From the NCBI GenBank assembly GCA_947245585.1, contig CAMXPV010000004.1, forward strand, positions 1-64,000: a stretch of DNA of 64,000 nucleotides, in the 5' to 3' direction. Under the pieces are notes generated by a model, which saw only the letters and a list, made by a program, of their open reading frames with translations, ran no database searches and had not been told where the DNA came from. The DNA comes from an uncultured Lachnospiraceae bacterium. Lineage in GTDB: Bacteria > Bacillota > Clostridia > Lachnospirales > Lachnospiraceae. The position numbers were made by a program, and so were the translations under genes. Shown here in pieces: positions 1-64,000 of this stretch. Every line of letters begins with the position of its first letter. Within the stretch, counting starts at the first letter, position 1.

Positions 1-175
1 AAAACATTGGCATGACATGGAAAACATAGAAAATGACAAGCAAAAGCACATGCACGGACGCAATAGAAGCAATCAGGGCATGAAACTTGAGGCGGTTCGT
101 GATCTGCCGCTTGCCGCTTAACACACTTTTGAAATTTTTCATGCCTTTTTTCAGGCGGGATTTCCAATTTTGCAT
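1..175 (-). CDS. N-terminus of an unidentified membrane protein (runs off the left edge)
   Basis: Only the first 58 codons are present, read leftward from an ATG at 175-173. The sequence begins MQNWKSRLKKGMKNFKSV, a basic cytoplasmic stretch, followed at about residues 33-53 by one strongly hydrophobic segment (ALIASIASVHVLLLVIFYVF) that looks like a signal anchor or first membrane helix. A GGAAAT stretch lies 5-10 bases before the ATG, and a sigma-A-type promoter lies about 75 bases upstream. The family cannot be named from the fragment; a sensor or signalling enzyme with an N-terminal anchor would fit, but this is a guess. Confidence 0.6.
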   Translation of the reverse strand, partial: MQNWKSRLKKGMKNFKSVLSGKRQITNRLKFHALIASIASVHVLLLVIFYVFHVMPMF

Positions 176-249
176 CTTATTTCCATTCAAGTTCCGGTTT
201 ATGCTGTCGCTTCCGTGATACAGAACAATTCACACAAATAATCTATTAT

Positions 250-278
250 AGTATACTCCCAAAAAATATATTTGTAAA
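250..278 (-). promoter_or_regulatory. Promoter for the leftward membrane-protein gene
   Basis: On the minus strand TTTACA (278-273) and TATACT (255-250) are separated by 17 bases, a good sigma-A-type match. It points at the truncated gene starting at 175. Confidence 0.5.
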
Positions 279-305
279 TCGTTATGTCACATTTTGTGAA
301 AACAC

Positions 306-334
306 TTGTTCGATTACACAACATCTGGTATACT
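306..334 (+). promoter_or_regulatory. Promoter that appears to start transcription at the ATG of the next gene
   Basis: TTGTTC at 306-311 and TATACT at 329-334 have a 17-base spacer. The expected start of transcription, about seven bases after the -10 box, falls at 341-342, which is the A of the ATG at 342. No Shine-Dalgarno sequence lies before that ATG, so a leaderless mRNA is the simplest reading. Confidence 0.5.
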
Positions 335-341
335 GATAGCT

Positions 342-1079
342 ATGGATAAGGAATCATTTGAACGGGCAAAATTGAAAGTGTTGTTAAAGCAAAATGATCC
401 CCACGGTTTTGGGACTCTGCAGGAAAAAACGCTTCATGCGGTGATGAAACTTGCTTATGAACCCGATGAGGACTGCCATGAAGTGCCGGTGGAAGGGTTT
501 ATTGCAGACATTTATAATAAGGGACACATCATTGAAATCCAGAATGGCAATTTCGGCAAACTGCGGCCTAAACTGGCTGCTTTTCTGCCACTTTATCCGG
601 TCACGGTGGTGCTGCCGATCCCGCATTTTAAATGGTTGATCTGGATGGACGAGGAGAGCGGGGCGCTTTCCGAAAAACACAAATCACCGGTGACGGGAAA
701 CGCCTATCATGCATTTTCGGAGCTGTATCGGATCAAGACTTTTTTGAAAGACCCCAATTTGTCCTTCTCCTTTCCCCTGATCGATATGGATGAATACCGT
801 CTGTTAAACGGATGGAGCCGCAATAAAAAGCGGGGTTCTTCCCGCTATGACAGAATGCCCCTCTCCCTTTTTGATGAGATCCGGGTGGAGCGGAGGGAAG
901 ATTTCATGCAGTTTGTCCCGATTGACCTGCCGGAACCCTTCACGATTACGGATTTTGCGAAGGCGGCGGGTATCAGACGGGAACTGGCAGCGGATGCCGT
1001 TCCGACTCTGATGTATCTGGATATCCTGCAAAGGGACGGAAAGCGGGGACGGGAATATCTGTACCGGGTGGAAGAATGA
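342..1079 (+). CDS. Unknown protein: possible nuclease-like domain with C-terminal winged-helix-like region
   Basis: A 245-residue soluble protein with no recognised name. Residues about 40-85 contain an acidic E-x-x-x-AD-I pattern, then IIEIQ and a conserved-looking NFGKLRPKLAAFLP. The spacing D..ExQ resembles a PD-(D/E)XK nuclease core, but this is inference from pattern only. The last 50 residues (TITDFAKAAGIRRELAADAV..LQRDGKRG) look like a winged-helix DNA-binding domain. The ATG at 342 is preferred over the upstream TTG at 306 because 306 lies inside the -35 box. It is a single gene ahead of the topoisomerase operon, which has its own promoter. Confidence 0.6.
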   Translation: MDKESFERAKLKVLLKQNDPHGFGTLQEKTLHAVMKLAYEPDEDCHEVPVEGFIADIYNKGHIIEIQNGNFGKLRPKLAAFLPLYPVTVVLPIPHFKWLIWMDEESGALSEKHKSPVTGNAYHAFSELYRIKTFLKDPNLSFSFPLIDMDEYRLLNGWSRNKKRGSSRYDRMPLSLFDEIRVERREDFMQFVPIDLPEPFTITDFAKAAGIRRELAADAVPTLMYLDILQRDGKRGREYLYRVEE

Positions 1080-1094
1080 AGCCGCGCAGGCGGT

Positions 1095-1120
1095 GGCACA
1101 TGATCTTGGCACATGATCTT
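1095..1120 (+). repeat. Two tandem copies of a 13-bp unit
   Basis: GGCACATGATCTT occurs twice head to tail (1095-1107 and 1108-1120), just after the stop of the preceding gene and upstream of the parE promoter. No function is apparent; it may be a replication-slippage duplication. Confidence 0.8.
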
Positions 1121-1131
1121 GTATTTATTCT

Positions 1132-1160
1132 TTGCAAAAATACTAAATGTATGGTAAACT
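1132..1160 (+). promoter_or_regulatory. Promoter of the topoisomerase IV operon
   Basis: TTGCAA at 1132-1137 and TAAACT at 1155-1160 are 17 bases apart. The leader is about 50 bases and ends with AGAGG at 1207-1211 before the parE ATG at 1217. Confidence 0.55.
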
Positions 1161-1216
1161 TTACGCGGAGCAAAATCGAACCGTATTGTGGTTTTTATTA
1201 GATTAAAGAGGTAATT

Positions 1217-3145
1217 ATGGCTAAGACAGATACAAACACATATGATGCCTCCAGCATCACAGTTCTGGAAGGACTGGAGGCAGTCCGGGTTCGTCCCGGC
1301 ATGTACATCGGCAGCGTCTCCACAAAGGGCTTAAACCACCTGATCTACGAGATTATGGACAATGCGGTGGACGAGCATCTGGCGGGCTTTTGCAGTACCA
1401 TCCGGGTGACGCTTGAAGCGGACGGCTCCGCCACCGTCTCGGATAACGGACGGGGTATCCCTGTGGGCATGCACGAAAAGGGCATCAGCGCGGAGCGGCT
1501 TGTATTTACGACCCTCCACGCAGGCGGTAAATTCGATAACGACGCCTATAAGACTAGCGGCGGACTTCACGGTGTGGGTTCCTCGGTGGTAAATGCCTTG
1601 TCCACTTATCTGCATGTGACGGTAAAAACCGGCGGGCAGATCTATGAGGATCATTATGAGCGGGGCATTCCCACGATGGAATTGAAAGACGGGCTGCTCC
1701 CCTCAATTGGAAAGACGAGGGAATCGGGTACTACCATCAATTTCCTGCCGGACGATACCATCTTTGACAAGACCCGGTTTAAGGAAGATGACGTAAAGAG
1801 CCGTCTTCACGAGACCGCTTACTTAAACCCGGAGCTTACGATTATCTATGAGGATAAGAGGGGCCCTGAGGTTGAACATATCGAGTACCATGAGCCGGAG
1901 GGAATTGTCGGCTTTATCAAAGATATGAATAAATCCAGAGAAAGCATTCACGACGTGATCTACTTTAAAGGCGAAGCGGAGGGGATCACCGTGGAGGGCG
2001 CATTCCAGTATGTGAACGAGTTCCACGAGAATGTGCTTGGTTTTTGTAATAATATCTACAACGCTGAGGGCGGCACCCATCTGACAGGATTTAAGACCAT
2101 GTTTACAAACGTGATCAACACCTATGCCCGGGGGCTAAACATTCTGAAAGAAAAGGATGTGAACTTCACCGGCGCGGATGTGAGAAACGGTATGACGGCG
2201 GTCATCTCCATCAAGCACCCCGATCCCCGTTTTGAGGGACAGACCAAGACCAAACTGGACAATCAGGATGCGGCCAAGGTGGTGAGCAAAGTCACAGGCG
2301 ACGAGATCGTCCGATTCTTTGACCGCAATCTGGACACCTTAAAGAGCATTATCGGCTGTGCGGAAAAGGCAGCCAAAATCAGAAAGACAGAGGAGAAGGC
2401 CAAGACCAATCTTCTGACAAAGCAAAAATTTTCTTTTGACTCCAATGGAAAACTTGCCAACTGTGAATCCAAAGATGCCTCCAAATGCGAAATCTTCATC
2501 GTGGAGGGAGATTCCGCAGGCGGCAGCGCCAAGACCGCCAGAAACCGCATGTATCAGGCAATCCTGCCGATCCGCGGCAAGATTCTTAATGTGGAGAAGG
2601 CAAGTATCGACAAGGTACTGGCAAACGCCGAGATCAAGACCATGATCAACGCCTTTGGCTGCGGGTTTTCGGAAGGGTACGGCAACGACTTCGATATCTC
2701 GAAGCTGCGCTACGACAAGATCATCATCATGGCCGATGCGGATGTGGACGGTGCCCATATATCCACCCTGCTGCTCACCCTGTTTTACCGCTTTATGCCG
2801 GAGCTGATCTATGAGGGGCATGTCTATATTGCCATGCCGCCCCTCTACAAAGCCATGCCGTCGAAGGGGGCGGAAGAGTACCTCTACGACGATAAGGCGT
2901 TGGAAAAATACCGAAAACGACACAAAGGGCCTTTCACCTTGCAGCGCTATAAGGGTCTTGGCGAAATGGATGCCGAACAGCTCTGGGAGACCACCCTTGA
3001 TCCCGACACCAGGATGTTAAAGCAGGTGGAGATCGAGGATGCCCGCATGGCGAGCGAGGTGACGGAAATGCTTATGGGGACGGAGGTCCCTCCGAGAAAA
3101 GCGTTCATCTACAAGAACGCGCAGGAGGCGGAGCTGGATGTCTGA
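1217..3145 (+). CDS. parE: DNA topoisomerase IV subunit B (ParE/GyrB family)
   Basis: The 642-residue ATPase subunit of a type IIA topoisomerase; with the A subunit encoded two genes downstream it would decatenate or relax DNA. The GHKL ATPase domain shows the catalytic Glu45 in YEIMDNAVDEH, DNGRGIP, and the GGLHGVGSSVVNALS lid. The TOPRIM domain shows EGDSAGG near residue 430 and the metal-binding DADVD near 507-511. A GyrB and a ParE are hard to separate by this subunit alone; the partner lacks a gyrase box, so ParE is preferred. Its stop overlaps the start of the acetyltransferase gene (ATGTCTGA), indicating translational coupling. Confidence 0.9.
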   Translation: MAKTDTNTYDASSITVLEGLEAVRVRPGMYIGSVSTKGLNHLIYEIMDNAVDEHLAGFCSTIRVTLEADGSATVSDNGRGIPVGMHEKGISAERLVFTTLHAGGKFDNDAYKTSGGLHGVGSSVVNALSTYLHVTVKTGGQIYEDHYERGIPTMELKDGLLPSIGKTRESGTTINFLPDDTIFDKTRFKEDDVKSRLHETAYLNPELTIIYEDKRGPEVEHIEYHEPEGIVGFIKDMNKSRESIHDVIYFKGEAEGITVEGAFQYVNEFHENVLGFCNNIYNAEGGTHLTGFKTMFTNVINTYARGLNILKEKDVNFTGADVRNGMTAVISIKHPDPRFEGQTKTKLDNQDAAKVVSKVTGDEIVRFFDRNLDTLKSIIGCAEKAAKIRKTEEKAKTNLLTKQKFSFDSNGKLANCESKDASKCEIFIVEGDSAGGSAKTARNRMYQAILPIRGKILNVEKASIDKVLANAEIKTMINAFGCGFSEGYGNDFDISKLRYDKIIIMADADVDGAHISTLLLTLFYRFMPELIYEGHVYIAMPPLYKAMPSKGAEEYLYDDKALEKYRKRHKGPFTLQRYKGLGEMDAEQLWETTLDPDTRMLKQVEIEDARMASEVTEMLMGTEVPPRKAFIYKNAQEAELDV

Positions 3146-3623
3146 TATCAGAAAAGCAACGACAGAGGATGCCTCAAGGTTGGCGGAAATCCTTGTCTTT
3201 ACCAAACGGATGAACTACAGGCCGATTTTTCAAAACGATCCGGTGTCCTTCGGGGAAATACAGGTGCTTCCCATCGCGCTAGCCTATCTGGAGCATCCCC
3301 AGAGCCTTGAAAATATCTGGGTCTATGACGATGCCTTTGTCAAAGGAATGATTCACATAGAGAGAACCCAGATCGAGGAACTGTATGTGGACAGTTTTTT
3401 TGCGTCCATGGGTATCGGCACGCAGTTAATCGAATTTGCATTACAAAAAAAGAATGCAGATTGGCTGTGGGTGTTGGAAAAGAATGATAAGGCCATCCGT
3501 TTTTATAAAAGACGCGGGTTTGTCCTGACGAGGGAGCGCGCTTATCAGGAGGGCACAACAGAATATCTTGTAAAAATGGTGCATAACAAAAGCCTAACAG
3601 GTAAAGAGGGAAGTAGTTTATGA
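3138..3623 (+). CDS. GNAT-family N-acetyltransferase inside the topoisomerase IV operon
   Basis: A 161-residue acyl-CoA-dependent acetyltransferase of GNAT fold. The acetyl-CoA binding region is visible at about residues 88-103 (LYVDSFFASMGIGTQLIEFA, with the Q/GxGxG/A-like turn as SMGIGTQ) and the C-terminal NDKAIRFYKRRGF motif is typical. The ATG overlaps the parE stop, and its TGA overlaps the parC ATG, so it is cotranslated with both subunits. Substrate is unknown. Its place between parE and parC invites the idea of acetylating the enzyme or a drug that targets it, but nothing in the sequence proves that. Confidence 0.85.
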   Translation: MSDIRKATTEDASRLAEILVFTKRMNYRPIFQNDPVSFGEIQVLPIALAYLEHPQSLENIWVYDDAFVKGMIHIERTQIEELYVDSFFASMGIGTQLIEFALQKKNADWLWVLEKNDKAIRFYKRRGFVLTRERAYQEGTTEYLVKMVHNKSLTGKEGSSL

Positions 3624-5860
3624 ACGACAGAATCATCAAAACGGAATACTCCGAGGTAATGCAGAAATCCTATATCGACTACGCCATGAGCGTGATTATC
3701 GCAAGAGCCCTGCCGGACGCAAGGGACGGCTTAAAACCGGTGCAGCGGCGCACCCTCTACGACATGCACGAGCTTGGCATCCGCTATGACAGGCCCTATC
3801 GGAAATCGGCCCGTATCGTGGGCGATACCATGGGTAAATACCATCCCCACGGCGACAGCTCCATCTATGAAGCGTTGGTGGTCATGTCCCAGGATTTCAA
3901 AAAGGGGCTGCCCCTGATTGACGGCCACGGCAACTTCGGCAATATCGAGGGGGACGGCGCGGCTGCCATGCGTTACACGGAGGCCCGTCTGGAACAGATT
4001 ACCCAGGAAGCCTTCTTGGCCGATCTGGACAAGGATGTGGTGGATTTCATTCCGAACTTTGACGAGACGGAGAAGGAGCCAAGCGTCCTTCCCGTAAAAA
4101 TTCCAAATCTTCTGATCAACGGATCAGAGGGCATTGCGGTGGGTATGGCGACCAACATCCCGCCTCACAATCTTGCCGAGGTGATCGATGCCACAAAGGC
4201 CTATATGCTAGATGAAAATATCACCACCAGAGAGTTGATGCGATATGTGAAGGGCCCCGATTTTCCAACCGGCGGCATCGTCATCAATCAGGACGAGCTT
4301 TTGGAAATCTATGAAACCGGTATGGGGAAAATCAAACTGCGGGGCAAGGTCGAGGTGGAGAAAGCCAAAGGCGGCAAGACAAATCTGGTAATTACCGAGA
4401 TCCCCTACACCATGATCGGCGCAAACATCGGTAAATTCCTGATGGATGTGGCGGCCCTTGCGGAGACGAAAAAAACGCAGGATATCGTGGATATCACAAA
4501 CCAGTCCTCCAAGGAGGGCATCCGCATTGTGATCGAACTTCGAAAGGATGCGGATGTAGAGAATTTTAAAAATATGCTCTACAAAAAGACCCGTCTGGAA
4601 GACACCTTCGGTGTCAATATGCTGGCCATCTCGGACGGCCGCCCGGAGACCCTGGGATTGAAGGCCATCATCCGGGAGAGCGTCAATTTCCAGTACGAGG
4701 TGGCAGGACGAAAATACCGGAATCTTCTGGAGAAGGAGTTGGAGCGCAAGGAGATTCAGGAGGGATTGATCAAGGCCTGCAATGTGATCGACCTGATTAT
4801 TGAAATTCTCCGGGGTTCCAAAGACCGGGCCATGGCCAAAGGCTGCCTGGTGGAGGGAAAGACCGACGGCATTAAGTTCAAGTCCAAGGAATCCAAGGTG
4901 ATGGCTGCACAGCTTATGTTCACGGAAAAGCAGGCCAACGCCATTCTGGAGATGCGTCTTTATAAGTTGATCGGTCTGGAAATCGAAGCCCTCATTAACG
5001 AGCATGAAGATACCATGGCGAATATTTACCGCTATGAAGATATTCTGGCTCGCAGGGATTCCATGGCGCAGGTGATCATCAACGAGTTGGATGAAATCAA
5101 GGAAAAATATAAGCGGAAGAGAAGAACCCAGATCACCAACGCAGAGGAGGCCGTCTATGTGGAGAAAAAAGTGGAAGAGATGGACATCGTCTTTTTGATG
5201 GACCGCTTCGGTTACGCAAAGACCATAGATATGGCTACCTACGAGCGCAACAAGGAGGCCGCCGACGCGGAAAACCGTTACGCTTTTGTCTGCAAAAATA
5301 CAGGTAAGATATGCCTCTTTACCAACACGGGGCAGCTCCATACCGTGAAGGCCATGGATTTACCCTTCGGGAAATTCCGGGATAAGGGCGTGCCCATCGA
5401 CAATGTGAGCAATTACGACTCCGCAAAAGAAACCTTAGTTTATGCGGCCAGCCAAAGCGACCTGAACCTCTACCGTGTCATCTTTGCCACCAAACAGGCG
5501 ATGTTAAAGGTGGTAGACGGCGGGGAATTTGACGTGGCCAAGCGCACCGTGGCTGCCACTAAATTGGCGGACGGTGACGAGGTGGTGAGCGTGACCGCCT
5601 TCAAGGAACAGAGAAACATCATTTTACAGTCAAAATCCGGCTACTTCCTGCGCTTTGCGGTGGAGGAGATTCCGGAAAAGAAGAAAGGCGCGATTGGAGT
5701 CCGGGGCATGAAACTTTCTGCCAAAGATGAAATTGAGGCAGTGTATTATTCCCAGAACGCGGTGGAACATACCATCGAATACGGGGAGCGGACCCTTGAG
5801 CTAAATAAAATCAAGCTCGGGCACCGTGACAGTAAAGGAGTGAAACTCAGACTGCAATAA
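3620..5860 (+). CDS. parC: DNA topoisomerase IV subunit A (ParC/GyrA family)
   Basis: The 746-residue DNA-cleaving subunit. The catalytic tyrosine is Tyr119 in AAAMRYTEA, and the winged-helix and tower domains follow the usual order. The quinolone-pocket segment [13 protein letters not shown] carries Ser80 and Glu84 at the positions equivalent to E. coli GyrA Ser83 and Asp87, i.e. a sensitive-type arrangement. The C-terminal beta-pinwheel has no GyrA-box (QRRGGKG-like); the corresponding area reads [13 protein letters not shown]. Absence of that box supports topoisomerase IV over gyrase. The start overlaps the GNAT stop (ATGA). Confidence 0.88.
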
Positions 5861-5887
5861 ACAGGCATCTGAGAGTCAGGAGCAAAT

Positions 5888-6436
5888 ATGAGAGTCATAG
5901 CAGGAACGGCGAAAAGCCTGCGTTTGAAGACACCGGAGGGGATGGATACCAGACCGACCACGGACCGGATCAAAGAGACCTTGTTTAATATGCTGCAGCC
6001 GTATCTGGGCGGGGCGTTGTTTGTGGACTTATTCAGCGGAAGCGGCGGAATCGGGATTGAGGCGTTAAGCCGCGGCGCAAGACACGCTTACTTTGTGGAG
6101 AGCGACAAAAGAGCGCTGTCCTGTATTCTGGACAATCTCCAGTTTACCCATCTGGCAGACCGGGCGACAGTGCTAAAGACCGATGTATTCTCCGCCCTAT
6201 ACGGGATCCACGAGAAGGAAGCCGACATCATTTTTATGGATCCGCCCTACGACTGCGGCCTGGAACGCCGGACGCTTTCCGTGTTAAAAGAACTGTCCTG
6301 GGTGACAGAAAATACTCTGATCGTGATGGAAACCTCCCTGCAGTCAGACCTTTCATGGACGGAGGAACTGGGCTTTTCGGTGGAAAAGGAGAAGCGTTAT
6401 AAGACGAATTGCCACCTTTTTTGTCGAAAAATATAA
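5888..6436 (+). CDS. rsmD: 16S rRNA (guanine(966)-N2)-methyltransferase RsmD
   Basis: A 182-residue SAM-dependent methyltransferase that modifies G966 of 16S rRNA. Seen: N-terminal MRVIAGTAKSLRLKTP with TRPTTDRIKETLFN, the SAM-binding DLFSGSGGIGIEALSRGA, and catalytic DPPY in IIFMDPPYDC. An AGGAGC ribosome site precedes the ATG. rsmD, coaD and ylbJ occur in this order in Bacillus (ylbH-ylbI-ylbJ), as they do here with two added genes. Confidence 0.93.
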   Translation: MRVIAGTAKSLRLKTPEGMDTRPTTDRIKETLFNMLQPYLGGALFVDLFSGSGGIGIEALSRGARHAYFVESDKRALSCILDNLQFTHLADRATVLKTDVFSALYGIHEKEADIIFMDPPYDCGLERRTLSVLKELSWVTENTLIVMETSLQSDLSWTEELGFSVEKEKRYKTNCHLFCRKI

Positions 6437-6491
6437 TATTTTGCGTGATTTTCCAAAAAAATTTAAAATAAATGAAGACATTTCGACAAAA
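6419..6491. repeat. 11-bp inverted repeat across the rsmD end
   Basis: TTTTGTCGAAA (6419-6429, last codons of rsmD) is repeated inverted as TTTCGACAAAA (6481-6491), separated by 51 A/T-rich bases. It could form a long-loop hairpin in the mRNA between rsmD and coaD. A weak promoter-like pair TTCGAC/TATCAT overlaps its right arm. Role unknown. Confidence 0.5.
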
Positions 6492-6568
6492 GTGTTTTAA
6501 TATGGTATCATGAGTTTTGTATTGGAATCGGTTTTCCAGTTTTCTATTGGCAATGCGAGGGGCTTTCA

Positions 6569-7057
6569 ATGAAGGCAGCAATTTATCCGGGAAGTTTTGA
6601 TCCGGTGACCTATGGTCATTTGGATATCATCAAACGCGCTTCCGCAATTTTTGACGAATTGACGGTAAGCGTCTTGAACAATAAAACAAAGACTCCATTG
6701 TTTTCTGTGGAAGAACGTGTTAAAATGTTAGAGGAAGCGACCGCGGATCTACCGAATGTGACGATAGATTCTTTTAGTGGTCTGCTTGTCGATTATGCCG
6801 CAAGGAAGGATATCCATGTGGCAGTTAGAGGTTTGCGCGCAATCACGGATTTTGAATACGAACTGCAGATTGCCCAGACCAACCGTAAATTTTCCGAGGG
6901 AAAGTTGGATACGGTATTTCTGACGACCAGTCTTGAATACGCATACTTAAGTTCTACTACGGTTAAGGAAATAGCCAGTTTTAACGGCGATATCTCAGAG
7001 TGCGTGCCGGACTTTGTGGGACGGATGATCTATGAAAAATATGGATATAAGAGATAG
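6569..7057 (+). CDS. coaD: Phosphopantetheine adenylyltransferase
   Basis: A 162-residue enzyme of coenzyme A synthesis that joins ATP and 4'-phosphopantetheine to give dephospho-CoA. The nucleotidyltransferase signature is clear: [14 protein letters not shown] at residues 8-21, [16 protein letters not shown] in the middle, and [11 protein letters not shown] near the C-terminus. Length is standard. A GAGGGG ribosome site lies before the ATG. Confidence 0.95.
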
Positions 7058-7065
7058 GAGCAAGC

Positions 7066-7677
7066 ATGAGCAGTAGAATTGAACAATTGATTGACGAGAT
7101 TGAAGATTACATTGACGGATGTAAATTCCAACCTTTGTCCAAGACGAATATCATCGTAAATAAAGAGGAAATCGACGAACTCCTGCGGGAACTTCGCATG
7201 AAAACACCGGATGAAATCAAGCGCTATCAGAAGATTATCTCCAACAAGGAAGCGATCTTAAATGATGCCAGAACCAAGGCGGAGGCCCTGATCAAGGATG
7301 CGACGGTACAGACCACGGAATTGATCAATGAGCACGAGATTATGCAGCAGGCATATGCACAGGCCAATGAAGTCGTGCGCATGGCTACGAAGCAGGCACA
7401 GGATATTTTAAACAATGCGACCATGGAGGCCAACGGTGTGCGTACATCCGCCATGCAATATCTCGACGAAATGCTCTCCAATCTGGAAAATGCCATGACC
7501 GCTACGCTCACAACGACCACGGAGCATTATGAGAGTTTTTATAACACGATCAGCAGTTACAATGAAGTGGTGAAGGCAAACCGTGCGGAACTGCGTCCCG
7601 TAGAGGTGGAGAAAATGCTCAAGGAGGCGGAGGGCGAGACAGAGCCTGAGCCGAATCAGGAATTGAATCTGATGTAG
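7066..7677 (+). CDS. Coiled-coil protein, DivIVA / ATP-synthase-b-like
   Basis: A 203-residue, mostly alpha-helical soluble protein. After a 25-residue N-terminal segment it has long heptad-like helices rich in Ala, Glu, Gln and Lys (KAEALIKDATVQTTELINE.., ATKQAQDILNNATMEANGVR). Such proteins in Clostridia are often labelled as V-type ATPase subunit H or DivIVA-like from coiled-coil similarity alone. It follows coaD by eight bases with its own AGGAG site. No catalytic motif is seen; a scaffold role in division or envelope assembly is only a possibility. Confidence 0.7.
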   Translation: MSSRIEQLIDEIEDYIDGCKFQPLSKTNIIVNKEEIDELLRELRMKTPDEIKRYQKIISNKEAILNDARTKAEALIKDATVQTTELINEHEIMQQAYAQANEVVRMATKQAQDILNNATMEANGVRTSAMQYLDEMLSNLENAMTATLTTTTEHYESFYNTISSYNEVVKANRAELRPVEVEKMLKEAEGETEPEPNQELNLM

Positions 7678-7682
7678 CTACA

Positions 7683-7702
7683 TAAACCGCGAAAGACAGC
7701 GG
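7683..7702 (+). repeat. First copy of an exact 20-bp direct repeat
   Basis: TAAACCGCGAAAGACAGCGG lies just after the coiled-coil gene's stop. The identical 20 bases recur at 12823-12842, inside the 3' end of the YgiQ-like gene. CCGC and GCGG within it can pair as a small hairpin. Confidence 0.85.
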
Positions 7703-7720
7703 ATTGAAAAGGGATGAGGG

Positions 7721-7760
7721 AGCCGGTTTCCGAAAGAAGCCGGCTTGTTCTTTTCTCTTT
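7721..7760 (+). terminator. Rho-independent terminator
   Basis: AGCCGGTTT (7721-7729) pairs with AAGCCGGCT (7737-7745), a 9-bp stem with one G-T pair and a 7-base loop, followed by a T-rich tract to 7760. It closes the rsmD-coaD-coiled-coil unit. Confidence 0.75.
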
Positions 7761-7807
7761 TGGCAAAATAACCCAACAGACAGAAATTTGTACCACACAG
7801 GAGAACC

Positions 7808-9253
7808 ATGACTATTTCTTTCAGACATTTATGCAGCAATCAAATATTCCGCATCCTCCAGGGCGCTATCCTTTTATTTCTTGTGGTGGCCCTATGCCTT
7901 TTACCCGCAAAAACTCTGTCCGCGCAGGAGGAGTCTGTGCCGCAGCCCGCAGAGGACGCGGTGCAGGAACTCCCCAAAGAAAACCTGGTGATCGTTCTCG
8001 ACCCGGGCCACGGCGGCATGGCGGACGACGGCCGGCCGGAGGGCGGCGTATATGACGGCTTCATGGAGAAGGAAATGAACCTGATTCTTGCCGAGGCCAT
8101 GAAGGAAGAGTTGGAAAAATATGAGGGCGTGACCGTTTATCTGACCAGAACGGGCGATCAGCGTCTTTCCCTGGAAGAGCGGGTAAATTTTGCCAAAAGT
8201 GTGGATGCGGATTTTCTGTTCTGCCTGCACTTTAACCTCTCCAAAGACCACAACACGCTTTTCGGCGCAGAGTGTTGGGTGTCGGCTTTCGACAGATATT
8301 ACAGCGAGGGTTATGCCTTTGCCGATATCGAGATGGAGGCCCTGGAAAAGCTAGGCCTCTATTCCCGGGGCATCAAGACCAGGCTGAACGACGAAGGCGT
8401 GGATTACTACGGCATTATCCGCCACTCCGTGGAACAGAATATTCCCTGCGTGCTGATCGAGCACTGCCATATGGATCATGAGAACGACCGCCCCTTCTGC
8501 GAGGGAAGGGCGCAGTGGGAAGCCTTCGGTCGTCTGGACGCTGCCTCTGTGGCAAAGTATTTCCATTTGAAATCCGATGTCCTCGGGGTGGATTACAGCG
8601 ATTATCCCACCCTTGACGTGCCGGTTCCCACGGGAGTGGTGCGTCCCGACACGACGGAGCCGGATGTCTGTATGATAGAAGTGACCAGACAGGAGATGGA
8701 AACCGGGGAAATTACAGTGGCGCTTTCTGCCACGGACTATGACAGCGGTATGCTCTACTACGATTACAGCTATGACGGCGGGGAGACCTTCGTACCCAGA
8801 CTTGCCTGGGGAGATAAAACGCAGGACACCATCACCTTCACCATACAGGTGCCGCCCCATATTATTCCCCAGATCGTTGCCAGAGCCTATAACGGTTACG
8901 ACCTTTTTACCGAGAGCAATCTGGTTCCCCTCCCTTCCATGGATTACAAGACGGAGGAGGAGATCGCCGCAGAGCTTGCCGAAAAGGAGGCTGCCGAAGC
9001 CGCCGCAAAGGCCGCGGAAGAGGCGGAAGCCGCAGAGCTTGAGAGAAAACGGGAAGCGGCAAAAGGCGATACGATAGAAGTGCGCAGGACACCGGAACCG
9101 GAGGAACCAAAAAACGATCCTTCCGTCAAGTATTTCCTGACCGTTTGTCTTGTCTGCGCGTTGTCTGTGGTAGGTATGGCGCTTGCCATGGCCCTGATCA
9201 TAAAGAGCCGGAAACGCAGGCGAAGGCGGCGGAGACGAAGAAGAAAACGGTAA
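7808..9253 (+). CDS. Membrane-anchored N-acetylmuramoyl-L-alanine amidase (Amidase_3)
   Basis: A 481-residue cell-wall hydrolase. An N-terminal hydrophobic segment (about residues 17-36) leads the protein out of the cell. The zinc amidase domain (about 58-255) shows VLDPGHGG, EKEMNL, LHFNLS and the late catalytic-type glutamate in LIEHCHMDHEND. A beta-rich region follows, then an Ala/Glu coiled coil (about 383-425) and a second membrane helix near 445-465. The last 16 residues are almost all arginine and lysine (RKRRRRRRRRRRKR). The tail would be cytosolic, so the enzyme is anchored at both ends; the basic tail could bind nucleic acid or acidic lipid. Confidence 0.85.
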   Translation: MTISFRHLCSNQIFRILQGAILLFLVVALCLLPAKTLSAQEESVPQPAEDAVQELPKENLVIVLDPGHGGMADDGRPEGGVYDGFMEKEMNLILAEAMKEELEKYEGVTVYLTRTGDQRLSLEERVNFAKSVDADFLFCLHFNLSKDHNTLFGAECWVSAFDRYYSEGYAFADIEMEALEKLGLYSRGIKTRLNDEGVDYYGIIRHSVEQNIPCVLIEHCHMDHENDRPFCEGRAQWEAFGRLDAASVAKYFHLKSDVLGVDYSDYPTLDVPVPTGVVRPDTTEPDVCMIEVTRQEMETGEITVALSATDYDSGMLYYDYSYDGGETFVPRLAWGDKTQDTITFTIQVPPHIIPQIVARAYNGYDLFTESNLVPLPSMDYKTEEEIAAELAEKEAAEAAAKAAEEAEAAELERKREAAKGDTIEVRRTPEPEEPKNDPSVKYFLTVCLVCALSVVGMALAMALIIKSRKRRRRRRRRRRKR

Positions 9254-9262
9254 AACATTCGC

Positions 9263-10264
9263 TTACGAAAACGGCCGTAAGACAAAATAGCAGAGCGCTG
9301 TAATTCCTGTCTGCATCAGTTTGTGGAACAGGTAGGGGCGGATGTTCAGGTCCGTGCCGCGAATCATACTGAACGTTTGGGCGATACAGGAAAAGCCGCC
9401 GAAGGGGAGTAAAATCAGCACCAGATAGGGGTGGGCATTACCGCATCCGGCGATACCGCTCGTAATTTCCAGGATACACTGATACAGATGCAGCAAAAAG
9501 GGCGGCAGATTGGGGAAGGGCACAAACATAATGTTCAGCAGATTAAAAAAGACCATGTAGCCGCCCAGTTTTCCGATCCCTATGAGGCCGGAGAGGATCG
9601 CAGAGTCTATGGCCGGAAGAAGTTCCTCCGGCGCGCTGTCTTTCCTTATACTCGATTCATTGTGGGTCTCCTTTGTTGGACTGACTGAGTCAGTCGAGTG
9701 TTTCCACGGCTTTGCCAATCGAGAAAAGACTGGAAATATCCGCATCAGCGCCATGCCATAAAAAAATGGTACACCGTACATCAGGAGAAAGGGCAGCACG
9801 GGCCGCTCCAGGGACAGGGTAGAAACCACAAAGCTCAGGAAGTAAATGGGGCCGATATTATTACAGAAGGCCAACAGGCTTTCTGCCTCCTTTTTGGAGA
9901 TTCGTCCCTTACGCCGCAGTTCGCCCGCAATCCGCGCGCCCATGGGAAAGCCGCATAGAAACCCCATAAGCAATGTATAGGAACCGTTCGGCGTAGTGCC
10001 AAAGAAAAAATGCAGGACGGGATGCAGCAAACTTACAAACTGCTGCGTTACATTCATGGAAATCATGATTCCCGATAGAATCATAAAGGGCAAAAGCGTC
10101 GGAATCATTTTTTGTAACCACAGCGTAAGCCCTGTGGAGGCATATTGGAGGGACAGCGCAGGGTAACGAAGAAGCAGAACGGTCAAATAGAGCGCCAGGC
10201 CCATATAGAGAAGCGAAAGCGCCTTTTGATACAGGCACTGCATGTTTTTTTGCATGGTTGACAT
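9263..10264 (-). CDS. ylbJ: Sporulation integral membrane protein YlbJ
   Basis: A 333-residue polytopic membrane protein of the nucleoside-recognition (Gate) type, required for spore development in Bacillus. The Gate motif region GFLCGFPMGARIAGEL and ESLLAFCNNIGPIYFLS are clear, repeated as GGFSCIAQTFSMI near the end. The start is the ATG at 10264: an AGGAG site lies seven bases upstream, and longer starts would run through the divergent HAD gene's leader. A cytoplasmic loop (about residues 200-225) is low-complexity and contains a perfect DNA palindrome. It converges on the amidase gene with a nine-base gap. Confidence 0.85.
   Translation of the reverse strand: MSTMQKNMQCLYQKALSLLYMGLALYLTVLLLRYPALSLQYASTGLTLWLQKMIPTLLPFMILSGIMISMNVTQQFVSLLHPVLHFFFGTTPNGSYTLLMGFLCGFPMGARIAGELRRKGRISKKEAESLLAFCNNIGPIYFLSFVVSTLSLERPVLPFLLMYGVPFFYGMALMRIFPVFSRLAKPWKHSTDSVSPTKETHNESSIRKDSAPEELLPAIDSAILSGLIGIGKLGGYMVFFNLLNIMFVPFPNLPPFLLHLYQCILEITSGIAGCGNAHPYLVLILLPFGGFSCIAQTFSMIRGTDLNIRPYLFHKLMQTGITALCYFVLRPFS
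9679..9695. repeat. Perfect palindrome inside ylbJ
   Basis: GACTGACT-G-AGTCAGTC, 8-bp arms around one base, in the part of ylbJ encoding a variable loop. The GACTGA/TCAGTC arms resemble one arm of the hairpin element at 58092-58113. Confidence 0.6.
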
Positions 10265-10325
10265 GGCATTTCTCCTGATTCTGTAGGGATGCCTTTGTAC
10301 ATGTATATACGGGAGGATAGAATAA

Positions 10326-11018
10326 ATGACAGAAGCGATCATTTTTGATTTGGACGGTTCCATGGTGGATTCCATGTGGATCTGGCGGGATATAGATATT
10401 GCGTATCTGGGAAAATTCGGAATTTCCCTGCCCGAAAATCTGCAGTCCTGTATTGAGGGCATGAGTTTTTCCGAGACGGCGGCCTATTTTAAGAATCGGT
10501 TTCAGCTTCCCTGCACGTTGGATGAGATTAAGGCGGACTGGAACCGTATGGCAAAAGATAAATATTCTTTTGAAGTGCCGGTGAAAGAAGGCGTTCCGGA
10601 ACTTCTGGCATATTGCAGGAAGAACGGCATCAAGATCGGGATCGCAACCAGCAACTCCAGAGAGCTTGTGGAAGCGCTTGTGAACGCCCATCATTTTACT
10701 TCCTATTTTGACTGTATCATGACGGCCTGCGATGTCTCCAAGGGAAAACCTGCGCCAGACATTTATCTGGCTGTAGCGCAGGCGCTCCATGTATCGCCTG
10801 AAAACTGTCTTGTGTTTGAAGATATCATCCCCGGCATTCAGGCAGGCCTGTCTGCGGGTATGAAGGTCTGCGCCGTCTACGATAAGTATTCGGAGCATCA
10901 GGATGAAGAGAAACGACGAATGGCGGATTATTACACGTATCATTTCACAGAGTTGATGGAAGAGGGAATTATCGTTGGGCCAAAGCAGGCCGAAACGCAG
11001 ATTCTCGCCGAATGTTAA
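10326..11018 (+). CDS. HAD-superfamily hydrolase (beta-phosphoglucomutase-like)
   Basis: A 230-residue haloacid-dehalogenase-type phosphatase or mutase. Motif I is [11 protein letters not shown] (nucleophile Asp9, acid/base Asp11), motif II IATSNS, motif III Lys in [12 protein letters not shown], motif [14 protein letters not shown]. The cap domain between motifs I and II is helical, as in the PGMB/phosphonatase-like subgroup. Substrate unknown; sugar phosphates are usual. It is divergent from ylbJ and followed 16 bases later by the radical SAM gene. Confidence 0.85.
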
Positions 11019-11034
11019 GCCAGGGAGAAAAGCG

Positions 11035-12969
11035 ATGGGATTTTTGCCGGTTTCAAAACAGGAAATGGAAGAGCAGGGGATTACACAACCCGATTTTGTC
11101 TATGTGATTGGGGATGCCTATGTGGATCACCCTTCCTTTGGTCATGCCATCATCAGCCGGGTTTTGCAGGCCCACGGCTACAGTGTGTGCATCATTTCAC
11201 AGCCCGACTGGAAGAACGAGGACAGTATAGCGGTTTTCGGTAGACCGCGGCTTGCCTTTCTTGTGTCAAGCGGCAATATGGACTCCATGGTGAATCACTA
11301 TTTTGTCTCAAAAAAACGCCGCCCTGCGGATGCCTACACGCCCGGAGGTGGGGCGGGAAAGCGGCCTGACCGGGCCGTCACGGTATACGGGAACCTGATT
11401 CGCAGGCGCTACAAAGACGTTCCCGTGATTATCGGCGGCATCGAGGCCAGTCTGCGCCGCATGGCTCATTATGACTACTGGTCAGACAGTTTTAAGCGTT
11501 CCGTTCTTCTGGACAGCCAGGCAGACCTTCTCTCTTACGGCATGGGGGAAAAATCTATCGTCGCGATCGCGGAAGCTTTAGAGCACGGTATCGCGGTCCG
11601 GGATATCACCTTTATACCGGGAACGGTTTACCGGACAAAAGACATAAGCGGTATCTACGACAGCATCATGCTGCCTTCCTATGATGAAATGAAAGCGGAG
11701 CCGAAAAGATATGCGGACAGCTTTCTGACCCAGTATAACAATACCGACCCATTTAACGGGAAAACTTTGATTGAACCTTATCCTAACGGTGTCTGCGTGG
11801 TGCAGAACCCGCCCCAGCCACCCCTTTCCACGCAGGAGATGGACGATATCTACAATCTGCCCTACATGCGTACCTACCACCCCTCCTATGAAGAGCAGGG
11901 CGGTGTCCCCGCGATCTCGGAGATCAAATTCTCCCTGACCAGCAACCGAGGGTGTTTTGGCGGCTGCAATTTCTGCGCCCTCACCTTTCATCAGGGGCGG
12001 ATCGTGCAGACCAGAAGCCATAAATCCCTGATCCGGGAAGCCGAAGAGATGATTCGGGAAAAAGATTTTAAGGGTTATATTCATGACGTGGGCGGTCCCA
12101 CAGCAAATTTCAGACATCCCTCCTGCCAAAAGCAGCTGACACAGGGCGTATGCAAGAACCGGCAGTGCCTTTTTCCGAAGCCTTGTCCCAATCTGGAAGC
12201 GGACCATGATGATTATCTGGCGCTTCTTCGGAAACTGCGGGCCCTTCCCGGCGTTAAAAAAGTATTTATCCGTTCCGGCATCCGTTTCGACTACCTGATG
12301 GCAGACCCGGACGACACATTTTTCAGAGAATTGGTTGCACACCATGTCAGCGGCCAGCTCAAAGTAGCGCCTGAACATATTTCTGACGCGGTATTGGAAA
12401 AATTGGGCAAACCCCAAAAAGAGGTCTATGAACGTTTTGTACGCAAATATTATAAAATCAATGAGCAGCTTGGAAAAAAGCAGTTTCTCGTACCGTACCT
12501 GATGTCCTCCCATCCCGGCTCCACCCTGAAAGAAGCCATTGAACTGGCGGAGTATCTGCGGGATCTGGGCTATATGCCGGAACAGGTGCAGGATTTCTAT
12601 CCAACGCCCTCCACCGTATCCACGGTCATGTACTATACGGGAATCGACCCCAGATGCGGCAAACCGGTGTATGTCTGCCGAGGTCCCCATGAGAAAGCGA
12701 TGCAGCGGGCACTGATCCAATATCGCAATCCAAACAATTACGAGTTGGTGAAGGAGGCTCTTAAAAAGGGCGGGCGGGAAGACCTGATCGGATTTGATAA
12801 AAAATGCCTGATTAAACCGCGAAAGACAGCGGGGCCGCCACCTGGTGGAAAACGGGGCACAGACGGCAAAAAAGCAGGCAGGCAGGATGAAACACAGGAG
12901 CGTAAGATGCCAAACAGCAGAAACGGCAAGAAAAAGACGATACGGAATGTGCATAAAAAGAAAAGGTAA
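11035..12969 (+). CDS. YgiQ-family radical SAM protein
   Basis: A 644-residue radical SAM enzyme. The iron-sulfur motif CFGGCNFC lies about residue 309, within [20 protein letters not shown]; the N-terminal 250 residues match the UPF0313/YgiQ extension ([35 protein letters not shown]). The reaction is unknown in the family. The ATG at 11035 is chosen because AGGGAG stands seven bases before it; an upstream in-frame start would overlap the HAD gene. The final 50 residues are a basic, low-complexity tail ([26 protein letters not shown]) that contains the second 20-bp repeat copy. Confidence 0.88.
12823..12842 (+). repeat. Second copy of the exact 20-bp direct repeat
   Basis: TAAACCGCGAAAGACAGCGG, identical to 7683-7702, here translated in the YgiQ tail as part of IKPRKTAG. 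Two 20-base matches in 64 kb are unlikely by chance. Confidence 0.85.
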
Positions 12970-12996
12970 GAATAGACAGGAAGGGGAAAAACAATT

Positions 12997-13752
12997 ATGA
13001 ACATCGCCATTATCACGGGCGCATCCTCGGGTATGGGCCGGGAGTTTGCCGTCCAGTTAGACCAGTGCCTTGGAAAAACAGACGAGATCTGGCTTCTTGC
13101 ACGCAGAAAAGAAACGTTGGAAACGCTTTCTGAATCCCTGCAGATGAAAACGCGGGTCATAGCTGCCGATCTGACAAAAGAGCAGTCGCTAAAACAGTTT
13201 GAAGAGGTGCTTTCCATCTGTAATCCGAAAATCACGGTGTTGGTAAACTGTGCCGGAATCGGCACGCACAAGCCGTTTGCGAGACAGAGCCGCGAGGAGA
13301 TTGAATCCATGGTACAGCTCAACATTGTGGCTTTGACCCGTATGACCATGATATGCCTTCCCTATATGAGAAAAGGAAGCAAACTCATACAGTTTTCCTC
13401 GGGAGCCGCCTTTGTGCCCCAACAGGCGTTTGCCGTTTACGCCGCCTCCAAGTCCTACGTGTACTCCTTAAGCCGGGCCCTGGAGCAAGAATTGAAAGGA
13501 AAAGGCATCACCGTGACTGCCGTCTGTCCCGGACCGGTAAACACACCCTTTCTCTCTAACGCCTACGACAATGTTTCCAAATTGGGCCTGTTGAAAAAAC
13601 TTACCATGGCGAAGACTTCCTGCGTGGTGAAAAAGGCCATCGACGACTGTAAAAACGGGAGAGGCGTATCTATCTGCGGTCTTCCCGTGAAACTCTTATA
13701 CTTGTCAACACAGGGAATCCAAAATATATTGCTGCGGTGTTTCCGCCCTTAG
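12997..13752 (+). CDS. Short-chain dehydrogenase/reductase
   Basis: A 251-residue SDR oxidoreductase. It begins MNIAIITGASSGMGREFA, the NAD(P)-binding TGxxxGxG fingerprint, followed by NCAG and the catalytic Ser/YxxxK set (SSGAAF.., YAASKSYV). The form ADLTKEQSL and NVVCPGPVNTPF-like tail (VCPGPVNTPFLSNA) are typical of the YqjQ/DltE-like subgroup. Substrate is not predictable. An AAGGGG ribosome site precedes the ATG. Confidence 0.88.
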   Translation: MNIAIITGASSGMGREFAVQLDQCLGKTDEIWLLARRKETLETLSESLQMKTRVIAADLTKEQSLKQFEEVLSICNPKITVLVNCAGIGTHKPFARQSREEIESMVQLNIVALTRMTMICLPYMRKGSKLIQFSSGAAFVPQQAFAVYAASKSYVYSLSRALEQELKGKGITVTAVCPGPVNTPFLSNAYDNVSKLGLLKKLTMAKTSCVVKKAIDDCKNGRGVSICGLPVKLLYLSTQGIQNILLRCFRP

Positions 13753-13839
13753 CCGGTCTTGACGGAAAATCCTGCGACTGATATAATCTATAATCGTCGC
13801 AGGTTAAAACAATTATGAAGAAAGAAAAAGAGTGATCAC

Positions 13840-14412
13840 ATGAAACAATTTCTTGTACCAAAGGGCGCTTACGGATATTTGAAAAACAGGAAAAAATACA
13901 CGGCCTGTCGAACCGTGTTTTTCTTTTTACTCTGCATCGGCTTATATGTGATCGGAATTGTGCGTACAGGCTCTAACAAGAATCTCCTCACAATCATAGC
14001 TGTTTTAGGATGTCTTCCCGCCTGCAAAAGCGCGGTAAACTTCATTATATTTATGAGGGCGAAGGGATGTGGTGAGGCGCTGCATCAGAAACTTTTGGCC
14101 TACGATGAAAAACTGGAAACTTTTTATGATCTTTATTTTACTTCCTATCAGAAAAATTATCCCATAAGCCATATGACGTTAAAGGGCGGCATCCTCTGCG
14201 GTATTACAGAAAATCCTGCCTGTGACTGTAACGAAGCGAAAAAACATTTGGAACAAATGCTTTCTCAGGATGGCATTAAAAATGTGGTGGTTAATCTCTT
14301 TTCTGAGGAAGACAAGTATGTTGACCGGCTGAGTCGGTTGTTGGATATTGACGAGGAAGATCATAAAGACAGGGAGGGCATTGTGAATCTGCTGTATGCA
14401 GTTTCACTATAA
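13840..14412 (+). CDS. Unknown two-helix membrane protein
   Basis: A 190-residue protein of unknown family. Two membrane helices lie near residues 24-43 and 50-70, after a basic N-terminus. The remaining 115 residues are soluble, with several cysteines (GILCGITENPACDCNEAKKH) and an acidic C-terminus. Its 3' end overlaps the first possible start of the pseudouridine synthase gene, so the two are likely cotranscribed. Confidence 0.7.
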   Translation: MKQFLVPKGAYGYLKNRKKYTACRTVFFFLLCIGLYVIGIVRTGSNKNLLTIIAVLGCLPACKSAVNFIIFMRAKGCGEALHQKLLAYDEKLETFYDLYFTSYQKNYPISHMTLKGGILCGITENPACDCNEAKKHLEQMLSQDGIKNVVVNLFSEEDKYVDRLSRLLDIDEEDHKDREGIVNLLYAVSL

Positions 14413-15460
14413 TGCTATGTATCAGATAACAATTACAGTAAAAGAAGAAGGACAGCGCTTTGACAAATATCTACACCGGCTTCTGCCGAACGCGGGAAGC
14501 GCTTTCCTCTACAAAATGCTTCGCAAAAAGAATATTACCTTAAACGACAGGAAAGCGGACGGCAGCGAGAAGACTGCCGCAGGAGACTGTGTGAAAATAT
14601 TTTTCGCACAGGAGACGCTTTCCAAGTTTATGGGGAAAACGAAGACGGGCGACGGGGTATTTCCCGAAAAGAACGGGGCACGCCTTGTTTCCGATTACGC
14701 GTCTGCCTATCGGACGCTTTGTGATATTCAGGTCATCTATGAGAACGACCATGTTCTGATGGCGGATAAGCCCGTGGGCATCCTATCCCAAAAAGCGGAA
14801 AAGACAGATTTATCGCTCAACGAATGGCTCATCGGCTATCTTTTACAGAGCGGTTTTCTGACGGCGGACGACCTGCGTTCCTTCAAGCCCTCCGTATGTA
14901 ACCGTCTTGACAGAAACACCAGCGGCATTGTGCTCTGTGCAAAAACCTTAAAAGGCGCACAGCTTTTAGGCGGGCTTTTAAAAGACAGAACCCTTCATAA
15001 ATATTATCAGCTTTATGTGAAGGGGCGGATAGAGGAAGAACAGTTGATTGAGGGCTATCTGTCAAAAGAGGAAAAAAACAACAAAGTATTTATTTCCAAA
15101 GAACCGCATGGGGAGAGCGCTCCCATCAAAACGAAATACAGGCCTCTTCAAATTGAATCGGATAAGACTCTTCTGGAGGTGGAGCTGATTACAGGAAAGC
15201 CACACCAGATCAGGGCGCACCTGGCTAGTATCGGACACCCGCTTCTTGGCGATTACAAGTATGGAGACAGGACGTGGAATGAAAGTTATCGTCAAAAATA
15301 CGGGCTGAAATCACAGCTCCTTCATGCCTATAAGGTAGAATTTCCGCCGCTTGACGCGCCCTTTGAGGATTTGAGCAGGCGCACCTTTTTCAGCAGGCTG
15401 CCGGCGCTTTTTACGGCTGTCTCAGAAGTTAGCTCACACAAAAATACGGGACTGTCATAA
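14396..15460 (+). CDS. RluC/RluD-type 23S rRNA pseudouridine synthase
   Basis: A 354-residue pseudouridine synthase. An N-terminal S4 RNA-binding domain (about residues 10-80) is followed by the catalytic domain with ADKPVGILSQK and the NRLDRNTSGIVLCAKT motif holding the catalytic Asp, and KPHQIRAHL near the end. Target site is not predictable. The start may be the ATG at 14396 or the in-frame ATG at 14417 (347 residues); neither has a strong ribosome site, so coupling to the upstream gene is likely. A second family member is at 54193-55101. Confidence 0.87.
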   Translation: MQFHYNAMYQITITVKEEGQRFDKYLHRLLPNAGSAFLYKMLRKKNITLNDRKADGSEKTAAGDCVKIFFAQETLSKFMGKTKTGDGVFPEKNGARLVSDYASAYRTLCDIQVIYENDHVLMADKPVGILSQKAEKTDLSLNEWLIGYLLQSGFLTADDLRSFKPSVCNRLDRNTSGIVLCAKTLKGAQLLGGLLKDRTLHKYYQLYVKGRIEEEQLIEGYLSKEEKNNKVFISKEPHGESAPIKTKYRPLQIESDKTLLEVELITGKPHQIRAHLASIGHPLLGDYKYGDRTWNESYRQKYGLKSQLLHAYKVEFPPLDAPFEDLSRRTFFSRLPALFTAVSEVSSHKNTGLS

Positions 15461-15473
15461 AAGGTAAGCTGCT

Positions 15474-16745
15474 ATGAAAAAGAAACATACAGTGATTGCA
15501 ATTACATTAGCTACGGCCATGCTCGCGCAGCTAAGCGGCTGCGGAAGCGCGCAGTCTGCGCCGCCGCAGGAAACAGAAACCACAGCAGCCTCTGTCGCTG
15601 AATCCGAAAACGCGGATAACATGGAAAGCAGTGCGGAAACAGAAAACGCAGAAAATACGGAAAACGCGGAATTTGAAGACCATGTGATGGACTGGAAGGA
15701 CGACGCCTTAGAGGAAGCGATGCGGTTCGCGCTTGGCAGAGAAGATGACAGCGACATTATGCTCAGTGATGTGTGGGAACTGACGGCGCTTGATCTGAGC
15801 AAAAGCCGTATCAAGGATATCCGTGCCTTATCGGAGCTGATTCATCTGACAAAGCTTGATTTGAGCTATAATGGCATCAGCGACATCAGTGCCTTGTCGG
15901 GACTGATTCATCTGACAGAACTTGATTTGAGCGGGAATGACCTAAGTGACCTCAACGCCTTGTCGGGGCTGACAAATCTGACGACACTTAGTTTAAGCGA
16001 CATTCATCAACTCAACGATATCAGCGCATTATCAGAGCTGAGCAATCTTACATATCTTAATTTGAGCGCTACATTCATCAACGACCCCTGTGTCTTGTCG
16101 GGACTGACGAATCTGACGACGCTTTGTTTGGGCGGAAATCTTGACTTCGGCTGTATCAATGATATCAGCGTCTTAGCAGGGCTTACCAATCTGACGATAC
16201 TTGGGCTTGGGAGCAATAGCATCAGCGACATCAGCATTCTATCAGGACTGACCAATCTGACAGAGCTTGATTTGACAGATAATGACATCGAAGACATAAG
16301 TGTATTGGCCGGATTGACAAATTTGAAAAAGCTTTATTTGCAAGATAATTATCATATTAAGGATTTCAACGTCCTGGCAGAACTGTCTGATTTGACAGAA
16401 CTTGATTTGGGGTATAATGAAATCGGCGACATTACCTTCTTAGCAGGGCTGACTGATCTGACCTGGCTTAATTTTGGCTGCAATAAAATCAGTGACGTCA
16501 CTCCTTTAGCGGAGCTGACCAATCTGACGACGCTTGAAATGTGGAACAATAAAATCAGCGATGTCACCCCCTTAGCGAGGCTCACCAATCTGACAAAACT
16601 TTATTTAAACGGTAATGAAATCAGCGACGTCACACCATTAGGAAGACTGACCAACCTGACGACACTTTATTTGGATTACAATAATATCAGTGATTATGCC
16701 CCGTTGGAAGAGCTTAAGGAAAACGGCTGCATCATTTCGGATTAA
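15474..16745 (+). CDS. Leucine-rich-repeat lipoprotein (internalin-like)
   Basis: A 423-residue exported protein. The first 23 residues form a lipoprotein signal peptide (MLAQLSGC, lipobox cysteine at about residue 23). An acidic linker (about 24-65) and a short helical cap lead into 14 consecutive repeats, mostly 22 residues, of the form TNLTTLYLxxNxISDVTPLxxL; repeats 4, 6 and 9 carry one to four extra residues. No LPXTG or other wall anchor follows, so the lipid would hold it to the membrane. A role in binding protein ligands at the surface is inferred from the fold. Confidence 0.88.
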   Translation: MKKKHTVIAITLATAMLAQLSGCGSAQSAPPQETETTAASVAESENADNMESSAETENAENTENAEFEDHVMDWKDDALEEAMRFALGREDDSDIMLSDVWELTALDLSKSRIKDIRALSELIHLTKLDLSYNGISDISALSGLIHLTELDLSGNDLSDLNALSGLTNLTTLSLSDIHQLNDISALSELSNLTYLNLSATFINDPCVLSGLTNLTTLCLGGNLDFGCINDISVLAGLTNLTILGLGSNSISDISILSGLTNLTELDLTDNDIEDISVLAGLTNLKKLYLQDNYHIKDFNVLAELSDLTELDLGYNEIGDITFLAGLTDLTWLNFGCNKISDVTPLAELTNLTTLEMWNNKISDVTPLARLTNLTKLYLNGNEISDVTPLGRLTNLTTLYLDYNNISDYAPLEELKENGCIISD

Positions 16746-16803
16746 TCGTATCACCCCGCTGCTTGCGGCTGGGTTTTGACTGGAATTGTGTCTGCGCTTG
16801 TGG

Positions 16804-16809
16804 TAAAAT
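16804..16809 (+). promoter_or_regulatory. Possible extended -10 promoter before recU
   Basis: TGG followed by TAAAAT at 16804-16809 forms a TGnTAAAAT extended -10 element; no good -35 at normal distance is seen. The gap of 100 bases between the LRR gene and recU also holds an imperfect CCC-GC/GC-GGG hairpin near 16751-16770 followed by TTTT. Confidence 0.35.
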
Positions 16810-16845
16810 ATTCACGTTAAACGAATTGGCGGAGGGAACAGGCGC

Positions 16846-17382
16846 ATGGCCACATGGAACTCCCGCGGACTACGCGGTTCAACGTTAGAAGATCTGATCA
16901 ACCGGACAAACGAAAAGTATCTGGAGCATGGACTTGCGCTGATCCAGAAAGTGCCAACGCCCATTACCCCCATCAATATTGATAAGGAAAGCCGTCATAT
17001 CACACTGGCTTATTTTGATCAGAAGAGCACGGTGGATTATATCGGCGCGGTGCAGGGAATCCCTGTCTGTTTTGATGCCAAGGAGTGTGCGGCAGACACC
17101 TTCTCCCTGCAGAATATCCATGAACATCAGGTGGAGTTTATGGGGCAGTTTGAGAAACAGAAAGGGGTCGCCTTTTTCCTGATCTATTACTCCCATAAGG
17201 ATCTCTTTTATTATCTTCCCTATGAAATGCTGCGGTTTTTCTGGGACCGGGCGAAGGACGGCGGCCGCAAGAGCTTCCGGTATGACGAGTTGAATCCCGA
17301 ATATGTGCTGCCAAAGAAACACGGGATTTTAGTTCCCTATCTGGATATGATTCAGAAAGATCTGGAAGACCGGGTGGAGTGA
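16846..17382 (+). CDS. recU: Holliday junction resolvase RecU
   Basis: A 178-residue Mg-dependent endonuclease that resolves Holliday junctions, the Gram-positive counterpart of RuvC. Diagnostic pieces: NSRGLRGSTLEDLINRTN at the N-terminus, VDYIGAVQGIPVCFDAKEC with the catalytic D..E/DxK residues, and HEHQVEFMGQFEKQKGVAFFLI. It ends at 17382 and the next promoter begins four bases later. Confidence 0.92.
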   Translation: MATWNSRGLRGSTLEDLINRTNEKYLEHGLALIQKVPTPITPINIDKESRHITLAYFDQKSTVDYIGAVQGIPVCFDAKECAADTFSLQNIHEHQVEFMGQFEKQKGVAFFLIYYSHKDLFYYLPYEMLRFFWDRAKDGGRKSFRYDELNPEYVLPKKHGILVPYLDMIQKDLEDRVE

Positions 17383-17385
17383 GGA

Positions 17386-17414
17386 TTGACAAACGGTTAG
17401 AAGTGGGGTATAGT
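17386..17414 (+). promoter_or_regulatory. Strong promoter of the histidine operon
   Basis: TTGACA (17386-17391) and TATAGT (17409-17414), 17-base spacer, near consensus. The leader to hisZ is about 120 bases with no clear T-box, attenuator or His-rich leader peptide visible. Confidence 0.75.
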
Positions 17415-17543
17415 GTATGAGGCTTTCATTTAGTAGCGAATTAGCACATTATTGCTTTATCACATTAAAGTCATTGCCCATATCATGATAAGATTATGAA
17501 AATGATGAAAGCAAGAAACAAAAATAGAAAGGCATAGCATTTT

Positions 17544-18653
17544 ATGAGTAAAAAACTGGTACATACACCGGAAGGTGTACGCGATATTTACGGTGATGAA
17601 AAGGCGAAGAAGACCATTGTGGAACGCTTGCTGCATGAAAAGATATCCGCCTACGGCTATCGGGACATTCAAACGCCAACCTTTGAATTTTTTGATGTAT
17701 TTTCCAAGGAGGTGGGAACAACACCCTCCAAAGAGCTCTATAAATTCTTTGACAAGGAGGGAAACACCCTGGTTTTGCGGCCGGATTTTACGCCCTCGAT
17801 CGCCAGATGCGCGGCAAAATACTTTATGGACGAGGATGTGCCCATCCGTTTCTGCTATCAGGGAAACACTTTCACAAACACTTCCGACTTACAGGGGAAG
17901 TTAAAGGAAGTGACCCAGATGGGGGCGGAGTTGATTGGGGACGGTTCCGTGCAGGCTGACGCGGAAATGATTGCCATGACCATTGAGGCCCTTTATCATG
18001 CGGGACTTTCGGATTTTCAGATCAGCGTCGGCAATCTGGAATACTTTAAGGGTATCTGTGCCGAGGCCGGGCTCGACGAGGAGACGGAGTTAGAGCTTCG
18101 GGAATGTATTTCCGGCAAAAATTATTTTGGCGCGGAGGAATTGCTTGACAGGACCCATGTGGGCAAAAAAGATAAAGAGCTTCTGCTCAAGGTAAGCGAT
18201 CTTTTCGGCGGTGTCCAGATTCTGGAGGAGGCAAAGAAAGCGGCATCCAATAAGCGCTCCAAACAGGCTGTCGAACGTCTGTCCCAGGTTTATCAGGCGC
18301 TCTGCGATTATGGGGTGGAAAAATATGTTTCCTTTGACCTTGGTATGCTCAGCAAGTATAATTACTATACAGGTATTATTTTCAAAGGCTACACTTACGG
18401 AGTCGGCGATGCCATTGTGAAGGGCGGACGCTACGACCGTCTTCTCACCCGTTTCGGAAAAGAGGCGGCAGCGATTGGATTTGTGATTGTGGTGGACGAT
18501 CTTCTTGCGGCGATGGGGCGGCAGGATGTGATCATATCCGGCATGGAAATCCCTGATAAGATATACTATACAGAAGCTGACTTTAAGGAGAAACTGCAGG
18601 AGGCCAAACGTCTGCGCCTGGCGGGAAAGAAGGTGGAACTGTTACATGAGTGA
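17544..18653 (+). CDS. hisZ: ATP phosphoribosyltransferase regulatory subunit HisZ
   Basis: A 369-residue histidyl-tRNA-synthetase paralogue that partners the short HisG to form the first enzyme of histidine synthesis and carries the feedback site. It has the class II motif 2-like region LVLRPDFTPSIARCAA and the GGRYDRLL block, but lacks the C-terminal anticodon-binding domain of true HisRS. Next to short-form hisG, HisZ is the only sensible call. The ribosome site AGAAAGG is a little far (13 bases) from the ATG. Its stop overlaps the hisG start. Confidence 0.92.
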   Translation: MSKKLVHTPEGVRDIYGDEKAKKTIVERLLHEKISAYGYRDIQTPTFEFFDVFSKEVGTTPSKELYKFFDKEGNTLVLRPDFTPSIARCAAKYFMDEDVPIRFCYQGNTFTNTSDLQGKLKEVTQMGAELIGDGSVQADAEMIAMTIEALYHAGLSDFQISVGNLEYFKGICAEAGLDEETELELRECISGKNYFGAEELLDRTHVGKKDKELLLKVSDLFGGVQILEEAKKAASNKRSKQAVERLSQVYQALCDYGVEKYVSFDLGMLSKYNYYTGIIFKGYTYGVGDAIVKGGRYDRLLTRFGKEAAAIGFVIVVDDLLAAMGRQDVIISGMEIPDKIYYTEADFKEKLQEAKRLRLAGKKVELLHE

Positions 18654-19290
18654 AAATAAATATCTGACATTCGCCCTCGGCAAAGGACGGCTTGCCAATA
18701 AAACCATGGATCTTTTTGAGAAGATCGGCATTACCTGCGAGGAGATGAAGGATAAGGATTCCCGTCGGCTGATCTTTGTCAACGAAGAACTGAAATTAAA
18801 GTTTTTCCTAGCAAAAGGTCCCGACGTGCCAACCTATGTGGAGTACGGGGCTGCGGATATCGGTGTTGTCGGCAAAGATACGATCATGGAGGAAAACCGG
18901 CGGGTATATGAGGTGCTTGATCTTGGTTACGGCAAATGCCGGATGTGCGTCTGCGGGCCAAAAAGCGCAGGAGAGCTGTTACAGCACCACGAGCTGATCC
19001 GTGTGGCTAGCAAATATCCCAATATCGCAAAGGATTATTTCTATAACAAAAAGCATCAGACGGTGGATATCATCAAACTAAACGGTTCCGTGGAGCTTGG
19101 CCCCATCGTGAAGCTTGCCGACGTGATTGTGGATATCGTGGAAACCGGATCGACCTTAAAGGAAAACGGACTGGAAGTTCTGGAAGAAATCTGTCCGCTG
19201 TCTGCGCGGATGATTGTCAATCAGGTCAGCATGCAGATGGAACCGGAGCGGATTAAAAAGCTGATTTTGGAGCTTCGGAATCATTTATAG
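18646..19290 (+). CDS. hisG: ATP phosphoribosyltransferase, short form
   Basis: A 214-residue catalytic subunit of the first step of histidine synthesis (ATP + PRPP to phosphoribosyl-ATP). Seen: FALGKGRLANKTM, VGKDTI and the PRPP-binding VDIVETGSTLKENGL. It lacks the C-terminal regulatory domain of the long form, which agrees with the adjacent hisZ. Its ATG overlaps the hisZ stop (ATGAGTGA). Confidence 0.95.
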   Translation: MSENKYLTFALGKGRLANKTMDLFEKIGITCEEMKDKDSRRLIFVNEELKLKFFLAKGPDVPTYVEYGAADIGVVGKDTIMEENRRVYEVLDLGYGKCRMCVCGPKSAGELLQHHELIRVASKYPNIAKDYFYNKKHQTVDIIKLNGSVELGPIVKLADVIVDIVETGSTLKENGLEVLEEICPLSARMIVNQVSMQMEPERIKKLILELRNHL

Positions 19291-19304
19291 AGGAGTATGA
19301 CATC

Positions 19305-20078
19305 ATGGAAAACGAGAAGAAGGGGTTTCATATGAAAGAGTGGAAGGGAATTGTCATTGCACTGATCGCCGGCATCTGCGCGATCATCTGTGTTTATGTG
19401 TTTACGGGAAATCTGGTAGATTACAAGAAAACGTCCGGCAGCGGCGGCCTTACGGCTACCGGCTCGGCCAACTGCGATTTTGAGGCTGATCTGATCGTCT
19501 GGCGCGGCAGCTTTTCCAGAGAAGGAAGCACCACCCAGGAAGCTTACCGATCCATCAAACAGGATGCGGATATGGTGCAGAAATATCTGTTGGAAAACGG
19601 CGTGTCCGAGGACGAGATGGTATTCAGTTCCGTCACCATCAGCGAACGTTGGGAGTCCGAGTACAACGAGAACGGCGACAGAATCCGGGATTATATCGAC
19701 GGTTACAATCTCTACCAGAATGTCTCCATCACCTCCACAGATATTGACAAGATTGAAAATATTTCCAGGGATATCTCCGGCCTGATTGAATCGGGCGTGC
19801 AGTTTGCCTCGGAGGAGCCGGAATATTACTATACCAAACTGGACGAGTTGAAATTACAGCTGATTGAGGAGGCAACTCAGAACGCCAAAGACCGCATCGA
19901 CCTGATGGCACAGGGGACAGGTGCGACCATCGGTGAGTTGTTAAACGCAAATTTGGGCGTATTCCAGATCACTGCCCAGAACAGCAACACAGAATACAGC
20001 TATGGCGGTTACTTTGATACCAGTTCCCGCAATAAAACCGCTTCCATCACGGTAAAGCTGAACTATGCGGTAAATTGA
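19305..20078 (+). CDS. SIMPL-domain (DUF541) protein within the his operon
   Basis: A 257-residue protein with one N-terminal membrane helix (about residues 15-35) and an extracytoplasmic SIMPL/DUF541 domain: GLTATGSANCDFEADLIVWRG near 47, LLENGVSEDEMVFSSVTIS, and a C-terminal NKTASITVKLNYAV strand. SIMPL proteins such as the BP26 family form periplasmic or surface assemblies of unclear role. It lies 14 bases after hisG and 11 bases before hisD, so it must be cotranscribed with histidine genes although no link to the pathway is known. Confidence 0.83.
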   Translation: MENEKKGFHMKEWKGIVIALIAGICAIICVYVFTGNLVDYKKTSGSGGLTATGSANCDFEADLIVWRGSFSREGSTTQEAYRSIKQDADMVQKYLLENGVSEDEMVFSSVTISERWESEYNENGDRIRDYIDGYNLYQNVSITSTDIDKIENISRDISGLIESGVQFASEEPEYYYTKLDELKLQLIEEATQNAKDRIDLMAQGTGATIGELLNANLGVFQITAQNSNTEYSYGGYFDTSSRNKTASITVKLNYAVN

Positions 20079-20089
20079 GGAGGAAACCC

Positions 20090-21379
20090 ATGCAGACGGT
20101 TATACTGACAAAAGATTCCCAACAAGGCATTCTCGACTATCTCCTGAAGAGAAGCCCTAACAATTACGGACAGTACGAATCCGTAGTGGCGGATATCATT
20201 GCCAATGTGCGCGAGAAGGGCGATGCAGCCGTATTTGATTACACCAAACAATTTGACAAATGGGATATCCATGCAGATAATATCCGCGTGACTGAGGAGG
20301 AAATAGAGGATGCCTTCGGGCAGGCGGAAGATGCCTTTGTGTCCGTCATGAAAAAATCGGCGGCCAACATCGAGGATTTTCACAAAAAGCAGATTCGCAA
20401 CAGTTGGATCGACACGAAGCCGGACGGCTCCATCTTAGGACAGCGCATCCTGCCCATCGCCATATCCGGTGTCTATGTACCCGGCGGCAAGGCGGCCTAT
20501 CCTAGCAGCGTGCTGATGAACGTGATTCCCGCGAAAGTGGCGGGTGTGGAGCGGATTGTCATGACCACCCCCGCGGGGGCGGACGGCAAAGTCAATCCGG
20601 GCACACTGGTGGCGGCCAGAATCGCGGGTGTGGATGAAATTTATAAAGTCGGAGGCGCGCAGGCGATCGCGGCCATGGCTTTTGGCACAAAGAGCATTCC
20701 AAAGGTCGATAAAATCACCGGACCCGGTAATATTTTTGTGGCTTTGGCGAAGAAGGCCTGCTTTGGCTATGTCAGCATTGACTCCATCGCCGGCCCTAGC
20801 GAAATCCTTGTGCTCGCCGATGAAACGGCCAATCCCCGCTATGTGGCGGCGGATCTGCTTTCCCAGGCGGAACACGACCCGCTTGCCAGTGCGATCCTGA
20901 TTACCACCAGCGAAGCGCTTGCCGAACAGGTGCCCGCACAGATTGAAGGCTTTTTAAAAGTAAATCCCCGGGCGGATATCATTCGGGAATCATTGGACAA
21001 TTACGGGTATATCCTGCTTGCCAACTCTATAGACAGCGCCGTTGACGCAGCCAACGCCATCGCCTCGGAACACTTGGAAATTCTGACAAAAGACCCCTAT
21101 CAGGTGATGACAAAGATCAAAAATGCGGGCGCGATTTTTCTCGGGGAATATTCTTCGGAGCCTCTTGGTGACTATTTCGCGGGCCCCAACCATATTCTGC
21201 CTACAAACGGAACAGCGCGGTTTTTTTCTCCCCTGAGCGTAGATGATTTTGTGAAAAAAACAAGTTTGATTTCCTACTCAAAGGAAGCACTTGAGAAAGT
21301 TCACAAGGATATCGAATTGTTTGCCGAGAAAGAGGGATTGACAGCCCATGCCAATTCCATACGGGTAAGATTCGAATAG
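20090..21379 (+). CDS. hisD: Histidinol dehydrogenase
   Basis: A 429-residue enzyme for the last two steps of histidine synthesis (histidinol to histidine, NAD-dependent, zinc-containing). Motifs: PGGKAAYPSSVLMNVIPAKV, KVGGAQAIAAMAFGT, GPSEILVLADETA, AEHDPLASA, ASEHLEIL and GPNHILPTNGTARF. The ATG at 20090 is chosen because GAGGAGG stands at 20077-20083; the apparent upstream TTG start is part of that ribosome site. Confidence 0.95.
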   Translation: MQTVILTKDSQQGILDYLLKRSPNNYGQYESVVADIIANVREKGDAAVFDYTKQFDKWDIHADNIRVTEEEIEDAFGQAEDAFVSVMKKSAANIEDFHKKQIRNSWIDTKPDGSILGQRILPIAISGVYVPGGKAAYPSSVLMNVIPAKVAGVERIVMTTPAGADGKVNPGTLVAARIAGVDEIYKVGGAQAIAAMAFGTKSIPKVDKITGPGNIFVALAKKACFGYVSIDSIAGPSEILVLADETANPRYVAADLLSQAEHDPLASAILITTSEALAEQVPAQIEGFLKVNPRADIIRESLDNYGYILLANSIDSAVDAANAIASEHLEILTKDPYQVMTKIKNAGAIFLGEYSSEPLGDYFAGPNHILPTNGTARFFSPLSVDDFVKKTSLISYSKEALEKVHKDIELFAEKEGLTAHANSIRVRFE

Positions 21380-21389
21380 GAGGTGTCTT

Positions 21390-21977
21390 ATGTCCAGAAC
21401 AGCAGCCATAGAGCGAAATACGAAGGAGACAAAAATTAAAGCGTCCCTGAATTTGGACGGTACGGGAAAAGGCGAAATTTCCACCGGCATCGGCTTTTTT
21501 GATCACATGTTGGAGGGATTTGCCAAACACGGTTTCTTTGACTTGACCATATCGGTCAAAGGGGATTTGAACGTGGACGGACATCATACGGTGGAAGATA
21601 CCGGCATTGTGCTAGGCACGGCAATTAGGGAAGCGTTGGGGGATAAGGCCGGCATCAAACGTTACGGCTCCTTTCTTTTACCCATGGACGACGCGCTCTG
21701 TCTGTGTGCCGTAGATCTGTGCGGGAGACCATACTTTTCCTGCGACTGCACGTTTCCTGTGGAGCGTATTGGCGAACTGGATACGGAGCTGATCCGTGAG
21801 TTCTTCTATGCGGTAAGTTACAGCGCAGGCATGAACCTGCACCTGAAGATGATAAACGGCCTCAATGCGCACCACATGGCAGAGGCCATGTTCAAATCCT
21901 TCGGCAAGGCCCTTGACGAAGCGGTTTCCAAGGATCCGCGGGTGCAGGGCGTACTCAGCACAAAAGGAACATTATGA
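21390..21977 (+). CDS. hisB: Imidazoleglycerol-phosphate dehydratase
   Basis: A 195-residue Mn-dependent dehydratase of histidine synthesis. The histidine-rich metal sites are intact: GFFDHMLEGFAKHGFFD, DGHHTVEDTGIVLG, and NAHHMAEAMFKSFGKALDEA. It is the stand-alone form without a fused histidinol phosphatase. It follows hisD by ten bases with an AGGAGGTG ribosome site. Confidence 0.96.
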   Translation: MSRTAAIERNTKETKIKASLNLDGTGKGEISTGIGFFDHMLEGFAKHGFFDLTISVKGDLNVDGHHTVEDTGIVLGTAIREALGDKAGIKRYGSFLLPMDDALCLCAVDLCGRPYFSCDCTFPVERIGELDTELIREFFYAVSYSAGMNLHLKMINGLNAHHMAEAMFKSFGKALDEAVSKDPRVQGVLSTKGTL

Positions 21978-21999
21978 TAAGAAAGGCAGCACAGGCAAT

Positions 22000-23283
22000 A
22001 TGGCATACAAAAAATTTATACCTTGCATCTATCTATATAAAGGCGACGCGGTAAAGGGCTTTTCGGACAGCACCATCATTGACACAAATCCGGTAGCTCT
22101 GGCCCGGTTTTACAGCGACAACAACGCGGACGAACTGATTGTCTATGACATGTCCGAAGGCGATGCCGCCCACGAGGAGGCTCTCGATATCATCAAGGCC
22201 ATCTGCAGCGAAGCGGAGATTCCCGTCATCGGCGCAGGCAATGTGCAGCGCATGGAAGATATCAAGAAGCTGCTCTATGCAGGCTGCAAGAAGGCGGCTC
22301 TCAACTACTCCAAACCCGGCAACATCGAAATCACCGCTGAGGTGTCAAAAAAATTCGGGAAAGACAAGATTGCTGCCTGTGTGACAGAGACCGACAGCAT
22401 TACGAGAAACGAGGCGTTGATCGACGAATTTATCGGGGAGATCATTCTGGTAAAGGAAACCTGCCTGAAAGAGGCCATCGCCGTTTCCCGGTTTCCCATG
22501 ATTGCGTCGGTGCCGGAGGTTTCCCTTGACAAGATTCTGGAACTATTGGGGAATGACAATATCTGCGGTATTTCCGGCTATGCCATCAATGAAAATGCAA
22601 AGGAACTTTTGGCAATCAAAGCGCTTTGCCAGAACAATGACATTACGGTGAATACCTTTGAGCCTGCCATTCCCTGGGAGGAATTTAAGTTAAACAGCGA
22701 CGGCCATGTGACGGTGGTGGTGCAGGACTACAAGACCGACGAGGTGCTGATGGTGGCCTATATGAACGAGGAGGCCTACAATACCACCCTCAAAACTGGC
22801 AAGATGACCTACTACAGCAGAAGCCGTGAAGAACTGTGGGTGAAGGGAGAGACCAGCGGCCACTTCCAGTATGTAAAATCCCTGACGGCCGACTGTGACA
22901 AGGACACCATTTTGGCCAAGGTTTCCCAGATTGGCGCGGCCTGTCACACCGGTTCCCACTCCTGCTTTTTCAATGAGATCATGGCCAAGGAGTACGAGGA
23001 GACAAACCCACTCAAAGTTTTTGAGCAGGTGTTCGATGTGATCAAGGACAGAAAAATCCATCCAAAAGACGGCTCTTATACGAACTATCTGTTTGACAAA
23101 GGGATTGATAAGATCTTAAAGAAACTGGGAGAAGAGGCGACGGAAATTGTCATAGCCGCCAAAAATCCCAACGCCAACGAAATCAAATATGAGATTTCTG
23201 ATTTCCTCTACCATATGATGGTGCTAATGGCGGAAAAAAATATTACATGGGAGGAAATCACTACAGAACTAGCACAAAGATAG
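22000..23283 (+). CDS. hisIE: Fusion of a degenerate HisF-like barrel to HisI and HisE
   Basis: A 427-residue three-domain protein. Residues 1-225 align along their length with HisF (KKFIPCIYLYKGDAVKGF, ADELIVYDMSEGD, IPVIGAGNVQRMEDIKKLL), but the HisF catalytic Asp11 is Tyr11, the second catalytic Asp is replaced by Thr in ACVTET, and the phosphate-binding VGGGI reads IGAGN. The barrel is therefore probably not an active cyclase. HisI (about 227-330) keeps its metal residues (TADCDKD, CHTGSHSC); HisE (about 341-427) keeps KKLGEEATEIVIAAKN. HisI and HisE catalyse steps 2 and 3 of the pathway. The ATG at 22000 is preferred; a longer frame overlaps hisB. hisA, hisF, hisH and hisC are not in this window. 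Confidence 0.9.
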   Translation: MAYKKFIPCIYLYKGDAVKGFSDSTIIDTNPVALARFYSDNNADELIVYDMSEGDAAHEEALDIIKAICSEAEIPVIGAGNVQRMEDIKKLLYAGCKKAALNYSKPGNIEITAEVSKKFGKDKIAACVTETDSITRNEALIDEFIGEIILVKETCLKEAIAVSRFPMIASVPEVSLDKILELLGNDNICGISGYAINENAKELLAIKALCQNNDITVNTFEPAIPWEEFKLNSDGHVTVVVQDYKTDEVLMVAYMNEEAYNTTLKTGKMTYYSRSREELWVKGETSGHFQYVKSLTADCDKDTILAKVSQIGAACHTGSHSCFFNEIMAKEYEETNPLKVFEQVFDVIKDRKIHPKDGSYTNYLFDKGIDKILKKLGEEATEIVIAAKNPNANEIKYEISDFLYHMMVLMAEKNITWEEITTELAQR

Positions 23284-23285
23284 CG

Positions 23286-23316
23286 GAACGTACCCTTCGG
23301 GGCACGTTCTTTTTTT
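23286..23316 (+). terminator. Terminator of the his operon
   Basis: GAACGT-a-CCC, TTCG loop, GGG-c-ACGTTC (23286-23309), then seven T residues. A textbook rho-independent terminator directly after the hisIE stop. Confidence 0.9.
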
Positions 23317-23408
23317 GTATTTTTTTGCATAAGATGCAGTGAAATACAATCATGTTTTATCCGGTCCGATCCTGGCCAAACGGCTCGGGCCACAGAAAGG
23401 GATGCGCC

Positions 23409-23825
23409 ATGACGGAAAAGAAAGTAACACCGGAAAAGAAAATGGAACTGGCAAGGTTTATCCGTGAGGAAAATCTGGGAAACCGCCTGAAACTCAGACA
23501 GCGGGAGAGCATTCTCTACGGAAAAGAGATGCAGATTCCCCTGTTTGAAAAGGGACAGCTTACGGAAATGGATGGGGTGGTATCCGGTTACGGTGCCGGA
23601 ATCGGGGAAACCGGTACACAAGATACCACGATGGGCAGTTTTAAGTACCGCATGGCCCTGGCTGTTCTTTTGTTCGTCGCCTTTTTGCTCTGCGATACCA
23701 GGGACAGCACCATTTTTTCTTACAGCACGGATGAAGTCTATCATATGATTGTGGCGGACAGCTTTCATCTCTACGACGGCGGTGAAAATGCGGTGATGGA
23801 GGAACTGGCGAAATTATTTGATTAG
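23409..23825 (+). CDS. Unknown single-helix membrane protein
   Basis: A 138-residue protein without a recognised family. The first 75 residues are charged and soluble (KKMELARFIREENLGNRLKL), then one membrane helix lies near residues 78-95 (YRMALAVLLFVAFLLCD), leaving about 43 residues outside. The ATG at 23409 has an AAAGGG ribosome site eight bases before; an upstream in-frame start at 23352 lies close to the his terminator and is less likely. It is alone between a terminator and the next promoter. Confidence 0.6.
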   Translation: MTEKKVTPEKKMELARFIREENLGNRLKLRQRESILYGKEMQIPLFEKGQLTEMDGVVSGYGAGIGETGTQDTTMGSFKYRMALAVLLFVAFLLCDTRDSTIFSYSTDEVYHMIVADSFHLYDGGENAVMEELAKLFD

Positions 23826-23836
23826 GTTTCCCCGCT

Positions 23837-23865
23837 TTGACTTTACGGTACAATTTCGCTATACT
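23837..23865 (+). promoter_or_regulatory. Promoter of the radical SAM gene
   Basis: TTGACT (23837-23842), 17-base spacer, TATACT (23860-23865), with AAAAGG ribosome site before the ATG at 23901. Confidence 0.7.
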
Positions 23866-23900
23866 TAGAATACGGAACAAAAACGAAAAGGATTTTAAGT

Positions 23901-25778
23901 ATGGGAAAATTAGCGTTAAGTGATGAAATTCTGATGCAGGTGGAAAAACCCGCCCGCTATATCGGCAACGAAGTCAATTCCGTTGTAAAGGATAAGACCC
24001 GGGTTTCCGTAAGGTTTGCCATGTGTTTTCCCGATGTCTACGAGATCGGGATGTCTCATCTGGGCATTCAGATTTTATACAGTATGTTAAACGAGTGGGA
24101 TGACGTGTGGTGTGAGCGCGTCTATTCGCCCTGGGTAGATCTGGATGCCATCATGCGAAAACAGTCGATTCCCCTGTTTGGTCTGGAATCGCAGGAACCG
24201 GTAAGAGATATGGATTTTCTGGGCATCACGATCCAGTACGAAATGTGCTACACCAATATTTTACAGATATTAGAACTGTCACAGATCCCTCTGACTGCCA
24301 GAGAACGCGGTGAGAATATGCCAATTGTGATTGGCGGCGGCCCATGCACCTACAATCCGGAGCCCATTGCAGATTTTTTTGATCTGTTTTATATCGGGGA
24401 GGGTGAAACCCAGTATCGTCCCCTGCTCGACTGGTATCTGGAAAACAAACGTCTTGGCGGAACCAGAGAGGACTTTTTACACGGCGCTGCGAAAATCCCC
24501 GGCATCTATGTACCGCAGTTTTATGAGGAGGTCTACAACGAAGACGGCACCATACGGGGACGTAAGAAGCTGTACGAGGATATTCCCGACGTGATTGTAA
24601 AGGAAATCGCCAAAGATGTGACCAACATCCCCTATCCCATGAATCCTGTGGTTCCTTTTATCAAAGTGACCCAGGACCGGGTAACGCTTGAGATCCAACG
24701 GGGCTGTATCCGGGGCTGCCGTTTTTGTCAGGCGGGGCAGATTTACCGCCCGGTCAGAGAAAGGGATGTGGACAAACTAAAAGAATATGCCCTGGAAATG
24801 CTCAAAAATACAGGGCATGAGGAGATTTCCTTGAGTTCCTTAAGCTCCAGCGATTATTCCAAACTGGACGAGCTTCTGGATTTCCTGCTTGCGGAGTGTG
24901 GAGAACGGCACACGAATATTTCTCTGCCTTCCCTGCGGATCGACTCCTTTTCCCTCGATGTGATGAGCAAGGTGCAGGATGTAAAAAAGAGCAGTCTGAC
25001 CTTTGCGCCGGAGGCGGGCAGCCAACGGCTGCGGAACGTGATCAACAAGGGCCTGACGGAGGAAGATATTTTAAGGGGCGCAGCCCTGGCCTTCAAGGGC
25101 GGCTGGACAAGGGTAAAACTCTACTTTATGTTAGGACTTCCCACTGAGACAAAGGAGGATATCCTCGGCATCGGTGACCTCTCCAACAAGATTGCGGCGG
25201 CCTTCTTCGAGGCCGTACCGAAGGACAAGCGGGTAAACGGGAAAGTGCAGATCGTCACCAGCACCTCCTTTTTCATTCCAAAACCTTTCACCCCCTTTCA
25301 GTGGGCGGCCATGTGCACCAAAGAAGAATTTCTTGACAAGGCCCATCTGACCAAACAGGGCATCATGAGCCAATTAAACCAAAAGAGCATCAAATACAAC
25401 TGGCATGAGGCAGATGTGAGCGTTTTAGAGGGCGTTCTGGCAAGAGGGGACAGACGTGTGGCCGAAGTGATCAGAAAAGCCTACGAAAAGGGCTGTATCT
25501 TTGATGCCTGGAGCGAATATTTCAAAAACGAACTTTGGATGGAGAGTTTTTCAGAGTGCGGGGTGGATATCGGCTTCTACACGACGAGGCCGCGGGCGGA
25601 CGATGAGATTTTTCCCTGGGATTTTCTGGACTGCGGCGTGACAAGGGAATTTTTGCTGCGGGAATGGAGGAAGGCACAGGAAGAAACCGTAAGCCCCAAC
25701 TGCAAAAAACAGTGTCAGGGCTGTGGGGCAAATCGGTTTGGAACGGGGATCTGCTATGTGGAAACATTTGATAAATAA
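23901..25778 (+). CDS. B12-binding-type radical SAM protein (TIGR03960 family)
   Basis: A 625-residue radical SAM protein with an N-terminal cobalamin-binding-like region and the cluster motif CIRGCRFC (about residues 269-276, in EIQRGCIRGCRFCQAGQIYRP). Further family marks are CFPDVYEIGMSHLG, GGGPCTYNPEPIADFFD and YFMLGLPTETKEDI. In Clostridia it is usually followed by the DUF2344 partner, present here at 28123-28827 after two inserted genes. It ends with a cysteine-rich CKKQCQGCGANRFGTGIC. The reaction is unknown; proximity to rplU/RNase G suggests RNA or ribosome-related work. Confidence 0.88.
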   Translation: MGKLALSDEILMQVEKPARYIGNEVNSVVKDKTRVSVRFAMCFPDVYEIGMSHLGIQILYSMLNEWDDVWCERVYSPWVDLDAIMRKQSIPLFGLESQEPVRDMDFLGITIQYEMCYTNILQILELSQIPLTARERGENMPIVIGGGPCTYNPEPIADFFDLFYIGEGETQYRPLLDWYLENKRLGGTREDFLHGAAKIPGIYVPQFYEEVYNEDGTIRGRKKLYEDIPDVIVKEIAKDVTNIPYPMNPVVPFIKVTQDRVTLEIQRGCIRGCRFCQAGQIYRPVRERDVDKLKEYALEMLKNTGHEEISLSSLSSSDYSKLDELLDFLLAECGERHTNISLPSLRIDSFSLDVMSKVQDVKKSSLTFAPEAGSQRLRNVINKGLTEEDILRGAALAFKGGWTRVKLYFMLGLPTETKEDILGIGDLSNKIAAAFFEAVPKDKRVNGKVQIVTSTSFFIPKPFTPFQWAAMCTKEEFLDKAHLTKQGIMSQLNQKSIKYNWHEADVSVLEGVLARGDRRVAEVIRKAYEKGCIFDAWSEYFKNELWMESFSECGVDIGFYTTRPRADDEIFPWDFLDCGVTREFLLREWRKAQEETVSPNCKKQCQGCGANRFGTGICYVETFDK

Positions 25779-27348
25779 AACGAATGAACGCTTTTTGTCC
25801 TATATCCATACATTTGTCTTACCGGAATGCCAAAAGGGAAACATCCGGTTTTTTGACGACGCGCAAAGGGTTTTTACTTTTTTGCCGGACAGCCAGCTGC
25901 AGATTGACATTGCCGCCGCCAATGAAAAGCTTCTACAGGACATATCCGTCAAAAAGCTGCTATGGTTATCGGAAAATTTCAGGAGCTGTCATGACGACTA
26001 TTATGCCTATGCTTATGGCGACATATGGAATGCGAATCGAAATATAAATGTAAGCCGGAAACATTTAAAACATTTAACGGACGGCCAGTATGATGCCACC
26101 ATGAAGCTCGGAACCTTTTCGAGCAACGGATATTACCGTCAGGAATGTATGGAACGGTTAAGGGATACGGAGGGCTCCCTTCCCTTTCTGATTCTCCGGA
26201 TGAACGACTGGGTGGCGCAGATCCGCGAAAAAGCTTACGAACTCTCGCAAAAAAGATTAAAAAAATGCGGTTTGTACGAGCTTTTTCAGGCATTTCCCAG
26301 CTTAGAGAAAGTGAAAAACGCACGCCGCCGGGACGGTGCGTACATTTGCTCTCTGGAATCGCAGGTTGGAATGCTGATCAAACAGAAATTCCAAACACAG
26401 CAGGACGAAGCGATTGCCCGGATTCCTCACTATGAAATCCAGATCAAAAATGCCATCTATCGTTTTATCAACAGCAATCAGGTATTGAAAAGAGAGCAGA
26501 TGGAGCGGCTTCTTCAGTCAGAACGGACAGGATACGGGCAGACGTTACTCATTCTGGGTATTTTCCGTCATTACGGCTACGATCCTTCGCGGGCAAAAAC
26601 CTATCTTCATTCACGCAGCGCCTTTGTGCGGTATCACACACTGGTCTGCCGTTATGAGCAGGAACATGCCGCCTGGGACGGGTTGGATGCCATGCTGCTT
26701 GACCCGTCCAGACGGATTCGCGATTATGCCGCCTACATTCTGGACAAATGCACCGATATGGATATTATCGCATTTTATCGAAAAGAGCTTGACCGGAACG
26801 TATCAAGAATCGTATTGTGCTGTATTGGAGAACATGGCACAAAAGCAGATCTGGAAGTGATAAAACCGTATTTGGAAGACGGGTGCGAATCCATCTGCAA
26901 AGCGGCGTTGGCGGCTTACGGAAAGCTTGCGCAGACGGACGGGGAAGAAATTTACTGGAAATTTTTATTTCATCCGCGGCAGGTTCTTTCAAGACAGGCA
27001 TACCGCTGTATCAGGAAGTATGGGATTTCATACGGCGCGCCGCGGTTGTATGAGGCCTATCTGCAGAACCGCTCCGGTTTTTTGGCTGATTATCTGCTGA
27101 AACTCCTTTTGAGCGAGCCGTTCTGGGCACGACTGCCTTATCTTTTAATGCTGAACTGCGACGGGGAGCTTACGGAAAATCATCGACAGAGGATTATGTC
27201 AGGCCTTTTCACCGATTATATGTATGGCAGCGTGACAAAACAGCAGGCCGAGACAATTCGCTCTCTTTTGGCGCAGAACGAGGAGAAGATTCCTGCACCC
27301 ACCTGCAAAAGGATTTTGTTCGACCTGGAACATATCACAAAAGAATAA
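25756..27348 (+). CDS. HEAT-repeat-like protein of unknown function
   Basis: A 530-residue, largely helical protein. The C-terminal two thirds contain recurring degenerate alpha-alpha units (for example MLLDPSRRIRDYAAYILDK, VIKPYLEDGCESICKAALAAYGKL, HPRQVLSRQAYRCIRKYGI), consistent with HEAT or PBS-lyase-type repeats that bind proteins. No catalytic motif is visible. The ATG at 25756 overlaps the radical SAM gene by 23 bases, which suggests coupled translation. It separates two genes that are commonly neighbours in related genomes, so it is probably an insertion into that block. Confidence 0.7.
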   Translation: MWKHLINKTNERFLSYIHTFVLPECQKGNIRFFDDAQRVFTFLPDSQLQIDIAAANEKLLQDISVKKLLWLSENFRSCHDDYYAYAYGDIWNANRNINVSRKHLKHLTDGQYDATMKLGTFSSNGYYRQECMERLRDTEGSLPFLILRMNDWVAQIREKAYELSQKRLKKCGLYELFQAFPSLEKVKNARRRDGAYICSLESQVGMLIKQKFQTQQDEAIARIPHYEIQIKNAIYRFINSNQVLKREQMERLLQSERTGYGQTLLILGIFRHYGYDPSRAKTYLHSRSAFVRYHTLVCRYEQEHAAWDGLDAMLLDPSRRIRDYAAYILDKCTDMDIIAFYRKELDRNVSRIVLCCIGEHGTKADLEVIKPYLEDGCESICKAALAAYGKLAQTDGEEIYWKFLFHPRQVLSRQAYRCIRKYGISYGAPRLYEAYLQNRSGFLADYLLKLLLSEPFWARLPYLLMLNCDGELTENHRQRIMSGLFTDYMYGSVTKQQAETIRSLLAQNEEKIPAPTCKRILFDLEHITKE

Positions 27349-27364
27349 AAAAAGCTTTGGCCGG

Positions 27365-27393
27365 TTTTCAATTCTACAGAAATTTGATACAAT
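27365..27393 (+). promoter_or_regulatory. Promoter-like pair before the DUF1905/peptidase gene
   Basis: TTTTCA (27365-27370), 17-base spacer, TACAAT (27388-27393). It starts a transcript about 40 bases before the ATG at 27440. Confidence 0.45.
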
Positions 27394-27439
27394 GAATGCA
27401 GATTGTACAATAGGTGCAGGGCACCGGAATGGAGGAGAC

Positions 27440-28108
27440 ATGAGGTATTTTTTTGAGTCCAAAGTGGAAAAACAGGACAAGGGGTACACAATTGAAATTC
27501 CCTTTAATGTGTGGGAGGTATGTAAACAAAGAGAGATCATTAAGGGGGACCTGGTGCTTGACAATAAAATCATTGACTGCGAGCTTCACCCCAAGGAGAA
27601 GGGCAACTACAGAATCTGTATTGAGGACGAGTCCGCTGTAAACGTAGAGCTCGGCGTTACCCACAAGATTCTGCTTCACGTAAACGGTTCTCTGATTCGT
27701 ATGGATCAGAACAGCCCCTACAGCTTTGAGAATCCCATCCGTAAGATTGACAGCGTGGATGTCATTAAGCTCCCGGAAGACGGCCTTTGCGGACAGGCCT
27801 GCGTAGCCATGTTAGCGGGCGTTACCATCGCCGAGGTAATCAGCGTTATGGACTGCCGGGAATGGCAGGCAACCATGGGCCGTGTGATTTCCGCCTTAAA
27901 TTATTACGGCATCGACCATACGGATATCATCATGTATACGGAGGGCAGAGATACCGTTTTGCCCAAATGCGCAATTTTGATGGAGAGAATGGGGCGCTTC
28001 TGTCATTATCTGGTATACTATGACGGAACCTACTATGATTCCCACGCGGGTATCATGCACGAGTATGATATGAGTAATCTGTTGGGATATCTGGAAATCA
28101 AGTGCTAG
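27440..28108 (+). CDS. DUF1905-like domain fused to a C39/papain-like cysteine peptidase domain
   Basis: A 222-residue protein that appears to join two folds. Residues 1-85 (FESKVEKQDKGYTIEIPF.., GDLVLDNKIIDCELHPKEKG) resemble the DUF1905 beta-barrel. Residues about 108-222 look like a papain-like peptidase: Cys117 in LCGQACVAML, His189 in FCHYLVYYDG, Asp200 in YYDSHAG, in the order used by C39-type enzymes. There is no signal peptide, so it would act in the cytosol. The start at 27440 has a GGAGGAG site three bases upstream. Domain names are inferred from motifs, not from a search. Confidence 0.65.
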   Translation: MRYFFESKVEKQDKGYTIEIPFNVWEVCKQREIIKGDLVLDNKIIDCELHPKEKGNYRICIEDESAVNVELGVTHKILLHVNGSLIRMDQNSPYSFENPIRKIDSVDVIKLPEDGLCGQACVAMLAGVTIAEVISVMDCREWQATMGRVISALNYYGIDHTDIIMYTEGRDTVLPKCAILMERMGRFCHYLVYYDGTYYDSHAGIMHEYDMSNLLGYLEIKC

Positions 28109-28122
28109 GAATCAGAAAGTCC

Positions 28123-28827
28123 ATGAAAATCAGAATCAAATTCGCCAAATACGGCGTCATGAAATTTATCGGTCATTTGGACACCATGCGCTTTTTCCAG
28201 AAAGCGATAAGGCGCGCCGGTATAGATGTGAAATATTCGGAGGGATTCAGTCCCCATCAAATTATGTCCTTTGCCGCACCCCTCGGTGTCGGTGTGGAAA
28301 GCTGCGGGGAATATATGGACATAGAAGTCCTTTCCATGACTTCCACCGAGGACATGAAGCAGGCGCTGAACCGGGTCATGGTAAAGGGGATCGAGATTCT
28401 TTCCGTCACCCCCTTGCCAGAGCGGGCAAAGAACGCCATGGCAAGCGTAGCGGCAGCTTCCTATCGAATCCATATGAAGGAGGGCGGCTTCCCTGTTACC
28501 GATCTAAAAACCTGCATACAGGGCTTTTATGGGCAGGAGACCATTCCTTATACCAAAGAGACGAAAAAGAGTGTGCGGGAGCTTGATTTGAAACAGGGCA
28601 TCTATGAGATGGACGCAGATGATGAAGGTGGAATACGGATGCTTGTCAACGCAAGCAGCAGCGGCAACATTAAGCCCTCCATGGTTTTTGAAAAGCTCTG
28701 TCAATATGCGGGATGGGAGATTTTGCCATCAGCCTGTCAGGTGACACGATTGGAAACCTATGCAGATTTGGCCAATGAAGGGGAGATGCCCCGGTTTGTG
28801 CCGCTTTCTGAAATTGAATCATTGTAA
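28123..28827 (+). CDS. Radical SAM-associated protein, DUF2344 (TIGR03936 family)
   Basis: A 234-residue protein of the family that is either fused to, or encoded beside, TIGR03960-type radical SAM enzymes. Hallmarks are KIRIKFAKYGVMKFIGHLDTMRFFQKAIRRA and YSEGFSPHQIMSFAAPLGVGVES. The ATG at 28123 is preferred over the GTG at 28102 because an AGGA site lies at 28109-28112. Function is unknown; it is presumably the partner of the protein at 23901-25778. Confidence 0.87.
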   Translation: MKIRIKFAKYGVMKFIGHLDTMRFFQKAIRRAGIDVKYSEGFSPHQIMSFAAPLGVGVESCGEYMDIEVLSMTSTEDMKQALNRVMVKGIEILSVTPLPERAKNAMASVAAASYRIHMKEGGFPVTDLKTCIQGFYGQETIPYTKETKKSVRELDLKQGIYEMDADDEGGIRMLVNASSSGNIKPSMVFEKLCQYAGWEILPSACQVTRLETYADLANEGEMPRFVPLSEIESL

Positions 28828-28835
28828 ATTTTTAC

Positions 28836-28880
28836 TTTTAGGGAACTTTTTTGAAGAAAAACATAAAAAGTTCCCTAAAA
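28836..28880. repeat. 16-bp perfect inverted repeat ahead of the MerR promoter
   Basis: TTTTAGGGAACTTTTT (28836-28851) and AAAAAGTTCCCTAAAA (28865-28880) flank a 13-base loop. It follows the DUF2344 stop and ends four bases before the -35 box of the MerR gene. It may terminate the upstream transcript or serve as a regulator site; there is no T-run after it on the plus strand. Confidence 0.8.
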
Positions 28881-28883
28881 TAA

Positions 28884-28914
28884 TTGACTTTCCCCCTGGT
28901 GGAAGCCTTATGCT
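28884..28914 (+). promoter_or_regulatory. MerR-type promoter with 19-bp spacer and central dyad
   Basis: TTGACT (28884-28889) and TATGCT (28909-28914) are 19 bases apart, the over-long spacing that MerR activators correct by untwisting. The spacer carries the dyad TTCC-CCCTGGT-GGAA, the usual MerR-family operator position. It drives the MerR gene, hence autoregulation. Confidence 0.8.
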
Positions 28915-28963
28915 GACCTTGTCAGAGGAAAGGCCTTTAAAAAAAGATCGGGAAAGGAGACCT

Positions 28964-28978
28964 ATGGAAAGCATATGA
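28964..28978 (+). CDS. Possible four-codon upstream mini-ORF
   Basis: ATG GAA AGC ATA TGA begins a few bases after the only good ribosome site (GGAAAGGAG) of this leader, and its TGA overlaps the MerR ATG at 28975 (ATGA). The MerR start itself is 16 bases from that ribosome site, so reinitiation or coupling through this mini-ORF is plausible. This is an inference from spacing alone. Confidence 0.35.
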   Translation: MESI

Positions 28979-29613
28979 AGATCAACGAAGTGGAACAACT
29001 GGTGGGCATCACCAAGAAAAATATCCGGTTTTACGAACAACAGGGGCTTCTGCATCCGAAGCGGAACATGGAGAACGGCTATCGGGAATACGATGATACG
29101 GATGTAGATTGTTTAAAGAAAATCAAGCTTCTCAGAAAGCTTTCCCTGCCAATCGAGGAAATTCGGAAAATCCAGAGCGGAGAACTGCTCCTTACGGATG
29201 CCCTGAGCCGACAGATCATTGTGTTGGAGCGGGAAAAAACAAACCTTGCGGAGACCTCCGGATTGTGTCAGACGATTCTGGAGGACGGGATTCTCTACCA
29301 GACCCTTTCCCCTGACAAATATCTGGAAAGGATGATGCAGATGGAAGAGCAGGGAACAAAATTCAAAAATGTGTCAAACGATACCATCCAAAAAAAGCGG
29401 GGTTCGATTTTTGCGGCCCTCGTCTTTATTCTGATCATGTTTGCCGTTATCGGCATGTTGATCTGGGCATACACAGAGGATCCCATCCCGGATCTGCTGT
29501 TCGGTGTGATTATGCTTGTGCCCATTGTAGTTATTCTTGCTGTGATCGTCGCACTTTTACAGCGCTTAAAAGATCTTGAAGGAGGAGAAGAGGATGCTGC
29601 TCGTAAATATTGA
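28975..29613 (+). CDS. Membrane-anchored MerR-family transcriptional regulator
   Basis: A 212-residue protein. Residues 1-70 form the MerR winged helix (MKINEVEQLVGITKKNIRFYEQQGLLHPKRN..GYREYDDTDVDCLKKIKLLRKL), followed by a dimerisation helix. Unlike classical MerR sensors, the C-terminus holds two membrane helices (about residues 143-163 and 173-195) and no metal-binding cysteines. It would therefore regulate from the membrane, perhaps sensing envelope stress. It sits under a MerR-type promoter, so autoregulation with the downstream ybjQ-like gene is expected. Confidence 0.85.
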   Translation: MKINEVEQLVGITKKNIRFYEQQGLLHPKRNMENGYREYDDTDVDCLKKIKLLRKLSLPIEEIRKIQSGELLLTDALSRQIIVLEREKTNLAETSGLCQTILEDGILYQTLSPDKYLERMMQMEEQGTKFKNVSNDTIQKKRGSIFAALVFILIMFAVIGMLIWAYTEDPIPDLLFGVIMLVPIVVILAVIVALLQRLKDLEGGEEDAARKY

Positions 29614-29911
29614 TTATATCACCGGAAAAGAACTGGAACCATTGGGTATTGTGAAAGGCAGTGTGGTACAGACCCGAAATTTCGGCAGAGACTTTATGGC
29701 GGGAATCAAGACGCTCGTCGGCGGAGAAGTCAGGGAATATACGGAAATGCTGAATCAGGCGAGACAGATCGCCGTAAAACGTATGGTGGATGAAGCGAAC
29801 ACTCTTGGCGCAGATGCCGTCGTCAACGTGCGCTATGCTTCCTCATCGGTGATGCAGGGCGCGGCAGAGGTCATCGCCTACGGCACTGCTGTGAAATTCA
29901 AGAATCCCTGA
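29594..29911 (+). CDS. YbjQ/UPF0145-family protein
   Basis: A 105-residue protein of the YbjQ (DUF74) family, which forms small pentamer-type rings of unknown role; heavy-metal binding has been proposed. Marks are GIVKGSVVQTRNFGRDF near the start and RMVDEANTLGADAVVNVRYASS. The ATG at 29594 follows GGAGGAG at 29580-29586 and overlaps the last 20 bases of the MerR gene, so the two form a coupled pair. Confidence 0.85.
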   Translation: MLLVNIDYITGKELEPLGIVKGSVVQTRNFGRDFMAGIKTLVGGEVREYTEMLNQARQIAVKRMVDEANTLGADAVVNVRYASSSVMQGAAEVIAYGTAVKFKNP

Positions 29912-29934
29912 TTTGCATTCCCACCGTTGTGTGT

Positions 29935-29940
29935 TATAAT
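29935..29940 (+). promoter_or_regulatory. -10 box placing the transcript start on the RNase G ATG
   Basis: TATAAT at 29935-29940 with TTGCAT at 29913-29918 (16-base spacer). The predicted start of transcription is at about 29947, the A of the RNase G start codon. The 35-base gap has no purine-rich ribosome site, so a leaderless mRNA is likely. Confidence 0.55.
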
Positions 29941-29946
29941 CGATCT

Positions 29947-31143
29947 ATGACAACACACAATGGTTCTATTCTGATTACAAAATACGGCGATAAAGTCCTC
30001 GCCATATTGATGCGAAACAATCAAATACTGTCAGCACAGGTCATAAAATCGGCCAAGTACGCAGTTGGCAATATTTATGTTGGCAAAATACAAAGCATTT
30101 CTCAGAATATTGGCGCCGCCTTCATAGATCTTGGAGGCGGCTATCTCACGTTTCTGCCCCTTGCAGAGGCACAGACGGCAAAACTCACAAACCGCAAGCC
30201 GGACGGTTCCCTGAAAACGGGAGACGAGCTTTTGGTGCAGATTGCCAGAGAGCCAATGAAAACAAAATTGGCAGGTGTGACGACAAAACTTTCCCTTGCC
30301 GGACAGTATGCGGTAGTTGCCGTGAAAGGAAAGCATCAATCTGTAGGCATCCAGGTCTCTTCTAAACTTGACGCTAAGTCTCAGACCAGATTTCGTGAAG
30401 CTGACTCCCTTTCTGAAATTGCGAACCGTTTTCGGCTGATTGTCAGGACAAACGCCGCTTCACTTTCTGAAATAGAACCGCTGACTGCAGAAGCGCAGAG
30501 TCTTTCGGACACGTTGCAGCGGATATTGGAAACCGGCCCTTCACGCACTTGTTTTAGTTGTCTGTACCAGAAGGAACCTGACTATATCACCTTTGTCGAG
30601 AATACTTACCGTTCGGAATACGATGAAGTGGTCACAGATCTTCCGGAAGTTTATGAGGTGCTGTCAGTCTTTTGCCAAAAGCAGGAGATTCCCCTGCGGC
30701 TTTATGAAGATGCGCTGCTTCCCCTCTATAAACTCTACAGCGTGGAATCGCGCTTAAAGGAGCTTACGGAAAAAAAGGTCTGGCTGAAATCCGGCGGTTA
30801 TCTGGTGATCGAGCCTACGGAAGCCCTGATCTCCATCGATGTCAATACGGGAAAATATGAGTCCGGAAAGGATAAGGAAGAGACCTTCTACCGCATCAAC
30901 CAGGAAGCGGCGGAAATGATCGCCCTGCATCTGCGGGCCAGAAATCTTTCCGGCATCATTTTGGTGGATTTTATTAATCTGAAAGAAAAAGAACGCGAAA
31001 GAGCAATCTTGGAATATATGCGGGAACTGTTAAAGAAGGATCCTGTTCCGGCCAGAGCGCTAGACATGACAGGACTGGGACTCATGGAGCTGACGCGAAA
31101 AAAGATCGCACCAAGCCTTGCAGAACAGTTAAAGAAAGGATGA
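29947..31143 (+). CDS. rng: Ribonuclease G/E family protein
   Basis: A 398-residue endoribonuclease of the RNase E/G type, acting on mRNA and rRNA precursors. The N-terminal S1-like region is KYAVGNIYVGKIQSISQNIGAAFIDLG. The catalytic aspartates lie in ISIDVNTGKYESGKDKEETFYRIN and ILVDFINLKEKERERAIL. It ends soon after ELTRKK and lacks the CPxC zinc-link and the extension found in longer members, so it is a short form. The ATG at 29947 is preferred; the GTG at 29929 lies before the -10 box. Its place just upstream of rplU is common in Clostridia. Confidence 0.88.
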   Translation: MTTHNGSILITKYGDKVLAILMRNNQILSAQVIKSAKYAVGNIYVGKIQSISQNIGAAFIDLGGGYLTFLPLAEAQTAKLTNRKPDGSLKTGDELLVQIAREPMKTKLAGVTTKLSLAGQYAVVAVKGKHQSVGIQVSSKLDAKSQTRFREADSLSEIANRFRLIVRTNAASLSEIEPLTAEAQSLSDTLQRILETGPSRTCFSCLYQKEPDYITFVENTYRSEYDEVVTDLPEVYEVLSVFCQKQEIPLRLYEDALLPLYKLYSVESRLKELTEKKVWLKSGGYLVIEPTEALISIDVNTGKYESGKDKEETFYRINQEAAEMIALHLRARNLSGIILVDFINLKEKERERAILEYMRELLKKDPVPARALDMTGLGLMELTRKKIAPSLAEQLKKG

Positions 31144-31150
31144 CGAAACC

Positions 31151-31708
31151 ATGAAACTTTTACATATGGAAAAAGTGAAAGATGGAAAATATCTTAAAAA
31201 TTATGAATTGGTCTATCAGAACAAGGCCGGACGCGAGAAGCGATATGAGATTGTCAGCAGAAGCGAAATTCCCGGTCCCGATGCCATCGGAAAACGGGTC
31301 AGCGGCGTGTCTATCGTGGCGTGGCACGAAGGAAAAATGCTATTATTGAAAGAATTTCGCATGGGTGTCAACCGTTTTGTGTACAATCTCTGTGCAGGCA
31401 TGCTCAATGAAGGGGAATCCCTGGAGGAATGCATACAGAGAGAACTCTACGAGGAGACTGGGCTTTCCGTAAAAAAGATCCACGCCATCCTGCCTCCCTC
31501 CTTTGCAGCGGTGGCCTTTTCGGACGTAAAAACCCAGATTGCCTTTGTGGAAGCTGAGGGCAATTTTGAGGACCACACTTCCGAAAACGAACAGATTACC
31601 GCAGATTTTTATACGAAGGAGGAGGTTCGTGAGCTGTTGGAAACAGAAGAGTTCAGTTCCCGTGCGCAGCTTGCCGCTTACTTTTTTGCAAGAAATCCGT
31701 CATTTTGA
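31151..31708 (+). CDS. NUDIX hydrolase (ADP-ribose pyrophosphatase-like)
   Basis: A 185-residue NUDIX enzyme. The complete box is GMLNEGESLEECIQRELYEETGL, shown here in parts: G..E at 92-98 and RELYEETGL about 106-114. The N-terminal beta-strands (YELVYQNKAGREKRYEIVSR) and the VAWHEGKMLLLKEFRMGVN region match the ADP-ribose/NDP-sugar subgroup. It follows the RNase G gene by seven bases and is probably cotranscribed. Confidence 0.85.
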   Translation: MKLLHMEKVKDGKYLKNYELVYQNKAGREKRYEIVSRSEIPGPDAIGKRVSGVSIVAWHEGKMLLLKEFRMGVNRFVYNLCAGMLNEGESLEECIQRELYEETGLSVKKIHAILPPSFAAVAFSDVKTQIAFVEAEGNFEDHTSENEQITADFYTKEEVRELLETEEFSSRAQLAAYFFARNPSF

Positions 31709-31822
31709 AATCAGGAGTATTTTTTATCGACCGATATAGTCAATTTTTATGTTAGAATACACCTTTGCTTTTTATATTACCGTACATCTCCATTTTTTTA
31801 GAAAGGAATGACCTGCCATACT

Positions 31823-32341
31823 ATGAAATTACAGAAACGAAACCTTTTTTTATCCCTGATACTGCTATGCGTCCTGATATTGGCCGATCAGTACACCAAA
31901 TTTCTCGCCGTTTCCCATCTGAAAGGGCAGCCTCCTTTTGTCATTCTTGAAAAGGTGCTAGAGTTTAGCTATCTGGAAAATACGGGTGCGGCATTCAGTT
32001 CTTTTGAGGGAAGACAAGCCTTTCTCATAACGTTGACTATATTAGTCATTTTACTTCTTGCATGGAAATATGTTACCCTGCCACCCAAACGCCGTTTTAC
32101 CCCGATGCGGCTCTGTATGCTGCTTATTCTTGGCGGTGCAGGAGGGAACTTGCTTGATCGGCTGGCCAGAAACTATGTGGTGGACTTCATTTATTTTGTA
32201 CCCATCAACTTTCCAAAGTTCAATGTGGCAGATATCTACATTACCGTCGGGGTTGCGGTCCTTGCCTTTCTTCTTTTCTTCTATTATTCGGACGAAGAGT
32301 TGGAATGCTTCTTTCAGTTTAAAGATACGAAAACGACCTGA
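31823..32341 (+). CDS. lspA: Lipoprotein signal peptidase II, first copy
   Basis: A 172-residue, four-helix membrane aspartyl protease that removes signal peptides of lipoproteins. Catalytic-site motifs are GGAGGNLLDRLARNYVVDFIYF (Asp in NLLDR) and FNVADIYITVGV. An N-terminal helix holds ADQYTKFLAV. Start is uncertain: ATG 31808 is too close to the AAAGGA site and ATG 31823 is 15 bases from it. A second lspA is at 55104-55631; the two differ well beyond allelic variation. Confidence 0.88.
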   Translation: MKLQKRNLFLSLILLCVLILADQYTKFLAVSHLKGQPPFVILEKVLEFSYLENTGAAFSSFEGRQAFLITLTILVILLLAWKYVTLPPKRRFTPMRLCMLLILGGAGGNLLDRLARNYVVDFIYFVPINFPKFNVADIYITVGVAVLAFLLFFYYSDEELECFFQFKDTKTT

Positions 32342-32385
32342 ATGCCGCACTAAAATTCCTCCGGACTGACGGCCCGAAAATTTTG

Positions 32386-32414
32386 TTGACAAATTATAAA
32401 AAAACCGTTACAAT
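32386..32414 (+). promoter_or_regulatory. Promoter of the rplU-prp-rpmA operon
   Basis: TTGACA (32386-32391), 17-base spacer, TACAAT (32409-32414); near consensus, as expected for ribosomal protein genes. Confidence 0.8.
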
Positions 32415-32420
32415 ATCTGA

Positions 32421-32511
32421 GTGTGCCGCATAGCGAGGTATAAGTGCGCCTGTTTGGGCGCCACCACAGTTAGCGAGTAAATGGGCGCAAGTCCATGAAT
32501 AGGAGGTGTGC
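32421..32511 (+). ncRNA. L21 leader (ribosomal protein autoregulatory structure)
   Basis: The untranslated leader between promoter and rplU has the sequence style of the Firmicutes L21 leader: paired GGGCGC/GCGCC segments (GTGCGCCTGTTTGGGCGCC at about 32443-32461), GCGAGTAAATGGGCGCAAGTCC, then the AGGAGGTG ribosome site at 32501-32508. In related bacteria this RNA is thought to let L21 control its own operon. The call rests on position and the pairing pattern. Confidence 0.7.
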
Positions 32512-32515
32512 AGGT

Positions 32516-32821
32516 ATGTACGCAATCATTGCAACAGGCGGAAAACAGTACAAAGTATCCGAAGGCGACGAGATCAGAGTGGAAAAGCTCGACGTTGAGG
32601 TCGGTTCTACTGTTACCTTTGATCAGGTGATCGCTGTGAGCGACAAAGAGCTTAAGGTTGCAGGCGATGTGGCCGGCGCTACCGTGACAGGAACTGTTAC
32701 GGATCAGGGCAAGGGCAAGAAGGTCATCGTCTACAAGTACAAGAGAAAGACCGGTTATCACAAGAAAAACGGTCACAGACAGCTCTATACGCAGATCAAG
32801 ATTGACAAGATCAACGCATAA
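32516..32821 (+). CDS. rplU: 50S ribosomal protein L21
   Basis: A 101-residue large-subunit protein. It begins [20 protein letters not shown] and ends with the conserved [20 protein letters not shown] segment. The ATG at 32516 follows AGGAGGTG by eight bases. Its TAA shares a base with the ATG of the next gene (TAATG). Confidence 0.97.
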
Positions 32822-33153
32822 TGACCGAGGTCAGAATTTATAAAACCAAATCAGGAGAATATCTGAAATTCACCTGTGACGGCCACGCGGGCTACGCGAA
32901 TTACGGAAAAGATATTGTCTGTGCGGCAATCTCGATTCTTGTGATTAACACCGTGAATTCCCTTGAGGAGATCACAAAGGAGGCTGTGCAGGTCAAGACA
33001 GATGAAAAGGCGGGCAGAATCAGTTGTACTTTTATGAGACATCCTCTGAAAGAGACTTCCGCCGCGCTTATGGATTCCCTGATACTCGGACTGGGCCAGA
33101 TCGAGGCACAGTACGGGAAACAGCATTGTAAATTGACATTTGAGGAGGTGTAA
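32821..33153 (+). CDS. prp: Ribosomal-processing cysteine protease Prp
   Basis: A 110-residue cysteine protease that trims the N-terminal extension of L27 in Firmicutes. The catalytic pair is visible: His22 in DGHAGYA and Cys34 in DIVCAAIS. It lies between rplU and rpmA, with TAATG overlap to rplU. The L27 encoded next has a matching cleavage site. Confidence 0.95.
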
Positions 33154-33157
33154 TACC

Positions 33158-33442
33158 ATGTTGAATATGAACCTTCAATTTTTCGCCCACAAAAAAGGTG
33201 TCGGTTCCACCAAGAACGGTCGTGATTCCGAGGCCAAGAGATTAGGCGCGAAAAGAGCTGACGGACAGTTCGTCAAAGCAGGAAACATCTTATACAGACA
33301 GCGCGGAACCAAAATTCATCCCGGTGTCAACGTTGGCAGAGGCGGAGACGATACCCTGTTTGCGTTGGTGGACGGCGTTCTTCGTTTCGAGAGAAAAGGA
33401 AGAGACAAAAAGCAGGCTTCCGTTTATCCTGTTGAGAAGTAA
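33158..33442 (+). CDS. rpmA: 50S ribosomal protein L27 with cleavable N-terminal extension
   Basis: A 94-residue large-subunit protein. It starts [20 protein letters not shown]: the MLNMNLQFF extension precedes the mature AHKKG, the site cut by Prp. The ATG at 33158 follows GAGGAGGTG; the apparent start at 33140 is inside that ribosome site. The rest ([20 protein letters not shown]) is typical L27. Confidence 0.97.
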
Positions 33443-33456
33443 GAACCTAGAGACGG

Positions 33457-33490
33457 GCTCCGAACATACAGATGTTTGGAGCTTTTCCTT
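33457..33490 (+). terminator. Terminator after rpmA
   Basis: GCTCCGAACAT (33457-33467) pairs with ATGTTTGGAGC (33472-33482), one G-T pair, 4-base loop, followed by TTTTCCTTT. It may be leaky and allow reading into obgE. Confidence 0.8.
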
Positions 33491-33518
33491 TATCCGGAAA
33501 ATGGAGTAAAAGAAAGCC

Positions 33519-34811
33519 ATGATGTTTGCAGATCGTGCGAAAATTTATGTAAAAAGCGGGAAGGGCGGAGACGGCCACATCTCTTTTAGACGGGAAAAGT
33601 ATGTGCCAAACGGCGGCCCGGACGGCGGTGACGGAGGGAATGGCGGCAGCGTCTATTTTGAAGTGGACGAGGGCTTAAACACCCTGACGGAGTTTCGGCA
33701 TAACCGCAAATACTGCGCCAAAAACGGCGAGGAGGGCGGCAAAAAAAACTGTGCCGGCAGAAACGGCGAGGATATCACCATAAAGGTACCGGAGGGTACC
33801 GTGATTCGTGAGGCTGAAAGCGGCAAAGTCATCACCGACATGTCCGGCGAAAATAGAAGGTTTCTTCTGTTAAAAGGCGGACGCGGCGGAAGCGGCAACC
33901 AACATTATGCCACAAGCACCATGCAGGCGCCCAAATACGCCCAGCCCGGCCAGCCCGCACAGGAGCTTGAGCTGCTTCTGGAACTCAAAGTTATCGCAGA
34001 TGTGGGACTCGTGGGCTTTCCCAATGTGGGAAAATCCACCTTTTTATCAAAAGTGACAAACGCCAGACCCAAGATTGCCAATTACCATTTTACCACCTTA
34101 AACCCCAATCTGGGCGTGGTGGATTTAGAGGATGCGAAAGGCTTTGTGATTGCCGATATCCCCGGTCTCATTGAGGGCGCGTCGGAAGGCATCGGCCTCG
34201 GTCATGAATTTCTGCGCCATATCGAGCGTACCAGACTGATTGTTCATATTGTTGATGCCGCCTCCACCGAGGGACGGGATCCCATTCAGGATATCTACGC
34301 CATCAACAAAGAACTGTCCGCCTATGAAAAAGCATTGGCCGAGCGTCCGCAGATCATTGCAGCCAATAAAATTGACATGATTTACGAAAAAGACAGCGAC
34401 CCTGTGGAGGCCATACGGGCCGAATTTGAGCCCCAGGGCATTCCGGTCTATGCTATTTCCGCGATCAGCGGCAAGGGCATAAGGGAGCTTCTCTACGCCA
34501 TCAATAACCGTCTGGAAACGCTCGACAGCAAACCAATTACCTTTGAGCAGGAGTTTTTTCCGGAGTTTCATTTTGATATCGGAAATGAGCCTTTTACGGT
34601 GGAATACGACGAAACTGCAAATGAATATGTGGTGGAAGGTCCCCGCATTGAGAAAATGCTTTCCTACACCAACTTGGAATCTGAGAAAGGTTTTAAGTTT
34701 TTTCAGGATTTTATGCGGAAACATGGGATCTTGGAACAACTTGAACAGCTTGGCATCGAGGAGGGCAGTACCGTGCGGATGTACGGGTTGTCCTTTGACT
34801 ACTACAAGTAA
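33519..34811 (+). CDS. obgE: Obg GTPase
   Basis: A 430-residue essential GTPase linked to 50S assembly and, in spore-formers, to sporulation and stress control. The glycine-rich Obg fold fills residues 1-160 (KSGKGGDGHISFRREKYVPN..GGDGGNGG). The G domain has GFPNVGKSTFLSKVT (G1), DIPGLIEGASEG (G3) and NKID (G4). The OCT domain follows after about residue 345. Start is ATG 33519 or the adjacent ATG 33522. Confidence 0.96.
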   Translation: MMFADRAKIYVKSGKGGDGHISFRREKYVPNGGPDGGDGGNGGSVYFEVDEGLNTLTEFRHNRKYCAKNGEEGGKKNCAGRNGEDITIKVPEGTVIREAESGKVITDMSGENRRFLLLKGGRGGSGNQHYATSTMQAPKYAQPGQPAQELELLLELKVIADVGLVGFPNVGKSTFLSKVTNARPKIANYHFTTLNPNLGVVDLEDAKGFVIADIPGLIEGASEGIGLGHEFLRHIERTRLIVHIVDAASTEGRDPIQDIYAINKELSAYEKALAERPQIIAANKIDMIYEKDSDPVEAIRAEFEPQGIPVYAISAISGKGIRELLYAINNRLETLDSKPITFEQEFFPEFHFDIGNEPFTVEYDETANEYVVEGPRIEKMLSYTNLESEKGFKFFQDFMRKHGILEQLEQLGIEEGSTVRMYGLSFDYYK

Positions 34812-34828
34812 TCAAACAGGAGAAAACC

Positions 34829-35128
34829 ATGAAACTTACGAGCAAGCAGAGAGCTTATTTAAAAAGTCTGGCAAACAGCATAGACCCCATTCTCCAAGTG
34901 GGGAAATCCAGCCTGACACCGGAATTTACGGCCTCCGTCGATGACGCTTTCAACACAAGGGAGCTTTTAAAGATCAATGTTTTAAAGAATTGTATCGACG
35001 ATCCGAGGCAGATTGCCGAAGCTGTGGCGGAAAGGACGCATTCCACAGTCGTGCAGGTGATCGGCAAAAAAATCATTCTCTATAAGCCGGACAAGAAAAA
35101 TCCTAAGATTGTACTGCCAAAGGCATAG
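34829..35128 (+). CDS. yhbY: YhbY-type CRM-domain RNA-binding protein
   Basis: A 99-residue single CRM domain that associates with pre-50S particles. It begins MKLTSKQRAYLKSLANSIDP and has VGKSSLTPEF and the RNA-binding loop region VQVIGKKIILYKPDKK. It has GGAGA before the ATG and lies between obgE and nadD, its usual place. Confidence 0.93.
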   Translation: MKLTSKQRAYLKSLANSIDPILQVGKSSLTPEFTASVDDAFNTRELLKINVLKNCIDDPRQIAEAVAERTHSTVVQVIGKKIILYKPDKKNPKIVLPKA

Positions 35129-35139
35129 CGGGAGGACGG

Positions 35140-35796
35140 ATGGAGAAAATCGGTATTATGGGAGGCACCTTCAATCCCATCCACAACGGCCACCTGGCCA
35201 TCGCACAAAAAGCGAAAGAACAGTTTGCACTGGATAAAGTGCTGTTTATGCCAAGCGGCGTTCCCTATATGAAAAATCTGCGCGAAGTCCTGCCCGCCAC
35301 CGTAAGGTGTGAGATGACCGCCCTTGCCATCAGGGATATTCCCTGTTTTGAGCTGTCTGATCTGGAGGCCGTGGAGCAGGGCAATACCTACACCTGCCGG
35401 ACTTTGGAAAAATTAAAGTCCCTGCATCCGGATACGGATTATCATTTCATTCTTGGCGCGGACAGCCTCTTTGCAATAGAAGAGTGGCGGCATCCGGAAC
35501 AGATTTTCCAAAACTGTACCATCCTGGCGGCTGTGAGAAAGGGAACAGCCAAAACGGACACTTCGCACGAAATTCCTGCAAGCGGTAGTGTGAAAACCGA
35601 CACCGGCATCTTACAGACTCAGGTGCAATATCTGCAAAAAAAATATCAGGCTTCTATCGAAATGCTAGAAATTTCCGCTATAGACATTTCCTCCACCCAA
35701 ATTCGCAGGATGCTGCATCAGGGAACGTCTGTACACGGTCTCGTGCCGGAAGCGGTTGAAGCCTATATCACAGAAAATCATCTGTACCAATCCTAG
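35140..35796 (+). CDS. nadD: Nicotinate-nucleotide adenylyltransferase
   Basis: A 218-residue enzyme that adenylates nicotinate mononucleotide in NAD synthesis. Signatures: GGTFNPIHNGHLAIAQKA at the N-terminus, YHFILGADSLFAIEEWRHPEQI, and ISSTQIRRMLHQG near the end. It is 12 bases after yhbY. A short low-complexity stretch (about residues 135-150) is unusual but in a surface-loop region. Confidence 0.94.
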   Translation: MEKIGIMGGTFNPIHNGHLAIAQKAKEQFALDKVLFMPSGVPYMKNLREVLPATVRCEMTALAIRDIPCFELSDLEAVEQGNTYTCRTLEKLKSLHPDTDYHFILGADSLFAIEEWRHPEQIFQNCTILAAVRKGTAKTDTSHEIPASGSVKTDTGILQTQVQYLQKKYQASIEMLEISAIDISSTQIRRMLHQGTSVHGLVPEAVEAYITENHLYQS

Positions 35797-35821
35797 ATCT
35801 GTTTCAAAGGGAGTATACGAT

Positions 35822-36412
35822 ATGAGCGGTAAAAATATGGAAAATCTTGATCTTGCCAATATTCGCAAGGAATTGGAAAAAATTCTTTCCTCCAAGCGGT
35901 ATGCCCATACTTTAGGGGTAGCTTACACGGCCGCAGCGCTGTCAATGGCACATGGAGAGCCTGTAGAGGATGCCATGACGGCCGGTCTGTTACACGACTG
36001 TGCCAAGTCCATGCACGGTTCGGAACTGGTAGCCATTTGCGAAAAAGCCCGTCTCAATGTAACGGCAGTGGAACGAAGCAACCCTACGGCGCTTCTCCAT
36101 GCAAAAGCCGGGGCTTACCTGGCACAGCATAAATACGGTGTGAACGATGACGACATCTTAAATGCGATCCGCTATCACACCACCGGCCGGCCTGATATGA
36201 GCAAACTGGAAAAAATTCTCTATATTGCAGACTATATCGAGCCAAACCGCAAACAGCTTGCGGAACTGGATCTGATCCGCCGGATCGCTTTTCATGATCT
36301 TGACCGCACAATGGAAAAGATACTGGAAAACACGCTCACCCATCTGCGTAGTTCCGACGGGCCTTTAGATGACATGACAATCAAAACATACAACTATTAT
36401 AAACAATTGTAA
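35822..36412 (+). CDS. yqeK: YqeK-type HD-domain hydrolase
   Basis: A 196-residue HD-superfamily metal-dependent phosphohydrolase; members cleave diadenosine tetraphosphate symmetrically. Metal-site motifs: RYAHTLGVAYTAAAL, LLHDCAKSM, HAKAGAYLA and YHTTGRPDMSKLEKILYIADYIEPNR. The ATG at 35822 has an AGGGAG site nine bases upstream and is preferred over an earlier in-frame start inside nadD. Confidence 0.93.
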   Translation: MSGKNMENLDLANIRKELEKILSSKRYAHTLGVAYTAAALSMAHGEPVEDAMTAGLLHDCAKSMHGSELVAICEKARLNVTAVERSNPTALLHAKAGAYLAQHKYGVNDDDILNAIRYHTTGRPDMSKLEKILYIADYIEPNRKQLAELDLIRRIAFHDLDRTMEKILENTLTHLRSSDGPLDDMTIKTYNYYKQL

Positions 36413-36436
36413 TTTTAGAAAGGCGTGAATAGAAAT

Positions 36437-36790
36437 ATGGAAACTACGGAAATCGCACTCATGGCAGTAAATGCATTGGAAGACAAAAAGGCGGAGGATA
36501 TCCGTATCATTGATATCAGCCAAATTTCAACCATCGCGGATTATTTTATCATCGCAGACGGCAGTAACAAGAGCCAGATACAGGCTATGGCCGACAATGT
36601 GTCGGAAGTTCTTGGAAGGTCAGGTATTACTGTAAAACAGATCGAAGGATATCAAAATGCCAACTGGATTTTGATGGATTTTCAGGATATCATCATTCAC
36701 ATTTTTGACCGGGAGAATCGGCTGTTTTACGATTTAGAGCGAATCTGGCGCGACGGTATTCTCATCGAAAAAGAAGCTCTCGTCAAATAA
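36437..36790 (+). CDS. rsfS: Ribosomal silencing factor RsfS
   Basis: A 117-residue protein that binds L14 and blocks 30S-50S joining in starvation. Conserved parts: ALEDKKAEDIRIIDISQISTIADYFIIADG, then NWILMDFQDIIIHIFDRENRLFYDLERIW. The GTG at 36425 is an alternative start but has only one base between it and the AAAGG site; ATG 36437 is preferred, with a 13-base spacing. Confidence 0.93.
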   Translation: METTEIALMAVNALEDKKAEDIRIIDISQISTIADYFIIADGSNKSQIQAMADNVSEVLGRSGITVKQIEGYQNANWILMDFQDIIIHIFDRENRLFYDLERIWRDGILIEKEALVK

Positions 36791-36810
36791 AAACGAGAGC
36801 CTCTTTCTTC
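36776..36810. terminator. Bidirectional-looking terminator after rsfS
   Basis: GCTCTCGT (36776-36783) pairs with ACGAGAGC (36793-36800), 9-base loop, then a pyrimidine-rich tract CTCTTTCTTC. The left arm is inside the last codons of rsfS. It stands between convergent genes. Confidence 0.7.
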
Positions 36811-36814
36811 TGGT

Positions 36815-37036
36815 CTAAGCCTTGTTCGATTTTGCCGTATTGCCCGTATACATATAGAATGTGATGATATACAGTCCGGCGATACCCACCAGAGCATAAA
36901 TGATTCTTGAAAACCATGACATGTTACCAAAAATAAATGCCACAAGGTCAAAACTGAAAAATCCGATCAAACCCCAGTTGATAGCACCGATAATCGCAAT
37001 CGTCAGGGCAAGGCAGTCCAATGCTTTATTTCTCAT
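36815..37036 (-). CDS. DUF378 small membrane protein
   Basis: A 73-residue protein with two membrane helices, DUF378 family. Seen: LDCLALTIAIIGAINWGLIGFFSFDLVAFIFG and SRIIYALVGIAGLYII. The INWGL and YxLVGLAG motifs are the family signature. Function unknown. A GGGGGGAAGG ribosome site precedes the ATG. The upstream 180 bases hold a LexA-type palindrome but no clear promoter in this direction. Confidence 0.88.
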   Translation of the reverse strand: MRNKALDCLALTIAIIGAINWGLIGFFSFDLVAFIFGNMSWFSRIIYALVGIAGLYIITFYMYTGNTAKSNKA

Positions 37037-37172
37037 TTTCCTTCCCCCCTCATAAAGACATCAACCCCTGTATGAAAAAAGAGAGACTGATTTTTCACCG
37101 TAACTGCAAAGAAACAGCAATTACGATTACTATGTAGTATGTCTGAAAGACTTTGTCCTATGTAAGAGAAAA

Positions 37173-37201
37173 GGGCTAAAATATTTCCAGAACATTTGTT
37201 C
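37173..37201 (+). promoter_or_regulatory. Perfect LexA-type box at a promoter-like sequence with no gene ahead
   Basis: GAACATTTGTTC at 37190-37201 fits the Gram-positive SOS box GAAC-N4-GTTC exactly. Immediately upstream TTGTCC (37153-37158), 18 bases, TAAAAT (37177-37182) would start transcription at the box, heading rightward into the 3' end of the opposing AraC-type gene. GGGCTAAAATATT (37173-37185) is also found near 42163 and 42257. Confidence 0.55.
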
Positions 37202-37219
37202 TTTTGTAATAAAATAGAA

Positions 37220-38071
37220 CTATGCCTGCTTTTTTACGACCGGAATCCAGACCTCATACTTGGCGTTCTGCGGGTCCGGACTGATATAGACCTCCACATC
37301 AGGCGCATTTCCGTATTCATAACCGGAAGTGGGAAGCCATTCCGTTACAATCCGTCTCTCCAACTCCTGAATGGACTGATTTGTGCCTTCCCCTGGAAAA
37401 ACGGCCCATACGGCGGCAGGAACCGTATACTCCTCAAAACCGTCACTTTCCTGCGAACTTGATACCGCAATATAGTAGCGCCACGGTTCGGTATCATTAC
37501 AGGTGCTGACACCGAGCACTCCCATAGGCGGTGTATCCATCATGCCGATCAACTTCTGCAGCGTTCCGTTCTCGGATATTTCCTGCCATTTAGACGGAAT
37601 CACCGCAAAATTCTGTTCGATGTCCTTATTCAGAGGCACCGATACACCTACAATTCGAAAACTTTCCCTTGTTTCAATACGATAATTCATTTCCTCCACT
37701 CCTTTTATTATTATTTTAAATGAAACAGGAGGAAAAGACTTTACTGACACACCCTCATTTTTCACGGCTGATGGGGCGATTCCATGTACAGACTGAAAAG
37801 CCCTGTTAAATGCGGTGGGAGATTGATAACCATATTTTTCCGCCACGTCAATGATCTTCGCATCTTTTTCCCTTAAATCCACGGCCGCAAGCGACATTTT
37901 TCTTCTGCGCAAATATTCCGACAGCGGAAGACCCGCCATATACGTAAACATCCGCTGAAAATGATAGGATGAGCATCCTGCAATCCGTCCAAGCTGTTCG
38001 TAATCAACAGCATCTGTCAAATGCTCCTCCATATAGTTGATCGCTTCGTTTAGTCTGTCTATCCATTCCAT
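37220..38071 (-). CDS. AraC-family regulator with GyrI-like sensor domain
   Basis: A 283-residue regulator. The N-terminal AraC double helix-turn-helix (residues 1-105) shows RIAGCSSYHFQRMFTYMAG and VAEKYGYQSPTAFNRAFQSVHGIAPS. The C-terminal half (about 125-283) is a GyrI/BmrR-like effector-binding fold (MNYRIETRESFRIVGVSV, YTVPAAVWAVFPGEG). Such proteins sense drugs or other small molecules. The ATG at 38071 has AGGAGG ten bases before it; a start at 38092 is less likely. Target genes are unknown. Confidence 0.9.
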   Translation of the reverse strand: MEWIDRLNEAINYMEEHLTDAVDYEQLGRIAGCSSYHFQRMFTYMAGLPLSEYLRRRKMSLAAVDLREKDAKIIDVAEKYGYQSPTAFNRAFQSVHGIAPSAVKNEGVSVKSFPPVSFKIIIKGVEEMNYRIETRESFRIVGVSVPLNKDIEQNFAVIPSKWQEISENGTLQKLIGMMDTPPMGVLGVSTCNDTEPWRYYIAVSSSQESDGFEEYTVPAAVWAVFPGEGTNQSIQELERRIVTEWLPTSGYEYGNAPDVEVYISPDPQNAKYEVWIPVVKKQA

Positions 38072-38140
38072 GTCTGAAAGTCCTCCTGTCATTCAGTAGT
38101 ATACCCGATATTTTTCTCTTTTTCCTCTCAATCTCCATAC

Positions 38141-38181
38141 AAAAAAAGAGAGCATACCAAAATCCAGTATGCCTCTTTTTG
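38141..38181 (-). terminator. Terminator of lexA
   Basis: Leftward: AGAGGCATAC pairs with GTATGCTCTCT, with a 9-base loop, followed on the minus strand by seven T residues. Confidence 0.85.
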
Positions 38182-38191
38182 CTCAATCCGA

Positions 38192-38812
38192 TTAATTTTT
38201 ATAAAGCCGGAACACACCAAAGACCTTGCCCAGAATCTGGCAATTATCCACAATAATTGGCTCCATGGAGTCATTTTCCGGCTGTAGGCGGACATGTCCG
38301 TCTTCTTTATAGAATGTCTTGACCGTAGCTGAATCGTCAATCAAAGCGACCACCGTATCGCCGTTATTCGCCGTCTGACAGCTTCTTACAAAAATCTGGT
38401 CGCCGCTGTAAATCCCGACGTTAATCATGGAATCGCCCTTCACCTTGAGCACAAAGGACTCGCCGCTCGGAACCATGTCGGCGGGAACGGGGAAGTAGCT
38501 CTCGATGTTTTCCTCCGCAAGAATCGGCTGTCCGGCGGCAACCTGACCGATCACCGGCAGGGAAACCATCTCCGTGCGCACCATCTGAAAATTATCATCG
38601 CAAATCTCTATGGCGCGGGGCTTCGTAGGATCGCGTCTGATATAACCGTTCTTCTCCAAGGTTTCCAAATGGGAGTGGACGGAAGAAGTAGACTTCAAAT
38701 TAACCGCCTCGCAGATTTCGCGAACTGAGGGTGGATATCCTTTATTCAAAATCTCATCTTTCATATAATCTAAAATCTGCTGTTGCTTTACCGTGATCTT
38801 TCCATGAGCCAT
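38192..38812 (-). CDS. lexA: LexA repressor
   Basis: A 206-residue SOS repressor and self-cleaving protease. Residues 1-65 form the winged helix ([33 protein letters not shown]). The cleavage site is Ala93-Gly94 in VAAGQP, and the Ser128 (KGDSMI) and Lys165 (SATVKTF) dyad is intact. It is divergent from a YneA-like gene, as in Bacillus. Its own promoter (TTGCCT/TATGAT, 17-base spacer, 38962-38934) overlaps a near-match SOS box, so autorepression is likely. Confidence 0.95.
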
Positions 38813-38933
38813 ATCGTAATCCCTATCCTTTCCTGAAATGCCTTGGTTGATTCATTTTCTTTGCGTCCACTTTTTAGATATCTCTTCTGTAATGTCGCGC
38901 CCTTTTAGCGCCGCCAATTCTTCATTTTTATTT

Positions 38934-38985
38934 ATCATAACACAGCGTCTCAAAAAAGGCAAACATATATTCAGAAAATTTGTTC
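38934..38985 (-). promoter_or_regulatory. lexA promoter with two imperfect SOS boxes
   Basis: TTGCCT (38962-38957) and TATGAT (38939-38934), 17-base spacer, read leftward. GAATATATGTTT (38972-38961) overlaps the -35 box and GAACAAATTTTC (38985-38974) lies just upstream; each has one or two mismatches to GAAC-N4-GTTC. Confidence 0.65.
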
Positions 38986-39005
38986 GATTTTTTCCTAAAA
39001 TAGTA

Positions 39006-39070
39006 TTGACTTCCGAATACACGTTCGATATAATGCAGTTATAAAGAACATTCGTTCGCAACATTTGTTC
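39006..39070 (+). promoter_or_regulatory. SOS promoter of the YneA-like gene with three LexA boxes
   Basis: TTGACT (39006-39011), 17-base spacer, TATAAT (39029-39034). Box 1, CGAATACACGTTCG (39014-39027), lies in the spacer with one mismatch; box 2, GAACATTCGTTC (39046-39057), is perfect and just past the start site; box 3, CAACATTTGTTC (39059-39070), has one mismatch. The arrangement predicts tight LexA repression. Confidence 0.85.
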
Positions 39071-39099
39071 TGTTTTACAGGGAGAGGAGCTGAAAGAAT

Positions 39100-39495
39100 A
39101 TGACACAGAGACGCAGGAGACCACAGGATATCAGAAGTGAGCGGAGAATCCGCAATAACCGCATCCGCAGGAGAAGAGAGATGCGAAAGAACTTCCTTTT
39201 GTTTGTGATGACGCTCTGTCTGATCGTCACCACATCCCTTGCTGTCAGTTCTTTCCGTTCCAATGCGAAGAACGATGCCTCTAAGGAGATTTCCAAATAT
39301 TTTAAGAGCATTGTCGTATCGGACAGCGATACGCTCTGGTCGATCGCTGAGACTTATATGGACGAGGAGCACTACGATTCGGTCTACGAGTACATCCGCG
39401 AGGTGATGCGCATCAACAACCTGAAAAACGACGCGATTTATGCGGATGCGCACCTGATTGTGCCCTATTATGCCACAGCGGCCGTCGCCCCGTGA
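39100..39495 (+). CDS. yneA: YneA-like SOS cell-division suppressor (TM + LysM-like)
   Basis: A 131-residue protein: a very basic N-terminus (TQRRRRPQDIRSERRIRNNRIRR), one membrane helix (about residues 31-49), and an outside LysM-like domain (VVSDSDTLWSIAETYMDEEHY..VMRINNLKNDAIYADAHLIVPYY). YneA and its relatives delay division during DNA damage. The call rests on divergence from lexA, three LexA boxes in its promoter, and domain order. An AGAGGAG site precedes the ATG. Confidence 0.83.
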   Translation: MTQRRRRPQDIRSERRIRNNRIRRRREMRKNFLLFVMTLCLIVTTSLAVSSFRSNAKNDASKEISKYFKSIVVSDSDTLWSIAETYMDEEHYDSVYEYIREVMRINNLKNDAIYADAHLIVPYYATAAVAP

Positions 39496-39561
39496 CTCCG
39501 GATTTTACTCTGACGAGCAACGAGTCAAGTATAATGATATCACGAAAGGATTATTCAACGT

Positions 39562-39936
39562 ATGAAACGAGAATTAGGAATCGCCCGCTGCGGACTGGCT
39601 TGCTGTCTGTGCTCTGAAAACGACACCTGTACCGGCTGTAATTCCGGCACATGCCCGGATAAGGATTGGTGTGAGAACAGAAGTTGTTCGATCTCCAAAG
39701 CCATCGACCATTGTTATCAGTGTTCTGAACCGTGCCGAAAGGGATTGTTGGCACAGATTAAGGCTTATACATTTACCCTTTTTGTAAAACGATACGGGGA
39801 AGAGAAGCTTTTAGACTGTCTGGAACACAACGAACAGAAGGGCGTTATTTATCACCGGGAAGGATTTCATGGCGATTACGACGATTTTGAAGATGTAGAA
39901 AAGCTGATTGCTTTTATTCTGACGGGAGAAAAATAA
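39562..39936 (+). CDS. DUF3795 cysteine-rich protein
   Basis: A 124-residue protein with twelve or so cysteines in its first 60 residues (RCGLACCLCSENDTCTGCNSGTC, DWCENRSC, HCYQCSEPC), the pattern of DUF3795. The cysteines may bind zinc or an iron-sulfur cluster. The C-terminal half is helical. Function unknown. Confidence 0.82.
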   Translation: MKRELGIARCGLACCLCSENDTCTGCNSGTCPDKDWCENRSCSISKAIDHCYQCSEPCRKGLLAQIKAYTFTLFVKRYGEEKLLDCLEHNEQKGVIYHREGFHGDYDDFEDVEKLIAFILTGEK

Positions 39937-39977
39937 AACTATATATGGCAGGCAAAAGAATGCTTCTAAATAACTCG

Positions 39978-40007
39978 TTGAAATGAATAGTCTTTGTGGG
40001 CTATAAT
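39978..40007 (+). promoter_or_regulatory. Promoter of the WYL regulator gene
   Basis: TTGAAA (39978-39983), 18-base spacer, TATAAT (40002-40007); CAGGAGA ribosome site before ATG 40044. The CTTTGTGGGCTATAATG block resembles CTTTATGGGCTAAAATA at 42251-42267. Confidence 0.7.
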
Positions 40008-40043
40008 GATTAACGGGTTATTTTATTTTTCAGGAGATTCCTC

Positions 40044-40961
40044 ATGAAACTTGACCGAATGATCGGTATTTTATCGATCCTTTTGCAAAAAGAAAAAGTG
40101 ACCGCTCCCTACCTTGCGGAAAAATTCGAGGTTTCCCGCCGCACCATCAACCGGGATATCGAAGCGCTCTGTATGGCAGGCATCCCGTTGGTGACCGAGC
40201 CGGGGCAAAACGGCGGTGTCTCCATTATGGAGGGCTTTTCCATAGACCGGGCCCTGTTCACTTCCTCAGATATGCAGGCGATTCTGGCGGGACTGCGGGG
40301 TCTGGACAGCGTCAGCGGCACAAACCGCTACCTGCAGCTGATGGAAAAGCTGTCCGCAGGCACATCTAATCTTTTGGCCGGAGATACTCATATGCTGATT
40401 GACCTGTCCTCCTGGTATAAATCAGCCTTATCTCCGAAAATTGAACTATTACACGATGCCATCCTTGCAGGGCGGCGGATATCTTTTACCTATTTTTCAC
40501 CTAAAGGAGAGTCCGCCCGCACCGTAGAACCCTATTATCTGGTTTTTCAGTGGGCAAGTTGGTATCTTTGGGGTTGGTGCGAAAGAAGCAGGGATTTTCG
40601 CTTGTTTAAGCTGCTGCGAATCACAAATCTTTCCTTGGGAGAGCCCTTTGAAAAGCGGGCCCTTTCGATTCCTGATCTGCGTCCGAGACATATCTTTCCT
40701 CCCCGGTTCACCATCAAAGCCAAAATTGATCCGCTGTATAAGTGGCGATTGGTGGAAGAATTCGGCCCGGAAAGTTTTCAGGTTCTGCCGGACGGCATGC
40801 TGCTTTTTTCCACAGCATTTTGCGATCAGGACAGTGTCATTGGATGGATTGCCTCCTTCGGCGGAGCAGCTGAGCTGTTGGAACCCGTGGAACTGCGGCA
40901 GGAAGTTTTGAAATTTGCCGAGAGTATCTGCAAAAAATACCGTTCCGATTTTGAAACATGA
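40044..40961 (+). CDS. YafY-type HTH and WYL-domain transcriptional regulator
   Basis: A 305-residue regulator. The N-terminal HTH_11 winged helix is MIGILSILLQKEKVTAPYLAEKFEVSRRTINRDIEAL. The WYL domain (about 135-215) holds ISFTYFSPKGESARTVEPYYLVFQWASWYLWGWCERSRDFRLFKL, and a C-terminal extension (WCX) follows. WYL proteins bind ligands or nucleic acids and control nearby genes. A palindrome overlapping its stop codon, ahead of the two GyrI-like genes, is the likely target. Confidence 0.92.
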   Translation: MKLDRMIGILSILLQKEKVTAPYLAEKFEVSRRTINRDIEALCMAGIPLVTEPGQNGGVSIMEGFSIDRALFTSSDMQAILAGLRGLDSVSGTNRYLQLMEKLSAGTSNLLAGDTHMLIDLSSWYKSALSPKIELLHDAILAGRRISFTYFSPKGESARTVEPYYLVFQWASWYLWGWCERSRDFRLFKLLRITNLSLGEPFEKRALSIPDLRPRHIFPPRFTIKAKIDPLYKWRLVEEFGPESFQVLPDGMLLFSTAFCDQDSVIGWIASFGGAAELLEPVELRQEVLKFAESICKKYRSDFET

Positions 40962-40979
40962 CACACAGTTGTCATGTTT
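40954..40979. promoter_or_regulatory. Palindromic operator between WYL regulator and GyrI-like genes
   Basis: AAACATGACA and TGTCATGTTT are perfect 10-bp arms around a 6-base spacer. The left arm includes the WYL stop codon. TTGTCA at 40969-40974 within it resembles a -35 box for the 41065 gene, with a weak TATGGA 15 bases on. ATGACA-N6-TGTCAT palindromes are characteristic of YafY-type regulators. Confidence 0.75.
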
Positions 40980-41064
40980 ACCCTGTTAGTATGGATTCAT
41001 CAAATAAAAGTTCCGCCGCCAAAAGTGAGCAGGCGGGCGCAAAAAGAAAGGATGGATCAAAACT

Positions 41065-41526
41065 ATGGAATATGAAATCGTAACGTTGGAGGAAAAAATT
41101 GCTGTCGGCATATCGGCAAGGACAAACAACGCGTCACCTGATATGGGTGCAGTGATCGGCGGTCTGTGGAATCGTTTCTATAACGAGGGTGTCTATGCCT
41201 CCATACCGAAAAAGGAAAACGCAAAAGCCCTCGGCATCTACACCGACTACGCGGGAGATGAAACGGCGGATTACACCCTGATTGTGGCCTGTGAAACCAC
41301 AGAGGAGCCTGCAGGAAAAGAATTTACCGTCTGTCATATTCCTGCCGGACGGTATGCGAAATTTGTGGTTCGCGGGGATATGGTACAGGCGACAGCGCAG
41401 GCATGGGCTGAAATCTGGCAGATGAATCTGCCCAGAACCTTTCAATGTGATTTTGAAGAATACCAGAATGACGATATGGGAGAACATGCGGAAATTCATA
41501 TCTATATCGGTTTAAAGGAGACCTGA
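41065..41526 (+). CDS. GyrI-like effector-binding protein
   Basis: A 153-residue stand-alone GyrI/BmrR-type small-molecule-binding domain: MEYEIVTLEEKIAVGISARTNN at the start, MGAVIGGLWNRFYNEGVYASI, and AGRYAKFVVRGDMVQATAQAWAEIW. Such domains sequester or hydrolyse drugs, or inhibit gyrase. It follows the WYL gene and the palindromic operator, with AAAGGA before the ATG, and lies three bases before a second GyrI-type gene. Confidence 0.87.
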   Translation: MEYEIVTLEEKIAVGISARTNNASPDMGAVIGGLWNRFYNEGVYASIPKKENAKALGIYTDYAGDETADYTLIVACETTEEPAGKEFTVCHIPAGRYAKFVVRGDMVQATAQAWAEIWQMNLPRTFQCDFEEYQNDDMGEHAEIHIYIGLKET

Positions 41527-41528
41527 AT

Positions 41529-42155
41529 ATGGCATTTGACTACAAAAAGGAATATAAAGAATTTTACCTTCCGAAAAAGAAACCGGCTTTTGTCACTGTG
41601 CCGCCCATGAACTTTATTGCGGTCCGCGGCAAGGGCAACCCGAACGAGGAGGGCGGCGCTTACAAACAATCCATCGGCCTTCTCTACGGAGTCGCCTTCA
41701 CCATTAAGATGAGCAAGATGGGATATCACCGGATCGACGGCTATTTCGACTATGTGGTGCCGCCTCTGGAAGGGCTGTGGTGGCAGGAGGGCTCGGATGG
41801 TATCAACTATTCCCGAAAAGAAGATTTTGAATGGATTTCCATGATCCGTCTGCCTGATTTCGTGACAAAAGCGGAATTTGACTGGGCCATAGCGGAGGCT
41901 TCGGAAAAGAAAAAGACAGATTTCTCAAAAGTGGAATTTCTTTCCTATGAGGAGGGACTCTGTGTACAGTGTATGCACATCGGCCCTTATGACGACGAAC
42001 CCGCCACCATAGAAGCTATGGATGCCTTTGCGAAAGAGCAGGGCTTTTTGCCTGATATGCAGGGGCCGCGCCGCCATCATGAGATTTATCTGAGCGATGT
42101 CAGAAAATGTAATCCGGAAAAGCTAAAGACGGTGATCCGGCATCCGGTAAAATGA
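41529..42155 (+). CDS. Second GyrI-like protein
   Basis: A 208-residue GyrI-like protein of the larger subgroup: FYLPKKKPAFVTVPPMNFIAVRGKGNPNEEGG, YKQSIGLLYGVAFTIKMSK, and EGLCVQCMHIGPYDDEPATIEAMD with the conserved HxGPYDxxP. Some members of this subgroup hydrolyse cyclopropane-containing toxins, but activity here cannot be predicted. It is cotranscribed with the preceding gene (AGGAGACC site). Confidence 0.87.
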   Translation: MAFDYKKEYKEFYLPKKKPAFVTVPPMNFIAVRGKGNPNEEGGAYKQSIGLLYGVAFTIKMSKMGYHRIDGYFDYVVPPLEGLWWQEGSDGINYSRKEDFEWISMIRLPDFVTKAEFDWAIAEASEKKKTDFSKVEFLSYEEGLCVQCMHIGPYDDEPATIEAMDAFAKEQGFLPDMQGPRRHHEIYLSDVRKCNPEKLKTVIRHPVK

Positions 42156-42158
42156 GTC

Positions 42159-42274
42159 GGTTGAATATTTTAGCCCTTTTGGGCGATAATTTTCAATGGG
42201 TACTTGCTTTTTAGAAGTGCCCATTATACACTTTAATTGAACAAAAAAGCCTTTATGGGCTAAAATATTCAGCC
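42159..42274. repeat. 18-bp inverted repeat with a nested hairpin (possible MITE-like element)
   Basis: Arms 42159-42176 and 42257-42274 pair over 18 bases with one G-T (core GAATATTTTAGCCC / GGGCTAAAATATTC). Inside, AATGGGTACTT (42195-42205) pairs with AAGTGCCCATT (42215-42225). The whole 116-bp unit can fold as a two-part structure. The right arm contains the -10 box of the next gene. Confidence 0.75.
42237..42266 (+). promoter_or_regulatory. Promoter of the DUF4143 ATPase gene
   Basis: TTGAAC (42237-42242), 18-base spacer, TAAAAT (42261-42266). AAAGGTGG (42275-42282) serves as ribosome site for ATG 42290. Confidence 0.6.
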
Positions 42275-42289
42275 AAAGGTGGTGCACTT

Positions 42290-43585
42290 ATGGAAATCAA
42301 ACGCGACAGCTACTTACAACAGCTTATTTCTTATCGTTTTGACGGACTTGTAAAAGTGATAACAGGAATCCGCCGTTGCGGAAAATCCTATCTGCTCAAA
42401 AAAATATATCGGGATTATCTGCTTGCAAACGGCATAAAAAGCGAACAAATCATCACCATTGACCTTGATCTTGTCAAAGACATAAAATACCGCAATCCGC
42501 TTGTCTTATCCTCCTATGTGAGAGAGCAGGCGAATGAATCCGCCAAAGAGCTGTATCTTTTTGTAGATGAAATTCAAATGTCGGATGAAGTTGACAATCC
42601 TTATAACCCGAATGGAAAAAAGATCACTTTCTATGATGCACTGAACGATCTTCGCAGTCTGGACAACGTAGATGTCTATGTGACCGGGAGTAATTCCCGC
42701 ATGCTTTCCAGTGATATTTTAACAGAATTCAGGGGCAGAAGCGACGAGATCCGCATACATCCATTGAGTTTTTCGGAATACTATGCAGCGGTCGGCGGCG
42801 ATAAAAACGAAGCCTTTGACGATTATGCTTTTTATGGCGGTATGCCGCTGATTTTATCCCGCCCCGACAGCGCGGCTAAAATGAGTTACCTAAAATCCCT
42901 GTTTACCGAAGTATACCTCAAAGATATCGTTGAACGCAAAAATATTTCAAGACAGGATGTTCTGGAACAAATTTTAGATTTACTTTGTTCCTCCATCGGT
43001 TCTCTCACAAACCCGGCAAGAATAGCCGATACTTTAAAATCAAAGCAAACGGCAGGGGTGTCCTCAAACACCATCCGCACCTATATTGAACATTTACTGG
43101 ACGCTTTTCTCTTTTCGGAAAGCAAGCGGTACGATGTCAAGGGAAAGTCTTATTTTGATTCCCCAAGCAAGTATTATTGTGAGGATATCGGTCTGAGAAA
43201 TGCCAGAATAGGCTTTCGCCAACAGGAAACAACCCACATCATGGAAAACATTGTATACAACGAGCTGATTAACCGTCGATTTTCCGTTGATGTCGGTGTG
43301 GTTTACGCCAGAACCATTAATCAAAATGGTAATTCCGTGCGTACACCGAAAGAAATTGATTTTGTCGTCACTTCCGGCGGAAAGAAAACCTACATTCAAT
43401 CAGCCTACGCCATATCAACAGAAGAAAAACTTGAAGCGGAATTAAGGCCGTTTTTTCTGGTCAACGATTCCTTCCCCAAGATTATTGTCCGAAAGGATAT
43501 CGGAAAAAGATGGTACGATGAAAATGGAATCCTTAATATCAGCCTGATTGATTTCCTTTTGGATAAGGACCTGATAAGAGAATAA
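42290..43585 (+). CDS. AAA_14/DUF4143 ATPase
   Basis: A 431-residue ATP-binding protein. Walker A is GIRRCGKS (residues 26-33), Walker B is LYLFVDEIQ, and TGSNSRMLSSDILTEFRGRSDEIRIHPLSFSEYY is the AAA_14 sensor region. The C-terminal half is DUF4143, ending with a restriction-nuclease-like EIDFVVTSGGKKTYIQSAYA. These proteins are common, often duplicated, and poorly understood; a toxin-like or DNA-related role has been suggested. Confidence 0.9.
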   Translation: MEIKRDSYLQQLISYRFDGLVKVITGIRRCGKSYLLKKIYRDYLLANGIKSEQIITIDLDLVKDIKYRNPLVLSSYVREQANESAKELYLFVDEIQMSDEVDNPYNPNGKKITFYDALNDLRSLDNVDVYVTGSNSRMLSSDILTEFRGRSDEIRIHPLSFSEYYAAVGGDKNEAFDDYAFYGGMPLILSRPDSAAKMSYLKSLFTEVYLKDIVERKNISRQDVLEQILDLLCSSIGSLTNPARIADTLKSKQTAGVSSNTIRTYIEHLLDAFLFSESKRYDVKGKSYFDSPSKYYCEDIGLRNARIGFRQQETTHIMENIVYNELINRRFSVDVGVVYARTINQNGNSVRTPKEIDFVVTSGGKKTYIQSAYAISTEEKLEAELRPFFLVNDSFPKIIVRKDIGKRWYDENGILNISLIDFLLDKDLIRE

Positions 43586-43617
43586 TATTCAAAACAATAG
43601 CAGGAGAGAAGAGCGCA

Positions 43618-44493
43618 ATGCACTTTGTGACAGCAAAAGGAATCCTATCGTCAAAAAACGGCATGAATCTGTACCGGGGCTGTTCTCATGGATGTATTTA
43701 CTGCGATTCCAGAAGCAAATGCTACCATATGGAGCACGCCTTTGAGGACATAGAGGTAAAGGAAAACGCGATTGCCCTGTTGGAACACTCCTTAACGCAC
43801 AAGCGGAAGAAATGCATGATCAGTACAGGTTCCATGACAGATCCCTATATCCCTCTTGAAATGGAGTTGGGTAATGTCAGGAAAGCCCTGCAACTGATCT
43901 TGGAACACGGTTTCGGATTTACCGTTATAACAAAATCAGACCGCATTTTACGGGACATAGACCTTTTACAGAAAATCAATGAAAAAACCAAATGCGTCGT
44001 ACAGATGACCCTGACCACCTACGACGAGGATTTGTGCCGGAAAATAGAGCCGAACGTATGCACAACGCAGGCTCGCGTCACGGCTCTCAAAAAGCTGCAT
44101 GATGCGGGGATTCCCACAGTTGTATGGCTTTCGCCCATTTTACCCTTTATCAATGATACGGAAGAAAATATTTCCGGCATCCTGAAAATGTGTGCAGCAG
44201 CAAAGGTTCATGGTATCATCTGTTTCGGCATGGGGCTGACCCTGCGCGAAGGAAACCGGGAATACTTTTACAGTCAGCTAGACCGGCTTTTTCCCGGTTT
44301 AAAGGAAAAATATATCCGCGCATACGGAAATCAGTATGTCATTGACAGCCCAAACGCTAACCGTCTGATGTATCTGTTTCATCAGACCTGTGAAAAAAAT
44401 AATATTCTCCACAATAACGAACAAATTTTTCAGTATCTGCAGACTTTTGAGGAAAAAGAGACTGAAAAGCAGCTGAGTATTTGGGATTACTAA
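43618..44493 (+). CDS. Radical SAM protein of the SPL (spore photoproduct lyase-like) family
   Basis: A 291-residue radical SAM protein. The cluster motif CSHGCIYC is at residues 22-29, after SSKNGMNLYRGC. GSMTDPYIPLE, FTVITKSDRILRD and QMTLTTYDEDLCRKIEPN are typical of the SPL-like/Rv2578c subgroup. It lacks the full-length SplB N-terminus, so it is a paralogue, not the genuine lyase. A GGAGAG site precedes the ATG. Confidence 0.87.
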   Translation: MHFVTAKGILSSKNGMNLYRGCSHGCIYCDSRSKCYHMEHAFEDIEVKENAIALLEHSLTHKRKKCMISTGSMTDPYIPLEMELGNVRKALQLILEHGFGFTVITKSDRILRDIDLLQKINEKTKCVVQMTLTTYDEDLCRKIEPNVCTTQARVTALKKLHDAGIPTVVWLSPILPFINDTEENISGILKMCAAAKVHGIICFGMGLTLREGNREYFYSQLDRLFPGLKEKYIRAYGNQYVIDSPNANRLMYLFHQTCEKNNILHNNEQIFQYLQTFEEKETEKQLSIWDY

Positions 44494-44519
44494 TTGAATC
44501 CTGAATGGAGCTGATGATT

Positions 44520-44576
44520 TATCGGCAAAATATATTCGTATTATTTTGGTTAAAATATGGATATATTTTGCCGATA
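44520..44576. promoter_or_regulatory. 16-bp palindrome at the fic promoter
   Basis: TATCGGCAAAATATAT (44520-44535) and ATATATTTTGCCGATA (44561-44576) are perfect inverted repeats with a 25-base spacer, itself containing a smaller ATTTT/AAAAT dyad. A TATAAT at 44581-44586 follows. Likely operator; the Fic protein's own N-terminal HTH could bind it. Confidence 0.65.
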
Positions 44577-44621
44577 GTGTTATAATAATGCCAATAAAAT
44601 ATTTTTGAGAGGTTCAGCCTT

Positions 44622-45518
44622 ATGAAATATATGAATGTAAACACGGCCTCCGGAAAATGGGGGGTATCGGAGAGAAGTGTGCGCAATTATTGTTCCGAGG
44701 GTAAAATTCCCGGTGCAATACTTGACGGTAAGACATGGAAAATTCCCGCCGATGCCAAAAAGCCTGTAAGAAAACAAAGAACAGGAAAAACGGCAAAAAA
44801 TTTACTGACAAGGCTGAAGCTTGAAAAAGAGTCTGAAATTTCAGGCGGTATTTATCATAAGGTACAAATTGAACTGACATACAACTCCAATCACATGGAA
44901 GGCAGCCGGCTTACGCACGAGCAGACGAGATATATTTTTGAGACAAATACAATCGGAATACATGACGGAACGCTCAATGTAGATGATATTGTAGAGACGT
45001 CAAACCATTTCAGATGTATTGATTTTGTAATAGATTCCGCTAACTATCAATTAAATGAATCCTTTATCAAACAACTCCACGCAATCCTAAAAACAGGAAC
45101 CTCTGACAGCAGAAAAGCGTGGTTTGCCATTGGCAGTTATAAGCGTTTTGAAAATGAGGTGGACGGAAAACCTACAACAAGGCCAACTGATGTCCCAAAG
45201 GAAATAAAACAGCTACTCAGAACATATCATCAGAATAAAACGAAAACATTACAGGACATTATTGCATTCCACTATTCGTTTGAAATCATCCATCCTTTTC
45301 AGGATGGCAACGGACGTATCGGCAGACTGATTATGTTTAAGGAATGTCTGCGAAACGGAATCACGCCGTTTATCATAGATGACAATCTTAAGGAATTTTA
45401 TTACCGCGGATTAAACAAGTGGAAAAAAGAGCCCGGATATTTGATCGACACCTGTTTGACAGCGCAGGACTGCTTTAAGAAATATATGGATTATTTTGGA
45501 ATCGAATACATTTTATAG
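44622..45518 (+). CDS. Fic-domain AMPylase with N-terminal HTH
   Basis: A 298-residue protein. Residues 1-45 form a small MerR/excisionase-like helix-turn-helix (NTASGKWGVSERSVRNYCSEGKIP). The Fic domain contains the complete HPFQDGNGRIGR motif (catalytic His about residue 224), so it should transfer AMP or another nucleotide part to a target protein. The inhibitory motif SNHMEG at residues 89-94, before the Fic core, classes it as a self-inhibited (class II) Fic. A large palindrome precedes the gene. Confidence 0.92.
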   Translation: MKYMNVNTASGKWGVSERSVRNYCSEGKIPGAILDGKTWKIPADAKKPVRKQRTGKTAKNLLTRLKLEKESEISGGIYHKVQIELTYNSNHMEGSRLTHEQTRYIFETNTIGIHDGTLNVDDIVETSNHFRCIDFVIDSANYQLNESFIKQLHAILKTGTSDSRKAWFAIGSYKRFENEVDGKPTTRPTDVPKEIKQLLRTYHQNKTKTLQDIIAFHYSFEIIHPFQDGNGRIGRLIMFKECLRNGITPFIIDDNLKEFYYRGLNKWKKEPGYLIDTCLTAQDCFKKYMDYFGIEYIL

Positions 45519-45527
45519 TCAAATCCA

Positions 45528-45557
45528 TTGACTCCACTGAATAAAACATAGTATAGT
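45528..45557 (+). promoter_or_regulatory. Promoter of the interrupted papain-like gene
   Basis: TTGACT (45528-45533), 18-base spacer, TATAGT (45552-45557). With GGAGAGGAG at 45594-45602 and ATG 45609 it forms a complete expression start for the ORF that is then broken by the inversion. Confidence 0.7.
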
Positions 45558-45608
45558 ATTATTGTAGAAACAAACGTAGTAGTTTGAACAGTCGGAGAGG
45601 AGCGGTTT

Positions 45609-46538
45609 ATGACTAATTTAAAACCTGGAGATATTTTAATATTTGAGGCCGGAGATAACTCATCTCCACCATGGTGCCGTCCTGATAACACATGGCCGCA
45701 TGGCTGACATTGGAGTCCGTCAGCTTGGCAATACATTTGCTGAGCCAGTTGCAGCGGTATGGTTTGCAGTAAGTGTAAGGAGGCGGAGAAAGGGGACAAT
45801 GCATATTTGCTTCGTCTCAATCCGGAGCAGGATGCAGCGCCATTACTGGCTGTCGCCAAGGAATATTTAGACGAAACAGTTTATTATGACTATCCGGATC
45901 TGGTCTTCTTTGCAGGGCTGATCATCTACAGGGCGATCCGTTCCACGCCGCGGTGGCAGAAGATTATGGATTACATTCTGGAGCTTGCCTGTTCGGAATT
46001 GGATAAAATGCTTAACAAACTGATCCATAAAGACGGTAAAAAGGCAATGGTATGCTCCCAACTGGTCTATCAGATTTATCTGGACTGCGGAGATGCTTAC
46101 AAGATTCGCATTCATGACGGACTGCTTCAGTCAGGCGATATGATGCAGTCCGCGCCGGAAGCGGGTACAGAGTATATCTGTCTTGCCGAGCTTGCGGAAA
46201 AACGCGGCGATACCACATCCGCGGAAAACACGGCTGCGGCGGACAGTTTCGCATCGGCAGGCTTGGAAGAGCCGGATAAAGAGCCAAATATGAAAGCGGT
46301 TTTCAGGGAACTTTACGACGCAATGGAGGAAAGCGGGCAGGAGGATTGCGAACTGTGTACCTCTAACGACTTAAATACTCTTGTAGATAAGACCAAGAAG
46401 TTTCTTGACAAGATGGAGGCACTTTTGGAGCGTGCCGGTGTAGAATTACCGGTTCGTGCGCTTTTTGTGGCACCCAGTGATTTACTGAAAGCAGAAAATC
46501 TGGACAATAAAGGAACCGTTCAGATTACCAGAAACTAA
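45609..46538 (+). pseudogene. YiiX-like permuted-papain gene, broken by an internal 86-bp inversion
   Basis: From ATG 45609 the frame reads MTNLKPGDILIFEAGD and then fails after 32 codons. Downstream, from 45747 on, the same frame is open to 46538 and encodes KGDNAYLLRLNPEQDAAP.., a membrane-proximal helical part, and AMVCSQLVYQIYLDCG with the expected catalytic Cys. The missing middle, WLSKCIAKLTDSNVSHAAMC with the catalytic His, is encoded on the opposite strand of 45661-45746. With that segment reversed the gene is one intact frame of 309 residues. The C-terminal 110 residues are acidic and lack similarity. It may be phase-OFF, an inactivated allele, or an assembly error. Confidence 0.85.
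45661..45746 (-). other. Inverted 86-bp segment (candidate invertible DNA)
   Basis: The segment is bounded by AACT (45657-45660) and AGTT (45747-45750). Read on the minus strand it encodes LSKCIAKLTDSNVSHAAMCY and DGTMVEM, which fits in frame between the two plus-strand halves (52 + 86 = 138 bases, 46 codons). The inverted repeats are only four bases long. Both present junctions lie in small local palindromes (GGAGAT-aactc-ATCTCC on the left, GCTG...CAGC on the right). Confidence 0.85.
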
Positions 46539-46550
46539 GGAGCCTGCCAA

Positions 46551-47288
46551 ATGTCCAAAAATGACAGCCGAATTTTACATATTTATTATTTTGCAGAAAT
46601 AATCTTTTTCCTCATTATAAAAGCAGGAGAGCAGATATGGAGAGAACCCGGAAAAGGAGATCCTGGCATTCCGGGCTCTCCTTTGGCGCTCCTGCGCTAC
46701 TGCACGATCGTATGCAATTTTCTCATGATTCTATATCTGTATCTGCGACATGGACGTAATCTGCATTTTCGTGAAAACTGGATCCCCCTTGCTTTTGCGC
46801 TCACTTTGACGGCGGACTGCTTTATGTGTATCATTCCCGATAAACGCATTTGGGGCTATTTGTTCTTCACCTTGGTGGAAACAGTCTACATGATCTATAT
46901 GAAACCTACATGGAAAAATGTTTCCCTGCGCCTGATTTTGTATGCCGCACTGTTTCTGCTAATTTGGCGTATCAAAGCGTTGAGTGCCGACAATGCATTC
47001 GCGTTGGCAAATATGGTGCAGCTTACAGTCAATCTGTTCTGCGCATGGATATGGTATAGAATGTCGAGCAATCGGAAAACGCTGTTATTTGCATTGGGAA
47101 TTACCTTTTTTGCCGGATGCGATTATTCCATTCTCGTCCGCACCATTTTTCTAAAATTCCCAGATGGTCTGGCCTACACGATTGCTGCATTTCTTGTCTG
47201 GACCTGTTATATTCCGGCACAAGTGCTTTTGCTCCGCAGTTATGTGGAGGGGATAAACGAAAACCTGCGGCCTGAGAGCACTGCATAA
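46551..47288 (+). CDS. Unknown polytopic membrane protein
   Basis: A 245-residue protein with about seven or eight membrane helices (for example IYYFAEIIFFLIIKAG, TIVCNFLMILYLYL, LFFTLVETVYMIY, FALANMVQLTVNLFCAWIWY). Not assigned to a family; the layout recalls YhhN-type proteins but this is uncertain. It follows the interrupted papain-like gene by 12 bases with an AAGGAG site and is probably in the same transcript. Confidence 0.7.
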   Translation: MSKNDSRILHIYYFAEIIFFLIIKAGEQIWREPGKGDPGIPGSPLALLRYCTIVCNFLMILYLYLRHGRNLHFRENWIPLAFALTLTADCFMCIIPDKRIWGYLFFTLVETVYMIYMKPTWKNVSLRLILYAALFLLIWRIKALSADNAFALANMVQLTVNLFCAWIWYRMSSNRKTLLFALGITFFAGCDYSILVRTIFLKFPDGLAYTIAAFLVWTCYIPAQVLLLRSYVEGINENLRPESTA

Positions 47289-47308
47289 ATACAAATAGAA
47301 GTCTTATT

Positions 47309-47346
47309 CCAACTATGAAACAAATACACATTTATTTCATAGTTGG
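47309..47346. terminator. Hairpin between convergent genes
   Basis: CCAACTATGAAA (47309-47320) and TTTCATAGTTGG (47335-47346), a perfect 12-bp stem with a 14-base loop. It stands between the membrane-protein gene and the leftward recombinase gene, so likely a bidirectional terminator, though the T-run is weak. Confidence 0.55.
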
Positions 47347-47361
47347 TGCGCATTCATCGGG

Positions 47362-47424
47362 TTATTTTATCTCCTGCCTGAGTACATGTTCAACTTCATT
47401 CTCTGCCTCCTGTTCTTCAAACAT
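47362..47424 (-). CDS. Possible 20-residue acidic small ORF after the recombinase
   Basis: ATG at 47424 overlaps the recombinase stop codon (GATGTTTGA) and reads MFEEQEAENEVEHVLRQEIK to a TAA at 47364-47362. The upstream GAGGG is too close for a good ribosome site. It may be a coupled microprotein or chance. Confidence 0.25.
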   Translation of the reverse strand: MFEEQEAENEVEHVLRQEIK

Positions 47425-48484
47425 CCCTCAATTTCACACTCCGCGCGGCCTTCCTCCGATTCTGATCTTTGATCGCCGCATAATGCTTTCTGGTTGTCCC
47501 TACGTCCGAGTGTCCAAGAACATCCGCCACCAGATAAATGTCCTCGGTTTCCTGATAAAGCGTCGTGCCAAAAGTGGACCGGAGTTTATGGGGGGTAATC
47601 TTTTTTTGAGGAACAAACTCTCTGGCATACTTTTCCACCAGATTTTCCACCGCGTGGACGCTGATCCGTTTCTTCTGCAGAGAGAAAAACAGCGCGTTTT
47701 CTTCTCCCGGCAGAGCCTGTTTGGCGATCTGGACACGGGGGCCTTCTATGTAATCCAACAAGGCTTTTTCCACCTCTTCCCCGAAATACAATACCGCCTC
47801 GTTTCCGCCTTTTCGGATAATACGGATGCTGTTTTCCCGGAAATTCACATCGTTTAAATCCAGTCCGACACATTCCGAAACGCGGATACCGGTGCCTAAA
47901 AACAGCGTCACAATGGCAATATCCCGGACTTTTGTCTTTAAGAAAAAGTCTTTTTTCTTTCCCGTCAGTTCCTTTTCGTAATTGTCCAGGCTGTCCAGAA
48001 AAATAGCCACCTCATCCGGCTCCAGGTGAATAATAGCTTTCTCGTGAATTTTCGGCATATCAACCTGCATAGCCACATTTTTGGAAAGCAGTTCCTTCTT
48101 AAAGTAATAGTCAAACATGCTGCGCAGGGAGGACATTTTCCTTGCAATGCTGCCTGCCCCGTTTTTCTGCTCCCCGTTTTCCGATTCATAATATTTCAGG
48201 TATTCCTGGTACTCTTCGATATCGAGAGCTGTCAGGTTATCCAGATCGCGTAACGTCACTTCCCGCACGGCTTTGTTTTTCAGAGCCGGATTTTTCTCAA
48301 TCAGGAAACGCAAAAAAACCTGAAAATCATAGGCATAGGAAATTCTTGTCTTCGCGCTGGATTTCTGTTCGATCGCCCGAAAATAATCCCTCGTATACGG
48401 CGGAAGTTCCTCCAACATCCCCCGAAGCTGCAAAATATAGCCCGTTTCCCTTTTTTCATGATAAGTACGATTTTTTCCTGCCAT
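47417..48484 (-). CDS. Tyrosine recombinase (XerC/D-like)
   Basis: A 355-residue site-specific recombinase. The N-terminal core-binding domain (SSAKTRISYAYDFQVFLRFLIEKN) precedes the catalytic domain, whose residues are all present: Arg in LGTGIRVSECVGLDL, Lys in the IRIIRKGGNE turn, HKLRSTFGTTLY, LGHSDVGTTRKHY with the nucleophile Tyr. It is intact and could be a chromosome-dimer resolvase or an invertase; its gene is about 0.9 kb from the interrupted papain-like gene. It follows ttcA by 15 bases on the minus strand. Confidence 0.9.
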   Translation of the reverse strand: MAGKNRTYHEKRETGYILQLRGMLEELPPYTRDYFRAIEQKSSAKTRISYAYDFQVFLRFLIEKNPALKNKAVREVTLRDLDNLTALDIEEYQEYLKYYESENGEQKNGAGSIARKMSSLRSMFDYYFKKELLSKNVAMQVDMPKIHEKAIIHLEPDEVAIFLDSLDNYEKELTGKKKDFFLKTKVRDIAIVTLFLGTGIRVSECVGLDLNDVNFRENSIRIIRKGGNEAVLYFGEEVEKALLDYIEGPRVQIAKQALPGEENALFFSLQKKRISVHAVENLVEKYAREFVPQKKITPHKLRSTFGTTLYQETEDIYLVADVLGHSDVGTTRKHYAAIKDQNRRKAARSVKLRDV

Positions 48485-48499
48485 CCCATTTTTCTCCGT

Positions 48500-49222
48500 T
48501 TATTTTTCTTTGTCCCAACCTGCAATATGACTGTCTAAAATCGCCGTGAACATCCGTTCTTTCACCCCCGGCGCTTCCAGATTGATCTGCTGAACCAGAT
48601 TTTTCACCGTTTCCCGCTTGGTATGCCCGTCCGCAGGACAGGGACTTTTGACCACGGGAACGTTATTTTTCCGCACAAAACCGATCACATCTGCCTCATT
48701 CATATAGATCAGGGGACGTATCACCGTAATCTGTGTGCGATCCAGATAGGTAACAGGCCGAAATGTGTGAAACCGCCCCTCATAGATCAAGGACATCATC
48801 ATAGTCTCCACTACATCGTCCTTGTGGTGGGCATAGGCCACTTTGTTACAGCCCGCCGCTTTCATAGCGTCATTCAGCGCGCCCTTGCGCATTTTCGCAC
48901 AGAGGGAACAGGGATTTGATTCCTGCCTGTCCTCAAAAATAATCCTGCCGATGTCCGTTTTGACAATATGGTACTCCACATCCAATTCCCTGCACAGATT
49001 TTCGATCCCGGACAAATCCAGATTGCCAAAGCCAAGATCCACCGTCACCGCAGCAAGGGAAAACGGTTGGGGATAAAAACGACGCAGTCCCTGCAAGGCA
49101 TAGAGCAGCGTCAGGCTGTCCTTTCCCCCGGAAATACCCACGGCAATCCGGTCGCCCGCCTCGATCATATGAAAATCGTCCACAGCCTTTCTTGTAAGGC
49201 TCAGTACCTGTTGTAGTTTCAT
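48500..49222 (-). CDS. ttcA: tRNA 2-thiocytidine synthetase TtcA-like protein
   Basis: A 240-residue PP-loop ATPase. The P-loop is VGISGGKDSLTLLYAL (residues about 27-42), and the iron-sulfur cysteines are CSLC and the single Cys in SPCPADGHTKRE. This pattern matches TtcA, which thiolates C32 of tRNA, rather than TilS. Upstream is the divergent AI-2E-type gene. Confidence 0.87.
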   Translation of the reverse strand: MKLQQVLSLTRKAVDDFHMIEAGDRIAVGISGGKDSLTLLYALQGLRRFYPQPFSLAAVTVDLGFGNLDLSGIENLCRELDVEYHIVKTDIGRIIFEDRQESNPCSLCAKMRKGALNDAMKAAGCNKVAYAHHKDDVVETMMMSLIYEGRFHTFRPVTYLDRTQITVIRPLIYMNEADVIGFVRKNNVPVVKSPCPADGHTKRETVKNLVQQINLEAPGVKERMFTAILDSHIAGWDKEK

Positions 49223-49372
49223 GTTCGCGTCCCCTGCGCTTTCATTTCCTTTTTTTGCAATCTGTCTGGGGATTGGTATTGTGTCTCCACCGCCAAGTTG
49301 CTATAATATGATTATATCATTTCCTGTCAACTGACAAAAGAACTGATAAATAGAAGTAAAGAGGCTGTGTAA

Positions 49373-50701
49373 ATGAGATTTAAATTTGACAAAAAATACT
49401 TATACTGGGGCTTGACCGGATTCCTTGCTCTTGCAGGCGCAATCCTCTTCTACTATATTCTCTTCCACCGCTCCAATTTCATGGGCGGCATTGGCAAATT
49501 TTTAACCATAGCCATGCCGATTATCGACGGTTTCGTGTTGGCGTATCTTTTTACGCCTGTTTTGAATATGCTTGAGAGCAGACTGATCAAACCGCTCTGC
49601 GCAAAGGCCGGTCTTTCCATGACACCCAAAGTAAAAAGCCGTGTCCGGGCAGGCTCGATCCTTGCCACTCTGGTGATCGTTCTTCTTGTTGTTTACGAGC
49701 TCTTTGCCCTGATTATTCCGGAAGTTGTCCGCAGTGTACAGAGCATTATTTTCCAGTTCCCTATTTACGTCAATAATCTTTCCGAATGGGCGCTTCTTCT
49801 GTTAAAGGATAATCCTGAACTGGAGGCCACCGTGGATGCGTTGATTAACCAGTATTCCGCAAAGATATTGGAGTATGTAAACACCAATCTCCTTCCCCAT
49901 ATCAACGAAGTATTGAAAAACGTCTCCCTCGGCGTAATCGGCGTTTTTAAGGCGCTCTGGAATCTGGTGATCGGTTTCATTATCTCCATCTATCTGCTCG
50001 GAAGCAAGGAAAAGTTTGCGGGGCAGGCAAAGAAAATCGTCTATGCGGTTTTTGACCGCAAGGTTGGAAACGAACTGGTATCAAACTTCCGCTTTATCCA
50101 CAGTACCTTTATCGGCTTTATCGGCGGCAAAATCATAGACTCTATCATTATCGGCATCATCTGTTTTGTCTGCACCAGTATTATCGGCACGCCCTACTCC
50201 ATTCTGGTAAGCGTGATCATCGGTGTAACCAACGTGATTCCCTTTTTCGGCCCATGGATCGGCGGCATTCCCAGCGCCCTCCTCGTGCTGATGGTGGACC
50301 CCAAACAGGCGCTTTATTTTGGCATCCTTATTATCATTATCCAACAGTTTGACGGCAACATCCTCGGCCCGAAAATCCTTGGCGATTCCACCGGCCTTTC
50401 AAGCTTCTGGGTTATCTTTTCAATCACCATTTTTGGCGGCCTCTTCGGTGTTCTCGGCATGATCGTGGGCGTACCCATCTTTGCCGTATTCTATGCGGGT
50501 GTAAAAGCACTGGTAAACCGTCATTTGCAAAAGCGAAATCTGCCCACAGATCTTGGCCCCTATATGACAGTTGGAAGAATTGAAGAATCCATGGCCTTTA
50601 CAGAATATGTGCCTCCTGTCAAAAAAAAGAACGGCAGCAAGCATCAGGAGCCAAAACAGACATCTGATACCGAAAACAGTTCTCCAAAATCTAAGTCTTA
50701 G
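49373..50701 (+). CDS. AI-2E family (PerM/UPF0118) transporter
   Basis: A 442-residue membrane protein of about eight helices. The family pattern is VVYELFALIIPEVVRSVQSII in the loop domain and SIIIGIICFVCTSIIGTPYSILVSVIIGVTNVIPFFGPWIGGIP in the conserved core. Members export small molecules such as indole, sodium or autoinducer; substrate here is unknown. It has an AAAGAGG site and is followed 12 bases later by a small gene. Confidence 0.9.
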   Translation: MRFKFDKKYLYWGLTGFLALAGAILFYYILFHRSNFMGGIGKFLTIAMPIIDGFVLAYLFTPVLNMLESRLIKPLCAKAGLSMTPKVKSRVRAGSILATLVIVLLVVYELFALIIPEVVRSVQSIIFQFPIYVNNLSEWALLLLKDNPELEATVDALINQYSAKILEYVNTNLLPHINEVLKNVSLGVIGVFKALWNLVIGFIISIYLLGSKEKFAGQAKKIVYAVFDRKVGNELVSNFRFIHSTFIGFIGGKIIDSIIIGIICFVCTSIIGTPYSILVSVIIGVTNVIPFFGPWIGGIPSALLVLMVDPKQALYFGILIIIIQQFDGNILGPKILGDSTGLSSFWVIFSITIFGGLFGVLGMIVGVPIFAVFYAGVKALVNRHLQKRNLPTDLGPYMTVGRIEESMAFTEYVPPVKKKNGSKHQEPKQTSDTENSSPKSKS

Positions 50702-50713
50702 GAGGAAAAGCTT

Positions 50714-50944
50714 ATGATAGGCGCAATTGTTTTTACCATACTCGTCGTAATTGCTATCTTTTTCTACATGCATCGCAAAGCCAAACAAAACCGCAAACGC
50801 CTGGCGGATATGAACAGCGTGCGGGATTTCCACGCCGCTTACGACCGGATCCGGACGCACAAAGACGTGCGGGACAGACAGAACAACTATCAAACCTATG
50901 TGACCAAATATAACAGCACGGAGGACTACCGGGAAAAACGATAG
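50714..50944 (+). CDS. Small single-helix membrane protein
   Basis: A 76-residue protein: one N-terminal membrane helix (IGAIVFTILVVIAIFFYMH, residues 2-20) and a charged cytosolic tail (KAKQNRKRLADMNSVRDFHAAYDRIRTHKDVRDRQNNY). TAGGAGGAAAAG gives a strong ribosome site. Family unknown; linked by operon to the AI-2E gene. Confidence 0.7.
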   Translation: MIGAIVFTILVVIAIFFYMHRKAKQNRKRLADMNSVRDFHAAYDRIRTHKDVRDRQNNYQTYVTKYNSTEDYREKR

Positions 50945-50967
50945 GGGAGCAGACATTTCCGCTCCCC
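50944..50967. terminator. Hairpin after the small membrane-protein gene
   Basis: GGGGAGC (50944-50950) pairs with GCTCCCC (50961-50967). It overlaps the stop codon region of the plus-strand gene; no T-run follows, but convergent transcription is separated here. Confidence 0.5.
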
Positions 50968-50982
50968 ATTAAATTCGTTTAC

Positions 50983-51024
50983 AGAGAATGCAAAGCATTC
51001 TCTCAATCGAACTAGTTCGATTTG
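50983..51024 (-). repeat. Two-hairpin element A
   Basis: Read leftward from the stop of the cytidylate-kinase-like gene: TAACA then the palindrome AATCGAACTAGTTCGATT (51005-51022), then AGAGAATGC-loop-GCATTCTCT (50983-51003). The second hairpin is shared with element B, the first with elements C and D (ATCGA..TCGAT). Confidence 0.75.
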
Positions 51025-51651
51025 TTACCGGTTCTCAAAATCTTCCACAAACTGCGTGATCAGTTTCACAGTGCCGTCAATACCGAGACGGCTGCTGTTT
51101 ACGGAAAGATCATAGCTGTCCACACGTCCCCACTTCTTTGAGGAGTAATAATTGTAATAACTCTGCCTCTGCTTATCCTTTTTGTTCATCATATCAATCG
51201 CCTTCTGCTCGGTATTGATATCCTCAAAACGCTCCATAATCCGTTTTGCCTTGCATTTTTCATCCCCGTGGATAAAAACATGCAGACAATTCTGATAGTC
51301 ATGCAGCGCATAATCCGCACAACGGCCCACAATCACGCAGGGACCTTCACTCGCTATCTTTTTAATGGTATCAAACTGCGCCAGAAATACCTTGTGGCTG
51401 ATGGGCATATCCACAAAGGAGGAAGAATTGTAACCGAAAGAATAGGTGTCCATCACCAGATTGTAAAGGAAGGAGTTGGTCGGCCGCTCGTCATGGCTCT
51501 GAATCATCTCCTCACAAAATCCGCTCTCTTTCGCCGCCCTTGTCAACAGATCCTTATCATAAAATTTGATTCCGAAATGTTCTGCAACCTTCTTGCCGAT
51601 CTCACGGCCGCCGGAACCAAACTGACGTCCAATCGTAATAATCGTATTCAT
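51025..51651 (-). CDS. Cytidylate-kinase-like protein
   Basis: A 208-residue P-loop kinase of the AAA_33/cytidylate-kinase-2 type. The P-loop is IGRQFGSGGREIGKKVAEHF at residues 6-25; RQSYYNYYSSKKWGRVDSYDLSVNSSRLG is the family's conserved tail. Substrate unknown, probably not CMP. The ATG at 51651 is preferred over 51672 because it starts the conserved IITIGRQ strand. It ends next to hairpin element A. Confidence 0.87.
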   Translation of the reverse strand: MNTIITIGRQFGSGGREIGKKVAEHFGIKFYDKDLLTRAAKESGFCEEMIQSHDERPTNSFLYNLVMDTYSFGYNSSSFVDMPISHKVFLAQFDTIKKIASEGPCVIVGRCADYALHDYQNCLHVFIHGDEKCKAKRIMERFEDINTEQKAIDMMNKKDKQRQSYYNYYSSKKWGRVDSYDLSVNSSRLGIDGTVKLITQFVEDFENR

Positions 51652-51712
51652 AAAATCACCGTCCTTATTCACATCTATAACTGCCTGTTACACAATTATT
51701 ATAGCAAAATTT

Positions 51713-51749
51713 AGGAAAAATAACAAGAGGGCAGAAACCTCTGCCCTCT
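51713..51749 (-). terminator. Terminator of cstA
   Basis: AGAGGGCAGA / TCTGCCCTCT, 10-bp perfect stem with a 4-base loop, followed leftward by TGTTATTTTT. Strong rho-independent terminator. Confidence 0.88.
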
Positions 51750-51801
51750 CATACATCTTATTTTTTGATAACACGCAATATAATATCGCTTGCTATTTTA
51801 C

Positions 51802-53517
51802 TTACGCCGACTTCTTCTGCTTACTCAGTGTCTGAATACCCTCAATGACAAGGAAGATAGCCAGAACAATCAGAAGAACCGCCAGAATTGCCTGCGCATA
51901 AGGACCCCAGTCAGCACCGCCCGCTGTGATGATACCAATCTGATTCTTAACGGTTACACACAGAGAACAAATGGTTACGACAATCATAAATGCCATAGGT
52001 GCAAGGAACATCTTGTTGTTCTTACCCACATTGCCGAGCCATGTGGCTACTGCCAACAGGCCGATACCTGCAAGAAGCTGGTTTGCTGCACCGAACAGCC
52101 CCCAGATCTTTCCATAACCTGTCATACCGAGCGCAATGCCAAGAATAACGGTAATAATCGTTGCAACATAAGGATTTACCAAGGTCTTCTTCCAACCGTC
52201 CTTGATATCGTCCACGGTCTGGCCTGGCTCAAGGAAGAACTCCTGGAACATAAAACGTGCCAAACGGGTTGCCGTATCTAAGGATGTCAGGCAGAATGCA
52301 GAATAGGTAAGCACCAATAAAGTGTTTAATACGTTTACCACGCCTGCACCGAAAACACCGCCGTACATCTGGGAAATACCGCCTGCAAAGATCGCCGTAG
52401 CGCCTGCGGTAATGCCATTCTTGTACGCGAAATTGATTGCACATACTGTAATAACTGCCAGTACACACTCTAAGAGCATGCCGCCGTAAGCGATCGGCTT
52501 TGCGTCTGTCTCCTTGTCAAGCTGCTTGGATGTAGTTCCGGAAGATACCAGAGAGTGGAAACCGGAAATTGCACCGCACGCAACCGTAGTAAAGAGCACG
52601 GGGAACAGATACTGCATACCGTTGCCGTTGTCAACCGCAAAACCGTTGAAAGCCGCAAGGCCGTCAGCGCCGCCCATACCGGCGTGGGAAATAACCACAC
52701 CCACCAGAGCCACCGCCAACATAGCATAAAGCAGGAAGGAACTCAGGTAATCACGGGGCTGTAACAAAATCCAAACCGGCGTTACGGATGCGATAGCAAT
52801 ATAAATACCCACAATGATCATCCATGCCTTTGTGCTCAGATAAATCGGATGGAAATTCATACCGATCACCATACAAAGCGCGATGGCAGCCACACCAAGA
52901 ATCGTGGAAACAGCCATGGAAGCGTTGCGGCGGTATACCATAAAGCCAAAAACAATGGCAATTACGATAAATAACAGGGATACCATAGCGACAGATGCGT
53001 TGGTTGCGGACGCTGCCTTGTCAATGGCACCCGCCTCATCTACAACTGCGCCGAAAGTAGTGGCTACGATGGATGCAAACGCCGCTACTACAAGAATCAG
53101 TGTCAGATAAGCAAAAATAGTAAACAGCATCTTCGCTCTCTTACTCATGTTGGTAGAAATAATTTCACCGATGGACTGTCCTTTATGACGGATCGATGCA
53201 AAGAGCGCACCAAAATCATGGACGCCGCCGAAGAAAATTCCTCCGACCAAAATCCAGAGAACAACCGGAACCCAACCAAACATAGCCGCTCCGATCGGAC
53301 CCGTGATCGGTCCTGCTCCTGCGATGGAGGAAAAATGATGTCCCATCAGCACAGGCGCTTTCGCCGGCACATAGTCCACACCGTCTTCCATCTCGTGCGC
53401 AGGTGTCTTGCTTTTGCTGTCGCCCACGCCCCATTGTTTGCAAAGCCATCCGCCGTAGAATATGTAACCAAGAACGAGAATTGCGATACAAACGATTAAC
53501 AGTAATAACGAATTCAT
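51802..53517 (-). CDS. cstA: Carbon starvation protein A (CstA)
   Basis: A 571-residue transporter with about 15 or more helices, CstA family, taking up pyruvate or peptides. Motif GHHFSSIAGAGPITGPIGAAMFGW near residue 59 is the family signature; FGGVHDFGALFASIRHKGQSI follows. It is preceded by a 170-residue unknown gene 19 bases upstream and closed by a strong terminator. Confidence 0.93.
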   Translation of the reverse strand: MNSLLLLIVCIAILVLGYIFYGGWLCKQWGVGDSKSKTPAHEMEDGVDYVPAKAPVLMGHHFSSIAGAGPITGPIGAAMFGWVPVVLWILVGGIFFGGVHDFGALFASIRHKGQSIGEIISTNMSKRAKMLFTIFAYLTLILVVAAFASIVATTFGAVVDEAGAIDKAASATNASVAMVSLLFIVIAIVFGFMVYRRNASMAVSTILGVAAIALCMVIGMNFHPIYLSTKAWMIIVGIYIAIASVTPVWILLQPRDYLSSFLLYAMLAVALVGVVISHAGMGGADGLAAFNGFAVDNGNGMQYLFPVLFTTVACGAISGFHSLVSSGTTSKQLDKETDAKPIAYGGMLLECVLAVITVCAINFAYKNGITAGATAIFAGGISQMYGGVFGAGVVNVLNTLLVLTYSAFCLTSLDTATRLARFMFQEFFLEPGQTVDDIKDGWKKTLVNPYVATIITVILGIALGMTGYGKIWGLFGAANQLLAGIGLLAVATWLGNVGKNNKMFLAPMAFMIVVTICSLCVTVKNQIGIITAGGADWGPYAQAILAVLLIVLAIFLVIEGIQTLSKQKKSA

Positions 53518-53536
53518 ACAAACTCTCCCTTTCCTT

Positions 53537-54049
53537 TTAAATTTTAGAAAATAATACTTTTTTCAAAATTTTCGCCGTCGTGCGCCCGGCACGGTTACTT
53601 TCAATCCGGTCACTATCCCCAATGACCACCGCCGCGTGAAAGTCCATCCAGCCGTGCAGCGAAAAATGAAAACTTTTGTAAATGTGACACTTCTTTAACG
53701 CCTTTACGGCATCCTCATCACAGGTGTCACAGACAATAATGGGCGTAATATAGGAATACATGTGCCCCGGGCCGATATGAAGCCGTTCCATACCTTCCTG
53801 ATAAGCCAACTCTTTACATTGCATAAAGGCATCCATCGTAAGATGAGGCACATCGAAGAGAAAAATAAACTCCTCGCTGTCCGCAGACCACAGCGAAACC
53901 TTTTTGGAAACCATATATTTCTCGGCATGTTCATAATACTCACAGAGCGCCCGCAATGGTTCTCTTTCCTCGCCGTAGTCCGTTATATCGTAATAAGCCA
54001 CATAGCTTTTTAATAGAATCTCTATGATTTCATTTCTTCTATATTTCAT
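53537..54049 (-). CDS. Unknown conserved protein upstream of cstA
   Basis: A 170-residue soluble protein of no recognised family. It has helical N- and C-terminal parts and several cysteines (VCDTCDEDAVKALKKCHIYKS) with HFSLHGWMDFHAAVVIGDSDRIESNRAG. A proper promoter lies 35 bases upstream. The 19-base gap to cstA suggests cotranscription and perhaps a regulatory link to transport, which is speculative. Confidence 0.7.
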   Translation of the reverse strand: MKYRRNEIIEILLKSYVAYYDITDYGEEREPLRALCEYYEHAEKYMVSKKVSLWSADSEEFIFLFDVPHLTMDAFMQCKELAYQEGMERLHIGPGHMYSYITPIIVCDTCDEDAVKALKKCHIYKSFHFSLHGWMDFHAAVVIGDSDRIESNRAGRTTAKILKKVLFSKI

Positions 54050-54083
54050 AGTCCCTCAAATCATTCTAAAAACCATATTCTTT

Positions 54084-54112
54084 ATCATAGCATTTTATGC
54101 TCGGTTTTTCAA
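54084..54112 (-). promoter_or_regulatory. Promoter of the cstA operon
   Basis: TTGAAA (54112-54107), 17-base spacer, TATGAT (54089-54084), read leftward. Confidence 0.7.
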
Positions 54113-54192
54113 GATTTTTTAACAGTTTCTTCATTTTTTGTTTATAATTTGTTCCAAAATCAGACAAATTCTCCGGCAAATATCCGAAAAAT

Positions 54193-55101
54193 CTACAAAA
54201 CCGTCAACAAATGTGTAAAATACGCGGGAAGAGGCGCTTTCACCTCCGTATATACCTGTGTCCTCGGATGCACAAATCCAAGCGTATAGGCGTGCAGAGT
54301 CTGTCCCTCCAGATGAAACGGGCTTTTACCCCGCCCGTAAATCTCGTCCCCAAGAAGGGGATGCCCGATGGAGGTCATGTGCACTCTGATCTGATGGGTG
54401 CGCCCCGTCTCCAATCTGCACTCAATATACGTATATTCCCGGAAACGCTCTAACACACGGTAATGGGTGACAGCTTCCTTGCCGTTCTTTTCATTAATTG
54501 CCATCCGCTTTCTGTCCCGCTCATCCCTGCCAATGGGGGCTTTGATCACGCCCTCCTCCTCTTTTACCACGCCGTGCACAATAGCCCGGTAGTTTCTGTT
54601 CAGTGAATGGGCTTTCAGTTGGGCCGCAATGGCCTGATGGGCAAAATCGTTCTTACATATCATGAGGGAACCGGTGGTATCCCGGTCGATCCGGTGGACA
54701 ATCCCCGGCCGCAGCACGCCGTTTATCCCGGAAAGCTGCCCCTTACAATGATAAAGTACAGCGTTTACCAACGTACCGCTGTAATGGCCCGGTGCCGGAT
54801 GGACTACCATCCCTTTTGGCTTATCCACCACCAGCACGTCCTCATCCTCATACAGAACGGACAGTGGAATCTCCTCCGCTTCAATGGCAGGCTCCACCGC
54901 CTCCGGAATCTGAAACGCTACCTCATCATCCACGCGGAGTCTGTAATTTGCCTTACAGGGCTTTCCGTTTACCAGAGCAAGCCCCTCCTTGATGCACTTT
55001 TGAATATAAGAACGGGAAAGGCCAGGAACCGCATCACTTAAGCTCTTGTCGAGCCGTTCCTCCTCTCCCACCCCGATCTGGTAAGTAAATAATTGACTCA
55101 T
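54193..55101 (-). CDS. rluD: 23S rRNA pseudouridine synthase RluD
   Basis: A 302-residue RluA-family enzyme. S4 domain (residues 12-75: RLDKSLSDAVPGLSRSYIQKCIKEGLALVNG), then DVLVVDKPKGMVVHPAPGH, catalytic Asp in GIVHRIDRDTTGSLMICKND, and GRTHQIRVHMTSIGHPLLGD. The HRIDRDTTG and location next to lspA match RluD in Firmicutes. It is two bases from the lspA stop and cotranscribed with it. Confidence 0.92.
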   Translation of the reverse strand: MSQLFTYQIGVGEEERLDKSLSDAVPGLSRSYIQKCIKEGLALVNGKPCKANYRLRVDDEVAFQIPEAVEPAIEAEEIPLSVLYEDEDVLVVDKPKGMVVHPAPGHYSGTLVNAVLYHCKGQLSGINGVLRPGIVHRIDRDTTGSLMICKNDFAHQAIAAQLKAHSLNRNYRAIVHGVVKEEEGVIKAPIGRDERDRKRMAINEKNGKEAVTHYRVLERFREYTYIECRLETGRTHQIRVHMTSIGHPLLGDEIYGRGKSPFHLEGQTLHAYTLGFVHPRTQVYTEVKAPLPAYFTHLLTVL

Positions 55102-55103
55102 AT

Positions 55104-55631
55104 TCAGTGGTACTCCCGATACTTCTTTTGTTTAAAGCTGATAAAATACAAATCCTTCTCCTTGTAGACAAAAAGGAGCATAAACAGCAAAATCACAGCG
55201 GAAACCGCCGCATAGATATCCGCCACATTAAAAATCGGGAAATTGATCCGCACGAAATAGATAAAGTCTACCACATAATCGTAGCGCACACGGTCGATCA
55301 TATTACCGATGGAACCGGCCACGATCAGGCTTAACAGAAAATGCAGGATCGTATACTTTTTGTGATCCGGCAGTTTCAGAAACACATAACCGACCGCAGA
55401 CAAAATTACAATCGCCACGAAGATAAAAAATATCTTCTGATTGGGGAGCACCCCGAATGCCGCTCCATGATTTTCCAGATAATTCAGCTCCAGAATCCCA
55501 TTAATCAGATTATAGGCGGGTTTGTCCTTCAGAAAAATGACAGCCCAATGTTTGGTGTACTGGTCAATAAAAATCAATCCTGCAATCATCAAAAGATCCA
55601 GAAACAGAAAAAGCTTTTTCTTTATGCTCAT
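55104..55631 (-). CDS. lspA: Lipoprotein signal peptidase II, second copy
   Basis: A 175-residue LspA: FIDQYTKHWAVIFLKDKPAYNLINGILELNYLENHGAAFG, catalytic Asp in SIGNMIDRVRYDYVVDFIYF and FNVADIYAAVSAVILL. It is in the canonical lspA-rluD arrangement, so it may be the ancestral housekeeping copy. Its start overlaps the aroB stop by four bases. Confidence 0.93.
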   Translation of the reverse strand: MSIKKKLFLFLDLLMIAGLIFIDQYTKHWAVIFLKDKPAYNLINGILELNYLENHGAAFGVLPNQKIFFIFVAIVILSAVGYVFLKLPDHKKYTILHFLLSLIVAGSIGNMIDRVRYDYVVDFIYFVRINFPIFNVADIYAAVSAVILLFMLLFVYKEKDLYFISFKQKKYREYH

Positions 55632-56737
55632 TCCTTCATATCCTCTTCACTGAAACAAATTTCCTTCACAGCCAGTAATATTTCTTCGTCAGTAACCGTT
55701 CTGTCCACAAAAGCTTTCCCCACCTTCTTTAACAAAACAAACTTAATCTGTCCCCCGTCCATTTTTTTGTCCGACTTGGTGAGTGCAAGAATTTCCTCAG
55801 GGTCGATATCGTCTATGCTGATGGGCAGGTTAAAAGGCACGAACATATCCCGCACCTCATAGTACTCCTCCATGGAAATATTTTCGCGCTTCCAAGCGAT
55901 GTAAGCCGCCGCAACCATGCCAAGCGCAATACATTCCCCATGCAGCATCTCGAAGTTCTTTGCCTTCTCGATGGCATGTCCTATGGTGTGTCCAAAGTTT
56001 AAAAGCGCACGATCCCCCTTCTCCGTAGGGTCTTTCTCCACCACAAGCTTTTTGACGCTGCAGCTTCGCATCACCATCTCCTCGCAGACCTCCAAATCAC
56101 GGTCGTGAATCTCATACATATGATCCAAAAGCCACTCGTAAAAGGCGGCATCCTTGATCAGACCATGTTTCATCACCTCGGCAAATCCCGCATAAAATTG
56201 TCTGTCATCCAACTCTTTCAGCGCGCCCACGTTCATGTATACCAATTTCGGCATATAAAACGCACCCACCATATTTTTGTACCCGTCAAAGTCAACCCCT
56301 GTCTTTCCGCCGATGCTGCTGTCCGACTGAGCGATCAGGGTCGTGGGAATCTGCACAAAGTCAATGCCCCGCAGATAGGTGGCCGCCGCATAACCGGTAA
56401 TATCTCCAACCACGCCGCCGCCAAGCGCCACAAGCAGATCCTTCCTGTCAAATTTCTCCTCAATCAAATGCTTATAGATATCCTTCACCGTATCCAGCGT
56501 CTTGTGCGCTTCCCCCGCCGGAAAAGCGTGCAGAATCACCTTTTTACAGCATCCGGAAAGAAGTGTCTGCACCTCTTCCCCGAAGAGCCGCTCCGTATTC
56601 GTGTCGCAGATGACCGCCACCCTGCGCTCGCTAGTTTCAAAAGCCGAAAGCTCGTCGGCAAGTAAACTGAAATCCCTTGCAAAAACAATGTCATAACAAG
56701 GTTTTTTCTCATAATTGATTGTCATTCGATTCGCCAT
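55628..56737 (-). CDS. aroB: 3-dehydroquinate synthase
   Basis: A 369-residue NAD-dependent cyclase of the shikimate pathway. Signatures: ALGGGVVGDITGYAAATYLRGIDFVQIPTTLIAQSDSSIGGKTG, LLNFGHTIGHAIE and HGECIALGMVAAA with its zinc-binding His/Glu. AGGAGA precedes the ATG. A terminator upstream separates it from sepF. Confidence 0.95.
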   Translation of the reverse strand: MANRMTINYEKKPCYDIVFARDFSLLADELSAFETSERRVAVICDTNTERLFGEEVQTLLSGCCKKVILHAFPAGEAHKTLDTVKDIYKHLIEEKFDRKDLLVALGGGVVGDITGYAAATYLRGIDFVQIPTTLIAQSDSSIGGKTGVDFDGYKNMVGAFYMPKLVYMNVGALKELDDRQFYAGFAEVMKHGLIKDAAFYEWLLDHMYEIHDRDLEVCEEMVMRSCSVKKLVVEKDPTEKGDRALLNFGHTIGHAIEKAKNFEMLHGECIALGMVAAAYIAWKRENISMEEYYEVRDMFVPFNLPISIDDIDPEEILALTKSDKKMDGGQIKFVLLKKVGKAFVDRTVTDEEILLAVKEICFSEEDMKE

Positions 56738-56770
56738 GGTATCTTCTCCTGTGTTTTGCTTAAAATATTT

Positions 56771-56800
56771 TCAAAAAAAGAACAGGGGGTTTACCCCTGC
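56771..56800 (-). terminator. Terminator after sepF
   Basis: CAGGGG / CCCCTG stem (56783-56788 with 56794-56799), followed leftward by TTCTTTTTTTG. It ends the yggS-sepF unit before aroB. Confidence 0.8.
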
Positions 56801-56805
56801 CCTTC

Positions 56806-57297
56806 TTAAAATCCGTTGTCAATCGGCACATCAAAGGAGCCCGACAGGATATCCTGAAAATCGCCGGATATATCTACGCTGGCCGGCGTGATAATGAAAA
56901 TATAATGAGATATCTTCTGCAGATTGCCCGACATTGCAAAGCAGGAACCGGAAGTAAAATCAATAATCCGCTGTGCGATATCCACATCCAGGCCTTCCAG
57001 ATTCAAAACCACCGTCCTGTTCGCCAGAAGCGTTTCCGTAATCTCCCTCGCATCCTCCACCGTAGTCGGTTTGATCACACAGACCTCCATGCCGGAACCC
57101 ATCTTTTTGGTCTGTCTAAGCGGTGTCACTTTTGGGGTCAGCTTTCGAACCTTATCCTCATCTCCCGAATCCGTATCTTTTGCAGGAACAGCCTTGCGCG
57201 CCGGTTCTGGCTCATCATAAAAGTCGTCGTCGTAATATCCGTCGTCCTCTTCCTCGCTCAATTTCATGGCGCTTATAAACTTGTCCATAACACCCAT
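56806..57297 (-). CDS. sepF: Cell division protein SepF
   Basis: A 163-residue FtsZ anchor. An N-terminal amphipathic helix (MGVMDKFISAMKL) binds membrane, a charged linker follows, and the SepF core (about residues 70-160: EVCVIKPTTVEDAREITETLLANRTVVLNLEGLDVDIAQRIIDFTSG) bundles FtsZ. The ATG at 57297 is chosen because GGAGG is nine bases upstream. It is cotranscribed with yggS. Confidence 0.93.
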   Translation of the reverse strand: MGVMDKFISAMKLSEEEDDGYYDDDFYDEPEPARKAVPAKDTDSGDEDKVRKLTPKVTPLRQTKKMGSGMEVCVIKPTTVEDAREITETLLANRTVVLNLEGLDVDIAQRIIDFTSGSCFAMSGNLQKISHYIFIITPASVDISGDFQDILSGSFDVPIDNGF

Positions 57298-57345
57298 TGC
57301 AAAATCCTCCATCTACACTTTTGATTTCTTATAGACTTATGTATA

Positions 57346-58044
57346 CTAAATCACCGTGTATTCTCTCTCTCCAAATATGCCCGTACCGACTCTGATGTAG
57401 GTCGCACCCTCTGTTATCGCGACTTCATAGTCCCCGGTCATTCCCATAGAAAGTTCCTCCATAAAAACATTATCAATGTTTTTATGTATTATGTCAACAT
57501 AAATTTGCTTTAATTTTTCAAAATATGGTCTGTTTTCTTCCGAATCCTCAACATATGGTGCTATTGTCATCAGTCCTCTGACACGGATATGGGGTAATTT
57601 TGCGATTTCTTCCACCAGGGAACAGGCTTCTTCGGAAGTCGCCCCAAATTTACTCTCTTCCCCCGCCACATTCACCTCTACAAGGATATCGACTGTTATT
57701 TTTTTCTTGGCCGCCTCCTTGTCGATCTCCTGTGCCAGCCTGAGAGAGTCCACACTGTGAATCAGAAAAACCTTGTCCACAATATATTTCACTTTATTGC
57801 GCTGCAGATGTCCGATCATGTGCCAACGGATGTCCTTCGGCATACGCTCGTACTTCTCTACCAGTTCCTGCACTTTGTTCTCCCCGAAATCGCGACAGCC
57901 GTTATTATAAGCCTCCTCCAGTGCGGCTAAGGGCTTGGTCTTGCTCACTGCAATCAGCTTCACTTCTGAAAGTTCCCGCCCACAAACATTACAGGCGTTC
58001 TCTATTCGGCCCCTCACCGTATCCAGATTCTCCCTGATTCCCAT
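57346..58044 (-). CDS. yggS: YggS-family pyridoxal-phosphate homeostasis protein
   Basis: A 232-residue PLP-binding barrel protein. The PLP lysine is Lys35 in LIAVSKTKPLAAL; NKVQELVEKY, HMIGHLQRNKVKYI, and GLMTIAPYVEDSEENRPYF are family motifs, ending with MGMTGDYEVAITEGATYIRVGTGIFGER. It regulates free PLP levels. Its place beside sepF is usual in Firmicutes. Confidence 0.95.
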   Translation of the reverse strand: MGIRENLDTVRGRIENACNVCGRELSEVKLIAVSKTKPLAALEEAYNNGCRDFGENKVQELVEKYERMPKDIRWHMIGHLQRNKVKYIVDKVFLIHSVDSLRLAQEIDKEAAKKKITVDILVEVNVAGEESKFGATSEEACSLVEEIAKLPHIRVRGLMTIAPYVEDSEENRPYFEKLKQIYVDIIHKNIDNVFMEELSMGMTGDYEVAITEGATYIRVGTGIFGEREYTVI

Positions 58045-58068
58045 TGTTATACCCCTCCCGCCCTTTAC

Positions 58069-58112
58069 AGAGAATGCTTACGCATTCTCTTGACTGAGCG
58101 CCTGCGTTCAGT
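58069..58112 (-). repeat. Two-hairpin element B
   Basis: Leftward, just after the TAG of the adaptor gene: GACTGAACGC-ag-GCGCTCAGTC (58113-58092, one G-T), then AGAGAATGC-loop-GCATTCTCT (58090-58069), the latter shared with element A including flanking TGTAAA. Confidence 0.75.
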
Positions 58113-59510
58113 CTACTCATAGATAAATTGATTGTCTTTCACCATATCGGCATTGAGCACAATGTAATCGTACACATTCAGTCCGTAGTTGGTGTTGGAT
58201 TTTACCACGGAATACTCTTCATTGTCATACAAAATACTGATCTGCTTAAAGTCAGCGTAGCCTTTGTTGATATTGTATACACCTTTCAGGGTGCCCGTTT
58301 TATGGATCGCATATTTCTCACCCGTCTCCGGCATAACAATGTAATTGTTTGCGCGCAGCGTAGAGTCGTCCAGATAGTATTCCGTCTCCGTCTCCTCATA
58401 AATTTCCGTCTCCACAAACTGGGTTGTGGCCTCACCCTCCTCGTTGTATGTCTCAAGAAGCACGCCATCGTTGCCGTTTGGCCCTCCTTTTGTCACATAG
58501 GACTTTGGCACGATGAAAAATTCCTTGGTCACAATAGCTGAATTGGGAATCTTAAGTCCCGTCTCCTCATCCAACAAAAGCTCAACGTCGATAAACCGGT
58601 CCGTGCAGAAGGTGATCATGGAATTGGTAAAAGTCAAAGATACAAAGGTGTCCCCGGCCTCATTGGTGTAGGAAGCCGCCTGTCCCCATGCCGTATACTG
58701 GTTTTTCAGGAAACGAACCTCCACATACTTTTCCTTCTCCACAAGCCGGTCGGCCAGGTTTTTATCTACCTGAATGACAATGGACCAGTCCTCATCCGTG
58801 GCCAGTTTGTAGACCGGATCTCCCGCCGCCACCAACCCGTTATTTACCAGATACGTCCGCTCGTATTTTTCCTCGTCGAAGAGTTCCGCCGTCATATCCT
58901 CCAGTTTCAGGTGCTCATACCCGTCCGTGGAATAAAGCACGATACCGCTGTCCACCGCTCTGCGGTAATTGATTAACACCGTGCCGGAAGCGTCGTTCAA
59001 GGCATCCGCGTTCTCCAAAATATTATAATTTGCAAGCTTGACCGCCATACTCTCCATGTTATGCCGGAAATTATATACTTCGTCGAACTGTTTCCGGTCA
59101 AAACCGTGCACGAAAGAAATAATATCCGTCTTGATCTGGGAAAGATCGCTGTCGGAGAGGGAATTTTCCCCGTTTGATCCCGCCTTTATGTAATCGGACA
59201 GCCGTCCGGTTTCATCCACCGTATAGACCAGATCGCCAACTGCCGTGCGCTCTCCCTCTCTGGCAAAGTAGTTCACGTAACCGGCATCCTGTCCGGTCAC
59301 CACCACCTCCTGTCTCAGCGCAATTCCCTTATAGATGCTGTTTGAAGTAAGCGATCCCTCCTGTACGCTATAACGGACGATATGATCTGTTCTGAAATAC
59401 ATGATCACACAGATCACCACATAGACAAGAATGACGGCAAAAACCACCATGCCAATGTTCAAATTAATCGGCTTTCTATATTTAGTTATCTTATTCCGGT
59501 TATCCGCCAA
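58113..59510 (-). CDS. HlyD-like membrane-fusion (adaptor) protein
   Basis: A 465-residue protein with an N-terminal membrane helix (about residues 18-38: IGMVVFAVILVYVVICVIMYF) and a large outside part. It contains a lipoyl-like half-motif early (GIALRQEVVVTGQDAGYVNYFAREGERTAVGDLVYTV) and beta-barrel segments (NSAIVTKEFFIVPKSYV). It resembles a periplasmic adaptor of Gram-positive type, but no transporter gene lies nearby. It is probably cotranscribed with yggS and sepF. Confidence 0.75.
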   Translation of the reverse strand: MADNRNKITKYRKPINLNIGMVVFAVILVYVVICVIMYFRTDHIVRYSVQEGSLTSNSIYKGIALRQEVVVTGQDAGYVNYFAREGERTAVGDLVYTVDETGRLSDYIKAGSNGENSLSDSDLSQIKTDIISFVHGFDRKQFDEVYNFRHNMESMAVKLANYNILENADALNDASGTVLINYRRAVDSGIVLYSTDGYEHLKLEDMTAELFDEEKYERTYLVNNGLVAAGDPVYKLATDEDWSIVIQVDKNLADRLVEKEKYVEVRFLKNQYTAWGQAASYTNEAGDTFVSLTFTNSMITFCTDRFIDVELLLDEETGLKIPNSAIVTKEFFIVPKSYVTKGGPNGNDGVLLETYNEEGEATTQFVETEIYEETETEYYLDDSTLRANNYIVMPETGEKYAIHKTGTLKGVYNINKGYADFKQISILYDNEEYSVVKSNTNYGLNVYDYIVLNADMVKDNQFIYE

Positions 59511-59540
59511 CTAAAAACCTCCTGATGTGCGTCCCTGCGC

Positions 59541-59573
59541 AAAGAAAACCCCGGAAGCGTCCTCCGAGGTTTT
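59541..59573 (-). terminator. Terminator between adaptor gene and P-loop-like gene
   Basis: Leftward AAAACCTCGGA pairs with TCCGGGGTTTT (one mismatch, 7-base loop), then CTTTG. Ends the 59606-60025 gene transcript. Confidence 0.7.
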
Positions 59574-59605
59574 ATGGCATTGTCTCTATATAGATTATGT
59601 ACATA

Positions 59606-60025
59606 TCAGAGGGATACAATCACATTTTTACGCATGCTCTCGGGAAGCTCGCTCTCATCACGAGACACACTGATCACAAAATCCACATGGAATTTCTCAC
59701 TGATCTTCTCAATCTTACCGACAACCTTCTCCAACGCATCCGAATCCATACACGCAATTTTCAAGAAGCTGTCAAAATACATCTGCTGTAAATCATGGTC
59801 CTGAGAGATAATACCGCATACAAAACCAATAAATTCGTCGCTGTCCGTCACCAGATATTCCGACACGTCAATGAGCCTGATCTTATTATTCAGCTCAAAC
59901 ATATGTTTCGTACTCTTGTCCAGATACACGACATTGCCCTGCACATCCTTGATCTCCGTGTTTACTTTATCCAGTAAATGCTTGGTCTTACCTTTTCCTT
60001 CCCTTCCTACAATAAACTGAACCAT
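59606..60025 (-). CDS. P-loop-like protein of unknown function
   Basis: A 139-residue soluble protein. It begins MVQFIVGREGKGKTKHLLDKV, which has a GxxGxGKT nucleotide-binding loop, and continues with beta-alpha units (VVYLDKSTKHMFEL, HVDFVISVSRDE). The protein is too short for a full ATPase; such genes are often annotated as twitching-motility-like without evidence. A GGAGGGG ribosome site and a promoter with an extended -10 (TGTATAAT, 60075-60070) stand upstream. Confidence 0.65.
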   Translation of the reverse strand: MVQFIVGREGKGKTKHLLDKVNTEIKDVQGNVVYLDKSTKHMFELNNKIRLIDVSEYLVTDSDEFIGFVCGIISQDHDLQQMYFDSFLKIACMDSDALEKVVGKIEKISEKFHVDFVISVSRDESELPESMRKNVIVSL

Positions 60026-60067
60026 GTCGATCCCCTCCTAGTGTAAAATATTAAACTTCCCTGTTTC

Positions 60068-60077
60068 CAATTATACA
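60068..60077 (-). promoter_or_regulatory. Extended -10 promoter for the P-loop-like gene
   Basis: TGTATAAT read leftward (TATAAT 60075-60070) with a TTTTTT tract around the -35 position. The start of transcription is about 40 bases before the ATG at 60025. Confidence 0.5.
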
Positions 60078-60103
60078 GGAAATTCCTTGAAAAAACAACT
60101 ACC

Positions 60104-61168
60104 TTATTTGATGATGGAAAGTAAATCCTTCATATCTGTGTATAAGCCCTCACGGGACTCATCTTTCAATATCACGGATATATAGGAAGCTCCATTGCTG
60201 CTTCTGGACAGCAGAATCAAACAGTGCCCCGCCGCGTTGGTGGTGCCGGTCTTTCCGCCCACCACAGTCACGTTTGCCGGCGCTTCATAGGTCCCTCTCA
60301 AAAAAAGATTTGAGTTCTCCATCTCCAACGATTTTTCGGAGCCATCAGCCGCCGTGTACACCGTGCTGTAGGAATTCATCTGTATGATTTGGTTAAACAG
60401 CTCGTACTTCAAGGCTTCCTGAAAAATCAGATAGAGGTCATAAGCGGTCACATAATGCCCTTCCTCCGTCAGGCCGTTGGGATTCATAAAATGGCAGTTG
60501 GTTGCGCCGATCTCCTGTGCCTCCTGATTCATGAGCTCCACAAAATGTTCCACGGTACCCGGCCCGCCCACAGAAGCCGAAACTCCTTCCGCGATCAAAA
60601 TGGCAGCATCGTTGCCTGAATAAATCAGCAGGGCATGCACCGCCTGATCCATCGTCATCTTATCTCCCGGCTTCAGACCGCATAGCACCGCACCCGATTC
60701 TTTGACAAGCACATTCTCCGAAGCCGTATAAATATCGTCCGGCGAACCATACTTCAAGGCGACAAGCGCCGTCATCACCTTCGTCAGACTGGCCGGATTC
60801 ATCTGATTATTCGCGTTTTTCGCATACAGTGTCTCCAGATCCTTCGTGTCAAAGAGCGCAGCCGCACCTACCTGCTGCAGATCGGGACCGCCCGCCGTCA
60901 CATCCTTCGCCGCCACACACAGCTCCTTCGCGAACGGCTCTATGGTCTCCCGGTTTGTGATGTTGAAAAGCTGATAGCTGCTGACGTTTCCCTGTTCTTC
61001 GTAGGCCATGTCATACTTTGTGCCCCCGCAGCCCGTAAGCACAAGAGCCGCCGCCGCAAGCAGGGCATAGAATCTGCTTATCCGCTTAATTTTAGCCGAG
61101 GCTGCTGAAAGCAGTCCTCGAGATCGAGCTTTGCTCGATCGGTTACTTGTACATTTCACGCCACTCAA
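60104..61168 (-). CDS. D-alanyl-D-alanine carboxypeptidase, lipoprotein-like (serine, PBP5 family)
   Basis: A 354-residue penicillin-binding enzyme that trims the peptidoglycan pentapeptide. Active-site motifs: SLTKVMTALVAL (nucleophile Ser, Lys), SGNDAAILIAEG, and GGKTGTT. The signal region ends with LTGCGG, a lipobox. No ATG exists for this frame between the mgsA stop and the signal peptide. The best start is TTG 61168, with AGAGGAG just upstream inside mgsA, or GTG 61159. Then the N-terminal 30 residues (about MSGVKCTSNRSSKARSRGLL..) translate the hairpin element C. The frame overlaps mgsA by 26 bases. Confidence 0.8.
   Translation of the reverse strand: MSGVKCTSNRSSKARSRGLLSAASAKIKRISRFYALLAAAALVLTGCGGTKYDMAYEEQGNVSSYQLFNITNRETIEPFAKELCVAAKDVTAGGPDLQQVGAAALFDTKDLETLYAKNANNQMNPASLTKVMTALVALKYGSPDDIYTASENVLVKESGAVLCGLKPGDKMTMDQAVHALLIYSGNDAAILIAEGVSASVGGPGTVEHFVELMNQEAQEIGATNCHFMNPNGLTEEGHYVTAYDLYLIFQEALKYELFNQIIQMNSYSTVYTAADGSEKSLEMENSNLFLRGTYEAPANVTVVGGKTGTTNAAGHCLILLSRSSNGASYISVILKDESREGLYTDMKDLLSIIK
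61097..61142 (-). repeat. Two-hairpin element C
   Basis: Leftward after the mgsA TAA: GATCGAGC-aaa-GCTCGATC (61140-61122), then CGAGGACTGC-tttca-GCAGCCTCG (61120-61097). Nearly the same order and arms as element D. It lies in the carboxypeptidase frame. Confidence 0.75.
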
Positions 61169-61538
61169 GGTCTCCTCTGTCGAGAGATTTGATCAAAAGC
61201 TCTGCAGATGCCAAATTTGTGGCAAGCGGAATATTATGTCTGTCGCAGAGCATGACCACGTTGTTTACATCCGGCTCATGGGACTTCGGATAGAGCGGGT
61301 CTCTTAAGAAAATCACCAAGTCGATCTGGTTGTGCTCAATCTGTGCGCCAATCTGCTGGGCGCCGCCCAAGTGTCCCGCCAGATACTTATGGATGGTCAG
61401 ATTGGTCACTTCCTCAATCAGCCTGCCCGTCGTTCCCGTCGCATACAACTCGTTTTTACTCAAAATTCCCCGATATGCAATGCAGAAATTCTGCATCAGT
61501 TTTTTCTTTGCATCATGTGCGATCAATGCGATATTCAT
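61143..61538 (-). CDS. mgsA: Methylglyoxal synthase
   Basis: A 131-residue enzyme that converts dihydroxyacetone phosphate to methylglyoxal. Motifs: MNIALIAHDAKK, ATGTTGRLIEE and HLGGAQQIGAQIEHNQIDLVIFLRDPLYPKSHEPDV with the catalytic aspartates. The ATG at 61538 has an AGGGGTG site and overlaps the rodA end by 26 bases; a longer start is less likely. Confidence 0.94.
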   Translation of the reverse strand: MNIALIAHDAKKKLMQNFCIAYRGILSKNELYATGTTGRLIEEVTNLTIHKYLAGHLGGAQQIGAQIEHNQIDLVIFLRDPLYPKSHEPDVNNVVMLCDRHNIPLATNLASAELLIKSLDRGDLEWREMYK

Positions 61539-62658
61539 TTTTGCTAGCACCCCTATCGTTTTTACATTGTAGTCGTACATTCAGTACAAAACCGATTCCG
61601 ATATAGAGACTCACAAGAGAAGTGAGCCCATAGCTTACAAACGGAAGCGGAATCCCCGTGTTCGGGCTTGCCCCGGTAGCCACCGCGATATTGAGCATTC
61701 CCTGAAAGCCGACCAACACCGCAACCCCCGCCGCTATGATCGTGCCGGCTAAATCTTTTGCCTTCCTAGCTACCATAATACATTCTATTGAGATGAAAAT
61801 CAACAGCACAATTACAGTACAGCCACCGACGAACCCAAATTCTTCCCCAATTACCGCATAAATAAAGTCCGTCTCCGCCTCCGAAATAAAATTTCCGTTT
61901 TTCACGGAACTGATCTCGTTGGTGTTGTAACCCTTGCCGTAGAGCATACCGGAACCGATGGCCATTTGGGAATTGGTCTGCTGATAAGCCTCCGTGGTGG
62001 CGTATTCTTCCGGGTAAAGCCATGCCAGAATACGTCTCTGTTGGTATTCGTCGATAATCTGCTGATCCGGCTGTAAAATCAGCGTCAGCGTAATGATAAA
62101 GGCCGGCACCGCCACGGAAATTACTAAAATCACGTATTTCCAACTCACGCCTCCCACAAACATCACCACGCAGAAAACAAGCACCACCATTATGCTGGTG
62201 GAAAGGTCCGGCTGTTTGAGAATCAGGTAAATCGACGGCACAAACAGCGCCACGCAGCTGCCAACAATCCGGAAGTTTCCCATCTCCTCCTTATGTTTCA
62301 TGATAAACTGTGCATAAAATAAAATCAATAGTATCTTAGCTGTTTCCGAGGGCTGAAACTGAATACCGAAAAGATTTAACCAACGCTGCGCGCCGCCGGC
62401 CTCAACGCCCGCCACCCGTACCAACCACAAAAGCGCTATGTTTGCCACATACATGATCCAGTAAAACTTCAGAATCACGGAATAATCAAACAGGGATATC
62501 ACTAGCATCAGAAAAAAACCAAAAACTGCCCCCGCCGTCTGTCTTGACTGCAAAGATTCTTTGGCGCTGCCGATGGCCATAACGCCGATGGCGGTAATCG
62601 CCACCACCAGAACGATCAATTTAAAGTCATAGTCCCTGATGTGATATTGTTTCAGCAT
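61513..62658 (-). CDS. rodA: SEDS-family glycosyltransferase RodA
   Basis: A 381-residue polytopic protein that polymerises peptidoglycan glycan strands. Seen: GGAQRWLNLFGIQFQPSETAKILLILFYAQF and LILKQPDLSTSIMVVLVF, QTNSQMAIGSGMLYGKG, and PFVSYGLTSLVSLYIGIGFVLNV near the end. FtsW is an alternative, but the min-rodA-mgsA setting favours RodA. The start is ATG 62658, preceded by GAAGGAAG; an open frame upstream runs through element D. Confidence 0.9.
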   Translation of the reverse strand: MLKQYHIRDYDFKLIVLVVAITAIGVMAIGSAKESLQSRQTAGAVFGFFLMLVISLFDYSVILKFYWIMYVANIALLWLVRVAGVEAGGAQRWLNLFGIQFQPSETAKILLILFYAQFIMKHKEEMGNFRIVGSCVALFVPSIYLILKQPDLSTSIMVVLVFCVVMFVGGVSWKYVILVISVAVPAFIITLTLILQPDQQIIDEYQQRRILAWLYPEEYATTEAYQQTNSQMAIGSGMLYGKGYNTNEISSVKNGNFISEAETDFIYAVIGEEFGFVGGCTVIVLLIFISIECIMVARKAKDLAGTIIAAGVAVLVGFQGMLNIAVATGASPNTGIPLPFVSYGLTSLVSLYIGIGFVLNVRLQCKNDRGASKNEYRIDRT

Positions 62659-62682
62659 ATATCTTCCTTCATCCTGTTGTGC

Positions 62683-62728
62683 CGAGGCTGCCGCAGGCAG
62701 TCCTCGCAATCGAGCGCAGCTCGATTTG
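62683..62728 (-). repeat. Two-hairpin element D
   Basis: Leftward after the minE TAA: TAACA, AATCGAGC-tgc-GCTCGATT (62726-62708), then CGAGGACTGC-ctgcg-GCAGCCTCG (62706-62683). Compared with C only loops and a few flanking bases differ. Confidence 0.75.
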
Positions 62729-62992
62729 TTATTGTTTTAGATCCAAAATCGGTATATTCGCATACAGCGTCGGATTCTTAATACCATGCCCCTTGCCGCT
62801 TGTCTGTGTAATCTGTATCTCCATGCTCTTGGTATCTATCTTCATGTATTTGGATATCACTTTGGCGATATCGTTTTTAATCATTTCCATCATCTCCTGA
62901 GAGCAGTTTACCCTGTCGGAAATAAGCAGGATCTTCAACCGGTCCTTGGCTATCTCTCTGGAGCTTCTCCGTTTTAGCAGATTTTTAAACAC
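62729..62992 (-). CDS. minE: Cell division topological specificity factor MinE
   Basis: An 87-residue MinE: membrane-targeting start MFKNLLKRRSSREIAKDRLKIL, then the anti-MinCD strand LLISDRVNCS and the C-terminal dimer domain (MIKNDIAKVISKYMKIDTKSMEIQI). It follows minD and lets the Min system oscillate, so the organism positions its division site by MinE rather than only DivIVA. Confidence 0.93.
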   Translation of the reverse strand: MFKNLLKRRSSREIAKDRLKILLISDRVNCSQEMMEMIKNDIAKVISKYMKIDTKSMEIQITQTSGKGHGIKNPTLYANIPILDLKQ

Positions 62993-63003
62993 ACTGATCC
63001 CCC

Positions 63004-63795
63004 CTAACCTTTATGGAAAATACCCGTTACCTTGGTCCAGAACGAAACGTTCCTGTCAAAATCCATGAAAGGAACTTCTTCGCCCATCACCCGGCAGCAG
63101 ATATTCTGGTATGCCTTCCCTGCAAGCGTATTGCTTCCGACTAACGGTTCACCCTGATTTGTGGCTATCACCACATTCTCATCGTCCGGCACCCTTCCGA
63201 TCAGCGGCAGTGACAGAATATCCACCACATCCTCCGAGGACATCATGTCGCCGCGCCTGATCATATCCTGTCTGATTCGGTTGATGATCAGATCCATCCT
63301 ATGTATCTCATTGGCCTCCAAAAGACCGATGATCCTATCCGCATCCCGGATGGCGGACACCTCCGGGGTTGTCACCACAAGCGCCCTGTCTGCGCCCGCG
63401 ATGGCATTCTGAAACCCCTGCTCAATGCCGGCAGGACAGTCCAGAATAATATAGTCAAACTGATCCCGCAGATGGCTGATCATGCGCACCATCTGAGAGG
63501 GATTCACCGCGCTCTTATCCTTTGTCTGGGCCGAGGGCAGAAGAAACAGGGTGGGATACCGCTTGTCCCGTATGATCGCCTGCTTGATACGGCAGTTTCC
63601 CTCCACTACATCCACCAGATTATATACAATCCGGTTTTCTAGCCCCATGACCACATCCAGATTCCGAAGGCCGATATCTGTGTCGATCAGAATGACCTTC
63701 TTCCCCATTGCCGCAAGACCTGTTCCGACGTTTGCTGAGGTGGTGGTCTTTCCCACCCCGCCTTTCCCTGACGTGACGACAATCACTTCACTCAT
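63004..63795 (-). CDS. minD: Septum site-determining ATPase MinD
   Basis: A 263-residue ParA/MinD ATPase. Deviant Walker A SGKGGVGKTTTSANVG at residues 9-24, LIDTDIGLRNLDVVMGLENR, DYIILDCPAGIEQGF, and a C-terminal amphipathic helix (NVSFWTKVTGIFHKG) for membrane attachment. GGAGGATTTGCT precedes the ATG. MinC lies just upstream. Confidence 0.96.
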   Translation of the reverse strand: MSEVIVVTSGKGGVGKTTTSANVGTGLAAMGKKVILIDTDIGLRNLDVVMGLENRIVYNLVDVVEGNCRIKQAIIRDKRYPTLFLLPSAQTKDKSAVNPSQMVRMISHLRDQFDYIILDCPAGIEQGFQNAIAGADRALVVTTPEVSAIRDADRIIGLLEANEIHRMDLIINRIRQDMIRRGDMMSSEDVVDILSLPLIGRVPDDENVVIATNQGEPLVGSNTLAGKAYQNICCRVMGEEVPFMDFDRNVSFWTKVTGIFHKG

Positions 63796-63839
63796 AGCAA
63801 ATCCTCCATTGATGAATTGTTATCGTCTACCAAATGATC

Positions 63840-64000
63840 CTAGAATGGCAAATCATTCAGTAATTCTTTGGTAATCGGCTCTATTTTCACTCTGGCGTCA
63901 TTCACAAAAGCAATTTTCGGCTGAATCTTTGGTTTGATCGACCATTTGCTCTGTTTCTCTGAAGTTTTATATTTGAAATCGCCTATTTTCAATTTCTCAG
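63840..64000 (-). CDS. minC: C-terminus of septum formation inhibitor MinC (runs off the right edge)
   Basis: The last 53 codons are present, ending FVNDARVKIEPITKELLNDLPF and TAG at 63842-63840. The last part matches the MinC tail (IEPLTKEVLNDLPF-like). It is the FtsZ inhibitor activated by MinD. The 45-base gap to minD has the minD ribosome site only, consistent with one min operon. Confidence 0.75.
   Translation of the reverse strand, partial: EKLKIGDFKYKTSEKQSKWSIKPKIQPKIAFVNDARVKIEPITKELLNDLPF

Follow-up and report, generated by a model that had tools for sequence, protein, structure and literature searches.

An 86-bp piece of DNA (positions 45,661–45,746) lies inverted within a gene of an uncultured Lachnospiraceae bacterium and splits the reading frame of a predicted permuted papain-like enzyme. 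Most likely, the break is a real, recent microinversion killing an accessory hydrolase gene, and an origin in replication or repair, i.e., a genuine and recent mutation, is assigned a probability of about 0.72. The window, meaning the whole stretch of 64,000 nucleotides analyzed, lies within contig C4 (112,577 bases), which belongs to a draft genome comprising 3,685,846 bases in 93 contigs with a completeness of 96.35%.

Broken Frame and Inverted Piece

Direct reading of the frame from the ATG at 45,609 yields 32 codons followed by TGA (45,705–45,707). The same frame reopens at 45,747 and continues for 263 codons to the stop codon at 46,536–46,538; the intervening bases 45,609–45,746 number 138, equal to 46 codons, and the downstream piece stays in register. 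The 5' piece (45,609–45,660, plus strand), aligned to the N termini of three related proteins, comprises codons 1–17 plus one base and ends in AACT. The inverted piece (45,661–45,746, minus strand), delimited by alignment to the relatives and base scoring, encodes enzyme residues 19–46 including the His of an SH motif and the Glu of a VE motif; in one phase, its minus strand encodes LSKCIAKLTDSNVSHAAMCYQDGTMVEM, and the preceding Trp spans the breakpoint. The 3' piece (45,747–46,538, plus strand), recognized as an open reading frame (ORF) and by alignment, holds the remaining codons with the stop and carries the Cys of VCSQLVYQIY. Upstream, a consensus scan detected a promoter-like TTGACT-18-TATAGT element (45,528–45,557, plus strand), a weak candidate, since five such sites occur in the region compared to a shuffle mean of 1.8.

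The nearest homologous records are L003 (uncultured Lachnospiraceae bacterium) and L005 (uncultured Acetatifactor). L003 contains locus L008 of genome G041, which belongs to the same genus as the window genome; L007 and L008 correspond to the contig of L003, L009 lies within L004, and none of these three was counted again. In L003, L004 and L005, the homologous gene is uninterrupted, with 299, 299 and 298 codons, respectively, the last value being counted from the second ATG (2962) of a listed ORF that begins further upstream. All three hold the matching residues 18–46 in frame, exactly where the window holds the reverse complement. Read on the minus strand, 45,661–45,746 matches them at 75, 72 and 75 of 86 bases; left on the plus strand, it matches them at 17, 14 and 14, a difference that, judged from these alignments, is not due to chance. 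Accordingly placed single minus-strand blastn matches of 90, 90 and 93 bases (E 1e-22 to 1e-28) were obtained, nested in a collinear plus-strand match for L003 and L004 and located between two plus-strand matches for L005. When every position was scored against the relatives, starts at 45,657–45,661 tied with ends at 45,750–45,746 as best endpoints, joined for L005 only by a sixth pair (45,656/45,751); the ties result from a 4-bp inverted repeat, AACT/AGTT, at the ends.

The original prediction of an 86-bp inversion with these endpoints, of a split frame with 46 whole codons before 45,747 and of a His lost to the inversion was borne out by these results. Beyond that prediction, the reversed piece was also found to hold the probable Glu of the triad (E45, numbered as in L003). 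The longest ORF left starts from ATG 45,759 and comprises 259 codons; it keeps the Cys, with its His and Glu partners gone. With this Glu and the conserved His both inside the reversed piece, the product would almost surely be dead.

Predicted Gene Product

Six distinct homologous loci (L003, L004, L005, L012, L013 and L014) were compared, and the region is open in all of them, the window alone being broken. Identities to L003 are 92% for L004, 72% for L005, 38% for both L012 and L013, and 24% for L014. Residues S32-H33, V44-E45 and C149-S150-Q151 are invariant throughout, and the permuted order His–Glu–Cys (H33, E45, C149) is present in 6/6 homologues. The catalytic residues His49, Glu64 and Cys154 of BcPPNE follow the same order, as do the catalytic His, Glu and Cys of YiiX (PMC3142127). 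A Tyr as the fourth catalytic residue was sought between Glu and Cys; several tyrosines occur there, and the equivalent one could not be placed from the alignments.

Profile PF05708 scored 17.3, 18.2 and 23.3 bits for L003, L004 and L005, all under the cut-off of 27, and NF008552 scored 25.2, 25.0 and 42.1 bits compared to a cut-off of 279; the matches to the NCBIfam YaeF and YiiX models were all under their curated cut-offs. A profile search against the PDB returned 2if6 at 5e-4. Furthermore, a Foldseek search with the L003 model returned 2if6 (YiiX) and 3kw0 (BcPPNE) at ranks 1–6 with probabilities of 0.95–1.00, these matches being weak (E 1.1e-3 to 4.1e-2, TMq 0.30–0.34) and followed by a next match at E 1.0. 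The AlphaFold model used was built on six sequences and was the best of five (pLDDT 81.5, the others 43.5–50.5); with four of the five models at 50.5 or less, it lends weak support to a C92 fold. About 130 residues extend past the last matched domain position, and no signal peptide was seen by eye at the N terminus.

Based on motif order, profile matches and fold matches, the gene is predicted to encode a distant YaeF/YiiX-like (C92, Peptidase_C92) relative of the permuted papain enzymes, which supports the earlier YiiX-like assignment, though at scores below curated cut-offs. It resembles the YaeF/YiiX-like enzymes (BcPPNE, 3kw0; YiiX, 2if6; PMC3142127) in its SH motif, the following Glu and the late CS Cys, and these enzymes also rank first among its fold and profile matches in the PDB. 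It differs from them in falling below the Pfam and NCBIfam cut-offs, in its approximately 130 extra residues and in being broken in the window.

Distribution and Age of the Break

The C92-like gene is rare. At E 1e-6, it was matched in 3/77 genus genomes and in 4/397 genomes drawn from the family, and the 3' piece as query matched 2/98 relatives, the window's own genome being included in each of these counts; three loci were matched by the 3' piece in genome_contigs, and no plasmid relatives of this piece were found. A second, complementing copy was likewise not detected at E 1e-6 in the window's genome, where just the two pieces of the broken gene were matched. Immediately downstream, an open YhhN-family gene (46,551–47,288, plus strand; PF07947, 1.1e-09) has a matching neighbor ORF in L003 and L004. 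The stretch 45,512–47,248 (plus strand) aligns with both of these loci at approximately 74% identity and is unmatched at this place in L021, L022 and L025, which are genus neighbor loci spanning both sides (L023 and L024 do not span and are uninformative). Moreover, the genomes of L021, L022 and L025 (G033, G098 and G100) lack a match to the gene, so that, judged by gene content, the C92-like and YhhN genes are regarded as a rare accessory pair.

The gene is otherwise undecayed. No further stop or frameshift occurs across the 263-codon 3' piece, and dN/dS values compared to the three close relatives amount to 0.07–0.19 for the reversed piece and 0.12–0.16 for the 3' piece; those of the 17-codon 5' piece (1.0, 1.0 and 0.14) derive from too short a sequence to judge. 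Over the 3' piece, 22–28% of bases differ between the window and L003, L004 or L005. In a tree of the 3' piece only, the window is sister to L003 and L004 with L005 outside (support 0.940), and in the protein tree the window branch (0.175) is little longer than those of its sisters (about 0.10 + 0.05). The absence of stops and the low dN/dS values indicate a recent event.

Two readings fit this state: constraint that lasted until a short time ago, or an artefact arising in the library or the assembly, with the gene intact in the cell. The latter explanation gains from the undecayed state of the gene, from the draft status of the genome with its 93 contigs and from a survey of contig C4, in which no second microinversion was detected in 92,353 bases aligned to 100,000 bases of G033 contig C12. 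This survey sought nested opposite-strand matches in one contig and excludes the broken gene, which is absent from G033; with an identical program and word size, the 86-bp piece is detected against L003, L004 and L005, the sensitivity being weak for inversions much under an estimated 40 bp. The lack of a second case also gives no sign of an inversion-prone genome. A 4-bp repeat is far below the k-mer length of assemblies, and mis-traversal of the graph should not yield two clean junctions; graph mis-traversal at 4-bp repeats is therefore implausible. A library chimera is possible, but fold-back chimeras yield one junction rather than two in register. An artefact would require both junctions to exist in reads, and the site lies 45.6 kb inside the 112.6-kb contig. 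Since two clean in-register junctions would each need read support, an artefact is disfavored and considered unlikely.

Breakpoints and a Proposed Rewritten Arm

The left arm of the repeat, AACT (45,657–45,660, plus strand), is present in L003, L004 and L005, whereas alignment places GGCA, GGCA and AGCA in these loci at the position of the right arm, AGTT (45,747–45,750, plus strand). The repeat is exactly 4 bp long, and the flanks match at 1/12 (6 bp), 5/30 (15 bp) and 5/40 (20 bp) positions, which is at or below chance; hence no repeat of the recombinase type is present, and AACT/AGTT does not resemble a recombinase site in its sequence. For random inversions of 60–119 bp in the 44–48 kb section of the window, the probability of at least 4 bp of homology at the ends is 0.020, so that some microhomology was probably involved.

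All three close relatives carry CA at 45,749–45,750, where the window completes AGTT. Given that the window is sister to L003 and L004 with L005 outside, CA represents the older state by parsimony. Both bases were changed in the window to the exact letters complementing AACT; differences in both bases at adjacent 3'-piece positions where the relatives agree amount to 10/370. It is somewhat probable from this alignment that the second arm was rewritten from an older (A/G)GCA to AGTT, although the argument depends on just two bases and three relatives, and two ordinary substitutions preceding the event provide a counter-reading. A rewritten arm would point to copying from the other strand, since a conservative flip cannot rewrite an arm.

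Neighboring Recombinase and dif-Like Site

A tyrosine recombinase gene (47,417–48,484, minus strand) is located 0.9 kb from the end of the broken gene. According to its NCBIfam profile match and the genus survey, it represents an XerS-like core gene, its best NCBIfam match being XerS with 223.7 bits, under the cut-off of 267. Next to it, a repeat scan and the genus survey identified a single-copy, dif-like quasi-palindrome of 36 bp (47,310–47,345, plus strand), regarded here as context of the inversion. Allowing up to two mismatches, this site occurs at one place each in 20/77 genus genomes (13/39 good ones) and is identical in 16 of these 20; at this threshold it is absent from the other 57, among them G041 and G110, whose C92-like genes are intact. 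In 20/20 cases, it shares a contig with the XerS-like gene and lies 3' of this gene in one fixed relative orientation, at distances of 9 bp to 23.5 kb (up to 5 kb in 18/20). In contig C4, the cumulative GC skew reaches its maximum at 46,659, at a distance of 0.65 kb from the site; in contig C12 of G033, peak (29,392) and site (35,335) are 5.9 kb apart, with skew values of 1,328 and 1,258, respectively.

Linkage of a single recombinase to a terminus site is described for xerS and difSL of streptococci and lactococci (PMC5357621, PMC2731167). By analogy, the 36-bp site and the XerS-like gene read as the dif site and recombinase of a putative single-recombinase Xer module in Lachnospiraceae; papers on such a module in this family were not found among the best 8 of 42 and 8 of 12 literature matches. 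The distance between the broken gene and the probable dif site is 0.8 kb (gene end) to 1.7 kb (gene start). Since the dif-like site adjoins the recombinase and lies near the cumulative GC-skew maximum, the gene is probably located near the replication terminus. A replication accident where forks meet is plausible from this position.

The DNA flanking the dif-like site (44,493–47,309 and 47,346–47,416) varies between related species, as compared for L021, L022 and L025. A Fic/DOC protein with an N-terminal helix-turn-helix is encoded at 44,622–45,518 (plus strand; PADLOC PDC-S04 4.7e-109, SoFic 1e-22), and its gene is matched at this place in L022 and not in L021. Between this gene and a radical SAM gene, a 23-bp inverted repeat of 91% identity with an 11-bp loop (44,520–44,576) is likewise matched in L022. 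Further upstream, an AAA_14/DUF4143 gene (42,290–43,585, plus strand; PADLOC PDC-S01 at 8.3e-112) is unmatched in L021 and L022, though both its neighbors are matched. Judged from these comparisons, accessory cargo such as the C92-like/YhhN pair and the Fic gene appears to land around the dif-like site.

The proximity of a tyrosine recombinase and the exact register of the pieces could also be explained by a programmed intragenic inverton, in which a site-specific recombinase flips the 86-bp piece and thereby switches the enzyme on and off; the genome harbors 11 Phage_integrase and 5 Resolvase matches in total. Intragenic DNA inversions have reportedly been found in bacteria (Chanin, 2024, according to the title). 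In the gene studied here, neither repeats of recombinase length nor, for the nearest recombinase, a dedicated linked enzyme was found. The repeat measures 4 bp compared to 10–40 nt for invertons in the text available from PMC11892184, with flanks at chance level. The XerS-like gene is core (70/77 genus genomes, 39/39 good ones), the C92-like gene being confined to the 3/77 noted above, and G041 has an intact C92-like gene, yet on a different contig from its XerS-like gene. Action of the XerS-like protein at the breakpoints was examined and rejected, these matching the dif-like half-sites at 6 and 8 of 16 positions compared to a background mean of 7.39 (342 AACT sites). Moreover, a conservative flip cannot account for an AGTT that is missing at that place in L003, L004 and L005. 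Repeat length, flank similarity and a core XerS-like gene that is unlinked in G041 disfavor a recombinase-driven flip, and a programmed inverton is regarded as highly improbable.

Proposed Origin of the Microinversion

Since only AACT/AGTT is shared between the ends, an extended repeat is missing and the relatives carry CA, the pattern is better explained by template switching or microhomology-mediated repair than by a conservative, site-specific recombination event. In the proposed course of events, which would probably have taken place near the terminus while DNA was being replicated or a break repaired, the nascent strand would have run through AACT (45,660), jumped to the opposite strand at the distal end of the 86-bp stretch, been extended in reverse as far as the complement of AACT and then resumed on its first template at 45,751. 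The stretch would thereby be reversed, and AGTT would probably have been written over an older (A/G)GCA; the inverted form may subsequently have become fixed in the strain.

A clean reversal between short inverted repeats, as expected for template switching, is what was found. In yeast, inversion of a spacer occurs together with homogenization of the arms (PMC8604942), template-switch tracts of up to 128 bases are reported for apes (PMC7954356), and 28/59 human–chimpanzee microinversions feature repeats of 4–7 bp (PMC8755829). However, the 86-bp tract exceeds the 17–33 bp of the latter microinversions, the median tract in PMC7954356 is 12 bases, and a zero net length change is unusual among the events described there (5.5%). 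For many microinversions whose repeats are short and imperfect, template switching was considered hard to invoke in the text available from PMC8755829, and microhomology-mediated break-induced replication was proposed instead; the data obtained here do not separate these two routes.

A related explanation assumes a standing polymorphism, i.e., a mixed population generated by rare, recombinase-free template switching, of which the assembly shows the commoner form. Spacer inversions are described as reversible in PMC8604942, and the repeat arms persist, so that a further switch would be possible in principle. The junction 24-mer of the inverted form was absent from viral_contigs, which represents a weak test, and such a polymorphism is considered very unlikely. 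Still more remote than a programmed inverton is an ON/OFF switch operating without a recombinase site, in which a hydrolase gene by the terminus flips often at a 4-bp repeat. If true, a fraction of cells would lose the enzyme in each generation through fork-collision or template-switch events. Phase variation is the reading of greatest interest and has the weakest support; literature searches combining intragenic invertons with phase variation, or invertons with Lachnospiraceae and invertase, gave no matches for these exact term combinations. Of the three origins originally offered, a mutation has the strongest support, little favors a phase-variable OFF state, and an assembly or library error is possible.

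Relation to Known Inversions and Implications

The mutation favored here resembles human–chimpanzee microinversions in being a clean, short reversal at very short inverted repeats, but those measure 17–33 bp and, in the text available, none affected a protein (PMC8755829), whereas here 86 bp were reversed and a bacterial gene was broken. As in yeast REG2, a spacer inside a coding sequence was reversed and one arm was probably rewritten to a perfect repeat; REG2 differs in having arms longer than 9 bp around spacers that are a few bases long (PMC8604942), compared to 4-bp arms and an 86-bp spacer in the present case. Invertons are enzyme-mediated and reversible and feature repeats of 10–40 nt (PMC11892184), none of which is shown here. 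The likeness to the bacterial inversions attributed to Chanin, taken from the title only, consists in DNA reversed inside a gene. An inversion at short repeats in a bacterium (coli) was reportedly treated by Schofield in 1992, again according to the title. The kind of event is already known, and its location in a coding sequence, its length of 86 bp and its very short repeat make it a tidy, unsurprising example.

The C92-like gene provides a clean and recent coding-sequence microinversion in a bacterium, for which both arms and three relatives inform the ancestral state. It indicates that one copying event can kill a gene while every piece of it remains readable. Such breaks are easily annotated as a short ORF and may be mistaken for phase variation. 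Furthermore, the adjacent dif-like site and xerS-like gene in Lachnospiraceae may prove useful more generally.
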